In this document: piece by piece, positions 1-48,810 of the stretch
Layout: every line of letters starts with the position of its first letter
How positions within the stretch are numbered: position 1 is the stretch's first letter
Assembly (NCBI GenBank): GCA_009695275.1
Contig: SIBF01000008.1
Span: 1-48,810, forward strand
Origin: Pedosphaera sp.
GTDB lineage: Bacteria > Verrucomicrobiota > Verrucomicrobiia > Limisphaerales > F1-12-MAGs170
Direction: 5' to 3'
Length of the DNA: 48,810 bases
Program-made: the position numbers and the translations under genes
The notes under the pieces: model-generated
Told to the model about the DNA's origin: nothing
Database searches by the model: none
The model's input: the letters and a program-made list of their open reading frames with translations, nothing else

Positions 1-93
1 AATCTCCTGCGCCTCCCGCTTCAAGGTCACTCGCCCCACTTCCCACGGCCCACTCAATCCCAAAAGCTGCTGATAAAGTTGCATGTCTTGCAT
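1..93 (-). mobile_element. N-terminus of ISL3-family-like transposase, truncated by window start
   Basis: Reverse strand reads MQDMQLYQQLLGLSGPWEVGRVTLKREAQEI, resembling the start of ISL3 transposases (M.DTELYQQILGL..PW.V..V.L). Confidence 0.55.
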
Positions 94-115
94 CCGCTTA
101 ACCTGATTTCACTCA

Positions 116-1045
116 ATGAAAATCCCAACGCTAAAGTTTGAAGAACCAGTTAAGGTGGGACCTCAGATCACTGATTTGAACGGGCGTGCTATGGACCAAA
201 GCGGTTACACACCTAACGGGAAGTCATTCGACCATTATGTCGGAGCGGTGGAGTTCGCCCCCGATATCGGCTCGGTGGGAACAGGTCCAGTCTATTTCAG
301 CGAAGACTTTGAGAACTGGAATCCAGTTCCAGTCTATTGGAGTCTGACCCGGTCCAGTGACTCCAGCAATATCCTGACGCACGCGGTGAGTGTTCTGCGC
401 GCTGTCACCGATGGTGCCTCTCACGCAGGAAAACAGCATTTGTTCTTCCGAACACAAGGAAATCATGAAATTTACTCGGCTACTCTTGCCCTCAATTTGG
501 CACCGATGACCGGGAAGACAAACGTTTGGCTTGAGTTCTGGGCTACAGATACCCCAAGTGTCGAAGGTCCCGGCGGGCGTATGTTTTTTGTTGAACTCAG
601 TGGAGACGGACAAACTTGGTACAACATGCGGTCGATTGACAAAGGCTCGATTGCGAACGTCGGCCCGTACGATTTTTATTCCGTGGACCTGAGTCGAAAC
701 GCGGCTACCGCGGGAATCAATCTCGATTCAGATGTGTATGTCCGCTTTCGTTTCTACAATGGTTTTGATCCTGACGAAGAGCTTTCCTTGGACGATGTGC
801 GGATCGTATCACGCAACTTGTCGGATCAACAGGTGCCGATGAGAATTGAAAAAACGTCAGAGCAAGTATTTGTGTTCAGCTTTCTGACGGTAACGGGTTT
901 CAGCTACCAAGTTGAATTCCGCGACAGCCTCACGTCGGGGCCCAATTGGCAATCATTAGCTGGCGCACCCCACAACTCGAGCAGTGTCGTTGTCACGAAT
1001 TCTTTGGCAGCACGCTTTTATCGTTTGAAGATTTCCAAGCCGTAG
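116..1045 (+). CDS. hypothetical protein with C-terminal 'YQVEFRDSL..W..L...FYRL' module typical of verrucomicrobial extracellular proteins; no signal peptide seen, possibly 5'-truncated
   Basis: 309-aa ORF; C-terminal motif recognised by eye. Confidence 0.5.
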   Translation: MKIPTLKFEEPVKVGPQITDLNGRAMDQSGYTPNGKSFDHYVGAVEFAPDIGSVGTGPVYFSEDFENWNPVPVYWSLTRSSDSSNILTHAVSVLRAVTDGASHAGKQHLFFRTQGNHEIYSATLALNLAPMTGKTNVWLEFWATDTPSVEGPGGRMFFVELSGDGQTWYNMRSIDKGSIANVGPYDFYSVDLSRNAATAGINLDSDVYVRFRFYNGFDPDEELSLDDVRIVSRNLSDQQVPMRIEKTSEQVFVFSFLTVTGFSYQVEFRDSLTSGPNWQSLAGAPHNSSSVVVTNSLAARFYRLKISKP

Positions 1046-1110
1046 GTCCAATGTCGAATTCAGCAGTTCGCCTGGATGCGGAAAGAAAGGGGTCTAGCTA
1101 ATGGCACATG

Positions 1111-1235
1111 AAGCGGCGCGGGCCCCTCTCCCGGTGATGGCCCGCAAGTTGAGAGTCGAGTATCCCGGCGCGGTTTATCATCCGCTTTCGCTGTGAAGCA
1201 CCAGCGCGACAAGCGTGATGAATCGCGGCAACCGC
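1111..1235 (+). repeat. RAYT/IS200-like (Y1) transposase 5' remnant, copy 1
   Basis: atg at 1137 reads MARKLRVEYPGAVYH, then PLSL*STSATS, then VMNRGNR; similar to 2633-2755. Confidence 0.6.
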
Positions 1236-1279
1236 CCTGCCTGCTTGCCTCTCCCGCGCGGGGCGTTTAAGATGGTGCG

Positions 1280-1519
1280 GTGAGCAAAACATTGACCATC
1301 AAAGAAGCGCAAGGGCAGTTGTCGCAACTGCTGGAACTGGCCCAGGCCGGTCACGAGGTCATCATCCAGGATCCGCAAAAAGGCAGGGCGCGCCTCGTGC
1401 CTGTGGCCGAGCCTTTGTCAGGGCCGCGGGTGCTCGGCCTGCACGCGGGCTGTTGGACGATGGCGGATGATTTCGACGCGCCGCTGCCGGATTCATTCTG
1501 GCTGGGTACCGAGGCTTGA
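1280..1519 (+). CDS. Phd/YefM-family antitoxin
   Basis: GTG start; MSKTLTIKEAQGQLSQLLELAQAGHEVIIQDPQKGRARLVPV; overlaps the PIN gene. Confidence 0.8.
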   Translation: MSKTLTIKEAQGQLSQLLELAQAGHEVIIQDPQKGRARLVPVAEPLSGPRVLGLHAGCWTMADDFDAPLPDSFWLGTEA

Positions 1520-1905
1520 TGAACCTGATGCTGGACACCCACGCGTTCATCTGGCTGGACGACGAACGACAAAAACTTTCTCCCGCCGCCGCCCTGGCCT
1601 GCTCCGACAGCGCGAACGCGATGTGGTTGAGCGCGGTTTCGCTTTGGGAAATCCAGATCAAGATGCAACTCGGCAAATTGACTTTGCGCGGTTCCCTGGC
1701 GGACATTCTTCGCGAGCAGGCCAAGGTCAACGGGCTGCAAATCCTTTCCTTGCACCCCGCGCACGTGCTGGAATTGTCCGGCCTTCCGTTTCATCACCAC
1801 GATCCATTCGACCGAATGTAGATTGCCCAGGCCAGGCATGAAGGTTGGGAAATCGTCAGCAAGGATTCCGAGTTCAAAGCGTATCCGGTGCGGGTAATTT
1901 GGTGA
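1516..1905 (+). pseudogene. PIN-domain (VapC-like) toxin interrupted by in-frame TAG at 1819-1821
   Basis: LDTHAFIWL...HHDPFDRM*IAQARHEGWEIVSKDSEFKAYPVRVIW; the family motif continues in the same frame after the stop. Confidence 0.8.
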
Positions 1906-2126
1906 ACGGTACGCAAAATTGCATTCCTGCGGGTGATCGAAAAGTAAAGAGGCCGGTGCTTAAAGGATTTTTGAGATTGGGGTTTCAACGGCGAATGGTG
2001 CATCGGCGGGTGATTTTCTCACGGGTTGAGCAGGTTGACGCGAACGTCTTCAGAAATCTGATTGGGATTCGCTGGCTGGCCCTGGGAATTCCTTGGCAAT
2101 CTGGTGCGGAACGATAGGTTTCAGAA

Positions 2127-2543
2127 ATGGGAAAGGTAGTCGTCAGAATCAAGGCAGCCAATTGGTCAGACATCGAGTTGCTGGCGCTCGGTCAAACGAC
2201 CCGGCCGCCCCGTTTCGTCGAGGCTGAGGCATTGGTGGATACGGGTGCGACGGGCCTGTATCTCAAATCGTCGGTCATCGGCCAGCTCGGCTTGCGTCAG
2301 ATCGGAGAGCGGACGGCGTTGACCATGTCGAACCGCCGGGAGACGCGCCGCCTCTTCGCGCCGGTGGAACTGGAGATTCAGGGCCGCAACACGCAATATC
2401 AGGTGACGGAACTCCCGGATGATTTGCCGAACATCGTCGGGCAAATCCCGCTGGAGAGCATGGATTGGGTGATCGACATGACCGGGCGAAAGCTCATCGG
2501 GAACCCCGAACACGGCGGAGAATTGTTGCACGAAGAATTTTAG
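2127..2543 (+). CDS. retropepsin-like (clan AA) aspartic protease family protein
   Basis: ALVDTGATGLYLKSSVIGQLGL: DTGAT motif plus downstream NIVGQIPLESMD. Confidence 0.7.
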   Translation: MGKVVVRIKAANWSDIELLALGQTTRPPRFVEAEALVDTGATGLYLKSSVIGQLGLRQIGERTALTMSNRRETRRLFAPVELEIQGRNTQYQVTELPDDLPNIVGQIPLESMDWVIDMTGRKLIGNPEHGGELLHEEF

Positions 2544-2632
2544 TAACACCCATGAACGGGAATCGTGGTGTGATACTCAATCGACGGACGGAAAAGTTTA
2601 TCCTTTGAAGGGGTTCTTGATATTGATACAGG

Positions 2633-2755
2633 AAGCGGCGCAGGCCACTCGCCCGGCATGGCCCGCAAGTTGGGAGTCGAGTATCCCGGCGCGATCTACC
2701 ATCCGCTTGTGCTGTGAAGCTCCCGCGCGCTAAACGTCATGAACTGCGAAAGCTT
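2633..2755 (+). repeat. RAYT/IS200-like transposase 5' remnant, copy 2
   Basis: atg at 2658 reads MARKLGVEYPGAIYHPLVL*SSRALNVMN; same 33-nt insertion phase as copy 1. Confidence 0.6.
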
Positions 2756-2901
2756 TCGCCGGTGGGCCGGAGTCACCAGTATTTCGGACGTCAGTTGAAC
2801 TGGTGCCCTCCTTTTGGGTGCGCCGTCGAGTCACAGGCCGCCGTGCGGGCGAACCACTGAAATTCTCTGGAAAAAATCGTCGCACCGCGTATTCTGACGG
2901 C

Positions 2902-3120
2902 ATGAAGACCGTCCTCGATTTCCTGCGGCACTGGGCGGAAGGCCAACCTTTCCGGCCCTTCACTCTCCGGCTGGAAGATGGCCGGGGCATCCTGGTCACG
3001 CGCCCCTCGCACATTGCCTGTTCAGACGACGGTGAAACGATCGCGGTCTTCCTGCCCGACGACACGTTGGAGATTATTGCCCAGAAAAGCGTCACCTCGC
3101 TGCAAGAGCCCCGGGTTTGA
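2902..3120 (+). CDS. small hypothetical protein (about 72 aa)
   Basis: ATG at 2902: MKTVLDFLRHWAEGQPFRPFTLRLEDGRGILVTRPSHIACSDDGETIAVFLPDDTLEIIAQKSVTSL. Confidence 0.5.
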   Translation: MKTVLDFLRHWAEGQPFRPFTLRLEDGRGILVTRPSHIACSDDGETIAVFLPDDTLEIIAQKSVTSLQEPRV

Positions 3121-3450
3121 CGATAAGCTGGTCAGCGCGTTGCCGGCGACATCCATATTCTCCGGCGCAAGCCGCCCAGACGGCTCACAAAGCGTAGTTC
3201 ATGGACGGAGCGGACCTGAAAGGCGCCGGCGGTGGAGGTGTTCGACAACCCGTTCTCATGGGACGGCTCCAACCGCATCATCCAAGGTGGCCTGTGTTTA
3301 GGGGTCTTTCCAGTCGCTAACGGGGACGATGACTCTGAGCGCGAGAATGCCGACATCATCGTCGTTCACGATCACGGCCGGGCGCGTTTTCTGCATTTCC
3401 GCGCCGAGGGTCGGCGAGAGATTGAGGAGCCAGATTTCACCGCGCTGCAT
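3120..3450 (-). pseudogene. MazF/PemK-family toxin with two frameshifts
   Basis: MQRGEIWLLNLSPTLGAEMQKTRPAVIVNDDDVGILALRVIVPVSDWKDP*, then next frame KHRPPWMMRLEPSHENGLSNTSTAGAFQVRSVHELRFVSRLGG, then third frame LAPENMDVAGNALTSLSS. Confidence 0.75.
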
Positions 3451-3499
3451 GGAAGTCCTCGCAATCCAGGGCGGTGAAGGCGGTCAGGTCGGGAACATA

Positions 3500-3740
3500 G
3501 CTGAGAGTCGACCGACACGCGGTCAAACAAGCCCGGCCGGTAGAGGGAAGGCATCGCGTAAAGCTTGAGTAGAACCAGCCCTTCAGGCGTCGCGGTCGAA
3601 ACGTCCAGTTCCGCGAAACGGTGGGTGGTCCCAAAACCTTGCTGCACCTCGGGCAAAGGAATGGCGAATTTCTGAAAGAGAGTGTTCGCGTCCAGGTTCC
3701 TGAAGACCGTGCGGAGGAGGCGAAGGCGTTGATCGCCTCG
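3500..3740 (-). pseudogene. remnant of nucleotidyltransferase-like (AbiEii / DUF6036-like) protein
   Basis: ALPEVQ-like segment IPLPEVQQGFGTTHRFAELDVSTATPEGLVLLKLYAMPSLYRPGLFDRV with no intact frame around it. Confidence 0.45.
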
Positions 3741-3863
3741 AAGGATGGCGGCACGACCGAGGGCGCTTGAACAAAAATTGTCCAACTGTTGCACTGCAGG
3801 CAGCTCATGTTTCTTGCGGCTGTTTCTTGATTGGGCCTTCGCTCTCTGGCTGAATCTCGCCTG

Positions 3864-5246
3864 ATGAATCGCAATGCTTCTTCCCTGCTTGCCCGGCTTC
3901 AGCGGCGGCTCGCTTCCGGTGAACTTCGTTTCGACCTTCCCACTCGCGAGGCTCATTCCGGTGACAAATGGTTCGCTGCCCATCTGCCTGACGCAGTCGC
4001 TCTGCCGCGAAGTGTCCAAGCCGTTTCGACGGTTTTGCGTTTCGCCTTCGAACACCGGCTGCCCGTAACGGCGCGCGGAGCGGGATACGGATATGTCGGA
4101 GGCTGTGTCCCTTCCCGGGGTGGTATTGCTCTGTCTTTGGCCAGGATGAATCGCATCAAGGAAATCAATGAGGGAGACTTCGTGGCGGTGGTTCAACCGG
4201 GGGTGATCACAGCGACTCTGCAAGACGCGGTCGAGAAGCTTGGGCTTTACTATCCGCCTGATCCGGCCAGCCGCGCGGATTGCAGTCTCGGCGGAAACAT
4301 CGCCACCAACGCGGGCGGACCCCGGTGCCTCAAATACGGAGTGACCAGGGATTACGTCCTCGGCCTCGAAGTCGTCCTGGCGGACGGAACCGCAGTCCGT
4401 CTCGGAGGTCGAACTCACAAGAACAAGACCGGCTTTGATCTGCACCGGTTGTTTGTAGGATCCGAAGGAATGCTCGGTGTGGTGACGGAAGCGATCCTTA
4501 AGCTGATTCCCCTGCCGCCTTACCGGGCGTGTCTGGGAGTGGGCTTCGATTCAATGAGCGCCGCGACCCGCGCGATTCGCGAAATCTTTGCGTCGGGTTT
4601 TCTGCCCAGCGCTCTGGAGCTAGCGGATGAATTCACCATGGCGGCGGCCTACAATCGCACCGGCAGCCCAATGCTGGCCGGCTGCAGGGCGCACATGATC
4701 GTGGAGCTCGATGGACAGGAGCGCTCCGTGCGCGCTGAGATTGCACAATTGGAAAAAGTCATCCGCAGCGTGCAGCCCACTGCCGTTCGGCGCGGTCTTG
4801 GAAGCGAAGCGTGCGAGAAGTTCTGGCAGCTCCGTCGCGAATTTTCCCATGCCCTGCGCGACACCGGACTAACCAAGCTCAACGAGGACATCGTAGTTCC
4901 GCGAGGGCGCCTGGAGGAACTGTTCAAGTTTACGGCACGTTTGCAGCGCAAGCACCGCCTTCCATTGGCATGCTTTGGTCACGCGGGTGACGGCAACATC
5001 CATGTCAACGTAATGGTGGATCGCGAGAAGCCCGGTGAGGTTGCCCGGCAGGATCAAGTGCTTGATGAACTTTTCCGCGGTGTGATCGCGATGGATGGTG
5101 CCATCACTGGCGAGCACGGCATCGGTCTGGCCAAGAAGCCGTGGTGGCCACTGGCTGCCGCTGTCGAATGCCAGACGTTGCACCAGATGGTGAAAAAGGC
5201 ACTCGATCCGCGGGGCATCTTGAATCCAGGAAAATTTCTCGGATAG
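3864..5246 (+). CDS. FAD-binding oxidase (GlcD / D-lactate dehydrogenase-like FAD-linked oxidase)
   Basis: FAD_binding_4 pattern (ARGAGYGYVGGCVP; GGNIATNAGGPRCLKYGVTRDYVLGLEVVLADG) and C-terminal GHAGDGNIHVN...GEHGIGLAKK. Confidence 0.87.
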   Translation: MNRNASSLLARLQRRLASGELRFDLPTREAHSGDKWFAAHLPDAVALPRSVQAVSTVLRFAFEHRLPVTARGAGYGYVGGCVPSRGGIALSLARMNRIKEINEGDFVAVVQPGVITATLQDAVEKLGLYYPPDPASRADCSLGGNIATNAGGPRCLKYGVTRDYVLGLEVVLADGTAVRLGGRTHKNKTGFDLHRLFVGSEGMLGVVTEAILKLIPLPPYRACLGVGFDSMSAATRAIREIFASGFLPSALELADEFTMAAAYNRTGSPMLAGCRAHMIVELDGQERSVRAEIAQLEKVIRSVQPTAVRRGLGSEACEKFWQLRREFSHALRDTGLTKLNEDIVVPRGRLEELFKFTARLQRKHRLPLACFGHAGDGNIHVNVMVDREKPGEVARQDQVLDELFRGVIAMDGAITGEHGIGLAKKPWWPLAAAVECQTLHQMVKKALDPRGILNPGKFLG

Positions 5247-5277
5247 CCGTCGCGAGGAGCGAAACAGCCTGTCGCCT

Positions 5278-5372
5278 AAAATGTTTCAAGAACCGCACAT
5301 CGATCTTGTAGAAGAGCCTTACGTCCGTGATTCCGTATCGAAGCATGCCGATACGCTCGATGCCTGGGCCGA
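5278..5372 (-). pseudogene. duplicated, diverged 3'-end fragment of pheS
   Basis: Reverse strand GPGIERIGMLRYGITDVRLFYKIDVRFLKHF matches the pheS C-terminus GFGIERIAMLRYGITDIRLFYENDVRFLKQF; DNA similarity visible to about 5873-5970. Confidence 0.85.
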
Positions 5373-5582
5373 TCAAGCGTAGGCAAGACGCCCTTTGGGT
5401 TCCGGGATTGAACGGCCAAGCAGCTTGGCGGTGGCGATCCAATCCTTGATGACAAAGTCCACGTTCTTCAATGCGGCTTGTTTCGTTGCGCCGTCGACCA
5501 TGCAGCCAGGCAGTTCCGGCGCTTCGGCGATGAACACCTTGTCTTCCGCGCTCCAGTAGATGATGACTTCGTATTTGGTCAT
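5373..5582 (-). CDS. hicB: HicB-family antitoxin
   Basis: MTKYEVIIYWSAEDKVFIAEAPELPGCMVDGATKQAALKNVDFVIKDWIATAKLLGRSIPEPKGRLAYA. Confidence 0.82.
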   Translation of the reverse strand: MTKYEVIIYWSAEDKVFIAEAPELPGCMVDGATKQAALKNVDFVIKDWIATAKLLGRSIPEPKGRLAYA

Positions 5583-5818
5583 AGCTCCGTTTCCGCCAGC
5601 TTATACTTCAAAATCATTTTGCGCACCTGTCTTACCTGATACGGCTTTGCACTCGAACCTCGTGGCTGGACATTCAGAATTTCTTCTATGCCTTGCGCAA
5701 AGAAGATATGGTGACTCCCACGCACACGCATTTGAAAACCGAGCTTTTGCAGCAGCACACATAACGCATCGAACGGGATGTTCGCATCGGCGGTGCCGAG
5801 GAGAATTCTCTCCAGCAA
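5579..5818 (-). CDS. hicA: HicA-family mRNA interferase toxin
   Basis: LCVLLQKLGFQMRVRGSHHIFFAQG...; 4-nt overlap with hicB. Confidence 0.78.
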   Translation of the reverse strand: MLERILLGTADANIPFDALCVLLQKLGFQMRVRGSHHIFFAQGIEEILNVQPRGSSAKPYQVRQVRKMILKYKLAETEL

Positions 5819-5872
5819 CTTGGCGTGTTTGCTCGTTTTGGGACGGCTTCTGGAAACACTGATCCCCTCCGT

Positions 5873-6925
5873 TTAGAACTGCTTCAAAAACCGCACATCG
5901 TTTTCGTAGAACAACCGGATGTCCGTGATGCCATAACGAAGCATGGCGATGCGTTCGATGCCGAAACCGAACGCCCAACCGGTCCAGACTTCAGGATCGT
6001 AGCCGACATTCTCGAAGACTTGCGGATGAACCATCCCGCAGCCGGCGATCTCCAGCCAGTCCTTGCCCAGCTTCTTTACGAGCGCGTTGGTGAAATCAAT
6101 CTCCATGCTCGGCTCGGTGTAACTGAAATAATGCGGCCGGAAACGGAGTTTGACGTCACTCCCGAGCAAATCCTTGAACACCGCTTCGACCGTGCCCTTG
6201 AGATCGCCAACCGTAACACCTTTGTCCACGTAAAGGCCCTCGATCTGGTGGAAGGTCGGATTGTGGGTGGCGTCAGCATTGTCGCGGCGATACACGCGGC
6301 CAGGGACGATGATGCGGATCGGTGGCGGCTGCGACTTCATCACCCGGATTTGGACACTGGAAGTGTGAGTTCGGAGCAGCGGCAATTTGGAGTTTGAAGT
6401 TTCGGATTTGGAATTATTGGCAACGTAGAAAGTGTCCTGGAGGTCGCGGGCCGGGTGGTCAGCCGGAGTGTTAAGCCCGTCAAAGCAGTGATACTCGTCC
6501 TCGATCTCAGGCCCATCGGCGACGACAAAGCCGAGCTTGCGGAAAGCCTTCACAATGTCGTCGGTGACTTGTGTGAGCGGGTGCAACCGCCCGACAGCGC
6601 GCCGGCGTCCTGGCAGCGTCCAGTCTGTCGGCTCTTTCGGTTGTGCTGCTTTCAGCTCGAGCTCATCTCTGCGAGCTGACAGTGCAGCTTCGAGTTCGAT
6701 CTTGGCGACGTTGATGAGTTTGCCGGCGGCAGGCCGTTCTTCCTTGGGCAGAGTGCCGAGCTGTCTCATCAGTCCGGTGAACTTGCCTTGAGGCCCGATC
6801 CATGCCCCCTTGGATTGTTCCAAGGAAGGAAGGTCAGCTGCAGCTTTGAGATCCTCGAGCGCGGACTGCTTGAGCGGTTCGATGTCGTTTAAGAAGGACA
6901 TGATGTCCGAAATTGATAGCGCCAC
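5873..6925 (-). CDS. pheS: phenylalanine-tRNA ligase alpha subunit
   Basis: Class II aaRS motifs: DDIVKAFRKLGFVVADGPEIE..., RTHTSSVQIRVM, GRVYRRDNADATHNPTFHQIEGLYVD, GFGIERIAMLRYGI. Confidence 0.96.
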   Translation of the reverse strand: MALSISDIMSFLNDIEPLKQSALEDLKAAADLPSLEQSKGAWIGPQGKFTGLMRQLGTLPKEERPAAGKLINVAKIELEAALSARRDELELKAAQPKEPTDWTLPGRRRAVGRLHPLTQVTDDIVKAFRKLGFVVADGPEIEDEYHCFDGLNTPADHPARDLQDTFYVANNSKSETSNSKLPLLRTHTSSVQIRVMKSQPPPIRIIVPGRVYRRDNADATHNPTFHQIEGLYVDKGVTVGDLKGTVEAVFKDLLGSDVKLRFRPHYFSYTEPSMEIDFTNALVKKLGKDWLEIAGCGMVHPQVFENVGYDPEVWTGWAFGFGIERIAMLRYGITDIRLFYENDVRFLKQF

Positions 6926-6940
6926 CGGCTGGCAGGAACA

Positions 6941-6979
6941 TCAAAAAAAGAAAACGGGCGGCCCTTTCAAGACCGCCCG
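6941..6979 (-). terminator. Rho-independent terminator (or attenuator) between rplT and pheS
   Basis: Reverse strand cgggcgg-tcttgaaaggg-ccgcccg followed by ttttctttttttg. Confidence 0.8.
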
Positions 6980-7007
6980 CAACAAATTCCACTGCCAGAA
7001 AGACTGG

Positions 7008-7382
7008 TCAGACCTTGGAAGCCGACTTGGTCTTGAGCGCAGCCTGGGCGATCTTGATCAGCTCGGCGAAAGCATTGGCGTCCTGGGCGGCGAGGTCGGC
7101 GATCGACTTGCGATCCAGCGCCACCTTGGCGGCCTTGAGCCCTTCAATGAACCGGCTGTAGGTGATGCCCGCGGCACGGGCGGCAGCGTTGATGCGAATC
7201 TGCCAGAGCGCCCGGTAGTTGCGCTTCTTGGTCTTGCGATCGCGGAAGGCGTACTGCCGGCCATGGTCGAGCGCATCGGCGGCGTAGCGGTAAAGTTTGC
7301 TTCGGCGCATCCGGAAGCCTTTGGCGGCTTTGATTGTCCGGATGCGGCGTTTGCGGGAGGCGGGTGCGTTTGTTACTCGCAT
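7008..7382 (-). CDS. rplT: 50S ribosomal protein L20
   Basis: [69 protein letters not shown]. Confidence 0.96.
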
Positions 7383-7424
7383 AAAATCTTGTGACTGAAA
7401 TCTTGGGTCCGGGGTTTCTGAAGA

Positions 7425-7633
7425 TCAGTGGCTGAAAGGCATGCTTTGCAGGATGCGATACGTATCCGTTGGATCGACCGTGGTGGCCTTGCCAAGCGCG
7501 CGACGGCGCTTGGGGTTCTGCCTTGCAGGAGGTGACGCCGGCCCGCGTGGGAACGGAGAACCTTGCCTGTGCCCGTGATCTTGAATCTCTTGGCCACGGA
7601 TTTCTTTGTCTTGATGCCTTTTGGACGGCGCAT
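7425..7633 (-). CDS. rpmI: 50S ribosomal protein L35, frameshifted in this sequence
   Basis: [34 protein letters not shown] then, in the +1 frame, [28 protein letters not shown]. Confidence 0.9.
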
Positions 7634-7852
7634 ATATGTCTATGTCTTCGCTTTCTCTAAAAAAGAGCGCGCAATATATGGGTGTGGCGCGATGGGAGGC
7701 AAGTGGTAATTTGAGATAGTTTAATCACTCGGCGTCACAGCGAATTTGCACTCCGGCGGCTGGCCTTCAGCGGCTATAACCAGGAAGCTTGCCTGTCGAT
7801 CGAATTTCTGTGAAAAAATGTCAGTCTTGATAGTGTCCAAACAGGGAAATTC

Positions 7853-9178
7853 ATGGCGAACGACAAATCGAAGAAAGGGAACCGGCTCATTCTTGCTGTC
7901 AGTCTTGTACTGGTGGCCGGTGGCGTGGCGGGTGGCATTTACTGGCGGAAGCGCGAGAAGCCCGTCGTCATCCAGACTGAAAAAGTCGCCCGGCGCAATC
8001 TTACGGAGCTGGTGACAGCAAACGGGAAGATTCAGCCTGTCGTGCAGGTCATCATCCAGCCGGAGGTCAGCGGCGAGATCGTCGAGCTCCCCGTGAAGGA
8101 AGGCCAGGAGGTCCGCAAGGGAGATCTGCTGCTGCGCATCAAGCCGGACAACTACGTGGCGCAAAGGAATTCCGTGCAGGCCAGCTACCGCTCTTCGCTG
8201 GCAAACGTCAATCTGGCCAAGGCCAACCTGGAGAAAGCACGGCTGGAGTTCAACCGGATCAAGGAACTCTTCGAGAACAAACTGGTGTCGGAGTCGCAAT
8301 TTCTCGAGGCGAAGACAACGCTCTCCGTCATGGAAGCCTCGCATGAAACCAGCATTCATCAGACGGAAATGACAAAGGCTTCCCTGGCCAGGGCGGAGGA
8401 TGATCTTTCCAAGACCACGATTTTCTCTCCCACCGACGGAACGGTGACGAAGCTCCGCGTTCAGCAGGGCGAGCGTGTCGTTGGCACGGCCATGATGGCG
8501 GGCACGGAAATCATGACCGTCGCCAAACTGGATGAGATGGAGGCCCGAGTGGATCTCGGCGAAGTCGATATCGTGCTGATCAAATTGGGACAGAAAACGC
8601 GACTTGAAGTCGATTCGTTCCGGGATCGGAAATTTACCGGCATTGTCACCGAGATCGCCAATGCGGCGAAGACCAGCGGGGTGAACATGCAGCAGGAGGC
8701 GACGAAGTTTGAGGTGCGGATTCGCGTACAGGAGAAGGAGTATTTCAGGCCTGGAATGTCGGTCACCGCAGAGGTCGAAGCGCGCTACCGGACGAACGTG
8801 CTGACGGTTCCCATCCAGAGCGTGACAATGCGCTTGCCGAAGGAGATGGAGGACGAGAAGAAAGCCAGGGAGAAGGAGAAAGCGAAGAGTCGCGAGAAAG
8901 ACGACGAACTGTCGGATGAAGCCGCGCAGAAGCGGAAGGATAAGGAGGCGAAGAAGTCAGAAGAGCTGGTTTTCGAAGTGAAGAAGGATCGGGTGAATCG
9001 TTTGAAGATCAAACGAGGCATCGCGGACAGCGAATTTGTGGAGATCACCGACGGAGTGACTGAAGGGCAGGAGATCGTCAGCGGCGGTTACAAGGCGATC
9101 AATCGCGAGTTGGAAGATGACAAATGGGTGATGATTGACAACAAGCCGAAGATGGCCGCAGCAGGCGCGGCACGCTGA
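7853..9178 (+). CDS. MacA-like periplasmic adaptor (HlyD/RND-type membrane fusion protein)
   Basis: N-terminal TM, biotinyl-lipoyl-like segments and coiled coil; adjacent to a MacB-like ABC system. Confidence 0.88.
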   Translation: MANDKSKKGNRLILAVSLVLVAGGVAGGIYWRKREKPVVIQTEKVARRNLTELVTANGKIQPVVQVIIQPEVSGEIVELPVKEGQEVRKGDLLLRIKPDNYVAQRNSVQASYRSSLANVNLAKANLEKARLEFNRIKELFENKLVSESQFLEAKTTLSVMEASHETSIHQTEMTKASLARAEDDLSKTTIFSPTDGTVTKLRVQQGERVVGTAMMAGTEIMTVAKLDEMEARVDLGEVDIVLIKLGQKTRLEVDSFRDRKFTGIVTEIANAAKTSGVNMQQEATKFEVRIRVQEKEYFRPGMSVTAEVEARYRTNVLTVPIQSVTMRLPKEMEDEKKAREKEKAKSREKDDELSDEAAQKRKDKEAKKSEELVFEVKKDRVNRLKIKRGIADSEFVEITDGVTEGQEIVSGGYKAINRELEDDKWVMIDNKPKMAAAGAAR

Positions 9179-9226
9179 CCAATACTGGCTGTCTCAGGCG
9201 GACGACGATGCCAGACGCAACAACCC

Positions 9227-9940
9227 ATGAGCCTCATCCGACTTCAAAACATCACACGCAGTTATGAAATGGGCGCCGAGACGGTTCACGCCTTGTGCGG
9301 CGTCACGCTCGACATCCAGCGCGGTGAGTACGTGGCTCTCATGGGCCCCTCCGGCTCGGGCAAATCCACCATGATGAATCTCCTCGGGTGCCTCGATACA
9401 CCCAGCTCCGGGACGTTCGAGCTCAATGGCTCGCTGGTGAGCAAAATGGACGACAACCAACTCGCGGAGATCCGCAATCGCGAGATTGGTTTCGTCTTTC
9501 AGAGCTTTCATCTCCTGCCGCGCTCAACGGCATTGCACAATGTCGAGTTGCCGCTCGTGTACGCCGGCATTCCAACGGAAGAGCGACGGGAGCTGGCCAA
9601 GGCTTCCCTGCGTCATGTCGGACTCGGAGATCGCATGCTTCACAAGCCGAACGAGCTCTCCGGCGGCCAGCGGCAGCGCGTCGCCATCGCCCGCGCGCTG
9701 GTGAACAACCCCGCCATCATGCTGGCGGACGAACCGACCGGAAACCTCGACTCGCGCACCGGCGAAGAAATCATGCTGCTGTTCGATGAACTTCATCGCA
9801 AGGGGAACACCATCATCGTTGTAACTCACGAGGAGGACATTGCCCGCCATGCGCGCAGGATTATTCGCCTCCGTGACGGCCTGGTGGCAGCGGATGAGAA
9901 GAATGTCCGGTCAATGCCGCGTGCCATGGCCGTATCGTGA
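9227..9940 (+). CDS. ABC transporter ATP-binding protein (MacB/LolD-like)
   Basis: Walker [10 protein letters not shown], signature [15 protein letters not shown], Walker [13 protein letters not shown]. Confidence 0.95.
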
Positions 9941-9973
9941 TTTGGCGCAGAGGCCGATTTACACTGAGCTTTC

Positions 9974-11194
9974 ATGCGTTTCCTGGATGAGCTTCGAGAA
10001 GGTCTGGTGATCGCCTGGGCGGCGATTCGCGCCAACAAGCTTCGAGCCGGGCTGACGATTCTCGGAGTCGTCATCGGAATCGTGACGGTTACGTTGATGG
10101 GCTCGGCGATTCAAGGCATTGGAACCTCATTCCAGAGGGCAGTCGGCCAGATGGGAGCGGACGTCCTCTACATCGTAAAGTTTCCACCTTTTGAGCCGCA
10201 AGAATGGTGGAAAGTGCGCAATCGTCGCGATATCACCCTCAATTACGCGAGGGCGATGGAACGTCAGGCCACCCAGATTCAGATGGTGGTGCCAGAGACG
10301 TTCACGGAGTCTTCGGTAAAACGAAACAACCGCAGCGCAAGCGGGGTCAGAATCGTGGGAACGACGGAGTCCAATTTTCTCATCCGCAACTTTTCCACCT
10401 CAAAAGGACGGTTCTTCTCCTCGTCCGAAGTCGATGGAGGCCGGCCAGTTTGTGTTCTGGGCGCGGACATCGCGGACAAGTTCTTCAAGTATGAGGCACC
10501 GCTTGGCCAGAAGATCTGGGTCGCCGGGATCGGGTATGAGGTGGTCGGAGTCATGGCCGCATCCGACAAATTCCTTGGCATGGGATCGGACAATCACGTG
10601 TTCATCCCGATCACTCAATTCACTGCACGGTTTGTAAACCAGCCGGATGTCACCATTCTCGTCAAAGTGCGCGATCTCGAAAAAATTGAGGACGCTTCCG
10701 AGGAGGTGCGGGGAATCATGCGCAAGCTTCGCGGCCTCGCGCCGGGCAAACCCGATGATTTCGGCATTATTCATCAGGATGTCTTCCTGAAGTTTTTCAG
10801 CCGGGTCGGCGGCTCACTGGCGATGGCAGCGCTCTTCATCACTGGCCTCTCACTGTTCGTGGGCGGAATCGGAATCATGAACATCATGTTTGTGTCGGTC
10901 GCAGAAAGAACGCGCGAGATTGGCATCCGCAAAGCCATCGGCGCCAAGCGGCGCACGATCCTGCTGCAGTTCCTCATCGAAGCCGCGGCGATCTGCCTCA
11001 TCGGCGGACTGATCGGGCTGGCGATTGCTTCATCGATCACGCTTCTCATGCCGAAGTCTCTTGAGGCGCGGTTGTCACCGGGGATTGTCGCAATCGCCCT
11101 GGGGGTTTCGATTCTCACAGGAGTTGTCTCAGGGTTTCTACCAGCGTGGCGCGCCGCCCGGATGAATCCGGTGGATGCGCTGCGAAGCGAATGA
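9974..11194 (+). CDS. ABC transporter permease (MacB_PCD/FtsX family)
   Basis: N-terminal TM, periplasmic core, C-terminal GGIGIMNIMFVSVAERTREIGIRKAIGAKRRTI. Confidence 0.93.
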   Translation: MRFLDELREGLVIAWAAIRANKLRAGLTILGVVIGIVTVTLMGSAIQGIGTSFQRAVGQMGADVLYIVKFPPFEPQEWWKVRNRRDITLNYARAMERQATQIQMVVPETFTESSVKRNNRSASGVRIVGTTESNFLIRNFSTSKGRFFSSSEVDGGRPVCVLGADIADKFFKYEAPLGQKIWVAGIGYEVVGVMAASDKFLGMGSDNHVFIPITQFTARFVNQPDVTILVKVRDLEKIEDASEEVRGIMRKLRGLAPGKPDDFGIIHQDVFLKFFSRVGGSLAMAALFITGLSLFVGGIGIMNIMFVSVAERTREIGIRKAIGAKRRTILLQFLIEAAAICLIGGLIGLAIASSITLLMPKSLEARLSPGIVAIALGVSILTGVVSGFLPAWRAARMNPVDALRSE

Positions 11195-11197
11195 TTC

Positions 11198-12487
11198 ATG
11201 AGTAATCAGTCAAACAGCTCTCGAACGAGAACATCGCCCCGAAGATTCCTCCTCGCCGAAGTGCGAGAGAGCTTCGTCATGGCACTTGATGCCATTCGCG
11301 CTCACAAGCTCCGGTCAGGACTGACGCTGCTCGGGATTCTCGTCGGTGTTTTCTCCATCATCGTGGTGATGACCGCGATCCGGGTGTTCCAGAGAAACAT
11401 CGAATCTGAGATGGCCTCGCTGGGCACGGACACCTTCCAGATCCAACGCTGGCCCTCGTTCCGAGTGGCCGATGAAGGCGGGAGTTTCGAGAAGTACCTG
11501 CGCCGAAAGGATCTTACGCTGCATCACGCGCGGTTGCTGGAGGAACGATGCTCACAGGCGAAACATGTGGGAGTCCGGACGCGCGTGGCGGTGAGCGAGG
11601 CGAGTTCCCGCTTCGCGCGAACGAATCCAAACATCGAACTCTCCGGCGCGAATCCGGGAACGTTCGAAACGAAGAACTGGCCGATCGAGGAAGGACGGGC
11701 GTTGGTGGAAGGCGACATTGAAGGCACACGGCTGGTTTGCGTCCTCGGCAATGGCGTGGCCAAAAAGCTTTTTCCCTACGGGCACGCGCTGAACGATGTC
11801 GTGAAGTACATGGGCATCAATTACCAGGTGGTCGGAGTGATTGAATCGAAGGGATCCATGTTCGGCCAGGATCAGGACAACTTCATGGTCATTCCCATTA
11901 CAACAGCGTTGGATCGATTCGGACGCGTGCGGTCACTTTCAATCCAGGTCCAGGCATGGAACCAGGAATCGTTCGCCGAAACCATGGAGCAGGCGCATGG
12001 AGCCATGCGGGCCATCCGCCGGCTCGCGCCCGGCGAAGAGGATGATTTCGAGATTTTCTCGAACGATTCGCTGATTGATCAGTTTCGTGGGTTCACCCTC
12101 GCGGTTCGCGCAGGAGCGGGCGTGATCAGTTCCATCGCCCTGCTCGCAGCGGGCATCGGAATCATGAACATCATGCTCGTCTCCGTGACCGAGCGCACGC
12201 GCGAGATCGGCATCCGCCGCGCCATTGGCGCCAAGAAACGCACGATCATGTCCCAGTTCATTCTTGAGGCAGTGGCGTTGTGCCAGGTCGGCGGGCTCGT
12301 TGGCGTGCTGCTTGGCGTCCTCGCGGGAAATGCGACGGCGCTCTACTTCAAGGTGCCCCCGAACGTCCCTCTGGACTGGGTGGCGCTGGGTTTGGGGGTA
12401 TGTTCGCTCGTGGGAGTGATCTTCGGCACGTATCCGGCATACAAGGCGGCGAATCTCGATCCCATCGAGTCGCTGCGATACGAGTAA
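11198..12487 (+). CDS. ABC transporter permease (MacB_PCD/FtsX family), paralog
   Basis: AGIGIMNIMLVSVTERTREIGIRRAIGAKKRTI; same architecture as the preceding ORF. Confidence 0.93.
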   Translation: MSNQSNSSRTRTSPRRFLLAEVRESFVMALDAIRAHKLRSGLTLLGILVGVFSIIVVMTAIRVFQRNIESEMASLGTDTFQIQRWPSFRVADEGGSFEKYLRRKDLTLHHARLLEERCSQAKHVGVRTRVAVSEASSRFARTNPNIELSGANPGTFETKNWPIEEGRALVEGDIEGTRLVCVLGNGVAKKLFPYGHALNDVVKYMGINYQVVGVIESKGSMFGQDQDNFMVIPITTALDRFGRVRSLSIQVQAWNQESFAETMEQAHGAMRAIRRLAPGEEDDFEIFSNDSLIDQFRGFTLAVRAGAGVISSIALLAAGIGIMNIMLVSVTERTREIGIRRAIGAKKRTIMSQFILEAVALCQVGGLVGVLLGVLAGNATALYFKVPPNVPLDWVALGLGVCSLVGVIFGTYPAYKAANLDPIESLRYE

Positions 12488-12628
12488 GAGTGTGTCCGAA
12501 GATGTGAATTCATCCGCATGGTTCGGGCGAGGGCAGGCCGCCCACGGTTCACCGACTCAACGCTCATCGAGTTCTCGAAATCGCAATCCATCTGCTTCTT
12601 CAGTTGCATCTGGTGTTGGAATCGCGCT

Positions 12629-12642
12629 TTGACGTGTATCAA
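12629..12642. promoter_or_regulatory. FNR/NNR-type Crp-family box upstream of nirK
   Basis: TTGAC-GTGT-ATCAA. Confidence 0.6.
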
Positions 12643-12675
12643 ACTCCGGCACTAATGTAACAACACTCATCGATC

Positions 12676-12689
12676 ATGACCTCAGTCAA
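12676..12689. promoter_or_regulatory. possible second, weaker FNR/NNR-type box upstream of nirK
   Basis: ATGAC-CTCA-GTCAA (TGAC-N4-GTCA inverted repeat). Confidence 0.4.
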
Positions 12690-12784
12690 AGAAGCTCCAC
12701 CAATCTCCGTCGATTATGCATGCAGTATGTTATCGGGCCCACCACACTCCGTGAATCGGGCCGGAATCAAACCGAAAACAGATA

Positions 12785-14323
12785 ATGAATATGAGAATGA
12801 GAAAAGGAATCAGCCAGGTGGCCACGACAATTTGCGCGGTGTTAATGACCGGGGCGGCCTTCGCCGCCGAACCCTGAGCGAAACCGGGCGGCCCCAAGCC
12901 GGTCGATACGTCCGTCCGGGGTGAAGAAAACGCGGTGCTGACGCAAGCGCCGAATGTTCCACCTCCCATCAAGCGCACCTACGCGACCAAAGTCATTGTA
13001 AAGCTCGAAGTGAAAGAGGTCGTGAAGAAGCTCTCCGATGGTGTGGAGTATAATTTCTGGACCTTTGGCGGTGATGTGCCCGGAAGTTTCATCCGCATTC
13101 GCGAGGGCGATCAGGTGGAGTTCCATTTGAACAATCATCCGACAAGCAAGATGCCGCACAACATTGACCTGCACGCGGTCACAGGGCCAGGCGGCGGGGC
13201 GGCCTCGTCGTTCACCGCGCCGGGCCATTCGTCGCAGTTTTCCTTCAAGGCACTGAACCCCGGCCTCTATGTCTATCATTGCGCGACGGCGCCGGTCGGG
13301 ATGCACGTGGCCAACGGCATGTACGGCTTGATTCTCGTCGAGCCCAAGGAAGGGCTGCCGCCAGTGAACAAAGAGTACTACATCATGCAGGGCGACTTTT
13401 ATACGGCGGGCAAGTTTGGCGAGGAAGGCTTGCAGATGTTCGACCAGAACAAGGCGGTGGATGAGCGCCCAACTTACGTGGTCTTCAACGGCTCTGTCGG
13501 CTCGCTCGTCGGCGACAAGGCCATCACCGCGAATGTCGGCGAAACGGTGCGGCTCTTCATCGGCAACGGAGGACCGAACCTGGTCTCCTCGTTTCACGTC
13601 ATTGGCGAAATTTTTGACAACGTCTATGTCGAAGGTGGAACCGTGGCGGCGCAGCACAACGTTCAGACCACCATGGTGCCGGCGGGCGGCTCGGTTATTG
13701 TCGATTTCAAGGTCGAGGTGCCGGGAACTTACATCCTCGTGGACCACTCGCTCTTCCGCGCCTTCAACAAGGGCGCGCTGGGGATGTTGAAGGTGAGCGG
13801 ACCGGAGAATCTGATCGCCTACTCGGGCAAGGAGGTTGACGCCGTTTATCTGGGCCGTCAGGCCGAGGCGGGCTCGGAAGCCGAGAAACAGGTCGCGGCG
13901 CTGCAGGCGCAAATGCGGGAAGCCATCAAGTCCGATCCGAAGATTTCCGGGCTGACCAAGGAAATCCAGATCGCCAAAGGCAAAGGCGTGTTCATGCAAA
14001 CGTGCTTTGTGTGTCATCAAGTGAATGGCGAAGGCATCCCCGGACAAATCCCGCCGCTGGCGAATTCAGACTACCTGATGGCGGACAAGGAACGTTCCAT
14101 CCGGGGCGTTCTCTCGGGCCAGTCGGGCGAGATGATGGTGAATGGAAAGAAATACAACGGCGTGATGATCCCCTTGAATTACCTGCCCGACGAGGATGTG
14201 GCCAACGTGCTGACCTATGTGCGCAACAGCTTCGGCAATTCTGGTGACGGGGTGAAGGTGGAAGAAGTCCGCCGGCTTCGCGGGGAGACACCTGCGCCAG
14301 CAGCAGCCAGTAAATTCGAGTAA
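12785..14323 (+). CDS. nirK: copper-containing nitrite reductase with C-terminal cytochrome c domain; in-frame TGA at 12875-12877 separates signal peptide from mature protein
   Basis: Cu ligand motifs [60 protein letters not shown] heme motif; upstream in-frame [50 protein letters not shown]. Confidence 0.92.
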
Positions 14324-14333
14324 AGGAAGGATC

Positions 14334-15158
14334 ATGAAACGTCAGGCGACTGTTCAGGTTGCCGTAGCGCTCCTCTGGGCGCTGGCGTTTCCATGTCTTG
14401 TTCAAGGTCAACAGCGGCCGGCCGGCAAAACGCCGGAGGGAATGGTTCTGGTGCCGGCCGGCCGCTACACTCCGCTATTCCGCGCGGAGAAAGATCCGAA
14501 GGACTTTCCGGTGTCCGCTTTTTTCCTCGACGTGTTGCCGGTCACGAACGGGGATTATCTCATGTTCATTAGAGCCAACCCGAAGTGGCGTCGCTCAACA
14601 ATGAAGCGGCTGTTCGCCGACGGGGATTATCTGCAAAGTTGGGCCGGGGATATGGAGCCCGGCCCCAAAGCCGCCAACAACGCGCCGGTGACTCATCTTT
14701 CGTGGTTCGCCGCCAAGGCCTATTGCGCGTGGAAGGGCAAGCGGCTGCCGACTACCGCCGAGTGGGAGTACGCGGCTGCAGCAGGACTGACCCGCGCGGA
14801 TGGAGAAAATGATCCGGAGTTCGTGCGCCAGGTCCGCTCTTGGTATGCCACGCCCGCGCCAGAGACGCTCCCAGAGGTTGGCCGCAGCCGCACAAACTTC
14901 TTCGGCGTCCACGATCTGCATGGCCTCACATGGGAATGGGCCGCCGATTTCAACACCGCCATGGTCACAGGCGACGCACGCGGGGACACGGGACTGGAGA
15001 GGCAATTATTCTGTGGGAGCGGTTCCGAAGGCGCGAAAGACACGGGGAATTTTCCCGCCTTCATGCGCTACGGTTTTCGCAGCAGCCTCAAGGCAAGCTA
15101 CACTGTCCACAATCTGGGTTTTCGTGGCGCGAGGAGCGTGGACGAACAAGGCAAATGA
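14334..15158 (+). CDS. nirV: NirV-like SUMF1/formylglycine-generating-enzyme-family protein
   Basis: Signal peptide, then GMVLVPAGRYTP...PVTNGDYLMF...PVTHLSWFAAKAYCAWKGKRLPTTAEWEYAA; directly follows nirK. Confidence 0.8.
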   Translation: MKRQATVQVAVALLWALAFPCLVQGQQRPAGKTPEGMVLVPAGRYTPLFRAEKDPKDFPVSAFFLDVLPVTNGDYLMFIRANPKWRRSTMKRLFADGDYLQSWAGDMEPGPKAANNAPVTHLSWFAAKAYCAWKGKRLPTTAEWEYAAAAGLTRADGENDPEFVRQVRSWYATPAPETLPEVGRSRTNFFGVHDLHGLTWEWAADFNTAMVTGDARGDTGLERQLFCGSGSEGAKDTGNFPAFMRYGFRSSLKASYTVHNLGFRGARSVDEQGK

Positions 15159-15256
15159 AACTTCCTCCTCGCAGTAGTCATTCCGTGAACCGCCTGACCG
15201 GGGTGCCAGCGATTCCTGTTTCCGATGGAAGTCCGTCGCGTCCGTCAGGGAGGCTG

Positions 15257-15883
15257 ATGAGAAACCTACAGCCATTTGAAACTGCGATTGCCGCGTTGGC
15301 CTGCGCGATGGTCTTCATCGGCTGCTCCACTGGCGGCACATCCAGGACACGACCGTGCTGCGCGAAGGAATTGACCGTCGCGACTCCCCTCTCAGATCGC
15401 TCGCTCTACCAGATCGACTCGTCCTGGACGACAGACGCAGGCACCACTCTGAAGCTCCCATCGCTGGCTGGCCGTCCCCAAGTAGTCACGATGTTCTTTG
15501 CGCATTGCGAGTACGCCTGCCCGGTGCTCGTTCACGACATGAAGAAGGTGGAAGCCGCGCTGCCCGCGAGTCTGCGAACCAACGTCGGCTTTGTGCTCAT
15601 ATCGTTCGACAGCGAACGTGACACGCCCGCCGCGCTCACGACATATCGGAAGAACCACGAGTTGCCGCCGAACTGGACTTTGATTCGTGGCGCACCCGAT
15701 GACGTTCTCGAACTGGCGGCGCTGCTGGGCGTGAAATTCAAGAAAGATGCCCGGGGACAGTTCGCCCACTCCAACATCCTGACGCTGCTCAATGCCGGAG
15801 GCGAAGTGACGCATCAACAAGTCGGGCTCAATCAATCACCCGAGGAAACCGTAAAGCAAATCCGCCAGCTTCCAGCCCCATGA
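15257..15883 (+). CDS. SCO1/SenC-family lipoprotein
   Basis: Lipobox-like VFIGCS; MFFAHCEYACPVLVHDM (CxxxC) and FAHSNILTLLN. Confidence 0.85.
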   Translation: MRNLQPFETAIAALACAMVFIGCSTGGTSRTRPCCAKELTVATPLSDRSLYQIDSSWTTDAGTTLKLPSLAGRPQVVTMFFAHCEYACPVLVHDMKKVEAALPASLRTNVGFVLISFDSERDTPAALTTYRKNHELPPNWTLIRGAPDDVLELAALLGVKFKKDARGQFAHSNILTLLNAGGEVTHQQVGLNQSPEETVKQIRQLPAP

Positions 15884-16128
15884 ACATGCCTCCTATCGAC
15901 CGGTTCAAACGTTTCGATGTGCGTCCATTGCTCAAGACGGGAGCCGAGCCGCTGCCGGAAATACTCAAACGAGTGCAGGCCATCAAGGAGGGCGATGGCT
16001 TGATCGTGGTCGCGCCATTCCTGCCTTCACCGTTGATCGAATTGCTCGGCAGCCAGGGTTTCACGTCGAAGCTCGAGCGGGGGAATGCCGGTAGTTGGAT
16101 TGTTTACTTCTGGCACGACGGGGAATAG
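15880..16128 (+). CDS. DUF2249 domain-containing protein
   Basis: FDVRPLLKTGAEPLPEILKRVQAIKEGDGLIVVAPFLPSPLIELLGSQGF. Confidence 0.75.
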   Translation: MNMPPIDRFKRFDVRPLLKTGAEPLPEILKRVQAIKEGDGLIVVAPFLPSPLIELLGSQGFTSKLERGNAGSWIVYFWHDGE

Positions 16129-16475
16129 CGCTACAGGGACATTTCCCTGGAAGTCTCAACCAAAGATTCATCAGGGATGCGCCGGAATCCAACATCATCT
16201 TATCCACGCAATCCGCGAGGGTATGAGATTCATCCGTGGTCAATTCCCCAAAGTGTCGTTGCAGTGCTAATTCTCTCTCCCAAGTTCGCCAGTTTCCGCG
16301 AGCAAAATCCGATTGCGGTCAGGTGAGTTCCTCCTTCACCAAGTGGTCGCACCGGTTGGTCTGACTTTCCTGATCTCTGCGTTCTCTGCGCTCTTTCGTG
16401 GTTCATCTCATCTTTTGGAGTTCAGACATTCCTCCTGATATTCGCGGTAATCTGCCGTCTTGTTGAACCGCTCAT

Positions 16476-16489
16476 TTGATTCAAATCAA
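16476..16489. promoter_or_regulatory. FNR/NNR-type box
   Basis: TTGAT-TCAA-ATCAA, perfect FNR consensus. Confidence 0.75.
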
Positions 16490-16515
16490 ACAAATGCGGC
16501 GTCACCGCCGGCTTC

Positions 16516-16529
16516 TTGACGCGGATCAA
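16516..16529. promoter_or_regulatory. second FNR/NNR-type box, 40 bp downstream of the first
   Basis: TTGAC-GCGG-ATCAA. Confidence 0.6.
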
Positions 16530-16553
16530 AGCGATGCGAGCCGGCTGCCTCTA

Positions 16554-18215
16554 ATGTCCGTCGCAGAAAGTCAATCTGTGATAACAAGTCGCCAGCAAAA
16601 TCGGAACAGCCTCGGAGCAGAAAACCGCCGCAATGTTGCGCTTACCCGGCTGCATGACGCGGCTCCCGTCGAGCGGCAGTTGCGAACGCTTTCGGTTGAC
16701 TACTCCCTGACGCGACGGACGCTGGGACTGGCCATAGGAAGCCTGCTCGTTGCTGGATGCTTCTCACTGCTGCTGGTGATCGGACGGATGCCGGTGTTCT
16801 CCGAATGGGTAAGCGATCCGCAGTTCTTCAAACGTTGCCTGGTGCTGCACGTCGATCTGGCGCTGATCGTGTGGTTCTTCGCCTTCGCTGCGGCGCTGTA
16901 TTCGTTGCTGCCGGGAGATCAGGCCAGCCACTCCACTTATCGAAACGGCTTTGTGGCGGCGTGCGGTGGTGTTCTCTTGATGGTGGCTGGAACGTTGATT
17001 CCACGCACGGCGCCGGTGCTGGCGAATTATGTGCCTGTGATCGACAATTCGATTTACGTTGCGGGAGTGGCGTTGTTCTTCGGCGGGTTGGTGTTTTGCT
17101 TCTTCAACGGACGGCTGCTTGTCCAACCGCGCAAGACGTCCAGACGCGAGACGACGTCCGCCTGGGAACCGTTTCGCGTCACTGCGGACGCGGCGCTGGC
17201 ATTGAAAACCACGGCGCTGGCGTACCTCGTGGCGGTGACAACTTTCCTGGTGTCGTGGCTGGTAACACCGCACGAGCTGGAAACCAAAGCCTACTACGAA
17301 CTCGTCTTCTGGGGCGGCGGTCACGTGCTGCAAGTGGCCAACGTCGCGGCCATGCTGGCGGTGTGGCTGTTGTTGCTCTCGTCAATGCTAAAGGCAACCG
17401 TGCTCTCGCCTGGGGCGGCACGTGTGCTGTTCGCGGTTTTGCTGGCGCCTCACATGGTTGCGCCGCTGCTGACGATGAACGGCACGCCCGCGCCGCTCTA
17501 CCGCCTTGGCTTCACGCGGCTGATGCAGTTTGGCATCGCGACGGTGGTCATAATCGTCCTGGTGATTTGCCTGCGCCAGCTTTCGCAGGCATGGAAGCGC
17601 GGAGTCATCGGCAGGTCGGACCTGGGTGACGCACGTTTCGTCGGTTTCGCGGCGAGCGCGGCGCTCACGATCACGGGCTTCCTGATGGGTTCCGCCATCC
17701 GCAATTCCAACACCATGATTCCGGGGCACTATCACGCATCCATCGGCGCGGTAACGGTCGCATACATGGCGGTGACCTACGTATTGCTCAAGCCACTTGG
17801 CTTCCCGCTGCCGGGTTTGCGCCTGCCAAGGCTGATTCCCTGGCAGCTTTACCTGTTTGGTGCCGGGCAGGTGATTTTCGCCATCGGTTTTCTTTTCGGC
17901 GGATTTCACGGCTTGAGCCGGAAGGCCTACGGCGCCGAGCAACATATTCGTTCACTGGGCGAATTGATCGGCATTGGTGTTATGGGCGCGGGCGGATTGA
18001 TCGCGGTGGCAGGCGGGTTGTTGTTTTTGCTGCTGATGATGTTCGCAGGACGCTCTCGCGTTTATGAAACATTTTTCAAGTTGAGAACCTGTTTGAACCA
18101 TCGTGGCAGCCGACGACAGGAAACTCCGGTAAAATCCGAATTTCGAATTCCGAATTCCGAAATGGAAGCGAGCCTCCTTATCCCGGCTGCCGCGCAAAAA
18201 AGGACCCCCGTATGA
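16554..18215 (+). CDS. divergent heme-copper oxidase/NOR subunit I-like membrane protein
   Basis: Multi-TM; LVLHVDLALIVWFF, FWGGGHVLQVANV, LAPHMVAPLL, IPGHYHASIGAVTVAYMAV histidine motifs. Confidence 0.75.
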   Translation: MSVAESQSVITSRQQNRNSLGAENRRNVALTRLHDAAPVERQLRTLSVDYSLTRRTLGLAIGSLLVAGCFSLLLVIGRMPVFSEWVSDPQFFKRCLVLHVDLALIVWFFAFAAALYSLLPGDQASHSTYRNGFVAACGGVLLMVAGTLIPRTAPVLANYVPVIDNSIYVAGVALFFGGLVFCFFNGRLLVQPRKTSRRETTSAWEPFRVTADAALALKTTALAYLVAVTTFLVSWLVTPHELETKAYYELVFWGGGHVLQVANVAAMLAVWLLLLSSMLKATVLSPGAARVLFAVLLAPHMVAPLLTMNGTPAPLYRLGFTRLMQFGIATVVIIVLVICLRQLSQAWKRGVIGRSDLGDARFVGFAASAALTITGFLMGSAIRNSNTMIPGHYHASIGAVTVAYMAVTYVLLKPLGFPLPGLRLPRLIPWQLYLFGAGQVIFAIGFLFGGFHGLSRKAYGAEQHIRSLGELIGIGVMGAGGLIAVAGGLLFLLLMMFAGRSRVYETFFKLRTCLNHRGSRRQETPVKSEFRIPNSEMEASLLIPAAAQKRTPV

Positions 18216-18361
18216 ATGAACCGAACACAAAGCATCCGTTGCAAAAACTGATGGACAACCACTGGCTGCTGCTGGCGTTGGGCATCCTGATTCCTTTCCT
18301 TTCCTACACCGTGTGGGGTTGGATCGAGTTGCTGATGGTCAAGCCAGCCACGCTCCCTTGA
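18212..18361 (+). CDS. 49-aa single-TM protein
   Basis: MNEPNTKHPLQKLMDNHWLLLALGILIPFLSYTVWGWIELLMVKPATLP*; 4-nt overlap with the preceding gene; below the ORF-track size cutoff. Confidence 0.7.
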   Translation: MNEPNTKHPLQKLMDNHWLLLALGILIPFLSYTVWGWIELLMVKPATLP

Positions 18362-18382
18362 TCAAGATTGAGAGGCAAATCT

Positions 18383-18938
18383 ATGAACCAAAGAACAAAC
18401 TTCCAGCAGCTTTCAATGTCCAGCGCCGGGATGGTTCAAGGCACCCACAGGCAACGAGCGCACCTGGATCGGCCTGGCGCTGCTCTGGTGCATGGTCATG
18501 TCTCTGATGATGCCTTACTGGCACTTCAAGGGAAAACAGAACAGCTCCGGCGAGGCTTATTCGGTGAAGCCCGCGGACTTCATCAAGCGCACGGAAAAAT
18601 TCATTCTCGCCAATACCGGCACCGAATCCCTGCTCGAAGAGGGACTCTCTCCGGTCGTGGCGGCGCCGCCGGGCGAAATCTACCTTGTCGCCAAGCAATT
18701 CTTATGGTTCCCCACCCTCAAGTTGCGCGCAGGCGAAACCTACCGCTTGCACGTCTCAGCGGCGGATTTTCAGCACGGCTTTTCGTTGCAGCCCATGAAT
18801 ATGAACTTCCAGGTCGTGCCTGGTTACGACCACGTCCTCACCATCAAACCGCAGGCACCGGGAACCTATCCGATCGTCTGCAACGAATTCTGTGGCATCG
18901 GCCATCAGAACATGATCGGAAAACTCATCGTTGAATAA
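18383..18938 (+). CDS. CuA-containing subunit II of NO reductase/oxidase-type complex; 5' end appears frameshifted
   Basis: CuA motif CNEFCGIGHQNM with ADFQHGFSL; TM GNERTWIGLALLWCMVMSLMMPYW spans two frames. Confidence 0.85.
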
Positions 18939-18950
18939 GGAGAAAATCTC

Positions 18951-20678
18951 ATGAGCGACAACAAAAATGGAAAACGGATTTGCGCGACCACCGGCCTCCC
19001 CATCTGCCTGGACGCGGAGTTCTTCGTCAAATGCAACGCCGTGCTCGCCGTCGTCTTCCTGCTCATCGGGGGCATCGGCGCGCTCCTGCTGGCGTTGACC
19101 CGTTGGCAGACGGTGCATCTGCTGCCCGTCGATTGGTTCTATCGCATCCTCACCTTGCACGGGTTGAACATGCTGATCTTCTGGATCCTCTTCTTCGAAG
19201 TGGCGATTCTCTACTTCGTTGCCACTTCGCTGCTCAACGTCAAGCTGGCCTCGGTCAAGACCGCCTGGGTATCACTCATCATGATGTTTGTCGGCGCGGT
19301 GATGGTGGACGTGACGATTCTCGTGGGCCAGGCGGACGTGATGATGACCTCCTACCTGCCGCTGCTGGCGCATCCGGCGTTTTACCTCGGCATCATCCTC
19401 GTGGCGGTCGGCACGCTGATCGGCGTCATCCTCTACTTCGCCACGCTGCACAAGGCGAAGAAGGAAAAAACCTATCAAGGTTCGGTGCCGCTCGTTGTCT
19501 TCGGCGCGACTGCCGCTGCGATCATCGCCGTGGTGACACTGCTGCATGGCGCAATTGTCATGATCCCGACGTTCCTTCATTCGATGGGCTGGATCGCACA
19601 GCCCGACCCGCTGTGGTATCGCATGACATGGTGGGGCCTGGGGCACATGTCGCAGCAGGTGAATGTTTGCGCGATGGTTTCCGTGTGGTACCTGCTGGGT
19701 GCGCTCACCACCGGCGCGAAACCGCTGAACGAGACGGTTTGCCGCGGCGCTTTTCTGCTCTATATCTTTTTCATCAACCTGGCTTCCGCGCATCATCTGC
19801 TCGTCGATCCCGCCATCAGTGCCGGATGGAAAATCTGGAACACATCCTACGCGATGTATCTCGCCGTGCTCGCATCGATGATCCATGGCTTCACCGTGCC
19901 AGCCTCGGTGGAAGTAGCCATGCGGCAGCAGGGATACGTGAAAGGCTTGTTCGGCTGGCTCACCGCTGCGCCATGGAAAAACCCCGGCTTCTCCGCGTTC
20001 TTCCTGTCCCTTGTGATCTTCGGATTTGGCGGCGGCATCACGGGCGTCACTCTGGGCACCCAGCAGATCAATATCATCGCTCATAATACACTGCGCATTC
20101 CCGGCCATTTCCATGTGACCGTCGTGGGCGGAACAACGCTGGCCTTCATGGGACTGGCTTTCTACGTGGTACCTCTCTTGTTTCAGCGCGAGTACATCTT
20201 CAAACCGCTCGCCCGACTTCAGCCTTACCTCTTCGGCATCGGCATCACTGTCATGGCGATGGGAATGTCCTTCGCGGGTTCCATGGGCGTAAGCCGTCGG
20301 AGCTGGGACATCGAGGCAGCAGGATCGATCTACGGTCCGGCAGCGCATTTGTTCCTGGCAGCGGTCGGCATCGGCGGTGTCCTGGCGTTTCTAGGCCTGC
20401 TACTTTTCATACTGTTGACAGTGGGCACGTTGCTGTTCGGACGTTCCATAGTCGGCAAGCCTATGGAGAGTTGGGGCACGCCCAAGCCGCTGGCAGTTGG
20501 TGAACCGGAACACACGCCCATCGGCCTGCCGACTGGCGCCGGATCCCCCGCACTGGCGATGGCCGAGGCTCACCCGACACAAGGCACGATGGTGCTGGCG
20601 TTGGTGTTCCTGTTGAGTTTCGCGGTCTATTACTTCGCCAATTGGAAGGCACTGGCCGATGCATGGCCGGTGAGGTGA
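18951..20678 (+). CDS. heme-copper oxidase superfamily subunit I, B-type-like; probable non-canonical NO reductase catalytic subunit
   Basis: LTLHGLNMLIFW, WWGLGHMSQQVNV, SAHHLLVDP, HNTLRIPGHFHVTVVGGTTLAFMGL; oxidase cross-link Tyr position is Gln. Confidence 0.85.
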   Translation: MSDNKNGKRICATTGLPICLDAEFFVKCNAVLAVVFLLIGGIGALLLALTRWQTVHLLPVDWFYRILTLHGLNMLIFWILFFEVAILYFVATSLLNVKLASVKTAWVSLIMMFVGAVMVDVTILVGQADVMMTSYLPLLAHPAFYLGIILVAVGTLIGVILYFATLHKAKKEKTYQGSVPLVVFGATAAAIIAVVTLLHGAIVMIPTFLHSMGWIAQPDPLWYRMTWWGLGHMSQQVNVCAMVSVWYLLGALTTGAKPLNETVCRGAFLLYIFFINLASAHHLLVDPAISAGWKIWNTSYAMYLAVLASMIHGFTVPASVEVAMRQQGYVKGLFGWLTAAPWKNPGFSAFFLSLVIFGFGGGITGVTLGTQQINIIAHNTLRIPGHFHVTVVGGTTLAFMGLAFYVVPLLFQREYIFKPLARLQPYLFGIGITVMAMGMSFAGSMGVSRRSWDIEAAGSIYGPAAHLFLAAVGIGGVLAFLGLLLFILLTVGTLLFGRSIVGKPMESWGTPKPLAVGEPEHTPIGLPTGAGSPALAMAEAHPTQGTMVLALVFLLSFAVYYFANWKALADAWPVR

Positions 20679-20705
20679 GTGGGAAAGGACCTCGTCTCGC
20701 CCAAA

Positions 20706-21665
20706 ATGAACACTTGCTCAACATCGCTCACGCCCACCGGTCGCCTGGTCGCGCGGATGACGGGCTTCCTCTCCGGCGCAAGTTTTCCAGCCTTCGCGCT
20801 TTGCACGCTGGTGTTCTACCAATTCTTCATCACTGTGATGGCGTTCGCGCCCCCAGCCCACGGCGTGTGGGGCGATTTCCTGGAAGACTTCCGAATGCGC
20901 TGCTTCACATACGATCCGAAGGGGGGCTGGATGCAGCTCAGTTCCGTCTGGGTCATGCTCGCCGAACCGTTGCCCCTCCAAGCCATCCTGTTTTTCATCT
21001 GGCGAACGCCGCTGCAAGAGTTGTGGCAGACGCGCCGCCGCGCTCTCGCGCCGTTGGCGGGCGCCGCGCTGGCGCTTGTCGGTGCGATTGCGCTGAGCCT
21101 GCTCGGTTTGGGCCGCACGCAGGCGAAGCAGACCGAACTCCCCTTCCCTGCGGATCGCCTGCGCTCCGAACTGCCGATGCCGTCCTTCAGCCTCATCAAC
21201 CAGGACGGCCAGCCCGTCGCACTCTCGGATTTCAAAGGGCGCGTCGTGCTCGTCACAGCGGTTTATTCCACCTGCACGACCACCTGCCCGATGATGCTGA
21301 CTAAGATTCGCACAGTTCTGGATCAGTTGTCTCCCGCCGAACGCAGTGACATGGCTGTGGTGGCTTTCTCTCTCAATCCAGAGGCCGACACGGGCGAACT
21401 GCGCAGCATCACCTCGAAGATCTACGGAATGAAGGCGCCGCAGTTTCATTTCGTGAACGGCGTCCCCGCGGACGTGAACGCGGTGCTCGACAAACTGAAT
21501 GTCGCCCGCTCACGTGATGAAAAGTCCGGGCAGATTCAGCACTCGAACCTGTTCTTCCTCCTTGATCGGGAAGGCCGCATCGCCTATCGCCTCTCCATGA
21601 GCCAGACCGAGCAATCGTGGCTGATCTCAGCTCTGCGTGTATTGCTGACGGAAAAATCCTTGTGA
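20706..21665 (+). CDS. SCO1/SenC-domain protein with N-terminal multi-TM region
   Basis: FSLINQDGQPVALSDFKGRVVLVTAVYSTCTTTCPMMLTKI (CxxxC) and QIQHSNLFFLLDREGR; hydrophobic N-terminal ~150 aa. Confidence 0.8.
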   Translation: MNTCSTSLTPTGRLVARMTGFLSGASFPAFALCTLVFYQFFITVMAFAPPAHGVWGDFLEDFRMRCFTYDPKGGWMQLSSVWVMLAEPLPLQAILFFIWRTPLQELWQTRRRALAPLAGAALALVGAIALSLLGLGRTQAKQTELPFPADRLRSELPMPSFSLINQDGQPVALSDFKGRVVLVTAVYSTCTTTCPMMLTKIRTVLDQLSPAERSDMAVVAFSLNPEADTGELRSITSKIYGMKAPQFHFVNGVPADVNAVLDKLNVARSRDEKSGQIQHSNLFFLLDREGRIAYRLSMSQTEQSWLISALRVLLTEKSL

Positions 21666-21673
21666 ACCATTCC

Positions 21674-23856
21674 ATGGACCCACCCCCTGGTGCGGCGGAA
21701 TTTCAGGCTCAAGGGGGACGGGCAATGCCTTCCGCGCAGTCCGGGCATCAGTCTGCCAGCCTCGGACATCCTCTCGACGTCGAACCCGCGCCGGGTCAAG
21801 AGAAACCAGCTCCTCCCGCAACGCACGCTGAAAACTTCCTGCGTCGGCTGGATGACGGCTGGCACTACCTCGACCGGCTGATCCAGAACTTCATTCCACC
21901 CGCGCTCAATCCCTTCGGACAGCTCGGCGCAATTGCCAACACCTGTCTCCTCATCGCGGTTCTGACAGGCATTGTGCTGCTTTACTGGTACACGCCGAGC
22001 GTCCATCACGCCTACGAATCTTTGGAGACGATCCGGCGGTCCTCCTGGCTGGGACAACTCACACGCTCGCTGCACCGTTACAGCTCGGATGGTTGCCTGT
22101 TCTTCATTCTGCTCCATGCATTGCGGATCACTTTCCAGCGACGTTTCACCGGTCCGCGCTGGCTGGCCTGGACCACGGGCGTGCTGCTGTTGTCGTTGCT
22201 CTGGTTCATCGGCTGGACCGGCTATTGGCTCGTCTGGGACGTGCGTGCTCAACATGCAGCGCTCGGCACCGCGCGCTTCATCGATCGGTTGCCGATTTTC
22301 GCCGAGCCGCTCTCGCGTTCCTTCCTCACTGACCAAAGCGTCCACTCGCTCCTGTTTTTCCTGATTTTCTTTGTCCACATGCTGGCGCCATTGGCCATGG
22401 GCGTTGGAATCTGGATGCACCTCATGCGTGTCAACCGCTCGCGCTTTTTAGCTGGGCGCGTGATGACCCTGTGGATTCTCGGCTCGCTTTTGATCCTCTC
22501 CGTGCTTCTGCCCGCCCTCAGCGCCAGCCCCGCGCAGATGACCGTCAAAGCGCAAGAGTTCACCATCGACTGGTGGTATCTGTGGCCGTTCGCACTGACG
22601 GATCGACTGAGCGGCGGGGCGCTGTGGGCTTTCTTCCTGATCACTGGCACTACGGCCCTCACCGTGCCGTGGTGGATGGCGAAACGCCGTCGTGCTCCCG
22701 AATGGAAGGCGCAGGTCGATTTGCCGCGCTGCATGGGCTGCACCCTTTGCGCGCAGGACTGCCCCTTCAACGCCATCACCATGGTCGCGCGCGAGGATGG
22801 GCGGAAGTTCGCCGTGCAATCGTTCGTCAACCCGGCGCTGTGCGTCGGCTGCGGGATTTGCACCGGCTCGTGCGATTCACAGGCGATCAGCCAGCCCGCG
22901 TTCAACAGCCGTGCGATCGAGAAACCTCTGCTCGCATGGATCGAAGCGCGGAAGGCCCGGGGAGAACGTCCGTTCGTCGCGTTTTCGTGCTCGGAGTCCG
23001 CTGGCGCGCTGCTGGGCGCGGATGGGGAGGGAAATTCCACCGACTTGCCTGGCTACCGCGTTCAGTCCGTGCCGTGTGTGGGATGGGTCAGCGCGGTGAT
23101 GCTGGAGCGTGCTTTGCAGCGCGGCGCGGCGGGCGGGCTGGTGATCGGTTGTGGCGAAGGTGATTCCGTTTGCCGCGAAGGCATGAAGTGGTTCACCCAG
23201 CGCATGGAGGGACGGCGCGAACCGAAGTTTGATCCCGGCAAGGCGGACCCGACGCGCGTCCGCTTCGTGCAACTTGGCCGCACCAGCCGCGGTGACTTGC
23301 TGCGGGTCGCACGCAAGTTCCAGCAACAGCCCACAGCGTCAACCGCTCCACGCCCACGCAGACGGCCTCTGCAAATCGCCGCCGCTCTCGTGCTCGTTTT
23401 CGTGTTGAGCGCGGCGACGTTTGCTTTCAGTAACCTGCCGTACCGCACGCCTCATTCACCCGCGCCGGAACTGGTCGTGTCATTCAATCACCACGGGGCG
23501 ATTGTCGAATCGCGCAAGCTGACCAAGGAGGAACTGGCCAAGCGCCTCCGGCACATGCGCGCTCAAGTAAACGTCACTCGCGAGCGCCTGCCCGTGCGCC
23601 TGCGAGTGCAAGTGGACGGCCAGTCCGTGCTCGACCAATCCTACCAACCCACAGGCCTGTCTCATGACGGCCCGAGCATGGCCGTGGTGCGCCTGCCGGT
23701 GGCACCTCACCTGGTTCGCATCTGGTGCGCGTCGAACTCGCCGACACCGCCGACACCGAACGATGGACGCAGCAATGGAGCGAGGCGGTAAATTTTACGG
23801 AGAGTCGCGCGCGGGTCGTGTTGTTCGACACCGAGGCGGGTTTCTCGTTGCATTGA
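21674..23856 (+). CDS. cytochrome b (b6-like) / 2x[4Fe-4S] ferredoxin / MvhD-like / C-terminal TM-periplasmic fusion; probable frameshift near 23,705
   Basis: HRYSSDGCLFFILLH and HMLAPLAMGVGIWMH bis-His pairs; CMGCTLCAQDCP and CVGCGICTGSCD; PFVAFSCSESAGAL...SVPCVGWVSAVMLERALQRGAAGGLVIGCGEGDSVCREG. Confidence 0.8.
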
Positions 23857-23868
23857 CCCGTCGCGGTG

Positions 23869-25551
23869 TCAGGTTCTGAACTTGTGCGCGATGGGGATTC
23901 TCCGGCCCATGCCGAATGCGCGGGACGAGACCTTCAATCCGGGCGCGGCCTGACGTCGTTTGTATTCACTGAAGGTCACTTTGTTAATCACGTCGCTCAC
24001 CACTGCCGCGTCGAATCCAAGCGCCACAATTTCAGTCTTGCTCAAATCGCGCACGACGTAGGCGTCAAGGATTTGGTCGAGCACCTCGTATGGAGGAAGT
24101 GAATCCTGATCCGTCTGGTTGGGCCGCAACTCCGCGCTTGGAGGCTTGGTGATGCTGTTGAAGGGAATAATTTCGCGCTCCCGGTTGATCCAGCGGGCCA
24201 GTCGGTAGATCTCCGTTTTGAAAACATCCGCGATCACAGCCAAGGCACCGCACATGTCGCCATAAAGCGTGCAGTAACCGACCGCCACTTCGGATTTGTT
24301 GCCGGTGGTCAGGACCAGTGAGCCAAATTTGTTGGAGAGCGCCATCAGTGCCAGCCCGCGCAGCCGCGACTGGATATTTTCCTCGGCTTCGTTTCGCGCC
24401 AGGCCGGCGAACACACCGGCGAACTGCTGCTCAACAGCTGCAACCGGAGCTTCGATGGGAAGTTTCTCGAAACGAATGCCAAGGTTCCGGGCGAGAATCT
24501 CCGCATCAGTCAAACTACCTTCACTGGAAAACTTCGAAGGCATTGCGACTCCCATGACGTTGTCAGCGCCAAGCGCTTCGACTGCCAGCACCGCCGTCAC
24601 TGCTGAGTCAATGCCGCCGGAAAGACCAAGCACCACTCGCTTGAAGCCGCACTTGTTGACGTAATCGCGAATCCCAAGCGACAACGCCTGGTAAAGCAGT
24701 TCTTCGTTGCACGGCCATTCGAGTCCGGCGGGGAGCAGCCTCTGAGCTTCCGCGCGTGACGCCTTGGCGATCGGCAAACTGTTGTCGATTTCAACCAGCA
24801 GCAGATCTTCGGCGAACCCCCTGCCCTTCCCGACAACCCGGCCCGCGGCATCCAGCGCCAGGCTGTGTCCGTCGAAGATCAATTCGTCGTTGCCTCCAAC
24901 GAGATTGACGTAAACCAGCGGCACGCCTTCGTCGAAGGCCACCCGCTGCAACATGGCGGCACGGGTCTTCTCCTTGCCCGCACACCACGGCGATGCGGAG
25001 AGATTGATGATAAAGTTCGCTCCCTGAGCGATGAGTTCCTTGACTGGATCCCGGCGATACTGGCGCTCGGGCCAGAAATCCTGATCATTCCAGATGTCTT
25101 CGCAGACCGTGACACCAACCTTGAGATTCTGAAAAGGGATTGGCGTGAGAGTCGCGGCGGGCTCGAAGTAGCGCGCCTCGTCGAAAACATCATAGGTCGG
25201 GAGAAGTGACTTGTGCCGGCGCTGCGCCACCCGACCGTCACACAACCACGCCGCCGAGTTGCGCAACGGCTTGCCAGGACCATCAGGATTCTGATCCACA
25301 AAACCGACGCACAAGGGCGCATGTCCCGTTCCAGCAGCGGCTTGATCAAGCGCCTGAAGGTTCCTCTGGACAAAATCAGTGCGCAGCAGCAAATCGCGCG
25401 GGGGATAGCCGCAGAGGAACAGCTCCGGCGCGACAACCAGTTCGGCCCCGCGCGACACTGCTTCGCGGTAGGCTTCCATCAAGCGCCGGACATTCCCCGA
25501 GAAATCACCGATGGTGGAATTGAGCTGCAACAAACCAATCTTCACGGACAC
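23869..25551 (-). CDS. nadE: glutamine-dependent NAD+ synthetase
   Basis: N-terminal nitrilase domain (APELFLCGYPPRDLL; VCEDIWND) and C-terminal LGLSGGIDSAVTAVLA...TTGNKSEVAVGY. Confidence 0.95.
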   Translation of the reverse strand: MSVKIGLLQLNSTIGDFSGNVRRLMEAYREAVSRGAELVVAPELFLCGYPPRDLLLRTDFVQRNLQALDQAAAGTGHAPLCVGFVDQNPDGPGKPLRNSAAWLCDGRVAQRRHKSLLPTYDVFDEARYFEPAATLTPIPFQNLKVGVTVCEDIWNDQDFWPERQYRRDPVKELIAQGANFIINLSASPWCAGKEKTRAAMLQRVAFDEGVPLVYVNLVGGNDELIFDGHSLALDAAGRVVGKGRGFAEDLLLVEIDNSLPIAKASRAEAQRLLPAGLEWPCNEELLYQALSLGIRDYVNKCGFKRVVLGLSGGIDSAVTAVLAVEALGADNVMGVAMPSKFSSEGSLTDAEILARNLGIRFEKLPIEAPVAAVEQQFAGVFAGLARNEAEENIQSRLRGLALMALSNKFGSLVLTTGNKSEVAVGYCTLYGDMCGALAVIADVFKTEIYRLARWINREREIIPFNSITKPPSAELRPNQTDQDSLPPYEVLDQILDAYVVRDLSKTEIVALGFDAAVVSDVINKVTFSEYKRRQAAPGLKVSSRAFGMGRRIPIAHKFRT

Positions 25552-25663
25552 GAATCTACATGGAGAGCCTCCTGATGCCAGTCAAAGCGTGGCAGACGCG
25601 GCCGGGCACTCCGTATCCGGGATCGGCTCCGCTCAAGGACGCATGCTGGCACATCTTTCAAGT

Positions 25664-26449
25664 CTATTCCGTCCGCCCCAAGAGATGATTCAACTTGTCG
25701 CGGTAATTCCGGCTCAAGGTGAGCTTGGTTCCTCCGTGAAGAATCACGACTTGATCTCCATGAAACAGCGGCTGCAGCTCCTTGACGCGTTCGATGTTGA
25801 CGATGGTGGAGCGATTGATGCGGACAAACCGGGCCGGCGGCAGCTTGCCTTCGATGGAAACCATGGTTTCGCGCTGCATGTGGGTTTCAACGCCGATGTG
25901 AATGTTGATGTAGTTGTCCGCCGCTTCGATCCAATCGATGTCATCGATTTTCAAAAGCAGGACCTTGCCGCCAGTCTTTACAGCGAATCGATCCATTGCC
26001 TTCACCTCTTGCTTCTCACCCCGCCCTTCCTTGACCTCTTCGATAAGTGTCGTCAACCGGGCACTGAGCTGATCCATCTCCCGCGCTTTGAGATGGACGC
26101 GCACCTTTTCAAGCGCCTTTTGAAACCGCGCCTTGTCGAACGGCTTCAACAGATAATCCAGGGCGTGTGCGTCGAAGGCGCGCAGGGCGAATTTGTCGTA
26201 GGCCGTGACGAACACGAAGATCGGAGCCGGCTTCATCGTCAGGCCTGCGACGACACCGAAGCCATCGATCTCCGGCATTTGCACATCCAGGAAGACCAGT
26301 TGCGGCGCTTCACGCTGAATCGTTGCGATTGCCTCGCGGCCGTCACCACATTCGGCGACAATCTCCACGTCAGATTCGATTGCCAACAGTTTCCGCAGCC
26401 GCTCACGCCCAAGCGGCTCGTCATCCACGATTATGGTTCTTATCTTCAT
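25664..26449 (-). CDS. LytTR-family response regulator
   Basis: REC IRTIIVDDEPLGRERL...LVFLDVQMPEIDGF and C-terminal LytTR IDWIEAADNYINIHIG...FVRINRSTIVNIERVKEL. Confidence 0.92.
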   Translation of the reverse strand: MKIRTIIVDDEPLGRERLRKLLAIESDVEIVAECGDGREAIATIQREAPQLVFLDVQMPEIDGFGVVAGLTMKPAPIFVFVTAYDKFALRAFDAHALDYLLKPFDKARFQKALEKVRVHLKAREMDQLSARLTTLIEEVKEGRGEKQEVKAMDRFAVKTGGKVLLLKIDDIDWIEAADNYINIHIGVETHMQRETMVSIEGKLPPARFVRINRSTIVNIERVKELQPLFHGDQVVILHGGTKLTLSRNYRDKLNHLLGRTE

Positions 26450-27579
26450 AGAGATAGGATGGTTGGCTCAAACCGCTCGCGGGCAGGCCTGGTCTGGGGT
26501 CGCCAGGGCAACACAAGACGCACAACCAGACCTTCAGCAGACGTGTTAAATTCCAACTTGTGTTCTGGGCCGTAAAGCTCGGCCAGACGCTCGCGCGTGT
26601 TGGTGAGTCCGATGCCTTCGCGCTCCGGTCCGGAGGGAGGCAAACCGTCGCCGTTGTCACGCAACTCGATTTCCAGCCCATCAGGGCCTTTTCGAGCGTG
26701 AAGCTCAACCCTGCCCGGACGCGCGTGCGGCTCGATGCCATGCCGGATGGCGTTCTCCACGATTGGTTGGAGAATGAGATTCGGGACCATGACATCCAGA
26801 GCCGCCGGCTCGACGTTTTGCATAAAGGTCAGCCGCGGACCAAACCGTGTGCTTTCGATTTCGATGTAGCGGCCGATGAAATCCAGCTCCTGTCGCAGCG
26901 TCACTTCCTGCGCATCCGTGCTCTCCAGGGCATATCGAAGCAAATCGCTGAGCCGGGCTATCATCCGATCCGCCGCCTCGACATCAATGTGCATCAATGC
27001 GGAAATCGCGTGAAGCGTATTGAACAGGAAATGCGGATTTAACTGAATCTGCAGGGCTTGGAGCCGCGCCTCTGTCAGACGTTTCTCCAATGCCATCGAG
27101 TGCATCTCGCGCTCCCTCGCCTGGCGGTAAAAATCGAGCGCATGCGCGGTCCCGACGATCACGCAATAAACCAGGAAAGTGAAATGAAACATCCGCACAA
27201 CCAGCGGCTGAAATACATCTCCGAACGCGACCTTGCCGCCAGCGATGTTCTCGTACCACTGACCCGCAAACGCGCGGCAAAACATAAAGACCATCCCAAA
27301 AGCAATGCTTGCCCCAATGTGAATCGGCACCGTCTGTTCCCAAGTTGTACGCTTCAGTGGAAATCGCCGCGCCAGCCACATCGCCGGCACTGCAAGCGCG
27401 GCGAAAAGGTACCAGTCCAGCAGCGATTGCCCAACCGCATGACCAACGGAGATCGGACTGTTGAGCCTGGCGCTGGAAATGTACAACTGACTGGCGAACG
27501 CCAGTCCGATAACCGTCCAGAAGGCGAGCATCAATGCGCCTGACAGCAATCGACTGCGGTAGGTCTGACCGAAAGTCAT
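26446..27579 (-). CDS. LytS-like sensor histidine kinase
   Basis: TM region, then LQALQIQLNPHFLFNTLHAISALMH ... VPNLILQPIVENAIRHGIEP ... DNGDGLPPSGPEREGIGLTNTRERL; ATG at 27579. Confidence 0.92.
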   Translation of the reverse strand: MTFGQTYRSRLLSGALMLAFWTVIGLAFASQLYISSARLNSPISVGHAVGQSLLDWYLFAALAVPAMWLARRFPLKRTTWEQTVPIHIGASIAFGMVFMFCRAFAGQWYENIAGGKVAFGDVFQPLVVRMFHFTFLVYCVIVGTAHALDFYRQAREREMHSMALEKRLTEARLQALQIQLNPHFLFNTLHAISALMHIDVEAADRMIARLSDLLRYALESTDAQEVTLRQELDFIGRYIEIESTRFGPRLTFMQNVEPAALDVMVPNLILQPIVENAIRHGIEPHARPGRVELHARKGPDGLEIELRDNGDGLPPSGPEREGIGLTNTRERLAELYGPEHKLEFNTSAEGLVVRLVLPWRPQTRPARERFEPTILSL

Positions 27580-27835
27580 CTGGTCGAGACGGTATTCTCC
27601 TCTGCCGCAAACGGACAATTGAAATCCTTTGGAGTCCTGATCATCGGATCGTGAAACCACGATGGAGATGGCAATGACTTGGACGAAGATCTCCGAAGAG
27701 CGTCGGAAAACCTTACAGATGGGCCGCAAAGATCGCGCAATTTCTCTCGCACACATGGCTTGAAACTCGCTACTTTTCAGAACCTTGCGAGGAGGTGCAG
27801 GCCATGAACCGTTTCGCGAAACAACCAGGCTGGAG

Positions 27836-30800
27836 ATGCTGACACAGTCTTTCATGACAACAACCAAGGGATTGGTGCCGCCGCTTGTTGAGCAAGCGCG
27901 GCACTGCTTCCAGAGAAAGTTCCGCCTCGCGCTGAACTTGGCGACACTGGTCTTGATTCTTGAATTACAGCAGGATTCGAAAGCTGCAGCCCCACCCCAG
28001 CCGACCTTGAACTTGGTCGACACCCTCAACAGCCGTCAGGCCTCGCTGGCGGCATTGGCGGCTCCGGGTGGTACGAGTGCCATCGACTACTTCACGCCGG
28101 AAGGTCCCGTCGGCACAACCGTTCTCATTAATTTGAATGTTGGTGGAGAAGTGAAATCTGTAAGGATTGGCAATCTCGATGCCGCCTTCACGATCTACGA
28201 AGTGCCACTTCGTCCAGCTCTCGTCGCAACCGTTCCGAAAGGAGCCACCACCGGATTGATCACCGTGGCAACAGACGAAGCTACTTACGTCTCGACGCAG
28301 CCGTTCAAAGTCACTTCCAAGCTCCCGGTAAATTGGCCAAGAATCTCCCTCATTCAGCCTTTCGAGGGTGCTGTAGGAACACAAGTTTTCATCGCCGGTT
28401 TGAATCTCAACTACGGCCCTGTCAACGTGAATTTCGGACAAGTTCCCGCAGCGGCAATCCGAGTTGGAAGCGGACTGGTGGTGACCGTGCCCGCCGAGGC
28501 GGTAACCGCGCCCATCGCTGTGACCACTTTCATTGGATCAGTCTCAAGTGTTACACCATTCCGCGTAACAACCGCCACCCAAAAGCCATTCCCGCCTTTG
28601 ATCGTAGATTTCTCACCGTCGCAAGTCGATCATTCCACCGGCTCCCAGTTTGCAATTGAGGGCGTTAACCTCACGGACGCTACTTCGGTGCGCCTCAATG
28701 GTCAGGAAGTTGAGTCGTTTACTGTCCTTGGTGACACTCTTATTTTGGCCACCCTCCCCGAGGGCTCAACTGAAGGCCTGGTAAGCGTCACAACGCCGAA
28801 TGGAAAAGGTACCAGCAACAAAATGCTTGAATTCGGGGCAAGTTTACCCGTCATCAGCAGTTTCTCGCCGTTGATGGGATCCCCCGGGAACAGTGTCTCG
28901 ATTTTCTTTTCAGAAGTAACCGAAGTTTCCTCAGTCCGCTTCAGCGGCGAGCTTGATGCTCAGGCCACGTTCCAAGGATTTCCGGCCGGCGTCACTGGCC
29001 GCGGCATTGTTGCAATTGTGCCAGCCGAGGCGGTCAATGGTCCGATAACCATCACAACAACTCGAGGCGAACTGATCACGCGAGAATCGTTTGCCGTGAA
29101 CAGGGGTGCTTGGGCATTGACGCCGCGCATCACGGAGATTTATCCCGAGAGCGCGCCACGCGGCGCGTCCGTCCTGATTCGCGGCAGTGCTCTCGTCGGA
29201 GTGATCGCCGGCGTGGACTTCGATGGGACAAGGGCCGATTTTCTTCCCGCTCCCGGCGGTGTGCAAGCAATCGTGCCGCTGAGTCTCGCCACGGGTTCCG
29301 TGGGAACGGTGAGTATCACAACGCTCCTGGGCAAGGCGACCGCCACGAACAGTTTTTTCGTTTCCAGCGAATCGTCACCCAACCAGGCTCCGCTGATCGA
29401 AAAAATTTCTCCTCAGGCGGGACTTGTCGGCACCGCAGTTGAAATCAAGGGCCGCAACCTGGTCGATGTTCAGAGTGTGAAAATCAACGGTATCGAAGCG
29501 CAGTTCACACAAGAGCTCGCTCCTTACGTGATCATCGCGACAGTGCCCGAGGGTGCAACCAGCGGACTGATCACAGTCGTCACTCCCAATGGTCTCGCAA
29601 CAAGCCCCGGACAGCTTCAGATCGGCGACGTCCACATCAGTTCCATCACTCCGATCACTGGAAGTGTACTAAGCGAACTTACAATCCTGGGTACCAGCCT
29701 CGACCAGGCCACAAAGGTAAGGATCGACAGCGTTGCAACAGCCTTCACCGTTGTCTCACCGAACAAAATCGTAGCCATCATACCGACCAATGCCGTAACC
29801 GGAATAGTGCGAGTCGCAACGCCACTGGGGGAGATCGGTGGGAATCTGCCTGTTTACACCGTCGTTCCAAGAATTGATTCATTCACTCCGATTTCAGGCT
29901 ACGAAGGAACGGAAGTGCATATCTTCGGAAGCGGTTTCACCGAACCGGATGCCCTGTTATTCGGCGAGATTTCGGAGGATTTCACCAGAATTAGCGCAAA
30001 TGAAATCAAGGCGAAAGTCCCGGCGAACTTTGGAGCGGGTCCGATCATCATCGCCTTCGGAGAGCAAGCCGCATTCAGTTCGACGCCTTTCACTCCTGCC
30101 GAACTGAAAGTGGTTTCGATGTCCCCGACCACTGGTCATGTCGGCGATGAGATCACACTTACCGGCACGGGAATGCAGAGCGCCACCGCCGTCGTCTTTG
30201 GAAAAAGACACGCGCCCGCCAAGGTAATCTCGGAACAGAAAATCACCGCCACAGTACCACCCGAGGCGACCAGCGGGGAAATCGGAGTAGTTTCCCCCAA
30301 CGCCACGTTCTTCGGCGATGGATTGGTTTTTGGCGTTCTACCCAAAATTATCGCGATCGAGCCTTCAGCAGGTACCGTTGGCTCAAACATTCACCTCCGC
30401 GGAACTGGCTTTGCCGATGCAATCCGCGTCGAGTTTAACGGTACACTGGCCGAATACTCGATTGAAGCTCCCGACCTAATCATCGCCACTGTTCCATTCG
30501 GGGCCATCACCGGGCCGATCCAAGTTTCCACTTCCGGAGGCCAAGCAAAGTTTCCCAAAGACTTTGAAGTCGCGCCAAGCGCTGATCTGGTGCTTTCGAT
30601 GTCAACCTCCAGGACCGTGGCATGGGTTGGCGATGCAATCGTGTATTCACTCGTTGTCACCAATGGGAGCCGGTTGACCGCAGCCTCGCTTCGAGTGGAC
30701 CACTTCATTACGGACGCAGCGAAGATCAATTCCACAACACTCAGTCAAGGCACATGGTCAATTGATGGAAACCTCTTGTCCTGCCAGCTCGGCGATCTCC

Positions 30801-31162
30801 TCGCAGGCGGAACTGTTTCGATCAAGGTTAGCACCACGCTCATCAAAGGCGAGTCCGTGATCAGCGCGGCCATCGTCAGTTCGGAGACACCCGATGAAAT
30901 TATTGAGAACAATTTTGTCACTTCATTTGTGGAGGCCGTTCAACCGCCCCAACTCTCCGCAAGACACCTGCCGGACGGCCATGTCGAGATCTCGTGGTCA
31001 TCGAGCGCCAAAGGATTCTTTCTGCAGATGAAAGAGGGTGCGGATTGGCCGGGTACCTGGGCGTTTCTAACCAAAAAATCCTCGCTACTTAGAGGGCGCT
31101 TCGTCGTGAACCTTCTACCCGCTGATCAGGTCCAGTTGTTCCGGCTGGTGATAGAGGACTAA
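27836..31162 (+). CDS. large IPT/TIG-repeat surface/secreted protein with C-terminal DUF11-like domain
   Basis: About 10 repeats of pattern 'I..I.P..G..G..V.I.G..L......V.......F.......I.A.VP..A..G.I.V.T..G'. Confidence 0.8.
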   Translation: MLTQSFMTTTKGLVPPLVEQARHCFQRKFRLALNLATLVLILELQQDSKAAAPPQPTLNLVDTLNSRQASLAALAAPGGTSAIDYFTPEGPVGTTVLINLNVGGEVKSVRIGNLDAAFTIYEVPLRPALVATVPKGATTGLITVATDEATYVSTQPFKVTSKLPVNWPRISLIQPFEGAVGTQVFIAGLNLNYGPVNVNFGQVPAAAIRVGSGLVVTVPAEAVTAPIAVTTFIGSVSSVTPFRVTTATQKPFPPLIVDFSPSQVDHSTGSQFAIEGVNLTDATSVRLNGQEVESFTVLGDTLILATLPEGSTEGLVSVTTPNGKGTSNKMLEFGASLPVISSFSPLMGSPGNSVSIFFSEVTEVSSVRFSGELDAQATFQGFPAGVTGRGIVAIVPAEAVNGPITITTTRGELITRESFAVNRGAWALTPRITEIYPESAPRGASVLIRGSALVGVIAGVDFDGTRADFLPAPGGVQAIVPLSLATGSVGTVSITTLLGKATATNSFFVSSESSPNQAPLIEKISPQAGLVGTAVEIKGRNLVDVQSVKINGIEAQFTQELAPYVIIATVPEGATSGLITVVTPNGLATSPGQLQIGDVHISSITPITGSVLSELTILGTSLDQATKVRIDSVATAFTVVSPNKIVAIIPTNAVTGIVRVATPLGEIGGNLPVYTVVPRIDSFTPISGYEGTEVHIFGSGFTEPDALLFGEISEDFTRISANEIKAKVPANFGAGPIIIAFGEQAAFSSTPFTPAELKVVSMSPTTGHVGDEITLTGTGMQSATAVVFGKRHAPAKVISEQKITATVPPEATSGEIGVVSPNATFFGDGLVFGVLPKIIAIEPSAGTVGSNIHLRGTGFADAIRVEFNGTLAEYSIEAPDLIIATVPFGAITGPIQVSTSGGQAKFPKDFEVAPSADLVLSMSTSRTVAWVGDAIVYSLVVTNGSRLTAASLRVDHFITDAAKINSTTLSQGTWSIDGNLLSCQLGDLLAGGTVSIKVSTTLIKGESVISAAIVSSETPDEIIENNFVTSFVEAVQPPQLSARHLPDGHVEISWSSSAKGFFLQMKEGADWPGTWAFLTKKSSLLRGRFVVNLLPADQVQLFRLVIED

Positions 31163-31171
31163 TCCCGCCGC

Positions 31172-31933
31172 TCATAGCCCGGTAGGATGATCCAAAAAGC
31201 TCCACGGCAGCTCAAACTTTTCCGAAAGGTGAGCGGCCAGCGCCTTGACTCCGAACGTCTCCGTGGCGTAGTGCCCCGCATAAAAGACGTTCAAGCCCAG
31301 TTCCTCTGCCAGCGCGTATGTCCAGTGCGGGCCTTCGCCGGTAATGAACGTGTCCACACCTTCGCTCGCGGCGAGCTTCATTGATCCCCCCGCACCACCC
31401 GTCACAATGCCGACGCTGCGACAAGTATCCGCGCCGCCAGGAACCAGATGCACCCTGCCGCCGACGGCCCTTCCGATGCGGGCCCGCAACTCATCTCGAC
31501 CGACCCTCGTCTCAACTCTCAAACCGATGTGTTGTCCCTTCTCGTGAAAGAAGGGTTTCGTCCGCCGGAATCCCAGCGCGGAGGCCAGGCTCGCATTGTT
31601 CCCCAAAGTCGGATGGGCATCGAGCGGCAGGTGCGAGCTGTAAACCGCCAGCCGATTCTCCATCAGGAGGCGGAGCATCTCGCGGCGCTTGCCCGTCCAA
31701 GGATGACTCGGGCCCCAGAACAATCCATGATGCACGACGAGCAAATCCGCCTTCGCCTCGCACGCCAGCCGGACCGTAGTCAAGCTTCCATCCACAGCAG
31801 CCACGATGCGTGAAACAAATCCGTCGTTCTCGACCTGGAGTCCGTTGACCGCGCCTTCGTAATCATTGAATTCGTTCGTGCGGAGCAGGCGATCGCAGTG
31901 TTGTACGATGCGCTGCAGTGAAATTCGAGCCAT
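31172..31933 (-). CDS. Nif3-like dinuclear metal center protein
   Basis: YEGAVNGLQVEN...AAVDGSLTTVRLACEAKADLLVVHHGLFWG...VYSSHLPLDAHP.LGNN...FITGEGPHWTYALAEELGLNVFYAGHYATE. Confidence 0.9.
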   Translation of the reverse strand: MARISLQRIVQHCDRLLRTNEFNDYEGAVNGLQVENDGFVSRIVAAVDGSLTTVRLACEAKADLLVVHHGLFWGPSHPWTGKRREMLRLLMENRLAVYSSHLPLDAHPTLGNNASLASALGFRRTKPFFHEKGQHIGLRVETRVGRDELRARIGRAVGGRVHLVPGGADTCRSVGIVTGGAGGSMKLAASEGVDTFITGEGPHWTYALAEELGLNVFYAGHYATETFGVKALAAHLSEKFELPWSFLDHPTGL

Positions 31934-32075
31934 GAGGAAATGAAATCAGACGCGGGCCTGGCGGGGAAGAGTTTCCTTGATGAATGATCGCACTGCTGGG
32001 CACGAAGATTTTCCAGAACCCATGTTGAATTCCAGGAATGCATCCGTATAGTGCGCTCGATTTGCAACCGACCAA

Positions 32076-34013
32076 ATGAGCGAAACTTCCGAATCGGGCA
32101 AGCCTTGGGACATTCAGGCCGCCCGCACTCTCTACAACATCGATCGCTGGGGCGCGCGTTACTTTGATATCAATGAAGCCGGGCACGTGATCGCGACGCC
32201 GCTGCAGGAAGCGGGAACGAGCGTGGACATCACCGACGTGATCGAGGAGGCGAAGGGACGCAGCCTCAAATTTCCGGTGCTGATCCGTTTCCAGGACATC
32301 CTTCGTCATCGCGTCGAATCCATCAACAAGGCCTTTCAGAATTCGATCACGGAATTCGCATATCAGGGAAAATACCGCGGTGTGTTTCCAATCAAGGTGA
32401 ACCAGCTGCGCGAAGTGGTCGAAGAGATTCTCGATGCCGGCAAGCCCTACAACTTCGGACTGGAAGTCGGCAGCAAACCCGAACTCTTTGCCGGGCTCGC
32501 CCTCCAGGATCAACCGGGGAGTCTGATCATTTGCAATGGCTACAAGGATGCGAGCTTCATCAAGATGGCGCTCATGGGCATCAAGCTCGGCAAACGGGTC
32601 ATCATGGTCGTCGAGAAGCTCGAAGAACTCCGCCAGATCCTCAGTGTGTCCAAACAGGTGGGAGTGGAGCCGGTCATCGGCATTCGCGCCCGGCTGCTCA
32701 GCAAAGGCGCTGGAAAGTGGGCCGAGAGTGGCGGCGAGAACGCAAAGTTTGGTCTCAGCACGTGCGAACTGCTCACCGCGACCGAACTCCTCCGCGAAGA
32801 AAATCTCGTTCACTGTTTCAAGCTTCTTCACTTCCACATCGGTTCGCAGGTGCCTGACATTTTGACGGTCAAGAAGGCGGTGCAGGAAGCCGCGAGGTTT
32901 TACGCCAAACTTCACAAGATGGGATTCCCCATCGAGTTCGTGGATGTCGGCGGCGGCCTTGGGGTGGATTATGACGGCAGCCGCTCCGCATTCGACAGTT
33001 CGACCAATTACTCGCTTCAGGAATACACCAACGACGTCGTGTACTACATCGCCGATGTGTGCAACGCCGAGAAGGTTCCACACCCGGACATCGTCAGCGA
33101 AAGCGGCCGCGCCATCGTCGCACACCACAGCGTGCTCGTGGTCGAAGTCTTCGGTTCGATTGGCAAAACACGGGCCGACAGCAACCTGAAGTACGGCGAC
33201 AACGATCATCCTCTCGTCCGTGAACTTCTCGACATCCGGAAGAACCTTCAAAAGCTCAACAAGCTGGAGGCCTATCACGACGCATTGGAGCGCAAAGAAG
33301 ACGCGCACAATATGTTCACCCTTGGCCTGATGGAGCTGCCTGACAAAGCGAAGATTGAGGATCTGTACTGGCACATCAGCGGTGCCGTTGTGCAGAGCTT
33401 TCAAGGACAGGCGTACATCCCGGAGGAAATTCGAAAACTCGAGGACAGCCTGGCAGACCAGTACCTCTGCAACTTCTCTGTGTTTCAATCGCTGTTGGAT
33501 AACTGGGCGCTTGGCCAGCTCTTTCCGATCATGCCGCTCAGCCGTCTTAATGAGCGGCCGTCCCGCGAGACGACCCTGGTGGACATCACCTGCGATTCCG
33601 ACGGGCAGATCAACAAGTTCATCGATTTGCGCGACGTTCGTGACACGCTTCCCGTTCATCCGCTCCGGACCAATGGTGGAGTACCTGAGCCGTACTACCT
33701 TGGTTTCTTCCTGATGGGCGCCTACCAGGACATCATGGGCGACCTTCACAATCTCTTCGGCCGCGTCAATGAAGTGCATGTCTTCCTCGATCCTGACGAG
33801 CCATGCGGTTACTACATCGAGGAGATCATCGAGGGAAACACCATTGTCCAGGCCCTCGGCGCCGTTCAATACGACGAGAACGAACTCAAACGCCAGATGA
33901 AGGCCCAGGTCGATGCCGCCATCAAGAGCGACCGCCTCAAGCCCAGCGAAGGCATGCGGCTTCTCGACGACTACGAGCGCGGCCTCAAGGACTACACCTA
34001 CCTCACCATCTGA
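32076..34013 (+). CDS. speA: biosynthetic arginine decarboxylase
   Basis: WDIQAARTLYNIDRWGARYFDINEAGHV...GVFPIKVNQLREVVEEIL...FVDVGGGLGVDYDG...VSESGRAIVAHHSVLVVEV. Confidence 0.96.
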   Translation: MSETSESGKPWDIQAARTLYNIDRWGARYFDINEAGHVIATPLQEAGTSVDITDVIEEAKGRSLKFPVLIRFQDILRHRVESINKAFQNSITEFAYQGKYRGVFPIKVNQLREVVEEILDAGKPYNFGLEVGSKPELFAGLALQDQPGSLIICNGYKDASFIKMALMGIKLGKRVIMVVEKLEELRQILSVSKQVGVEPVIGIRARLLSKGAGKWAESGGENAKFGLSTCELLTATELLREENLVHCFKLLHFHIGSQVPDILTVKKAVQEAARFYAKLHKMGFPIEFVDVGGGLGVDYDGSRSAFDSSTNYSLQEYTNDVVYYIADVCNAEKVPHPDIVSESGRAIVAHHSVLVVEVFGSIGKTRADSNLKYGDNDHPLVRELLDIRKNLQKLNKLEAYHDALERKEDAHNMFTLGLMELPDKAKIEDLYWHISGAVVQSFQGQAYIPEEIRKLEDSLADQYLCNFSVFQSLLDNWALGQLFPIMPLSRLNERPSRETTLVDITCDSDGQINKFIDLRDVRDTLPVHPLRTNGGVPEPYYLGFFLMGAYQDIMGDLHNLFGRVNEVHVFLDPDEPCGYYIEEIIEGNTIVQALGAVQYDENELKRQMKAQVDAAIKSDRLKPSEGMRLLDDYERGLKDYTYLTI

Positions 34014-34024
34014 GCGTGGCGCAC

Positions 34025-34702
34025 ATGTTGGAGCCAGCCCCTCACGCCGAATTGATGCGCTCCCTCGGGCGGCTCGTCCGGGGTCTGTCCGCACTTTTTT
34101 GGGGGCTTCCTTTGACGCTGCTGGTTTCCGTCAAGACCGGCGTCAGCGAGTGGCTCAAACCGATGGGAATGCTCCCTCCGCTCATCTCCATGGGAATCCT
34201 CCTCTATGGACTGATCCTGTTGAGCAGCTTTCAAAAACAGGAGCGTATCTGGATCCGGGCGATCGACCGGGCCAAACTTCTCGCGGTGATAAATATCGGG
34301 CTCGCTCCGTTCATCTTCTGGTGGAACAAACTTCCCTTCGTGCCGTTCTATTCCGCCACCATTGGCATCCTGATCCTCTCGGGAGTGCTTTTTCTCTTTG
34401 ACCTTAATCAGGTCCTTCAACGCCTTGCGGCGATGCTTCCCGACGAAACTCTCCGGCTCGAAACCAAGTGGTTCACCTCCGTCAATCTGGGCATGTTGAT
34501 CTTCCTCGTTTCGGCAGCCGCGGTCTATGTGGCGTTGGATCAGATTGATCACCTCCCGGCAGTGCTGGTACAGGCCCTTCAAACCATCGAACCTGGGCGA
34601 GTCATCACACTTCTGATCCTCCTGCCTCTGGCACTAACGATGACACTGATCTGGAAAATCAAGGAAGTCATCATCCGCAGTGTGTTCAATGCGCAAAGTT
34701 GA
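34025..34702 (+). CDS. multi-TM hypothetical membrane protein
   Basis: MLEPAPHAELMRSLGRLVRGLSALFWGLPLTLLVSV...; several hydrophobic segments. Confidence 0.75.
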   Translation: MLEPAPHAELMRSLGRLVRGLSALFWGLPLTLLVSVKTGVSEWLKPMGMLPPLISMGILLYGLILLSSFQKQERIWIRAIDRAKLLAVINIGLAPFIFWWNKLPFVPFYSATIGILILSGVLFLFDLNQVLQRLAAMLPDETLRLETKWFTSVNLGMLIFLVSAAAVYVALDQIDHLPAVLVQALQTIEPGRVITLLILLPLALTMTLIWKIKEVIIRSVFNAQS

Positions 34703-34723
34703 TCCACTGCCGCAACGCTGGTT

Positions 34724-37421
34724 TTAGGCGGGCTGCCCCGCCGCGAGCAGTCGATGACGGGCGAGATTCTTGATGCTCCGGATGGCCAGTGCCGTCCAGC
34801 CTGTTTGGTGGCTGGCTCCAAGCCCCTGCCCGGTCTCCGCGTGGAAATACTCGTGGAACAGCAAATGATCCCGCCAATTGGGATCGGCCGCAAATCGATG
34901 GTCGGTTCCGTGACAAGGGCGCGCTCCGCTCGAATCGCGCACAAATATCCCCGCCAGCCGCCGCTCGATCTCCCGCGCGACACAATCCAGCGTCATCCAG
35001 TTCCCGGAGTTCGTGGGACATTCCACCTTGAGTTCCGGACCATAGAAGTGGTGGTAACGTTCCAGAGCCTCGACGATCAGATAGTTGACTGGAAACCAGA
35101 TGGGCCCCCGCCAGTTTGAGTTCCCGCCGAAGAGCCAGGTGTTTGACTCGCCGGGAACGTAGTCCACCCGGTGAATCTCGCCTCCAGCATCAAACTCGTA
35201 AGGATGGTCTTCGTGGTACTTTGACAAGGACCGGATACCGAACGGAGATAGAAACTCTGACTCGTCCAGCATGTAACGCAGTGTTCGAATCAGTCGATCC
35301 TTGGTGGGAATGGCGAGCAACCGGCGCGTTCCTTGGCGTCCTTCGCCATCGGTGATGTGGCGGGCGAGACCGCGATGATGCTTGAGGAACCATTCCAGCC
35401 GTTTCTGGAATCCAGGCAGTTTCTCAATGGTCCCCTGCTCCAGCACTTCCACCGCGATCAACGGAAGCAATCCCACCATTGAACGCGTCCGCAATGGAGT
35501 AACCCGCTGATCCGTGAGGATGCGGTCATAGTAAAAGCCGTCTTCTTCATCCCACAAACCTGAGCCGCCGAGGGTGTTCATCGCGGAGGTGATCTGGATG
35601 AAGTGCTCAAGGAACTTCGAAGCCATGTCCTCGTAAGCGCGATGAATCTTGCTGCCGTCGCGGGCGAGTTCGAGCGCGATGGACAGCATCGTCGCGGCGT
35701 AAAAGGCCATCCACGCGGTGCCGTCCGCCTGCTGCAGAGTTCCGCCGGTGGGCAGAGGCTTGGAACGATCGAAGACTCCAACATTGTCGAGTCCCAGAAA
35801 GCCGCCGGAAAACAGATTCTTGCCGAGAGCATCCTTGCGGTTGACCCACCAGGTGAAGTTGATGACCAGCTTCTGAAACACGCTCTCGAGGAATTGCCGG
35901 TCACGCTGGCCATTGCGGGCCGCGATCTTGTACACACGCCATGCGGCCCAGGCGTGGACCGGTGGATTCACGTCGTCAAACGCGAATTCGTAGGCGGGGA
36001 TCTGCCCGTTCGGGTGCATGTACCACTCGCGCAAAAACAGGCCGAGCTGCTGTTTCGCAAATTCACCGTCAAGGCGGGCGAACGGGATCATGTGAAAGGC
36101 AAGATCCCACGCGGCGAACCAGGGATATTCCCACTTGTCCGGCATCGAGATGATGTCGCGGCTGTAGAGATGGGTCCATTCCGCATTCCTGCCGTTCATG
36201 CGGCTCGGCGGCGGTGGAGGCGTGTGCGGATCTCCATAAAGCCAGTCCTCGATGACGTAATGGTAAAACTGTTTGCTCCATAGGAGTCCGGCGTAGCCTT
36301 GGCGCACAACGTTCCGCTCGTCATCCGTCAGTTCGGGGGGATTGATCGAGGCGTAAAACTCGTCCGCCTCCTGAATTCGATCTGAGAACACCGCGGCCCA
36401 ATTTGCCTCATCCCGGGGCTGGGCAGCCATTTCATCAAAATACAGCCGCATTCCGAAAACTCGAGTCTCGCCAGGGGCCAGCTTCAAAACAAAGTGCGGC
36501 GCGGCCTTCGTCCCGTAGCCCTTCCCGTTCACCGCATCGGCGCAGCCATGCACCACGTAATCGTGAAATCCATCCTTCACGAACCTGCCGCCATTTGGAG
36601 TCTGGAAGAGTCGTTCATTGTTCGTTTCATTGTCGGTGAAGAGAACTTTGGGAGACCGGCCCGCTTGATCTGGAAAGAAATCGCACCAGAATGTCCCAAG
36701 AGATTCATGCGTCAGTTTGAGGCGGTTTTCACCAGCCATCTCAATGCGTGGCTTGAGCGAGCATCCCTCATGAGTGCATCCCCAAATCCATGTGTTGCGA
36801 AACCACACCGTTGGCAACAGATGCAACTCCGCTTCATCAGGCCCACGATTGGCCACGGTGATTCGGATGCACAAATCATCCGGGCCGCTCTTCGCATATT
36901 CCGCAGTGACATCGAAGTAGCGCCCCTCATCGAAGACTCCGCAATCCGCCAGCTCGAACTCCGGCTCAGTTTTGCTTCGACCATGATTTTCCTCGCGCAG
37001 TCGAGCGTAGGGAAATTCTGCCTGCGGATACTTGTAGAGCGCCTTCATGTAAGAATGCGTTGGAGTCGAATCCAGGTAGAAGTAGTGCTCCTTCACATCC
37101 TCACCGTGATTACCCTCCTGACCGGTCAATCCGAAAAGACGCTCTTTCAGGAAAGGATCACGTCCGTTCCACAGCGCGAGCGCAAAACAAAGCCGACACT
37201 CGCGATCGCAAATTCCGAGAAGTCCATCCTCACCCCAACGATAGGCGCGGCTCCGGGCGTGGTCATGCGGAAAATAATCCCAGCAAGTTCCCCACTCTGA
37301 ATAATCCTCCCGCACCGTGGCCCATTGCCTCTCGGACAAATAAGGTCCCCATCGCTTCCAGTTCCTCTGGCGAGCCGAGTCTTCCTGCAGCCGCCGTTCC
37401 TCCGCTGTCGTGGGTTTCATG
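34724..37421 (-). CDS. GH63-like glucosidase (MGH1-like glycoside hydrolase)
   Basis: RQRNWKRWGPYLSERQWATVREDYSEWGTCWDYFPHDHARSRAYRWGEDGLLGICD; WAAWDLAFHMIPFARLDGEFAKQQL; ATG at 37421. Confidence 0.85.
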
Positions 37422-37575
37422 GATGAGGGTTGGATAATTTCAATTCTCTCACAGACGCTGCGCACCATGCCAGCGCCGTCAACGCAGGCCAAGCTCCGAA
37501 GAGGTTCGCCTTCGACCTCCTTTTCTTTGACCCACGCTTGCCCTGCTCTTTCACGACTGGCAAGCTCGCGCCGCA

Positions 37576-38748
37576 ATGCGCGAGACCCTGCGGGCATGGA
37601 CGGAAACCATTGAGACTTTCGTTCTCGAAGTCATCTTCGAGCAACGTCGGGACAAGCGCGCCGCCGTGGCCAGGGCAACTCTCTTCTGTCTCTCCAAGAT
37701 TTTTACGGTCGCCGTCAAATTCCGGCGGTTCCTTTACAACGTCCGCATTCTCCGCGACTCCACCCTTGGCGTCCAGGTCATCGCGGTCGGAAACCTGACT
37801 GTGGGCGGAACGGGAAAGACACCCGTGGTCGAGAAGCTCGCGCGCGAATTGCGCGATCAGGGACGCAACGTCGCCATCCTGTCCCGCGGCTACCGGTCCA
37901 AGCCGCCCCCGATCAGCCAGCGGCTCCTGAACAAGATCCTCCTTCGCGACGACACCACCCCTCCGCGCGTGGTGTCCGACGGAAAATCCCTGCTGCTCGA
38001 TTCCGAGACGGCCGGAGACGAGCCTTACATGCTCGCATCGAACCTCAAGGACGTCATCGTGCTCGTGGACAAGGATCGTGTGAAGGCGGGGCGTTACGCG
38101 ATCCAGAAGTTTGGCTGCGACACCCTGCTCCTCGACGATGGATTCCAATACTGGAAACTCCGTGGCCGGCGCTGGGACATTGTGCTCATTGACTGCCAGC
38201 AGCCGTTCGGCAACGAACATCTTCTCCCGCGCGGCACGCTCCGCGAGCCCCCATCCCATCTCGCCCGGGCCAGCACGATATTCATCACCAAGAGCGACGG
38301 CAATACGGACGCGCTCCGGAAGCGCATCGCCCTGCAAAACCCAACCGCCGGCATCATCGAATGTGTTCACCACCCGCTCTACTTCGAGGACGTTTTTACG
38401 GGTGAACAAAGGGGACTGGATTTTCTCAAGGGCGTAAAAGTCGCCACCTTGAGCGGCATCGCTCAACCCGAGAGCTTTGAAAAGAGCCTCGCCCACCTCG
38501 GTGCCGAACTCGTTTATTCGAAGCGCTTCGCGGATCACCACCGCTTCTCGCAGCAGGAAGTCCTGAATGTCATCAATCGAAGCAAGAAACGTCAGGCCAA
38601 ATTTCTCATCACAACCCAGAAAGATGCCGTCCGCTTTCCAAAGATCGACCGGCGCGACCTGCCAATCTGCTTCATGCGCGTGGAAATCAAGATTCTCAAG
38701 GGCGCCAGGGACTTTCAGGAGTGTGTCCGGCAAATCTGCTTCCGTTAA
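37576..38748 (+). CDS. lpxK: tetraacyldisaccharide 4'-kinase
   Basis: IAVGNLTVGGTGKTPVVEKLARELRDQGRNVAILSRGYRSK...LLLDDGFQYWKLRRDIVLID-type motif. Confidence 0.93.
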   Translation: MRETLRAWTETIETFVLEVIFEQRRDKRAAVARATLFCLSKIFTVAVKFRRFLYNVRILRDSTLGVQVIAVGNLTVGGTGKTPVVEKLARELRDQGRNVAILSRGYRSKPPPISQRLLNKILLRDDTTPPRVVSDGKSLLLDSETAGDEPYMLASNLKDVIVLVDKDRVKAGRYAIQKFGCDTLLLDDGFQYWKLRGRRWDIVLIDCQQPFGNEHLLPRGTLREPPSHLARASTIFITKSDGNTDALRKRIALQNPTAGIIECVHHPLYFEDVFTGEQRGLDFLKGVKVATLSGIAQPESFEKSLAHLGAELVYSKRFADHHRFSQQEVLNVINRSKKRQAKFLITTQKDAVRFPKIDRRDLPICFMRVEIKILKGARDFQECVRQICFR

Positions 38749-38751
38749 GTG

Positions 38752-39663
38752 ATGGACACGCTGCTATACCTTTTGGCCGTCACCGTGATTGGGTTGATTC
38801 GACTGCTTCCACTCACAACGGTAGCCAGGCTCGGCAGGTTCTTCGGCACCCTGGCCTACACCATAGATGCGCGCCATCGCAAAGTTGCCATCTCCAACCT
38901 CACCCGCTGCTTTGGAGGGGAGAAATCCGCGGCAGAAATCCGCGAACTGGCCCGGGAGAACTTTCGCAGGATCGGAGAAAATTACGCCAGCGCTGCCCGC
39001 ACCGCGTTCATGACATTTGAACAACTTAAGCCGCATTTCAATTTCGTGGGCTCGGAGAAGATTCTTCCATTCGCGTCCGACGGAACAGCGCAAAGCCGTG
39101 TCGTCGCCATCGGCCATTTTGGAAACTTTGAGCTTTACGCACGCTTCGGCCAGTATGTTCCCATCTTCAAATGCGCCACCACTTACCGCGGTCTGCGCCA
39201 GCCTGGACTGAACAGATTATTAAAAAGCATGCGTGAGCGCTCCGGCTGCCAGTTCTTTGAACGGCGTACCGAGGCCGCCGCTCTCAAAGCCGCCATGACG
39301 GACACCGGTCTGATGCTTGGACTCCTCGCTGATCAGCACGCGGGCAATCGAGGTCTTCGCCTTCCATTCATGGGGCACGAGTGCTCGACCAGCAGCGCGC
39401 CGGCGGTCTTCGCGCTGCGTTATCATTGCCCGCTCCATACCGCGATCTGTTATCGGACACGCCCCGCTCACTGGCAGATCGAGGTCGGCCCCGAAATCCC
39501 GACGAATGTAAACGGTCAGCCCCGCCCGGTTGAAGACATCACGCGAGAGATCAACGCCGCGTTTGAGACCGGTGTTCGCCGCGATCCCGCGAATTGGTTC
39601 TGGGTTCACAATCGATGGAAGACCGGCGAATCACGCGCGTCGGCGGTTCCTGTGAATTCATGA
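38752..39663 (+). CDS. LpxL/HtrB-family lipid A acyltransferase
   Basis: VAIGHFGNFELYARFG; LGLLADQHAG; WFWVHNRWKT; follows lpxK. Confidence 0.87.
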   Translation: MDTLLYLLAVTVIGLIRLLPLTTVARLGRFFGTLAYTIDARHRKVAISNLTRCFGGEKSAAEIRELARENFRRIGENYASAARTAFMTFEQLKPHFNFVGSEKILPFASDGTAQSRVVAIGHFGNFELYARFGQYVPIFKCATTYRGLRQPGLNRLLKSMRERSGCQFFERRTEAAALKAAMTDTGLMLGLLADQHAGNRGLRLPFMGHECSTSSAPAVFALRYHCPLHTAICYRTRPAHWQIEVGPEIPTNVNGQPRPVEDITREINAAFETGVRRDPANWFWVHNRWKTGESRASAVPVNS

Positions 39664-39694
39664 ATGCGTAGGAAGGTCCCCTGCCCCGCTTGCC

Positions 39695-40642
39695 TTGCCC
39701 CGCTTCGTCCGCAATACTCCGCCCGTGAACATCTCAGTCACCGAACTGACGGATCAACTGATCGCATCCTACGCCCGCGTCGGCGGCATCAATCATCTCG
39801 ACGGCGTCAATCTTCCCTCCAAGAGCGCCATCGCGGTGATCACCGTCGAGTTGCTCCAACTGCTTTTCCCCGGCTTCTTCGACGACAAATCCATCCACTC
39901 ATCCGAGATCAAGATGGAGACGGCCAACCGCATGGATTCCGTTCTCGGCGCACTGGAGGATGAGATTTACAAGAGTTTGAAATCGAACCCGGAGTTCGTC
40001 CGGAGCGCTCGTGATCCCCGCGCCTCGGCTCACAATCTGACGGTGAGTTTCCTCCAGAAACTCCCACGCATCCGCGAAGTCCTGCACACGGACATCGAGG
40101 CAGCATACAACGGCGACCCTGCCGCGCTGAACAAGGAGGAGATCATCGTGGCCTACCCCTTTGTTGAGACCGTGGCGGTCCAGCGCATGGCTCACGAACT
40201 CTACCTGAACGAGGTGCCGCTCATCCCCCGCATCATGACCGAGTGGGCGCACAGCCGTTCCGGGATGGACCTGCACCCCGGCGCCCAAATCGGTTCCCAC
40301 TTCTTCGTCGATCACTGCACCGGAACCGTCGTCGGCGAAACTGCGATCCTCGGCAACCACGTGAAGATGTATCAAGGCGTCGGCCTTGTCGCGCGGTCAC
40401 TGGCCGGCGGACAGGCGCTCAAAGGACAGAAGCGGCATCCAACTCTGGAGGATCACGTCACAATTTACGCCGGAGCCACCATCGTCGGAGGCGAAACCGT
40501 GATTGGCGAGGGCAGCACCATCGGGGCGAATGTCTTCCTCATGCACAGCGTCCCGCCGAACTCGCTTGTTCTTCAGGAAGACGTGAAAGTCAAAGTGCTC
40601 AAAAAGGACCGCAACCGCGACGGAGCTGATTTTCAGATCTGA
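39695..40642 (+). CDS. cysE: serine O-acetyltransferase (CysE/EpsC type)
   Basis: Left-handed beta-helix hexapeptides: GMDLHPGAQIGSHFFVDHCTGTVVGETAILGNHVKMYQGVGL...HPTLEDHVTIYAGATIVGGETVIGEGSTIGANVF. Confidence 0.9.
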   Translation: MPRFVRNTPPVNISVTELTDQLIASYARVGGINHLDGVNLPSKSAIAVITVELLQLLFPGFFDDKSIHSSEIKMETANRMDSVLGALEDEIYKSLKSNPEFVRSARDPRASAHNLTVSFLQKLPRIREVLHTDIEAAYNGDPAALNKEEIIVAYPFVETVAVQRMAHELYLNEVPLIPRIMTEWAHSRSGMDLHPGAQIGSHFFVDHCTGTVVGETAILGNHVKMYQGVGLVARSLAGGQALKGQKRHPTLEDHVTIYAGATIVGGETVIGEGSTIGANVFLMHSVPPNSLVLQEDVKVKVLKKDRNRDGADFQI

Positions 40643-40674
40643 CTGCTGCCTCCGCCGGTCACGCTTTACGCATT

Positions 40675-40708
40675 ACTGATCACTGATCACTGATCACTGA
40701 CCACTGCC
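40675..40708. repeat. heptanucleotide tandem repeat (ACTGATC)x3 + ACTGACC + ACTGCC
   Basis: Direct reading: actgatcactgatcactgatcactgaccactgcc. Confidence 0.95.
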
Positions 40709-42022
40709 TGCCCCCGCCAGCCGCTCCCGCGCCCACTCCCGCGCCTCCTCACAAGTTTTGAGTTCCTCCTGAAGCTGCTTGTCGCGAATCTCCTCCAGCA
40801 AGGTGCCCATCGCCGGCCCGGGCTTCATCCCCAGCGCAATCAAGTCATCTCCACGCAGCAAGCGCGGCACAATGGCAGGCACGCGTTGCAACTCCTCGCG
40901 TTCCTGAATCAAGAATTCGTAGTGATCCAGCCGCCGGTGCGAGCCCAAGCAATCAAGCCGGTGCAGCTCCATTTCCAATGGGAACGTCTCGCGCAGGATC
41001 ATCCGGCGGACCGTCGCCCGCCGCATCTTCCGCACATCCTTGAACTGCATGTGATGCAGCACACATTGCACAACCTCGTCCGTCTGCTTCCGTGGAAACT
41101 TCAGCCGCTGCAAAATCTCCTCCGTCATCTCCGCGCCCACTTTCTCATGGCCATAAAAGTGGATCGCACCCGATGACTCGCGCGAGCTGGTCCGCGGCTT
41201 GGCAATGTCATGCATCAACACCGTCCAGGGAAGGGACTCGGGGGCATCCGACGGCAACTGCTCCAGCATCAGCCGCACGTGATTGAAGACCGTTCCCTCC
41301 GGATGAAAATCCGGCGACTGCTCGCACTCAATCAGCGCCACGACTTCCGGCAACACATGCCCCAGCAATCCGCTCGACCTCAGCAGATCCAATCCCCGCG
41401 CCGCATGCGGCGGTCGAAACAATTTTACCAGCTCATCACGCACCCGCTCGGCGCTGACAGTCGAGATCCGCCCGGCATTGACGCGGATCGCCTCAGCCGT
41501 GCCCGTTTCGATCTCGAAACCAAGCTGAGCTGCGAATCGCACCGCGCGCAGCAACCTCAAGTGATCCTCGGCAAACCGATCCTCGGACCGCCCTATGGTC
41601 CGAACCAGCTTTGCCCGCAAATCAGCTTCGCCGCCCACCCAGTCAAAAATCCTGCCGGTGTCCGGATCCAAAAAAAGTCCGTTAATCGTAAAGTCCCGCC
41701 GTTCCGAATCAGCCCTCGCATCCGCGAACTCGACCCGCCCTGGACGCCGGCCATCCGTGTAATCCGCTTCCGCCCGAAATGTGGCGACCTGAAATTCATG
41801 CCCTCCCTCGACCACCACCATCACTCCGAATTGTTTCCCGACCGCCAAAGTGCGCTCAAACAGCGCCTCCACCTTCTCCGGTCGTGCGGAGGTGGCAATG
41901 TCAAAGTCCACCGGTACACGCCCTAACAAGTGGTCACGAACGCAGCCGCCGACCCAAAAAGCCTCGAACCCGGCAGCCTTGAGCCGGCTCACGATCTCGG
42001 TCGATATTTTACGCAATGACAT
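40694..42022 (-). CDS. cca: CCA tRNA nucleotidyltransferase / polyA polymerase family with HD domain
   Basis: AFWVGGCVRDHLLGRVPVDFDIATSARPEKVEALF...RRDFTINGLFLD...DHLRLLRAVRFAAQLGFEIE...LMHDIAKP. Confidence 0.93.
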   Translation of the reverse strand: MSLRKISTEIVSRLKAAGFEAFWVGGCVRDHLLGRVPVDFDIATSARPEKVEALFERTLAVGKQFGVMVVVEGGHEFQVATFRAEADYTDGRRPGRVEFADARADSERRDFTINGLFLDPDTGRIFDWVGGEADLRAKLVRTIGRSEDRFAEDHLRLLRAVRFAAQLGFEIETGTAEAIRVNAGRISTVSAERVRDELVKLFRPPHAARGLDLLRSSGLLGHVLPEVVALIECEQSPDFHPEGTVFNHVRLMLEQLPSDAPESLPWTVLMHDIAKPRTSSRESSGAIHFYGHEKVGAEMTEEILQRLKFPRKQTDEVVQCVLHHMQFKDVRKMRRATVRRMILRETFPLEMELHRLDCLGSHRRLDHYEFLIQEREELQRVPAIVPRLLRGDDLIALGMKPGPAMGTLLEEIRDKQLQEELKTCEEAREWARERLAGAGSGQ

Positions 42023-42218
42023 GATGGATGAACGCGGGAAAGGCATCTTCGCCCGTCCTTGCGATGCCGAACATGTACACTCACCCTTCCCGAATGAACA
42101 GTCCGGCTTCGATTGGCGTTCATCAGCAGTTTCATGATTCCACTTGCTGCCACAACATACAGATTGCGCAAACACGCCGGGCCTTCTTACGCTGGCCGTG
42201 ACAAATATCCGGAAACCT

Positions 42219-43166
42219 ATGCAACGCGACGTCGTTACCGTCGAGAAATTCTACACTGCCAACGAGACTCCATTGGACTTGAAGCTCGTGGCGGGCGCCA
42301 GCGGACTGAAGCGCATCATTCGCGAACCCACCGTCAACCGGCCCGGACTTGCCCTGGCAGGATTCACTAGGTACTTCGCGAGCAAACGCGTCCAGGTCAT
42401 CGGCAATGCCGAGTCGCACTTTCTTAAATCGCTCCCGAACGAGCAGCGCGCGGCGCGTTACGAGACGCTTTTCGGGCACAGGATTCCATGCTTCGTTTTT
42501 TCCCGCCAGCATCGGCCGGACAAGTCGTTCCTGAAACTCGCCGAGGAGGCCAACATCCCGATCTTCACCTCCTCACTGATCACGATGAAGTTCATCAATC
42601 TCGCGACATTGTCGCTCGAAATGATGTTCGCGCCCCGTGGTACGGAACTCGGAAGCATGGTGGACATTCTCGGCGTGGGCGTGATCATCCGGGGCGAAAG
42701 CGGCATCGGCAAGAGTGAGAGTGTCCTGGCGTTGATCGAGCGCGGCTACAGCCTGGTGGCGGATGATGTGACGAAAGTGACTCTCGTAGATGGCCGGGAT
42801 GTCATTGGCACCAGCTCGGACCTGACACGAGATCACATGGAGGTTCGAGGCATTGGGATCGTCAATGTCGCCGCCATGTTCGGCGTCCGCAGCATCCGGC
42901 ACGAAAAGAAAGTCGATCTCATCGTCACCCTGAAACTTTGGGACCAGGTTCCGGACGTGGACCGATTGGGAATGGAGGATCAGTACGTGAAGATTCTTGG
43001 AGTGGATGTGACACACATCACCATCCCGGTACGCCCAGGCCGGGACCTGGCACGATTGATCGAGGTCGCGGCCTTTCAAGCCAAATTGAAGGCCTCGGGC
43101 TACAACCCGGCCAGTGAACTCAACCAGCGCCTCATCGCGAAGATGACCGGCGGCAAGACTCTGTAA
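42219..43166 (+). CDS. hprK: HPr kinase/phosphorylase
   Basis: GVGVIIRGESGIGKSESVLALIERGYSLVADDVTKV; EVRGIGIVNVAAMFGVRSIRHEKKVDLIVTL. Confidence 0.95.
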   Translation: MQRDVVTVEKFYTANETPLDLKLVAGASGLKRIIREPTVNRPGLALAGFTRYFASKRVQVIGNAESHFLKSLPNEQRAARYETLFGHRIPCFVFSRQHRPDKSFLKLAEEANIPIFTSSLITMKFINLATLSLEMMFAPRGTELGSMVDILGVGVIIRGESGIGKSESVLALIERGYSLVADDVTKVTLVDGRDVIGTSSDLTRDHMEVRGIGIVNVAAMFGVRSIRHEKKVDLIVTLKLWDQVPDVDRLGMEDQYVKILGVDVTHITIPVRPGRDLARLIEVAAFQAKLKASGYNPASELNQRLIAKMTGGKTL

Positions 43167-43212
43167 AATTGAATCGCCAAAACCAGCTTCATCGGCAACT
43201 CTGCAACCTCGA

Positions 43213-43530
43213 ATGAGCACGGCGCGAAAACACGGGGATTCACACTCGATCTCCAAAGAACTGATTGTCCAGAACAAGCTGGGGATTCATGCCCGTCCTT
43301 CCGCCATGTTCGTCAAGACCGCCAGTCGCTTCGAGTGCGACATCTTTGTCACGAAGGAGGAAAAACGTGAGAGTGAGAAGATAGTGGTCAACGGCAAGAG
43401 TATCATGGGACTTATGATGCTGGCCGCTGGACCTGGTTGCAAACTGCTCGTCCGGGCCGAGGGCGCGGATGCTTTGAAGGCAATCGAGGAATTGGAAAAC
43501 CTTCTCCGGCGCAAGTTCGACGAGGATTGA
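43213..43530 (+). CDS. HPr family phosphocarrier protein
   Basis: LIVQNKLGIHARPSAMFVKTASRFECDIFVTKEEKRESEKIVVNGKSIMGLMMLAAGPGCKLLVRAEGADALKAIEELENLL. Confidence 0.93.
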   Translation: MSTARKHGDSHSISKELIVQNKLGIHARPSAMFVKTASRFECDIFVTKEEKRESEKIVVNGKSIMGLMMLAAGPGCKLLVRAEGADALKAIEELENLLRRKFDED

Positions 43531-43626
43531 GATCAAGGGAACTGGTGCCGTTCGCACAAGAAAGCAAGTGGGTGACGTGAATAACTCAAGCATTGCCTCG
43601 CGCCCGAGTTTCAATAGTTTGCCGCC

Positions 43627-43863
43627 ATGAGCCGTATCGAACTGGCAGTCCAAAAAGTTAGACATCTGGACGAGAACCAGGCGGATGCTTTGCTGGAGTG
43701 GCTTGAAATGCGCGAGAACCGCGAAGCTCTCCGTCAACGGTTGGATGCGGACGTTGAAACGGGCTTGGAGCAGTTGCGGCGGGGCGAAAAAATCCCTGGT
43801 GGACAAGTGTACGCTGAAATCCGGGATCGCAGCCAACGTCGTCGCGCCGGGAAGAATGGCTGA
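43627..43863 (+). CDS. probable antitoxin of a ParE/RelE-type TA pair
   Basis: Short ORF (MSRIELAVQKVRHLDENQADALLEWLEMRENREALRQRLDADVETGLEQLRRGEKIPG...) overlapping the toxin start. Confidence 0.65.
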   Translation: MSRIELAVQKVRHLDENQADALLEWLEMRENREALRQRLDADVETGLEQLRRGEKIPGGQVYAEIRDRSQRRRAGKNG

Positions 43864-44148
43864 TCATTTTACTCACCGGAGGCCAGGCTGGACCTGCTTG
43901 AGATTTGGGAACGCATTGCACGGGACAACTTGGATGCCGCTGACCGCGTGGAGCAGGAGATTGAACAAGTCGTTTCAATGCTCGCCCGCAATCCAGAACT
44001 TGGCCACATCCGTCGTGATTTGACTTCCAAACTGGTCCGTTTCTGGCCGGTTTATTCCTACCTGATCATCTACGATCCTGCCACACAACCATTGGAAATT
44101 GTCCGTATCCTCAGTGGCTATCGTGATGTGGCAGCATTGCTAAAATAA
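43856..44148 (+). pseudogene. ParE/RelE-superfamily toxin, frameshifted near the 5' end
   Basis: MADHFTH (frame 1), then PEARLDLLEIWERIARDNLDAADRVEQEIEQVVSMLARNPELGHIRRDLTSKLVRFWPVYSYLIIYDPATQPLEIVRILSGYRDVAALLK* in another frame. Confidence 0.75.
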
Positions 44149-44387
44149 CGCTCGAAGCCGGCGAGATAAAGCATGGCACTTGGTGGATTTTTAAGTTGAG
44201 TCCCACCGGCTGCACACCCTTCTTGCGAGTCAAGCGGACCCCGTTTTCTTCCTGCCATCTCGAAATCGCCTCCTGCATACCAGTAATTCTCAGACGCCAC
44301 CAACTCCTTCACAGGGCGATTCATTCACAACCCCGGCGCCGACCGATTGTTCCCGCTCCATTTGGCGATGTTAAAAATCCACCCAGA

Positions 44388-45491
44388 TCAATGTGTAAAG
44401 CCCAGCTTCTTCCTCCGTCGCCACAGCTCCCGTGGTTTGAAGATTCCCGCCGGCGTGATGATGCCGGTGATCAATTCCGCTGGAGTCACATCAAATCCAG
44501 GATTGCGCGCTCCACTGCCGGGGTTCGCCACTCGCAGGTACTCACGCTGTCCCCGGCGGTTCACGCCCCACGCGCCCAGCACTTCCTCCCCGCCTCGTTC
44601 CTCGATCGGAATGGCGAAACCGTTCTTCAGATTCCAGTCGATCGTGGACAAGGGAATCGCGACGTAAAATGGAATCTTGTGACGGCTTGCGAGCACCGCC
44701 TTTGTGTAAGTGCCGATCTTGTTGGCCACTTCGCCCGTGCGGCCAAGCGTGCGGTCGCTGCCAACGATCACCAAGTCTATCTCTCCTCGCTGCATCAAGT
44801 GCCCTGCGGCATTGTCGGCAATGATCTGATGTGACACGCCTTGCTGGCTCAGTTCCCATGCCGTGAGAGTCGCCCCCTGGCTCCTTGGCCGGGTTTCGTC
44901 GCAGAACACATGAAATTGCCTCCCCTGCTCCTGGGCGGCATAAATCGGCGCGGTAGCCGAACCCACATCCACAAATGCCAGCCAGCCCGCATTGCAATGA
45001 GTGAGAATGCGCGCTCCCTCCCGAATCAACTTCGCGCCGTGTACCCCAATCGCCCGGCAATGCTCCACATCCTCCTCCGCGAATCGTTCCGCTGCGGCAA
45101 GAGCGAGCTTCTGCTTTTCCGCGACGCTGCTCCCCTGCTCCATCACCGCTCGCACCTGATTCATCGCATTGACGGGATCCACCGCCGTCGGCCTTGCGGA
45201 CTTCAATGCTTCATAAACCTTGTTCTCATGACGTTGGAACAATGCCAGATTCCTCCCCTTGAATGCCCGAACTCCCTGTGCGAGCCCAAACGCCGCCGTG
45301 GCCCCGATCGCTCCTGCTCCACGCACCACCATGTCCCGGATTGCCCGGGCAGTGGCTTGAAAATCTGAAATGCGAACCACCTTGAACTGGTGGGGAAGCA
45401 ACCGCTGATCGATCAGGAGGACTTCATTCCGCCGCGCGTCAAACTCCACGGTCCGATAATGCCGCCGCCGTCCGCCGATGATGACCTTCAT
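44388..45491 (-). CDS. mtnA: S-methyl-5-thioribose-1-phosphate isomerase
   Basis: DMVVRGAGAIGATAAFGLAQG...ILTHCNAGWLAFVDVGSATAPIYAAQEQG...CDETRPRSQGATLTAWELSQQGV...VIVGSDRTLGRTGEVANKIGTY. Confidence 0.94.
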   Translation of the reverse strand: MKVIIGGRRRHYRTVEFDARRNEVLLIDQRLLPHQFKVVRISDFQATARAIRDMVVRGAGAIGATAAFGLAQGVRAFKGRNLALFQRHENKVYEALKSARPTAVDPVNAMNQVRAVMEQGSSVAEKQKLALAAAERFAEEDVEHCRAIGVHGAKLIREGARILTHCNAGWLAFVDVGSATAPIYAAQEQGRQFHVFCDETRPRSQGATLTAWELSQQGVSHQIIADNAAGHLMQRGEIDLVIVGSDRTLGRTGEVANKIGTYTKAVLASRHKIPFYVAIPLSTIDWNLKNGFAIPIEERGGEEVLGAWGVNRRGQREYLRVANPGSGARNPGFDVTPAELITGIITPAGIFKPRELWRRRKKLGFTH

Positions 45492-45537
45492 GAAATGATT
45501 TGCTGGCGGACCGTTGGCGGAACGCTGCTGCCGTCTC

Positions 45538-45954
45538 TCAGGTGATCTTGACCTTCAGCGACTTGAGCTTCGCCCGGATCTTCCGGTACGCGGGGTCGCG
45601 ACGCAGGTTCTCCAGATCTGGATCCCCCACCATCCACTCGAAATCGCGGTAACCAAGAGTCAGAGCCTTATCCAGGGCCAGCGCGGACAAATCCAGACTC
45701 CCGGTGAGGGAGTAACTGCAGGCGAGATTATACTGAACCAGCGGATCATCAGGAATGAGCCTGGCAAGGTCCTCGTCCACCTTGAGCCCATCCGGATAGC
45801 GCCCGCGCCGGGTGTAACTGTCCCCGAGCACCTGCAACGCCTCTGTGTATTCCGGCGCCCGCCGCACAACGCCCTCGAGAAAACCGATCTCAATGTCGAG
45901 ATCCCGCTTCTCCTTCCGCGTGAGTTTCTTGGTCAAGGTGCTTTTTTTCCGCAT
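45538..45954 (-). CDS. tetratricopeptide-repeat protein
   Basis: APEYTEALQVLGDSYTRRGRYPDGLKVDEDLARLIPDDPLVQYNLACSYSLTGSLDLSALALDKALTLG. Confidence 0.8.
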   Translation of the reverse strand: MRKKSTLTKKLTRKEKRDLDIEIGFLEGVVRRAPEYTEALQVLGDSYTRRGRYPDGLKVDEDLARLIPDDPLVQYNLACSYSLTGSLDLSALALDKALTLGYRDFEWMVGDPDLENLRRDPAYRKIRAKLKSLKVKIT

Positions 45955-46116
45955 ACGTCGTGTTCCGAAAAAATCACACAACACATCCACAAGTCAAGCG
46001 GGGGTAAGCCGCACTCATCCGGGAGATTGGGGTAGGAACGAGGGATTCGGCTGTTAGCAGTGTTTTCCTCGTTATCCTCAATGCGGCCATCGATTGAGTT
46101 TATCCAAAGGGGCGGC

Positions 46117-46160
46117 GACGGCTCGTCCTCAGCTTCCAACACCCTTGGGGACGAGCCGTC
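46117..46160. repeat. inverted repeat GACGGCTCGTCC / GGACGAGCCGTC, 20-nt loop
   Basis: Perfect 12-bp arms at 46117-46128 and 46149-46160; the same 12-mer recurs at 46589-46600. Confidence 0.85.
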
Positions 46161-47002
46161 CTCACCCCCTGGCGTTTGGACTTTTTTCGATGCCAGCACC
46201 GCTGCCACGCCAGCTCAACGCTGGATGATCTCCCGGAGGGAGAATTGAGAATAGCCCGGCCTTTCAAGGCTGGGACTACGATGTCGTAACCTCGAGTCCC
46301 GGAGGGCCGGCTGAATCTCCTTCACTGTCACAAATCCCCTTCATCCAGCTCAATGGCATGTAGAAGCGGTAACATAATCTGGAAGGAAGGAACTCGACAC
46401 AGGTTCTCGCATCAGCCGTCCCTTCGGGACTTGTCCGTTGCCGTACTCAAACCCGGCAGTAAACTGCCGGTCTATTATCAAATCTTCCTCCGGGAGAAGG
46501 TGGCTTGGCCCACCATAGACTTTCTGACAGAGAGCGAACATGTCCGCCTTCCTGGAGCCACTCCCCAAATGCCCACACTCCAGCGTAGGGACGAGCCGTC
46601 CCCGCCCCTGTGAACTCGACTCCCAAAAGCGCAGTTTTGCCGGCTCAAAGTAAAGCAGAAGCTCTTCGTTTGGGCTGGCTTCGGATAAACGTTTCCACTC
46701 CAATGAACGTCACCGTCGCCGGTTCGCTCAAGTCACTTTCGCCCGCTTCATCCGCGGCGGAGACAAAGTCCACCGCCCGCGTCCTACAACGAGGCTCCCT
46801 CCGTCTCCAATCTGGTCAAAACTTCGCCCGCGACGAGCACAATGGAAAAATTATGCTCGCGCCAGCTCCCGGGACGGGCGTAGACAAACAATTACGCACA
46901 ACCGGCGGACTCGTGGCGGCAGCCGAAATCGGAGCAGCCGCTATTTGCCCGCGTCGGATTTGCAGCTTTCCTCGCCGCTCGACTTCTGGCTCAATCATTC
47001 GC

Positions 47003-48810
47003 ATGCAAGCAACGGACCCAAGAGAGCGCGGCGCGTTTTTGTTCGCCGTCCTGCTGCTCCTGCTTTCGCTCGTCCCGCTACACGCCCAGCCTGCCGCGCC
47101 AGCCTCAACTCTCAACTCTGCACTCGCCACCCGCCGCGTCCTCGAACTCGACGGGACGAACAGCTACGTGGAGCTGCCCCTTGGCGCGTTCACCAATCTC
47201 GATGAAGTCACCGTCGAGGGCTGGGTCAAGTGGGAGAGTTTTGGAAACTATTCCCATTTCTTCGATCTCACCCTCGCGGGCTATACGCTTATCGCTTCCA
47301 ACTTTAGAACCATTCCAGATCTGCTTGCCGCGACATTCCATGGCTCCGATGCCGCATTTGTGGAAGCCCCCGGGATGCTTTCAACGGGTAGCTGGATTCA
47401 TGTCGCGGTGGTGTCTGGGAAACAGGGATCGGGATTGAAGCTCTTCGCCAACGGTGCGCTCGTAACGACCAATACCAGTCGGTCAGTAGTTCCCACGGCA
47501 ACCCCGGAGAAGCCCAATTTTCTCGGCCGATCCAAAGTCCGAGTTATCGGCACCCCTGTTCCCGACTTCCACGGGCAGATGGCCGAGGTCCGGCTTTGGC
47601 GAGGGGAACGCACCGAGGCGCAAATCCGCGAGAACCTGTTCAAGAATCTGACGGGAAAGGAAGAGGGACTGGCGGGACTCTGGAATTTTGCGGACGGCAC
47701 AGCCAACGACTCCTCCCCAAGGGCGCAGCATGGTAAGTTGATGGGGCCAGGCCAGGGTAGTTGAAGCCGCACTGCCTGCGGCGACTGCCCTCGTTCCCTG
47801 GTCACGGTTAATCGTGCAGGTCACCGATGCCGCCGGCGTGCCGGTGCAAAATCCCACGGTGCGCGCCGAGGTGAATGGAACGGTAGTCGGGCGCGCGGAC
47901 GACAACCTTCTCGGAGTCGATACGCTCACGATTTGGACGACTGCCCCCTCAGTGGACTTGTTCGCTTCCACCACCAATGACCTCGGAGGCTGGCAGCTTG
48001 CAGTCCCGATCACTCCTTACACCGAGCGCACTAACGCCTGGAAACTGGGCCGGGCCACGCACATCGCCGGGCACGCGGTGGCACTGGACGGCAAGACGCC
48101 GCACGCCAGCCTGGTGGTGGAATTGGTGCAACCGGACGGAGAACCGGGGAGCACAGGCGCCTCGCCTGTCCCGCCCGGCGCCCCGCCGGGCGGAATCGGA
48201 GCGGTAACCGCCGCACTGAATGTCGTCATTTCCGAAAACTCTCCCGGCGCAGTTCCGGTCGGCGAGGGCGCCGACCGGAGCGGGCGGGGCGCCCGCGCTC
48301 CCCAATTGCCCGCCGCCACAACCAATCGCGTGCTGGAACTCGACGGCAAGGGGAGCTACGTCGAACTGCCGTCGGGGTGCTTCAGCAACCTGACCGAGAT
48401 CACGGTGGAAGGCTGGGTCAACTGGGCCAGTTTCGGTAACGGTTCGCATTTTTTTGAGTTTGGCGTGACCAACGCCATTTACGTAGTCAATGAAGCGAAC
48501 CGCCCTGACTTGGGCCTTGCCACGCGCCGCAACAACGTCACGAAGCATTCGCCGGTGCCGGGCGTTTTGGTGCCCAATCAATGGCGACACGTGGCCGCAG
48601 CGGTCAGTCAGACGAGCCAGAGGCTCTATCTGGATGGCCTCCTGGTGCTGAACCAAACTGACACTAACCTGCAAAATTCATAGTGGACTTGTTGGTCGGA
48701 AATTTTGGAGGAAAATTTCTCGCGAACGATGGTTTGAGTGCTGGTGAGGGATCAAAGCGACCGGGATCGCGCGTTTGTCGGACTTTTCCGGAGTGGACGC
48801 GTGGTTTTGC
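47003..48810 (+). CDS. LamG-domain secreted protein, tandem LamG modules, frameshifted near 47,745 and 48,680; runs off the window end
   Basis: Signal peptide AFLFAVLLLLLSLVPLHAQ; paralogous modules RVLELDGTNSYVELPLGAFTNLDEVTVEGWVKWESFGNYSHFFD and RVLELDGKGSYVELPSGCFSNLTEITVEGWVNWASFGNGSHFFE. Confidence 0.75.
48154..48296. repeat. cluster of four GC-rich palindromes inside the LamG ORF
   Basis: ACAGGCG-cct-CGCCTGT (48154-48170), CCGCCCGGCG-ccc-CGCCGGGCGG (48172-48194), CCGGTCGGCG-aggg-CGCCGACCGG (48255-48278), GCGGGCG-ggg-CGCCCGC (48280-48296). Confidence 0.9.

Follow-up and report, generated by a model that had tools for sequence, protein, structure and literature searches.

The presence of a fusion gene, here called FUS, tracks one clade of the NO reductase eNOR, and FUS lies beside this one eNOR group in at least seven phyla. 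Judged from its sequence, FUS looks like a dedicated redox helper of that clade. In the stretch of DNA analysed (the window, 48,810 nucleotides) it joins a cytochrome b module, two [4Fe-4S] ferredoxin motifs, an FlpD/MvhD-like domain of a kind otherwise at home in methanogen-type enzymes, a further transmembrane (TM) helix and a beta-sandwich in one polypeptide (Table 1), currently annotated as 'cytochrome b N-terminal domain-containing protein'. We propose, with a probability of about 0.4, that FUS acts as a transmembrane redox accessory for the maturation or re-activation of eNOR metal centres, in a manner analogous, and not homologous, to CcoG. None of the parts is new; provisionally, neither their fusion nor its link to a single eNOR clade was described in the literature searched, outside which the main eNOR survey lay.

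Table 1. Features of the FUS locus, with positions in the window and residue numbers of the window protein
Feature	Positions	Strand	Basis and remarks
NirK copper nitrite reductase fused to cytochrome c domain (NO source)	12935..14323	+	TIGR02376 E=7e-107, Cytochrom_C
Second haem-copper-like subunit, degenerate CuB ligands	16551..18215	+	In 44/60 loci with enough upstream DNA
CuA (COX2-like) subunit II, CxxxC-x3-H-x2-M motif	18393..18938	+	Domain search
eNOR-type haem-copper subunit I, GHMSQQ: Gln at Tyr position	18951..20678	+	Domain search, alignment
SCO1/SenC copper chaperone, N-terminal TM region, directly upstream of FUS	20679..21665	+	Pfam SCO1-SenC E=5e-23
FUS: cytochrome b, 2x[4Fe-4S], FlpD/MvhD, TM, beta-sandwich	21674..23791	+	ORF, Pfam, profile search, ortholog model
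Cytochrome b module, six TM helices A-F, residues about 84-335	21923..22678	+	AF2 ortholog model (numbering shifted +47), Foldseek to bc1/b6 cytochrome b
Haem ligands H134 and H148, helix B	22073..22117	+	Invariant in 84/84 homologs
Haem ligands H235 and H249, helix D	22376..22420	+	Invariant in 84/84 homologs
DWWY motif (D299), at place of PEWY (Qo-site motif of cytochrome b)	22568..22579	+	D invariant 84/84
Two [4Fe-4S] ferredoxin motifs, residues 347-405	22712..22888	+	Pfam Fer4; eight Cys invariant 84/84
FlpD/MvhD-like domain, residues 435-551	22976..23326	+	Pfam, profile search; Cys variable among relatives
Seventh TM helix, residues 564-586	23363..23431	+	AF2 model
C-terminal beta-sandwich, predicted periplasmic	23468..23856	+	Frame broken near 23710-23740; other-frame homology to 23853, stop at 23856

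The first-pass annotation had carried FUS on to 23856, which is the stop of another frame; from its ATG at 21674 the ORF is uninterrupted as far as 23791 and encodes 705 amino acids as read. As the C-terminal 50 residues of a relative with 88% identity align to 23704-23853 in a frame different from that of the FUS ORF, the window copy is, by this alignment, frameshifted or mis-sequenced near its 3' end. The domain search suggested in that annotation matched Cytochrome_B (residues 71-254, E=8e-22), two Fer4 domains (347-405) and FlpD (435-551, E=1.1e-10), so that the CxxCxxCxxxCP and CxxCxxCxxxC ferredoxin motifs and the MvhD/FlpD-like segment noticed there were confirmed. A profile of 84 homologs matched cytochrome b6 (E=2e-38), the C-terminal ferredoxin region of HdrA (2e-17) and MvhD (5odc_D, 3.5e-12) in the PDB; one relative, L021, was left out of this alignment as having no in-frame FlpD-TM part, its assembly being possibly faulty. 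FlpD was matched at E<=1 in 13 of 15 FUS members, with the window protein above the Pfam cut-off. An AlphaFold2 model of the 88%-identical ortholog (pLDDT 95.3, pTM 0.91) reproduced the domain order, with six TM helices, an Fe-S domain, an FlpD fold, a seventh TM helix and a beta-sandwich, and the further TM helix and C-terminal non-cytoplasmic domain claimed for the same ORF were borne out.

The fusion of these domains is not due to chance, since their order is kept in relatives. In many Pseudomonadota the C-terminal domain is a separate gene right behind a shorter protein, so in the window protein two partners have been fused into one. Along the tree there are about seven interchanges between the fused and the split form, truncated members being counted as split. 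The C-terminal domain resembles beta-sandwiches only in a generic way: among PDB folds nothing else matched significantly (best E 0.008), no Pfam family was assigned and a viral fold library gave no match. A hemerythrin gene adjoins or lies just downstream of this domain in a number of Pseudomonadota (L091, L093-L095, L097-L100, L103, L104, L108, L110, L111, L140), and a Rhodoferax MAG carries two adjacent FUS copies (L101:6975-11100), one of them divergent (31%). A near relative of the window protein (L033, 76% identity) comes from a record titled Akkermansia muciniphila, a title that is probably misassigned.

Two His pairs with 14-residue spacing had been taken to indicate a b6-type cytochrome. 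All four His, H134/H148 in HRYSSDGCLFFILLH and H235/H249 in HMLAPLAMGVGIWMH, are present in 84/84 homologs, together with all eight [4Fe-4S] Cys. In cytochrome b each haem is ligated by one His from each helix; the spaced pairs are therefore helix pairs and not haem pairs. The match to cytochrome b also stands, although the module is longer than b6, with helices E and F and a changed PEWY: Foldseek aligned the FUS model to bc1 cytochrome b over about 300 columns, helices E and F included, and to b6 over about 190. When the profile was aligned with a cytochrome b of the window genome that does carry PEWY, the invariant D299 fell on the PEWY Glu, a correspondence that combines the second segment of this one alignment, weak alone, with fold similarity. 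The Glu itself is lacking from FUS, which has Asp instead in 84/84 members. A GYxLxWD motif is present, its G, W and D invariant. The Asp at the PEWY Glu, the bc1-like fold with helices E-F and the GYxLxWD motif together make an outer-side quinone site in FUS likely, on the alignments and the model. No Rieske partner was recognised next to FUS, either in the window or in the annotated operon of Defluviimonas sp. SAOS-178_SWC, a culturable carrier that has this operon on a plasmid.

The proteins encoded upstream of FUS are, in order, a degenerate haem-copper-like protein, CuA, eNOR and SCO. From its sequence, the protein encoded at 18951-20678 is an eNOR-type subunit I; the mark of eNOR, an enzyme that annotations often take for an oxygen reductase, is Gln in place of the active-site Tyr (PMC8756737), and Gln occupied the cross-linked Tyr position in 86/86 aligned relatives. 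The proposed link of FUS to NO reduction survived a search for homologs lying away from NO genes, with CuA and eNOR subunit I each in 58 of the 60 FUS loci that had enough upstream DNA. The two loci without eNOR are a solitary truncated copy (L085), which looks like a relic, and a Rokubacteria locus (L090) whose neighbours are haem d1/nir-like by eye. SCO was immediately 5' of FUS in 67 of 69 non-redundant loci. Several Pseudomonadota, and also Rokubacteria, carry a haem-O synthase gene between eNOR and SCO-FUS, above the TIGR01473 cut-off in five cases, and weaker homologs flank FUS loci in other phyla (21 of the 39 loci with both flanks).

Several further features of these loci were noted. 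The second haem-copper-like subunit (16551-18215) retains the haem-ligand His and a single CuB His, and the HH pair is missing. For the CuA frame (window 18330-18500), relatives match from 18393 and there is no ATG, GTG or TTG before about 18492, possibly through a sequence error or an unusual start. Within 12935-15883, NirK-cytochrome c, an FGE/SUMF1-like protein and another SCO are encoded one after the other, a trio that recurs near FUS in many Opitutae and at one Rhodothermales locus. Near a Rhodothermia FUS/eNOR operon (L139:1930-3783), truncated haemoglobin-like and DUF542-type NO-stress repair-like ORFs were seen by eye. Outside the operon, window 27785-31162 encodes a secreted-looking protein of 1125 amino acids with repeated IPT/TIG-like units.

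FUS homologs were found in 13 of 385 genomes of the same class, and all 11 genomes of the class with eNOR also carry FUS. A GTDB species set gave 411 candidate loci. We retained 80, and the groups that appear in the record titles are Verrucomicrobia, Myxococcota, 'Deltaproteobacteria', Calditrichota, Rhodothermales/Balneolaceae/Bacteroidota, Planctomycetota, Rokubacteria and Proteobacteria. Within Rhodothermia, FUS is present in 11/11 genomes with the near eNOR clade and in 0/8 with the far clade. Five of six far-clade neighbourhoods hold CuA and eNOR (genes of the sixth were not resolved by gene picking), and in those five SCO, the second haem-copper subunit and FUS were not detected by similarity. 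FUS changes faster than eNOR (median p-distance 0.55 vs 0.35), which might fit a helper.

We infer the following cofactor loading, quinone binding and topology. Two haems b in the bc1-like bundle would join the outer Qo-like quinone site to two inner [4Fe-4S] clusters, and since this relay is invariant, electrons could cross the membrane through FUS, in a direction that the relay itself does not give. The FlpD domain may have been kept for docking, its own cluster being dispensable, and the C-terminal beta-sandwich would reach outside, perhaps meeting SCO or the CuA subunit. FUS might then supply or balance the electrons needed to build or re-activate the eNOR metal centres, reducing copper handled by SCO, much as CcoG does for cbb3 oxidase. 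Maturation factors are typically encoded after structural genes. CcoG, a cupric reductase, combines a TM bundle with two [4Fe-4S] clusters and a periplasmic Ig-like domain, and its gene lies just downstream of the cbb3 oxidase genes (PMC7558416). We favour maturation because FUS adjoins SCO, is often near haem-O synthase and, like CcoG, follows the structural genes. The counts given above for SCO, CuA and eNOR support this, as do the far clade of Rhodothermia, with neither SCO nor FUS adjoining, and the conservation of the haem His, the [4Fe-4S] Cys and the Asp at the PEWY Glu, but not of the FlpD Cys. Against it, the outer domain is not homologous to FixG_C and has no recognised conserved copper site (only M, R, D, G and a partly conserved H), most carrier genomes also encode a CcoG, and a cytochrome b with a quinone site exceeds what CcoG needs.

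A close rival, which we regard as possible, is that FUS is an electron-entry unit. It would take electrons from a cytosolic reductant or the quinol pool and hand them on, either to quinone by way of the [4Fe-4S] clusters and haems or, at the outer face, to the CuA of eNOR. The near-obligate 1:1 link with one eNOR clade, the complete two-haem, two-cluster relay and the conserved Qo-like motif would all fit this, and FUS and eNOR distances correlate (Spearman 0.86), although co-inheritance in one operon alone gives the same. However, no redox cofactor site was recognised in the outer domain, eNOR already has a CuA that cytochrome c or cupredoxins could serve, a separate cytochrome b of the bc type (L002) is encoded in the window genome, and the other eNOR clade does without FUS. 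The MvhD domain had initially been considered the [2Fe-2S] entry site, a suggestion that the distribution of its Cys and of HdrA does not support. Among the 84 members four are present in 53, three in 21 and two or fewer in 10 (none in 6), the fourth being displaced in many. A supported clade of seven (L027, L029, L030, L074, L081, L083, L084) has lost most or all of them, six having none of the four, and retains all [4Fe-4S] Cys.

It is improbable, in our estimate, that FUS represents a new kind of respiratory module, in which the Qo-bearing cytochrome b and its fused cytosolic Fe-S/MvhD-derived arm form an integral eNOR subunit and tie the redox chemistry of the cytosol to the oxidation of quinol and the reduction of NO. 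Bifurcation or confurcation appears more doubtful still: a Q-cycle-like cytochrome b would send one electron from an outer quinol to eNOR/CuA and one inward to [4Fe-4S]/FlpD, as might be imagined for helices A-F and an acidic Qo-motif residue fused to an HdrA/MvhD-type cassette, but the operon has no Rieske protein, the FlpD Cys are degenerate and HdrA is absent from most carriers. That FUS is the functional MvhD partner of a heterodisulfide-reductase-like complex is very hard to credit, despite the FlpD match and four MvhD-like Cys in Pseudomonadota and Rokubacteria members, because these Cys are lost in one clade and an HdrA2 model found a strong match in 3 of 27 carrier genomes examined and none in 24; no hdr genes were recognised in the FUS neighbourhoods inspected. 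A working Hdr feeder is thus rejected for most carriers, and for Verrucomicrobiota members this reading is, on sequence grounds, largely refuted.

If one eNOR clade needs FUS, the gene marks that clade in genomes and indicates which genes to co-express for study of the enzyme. A further, testable question would then be how an N2O-producing enzyme makes use of a bc1-like quinone site and a cytosolic Fe-S arm.

FUS can be compared with several known systems. It shares helices A-D with four haem His, helices E-F and GYxLxWD with the cytochrome b of bc1 and b6f complexes, but differs in the Asp for the PEWY Glu, the fused Fe-S and FlpD domains and an operon with neither Rieske protein nor cytochrome c1. 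The best NCBIfam matches were to ExtP-type cytochrome b, cytochrome b6 and HdrA2, all under curated cut-offs; ExtP, which like ExtQ belongs to the selenite/tellurite operons, ranks first, with FUS scoring under the cut-offs for both ExtP and PetB. The Defluviimonas member is matched by ExtQ as well. By sequence profile, two [4Fe-4S] motifs followed by FlpD recall HdrA2 (HdrA C-terminal ferredoxin plus MvhD/FlpD); unlike HdrA2, FUS has a cytochrome b anchor and no HdrA FAD core. With CcoG/FixG it has in common a TM bundle, two cytosolic [4Fe-4S] clusters, one TM helix and an outer beta-sandwich, in a gene placed after a haem-copper enzyme and with SCO. That FUS is itself a CcoG is rejected by sequence: its bundle is a haem cytochrome b, FlpD is present, the Fe-S part resembles CcoG only as a ferredoxin, and the unrelated outer domain gave no Pfam match to FixG_C and an hhalign probability of 0.3%. 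The neighbouring subunit I with its active-site Gln and the CuA subunit II are as in eNOR, and FUS, SCO and the second haem-copper-like subunit accompany one eNOR clade only.
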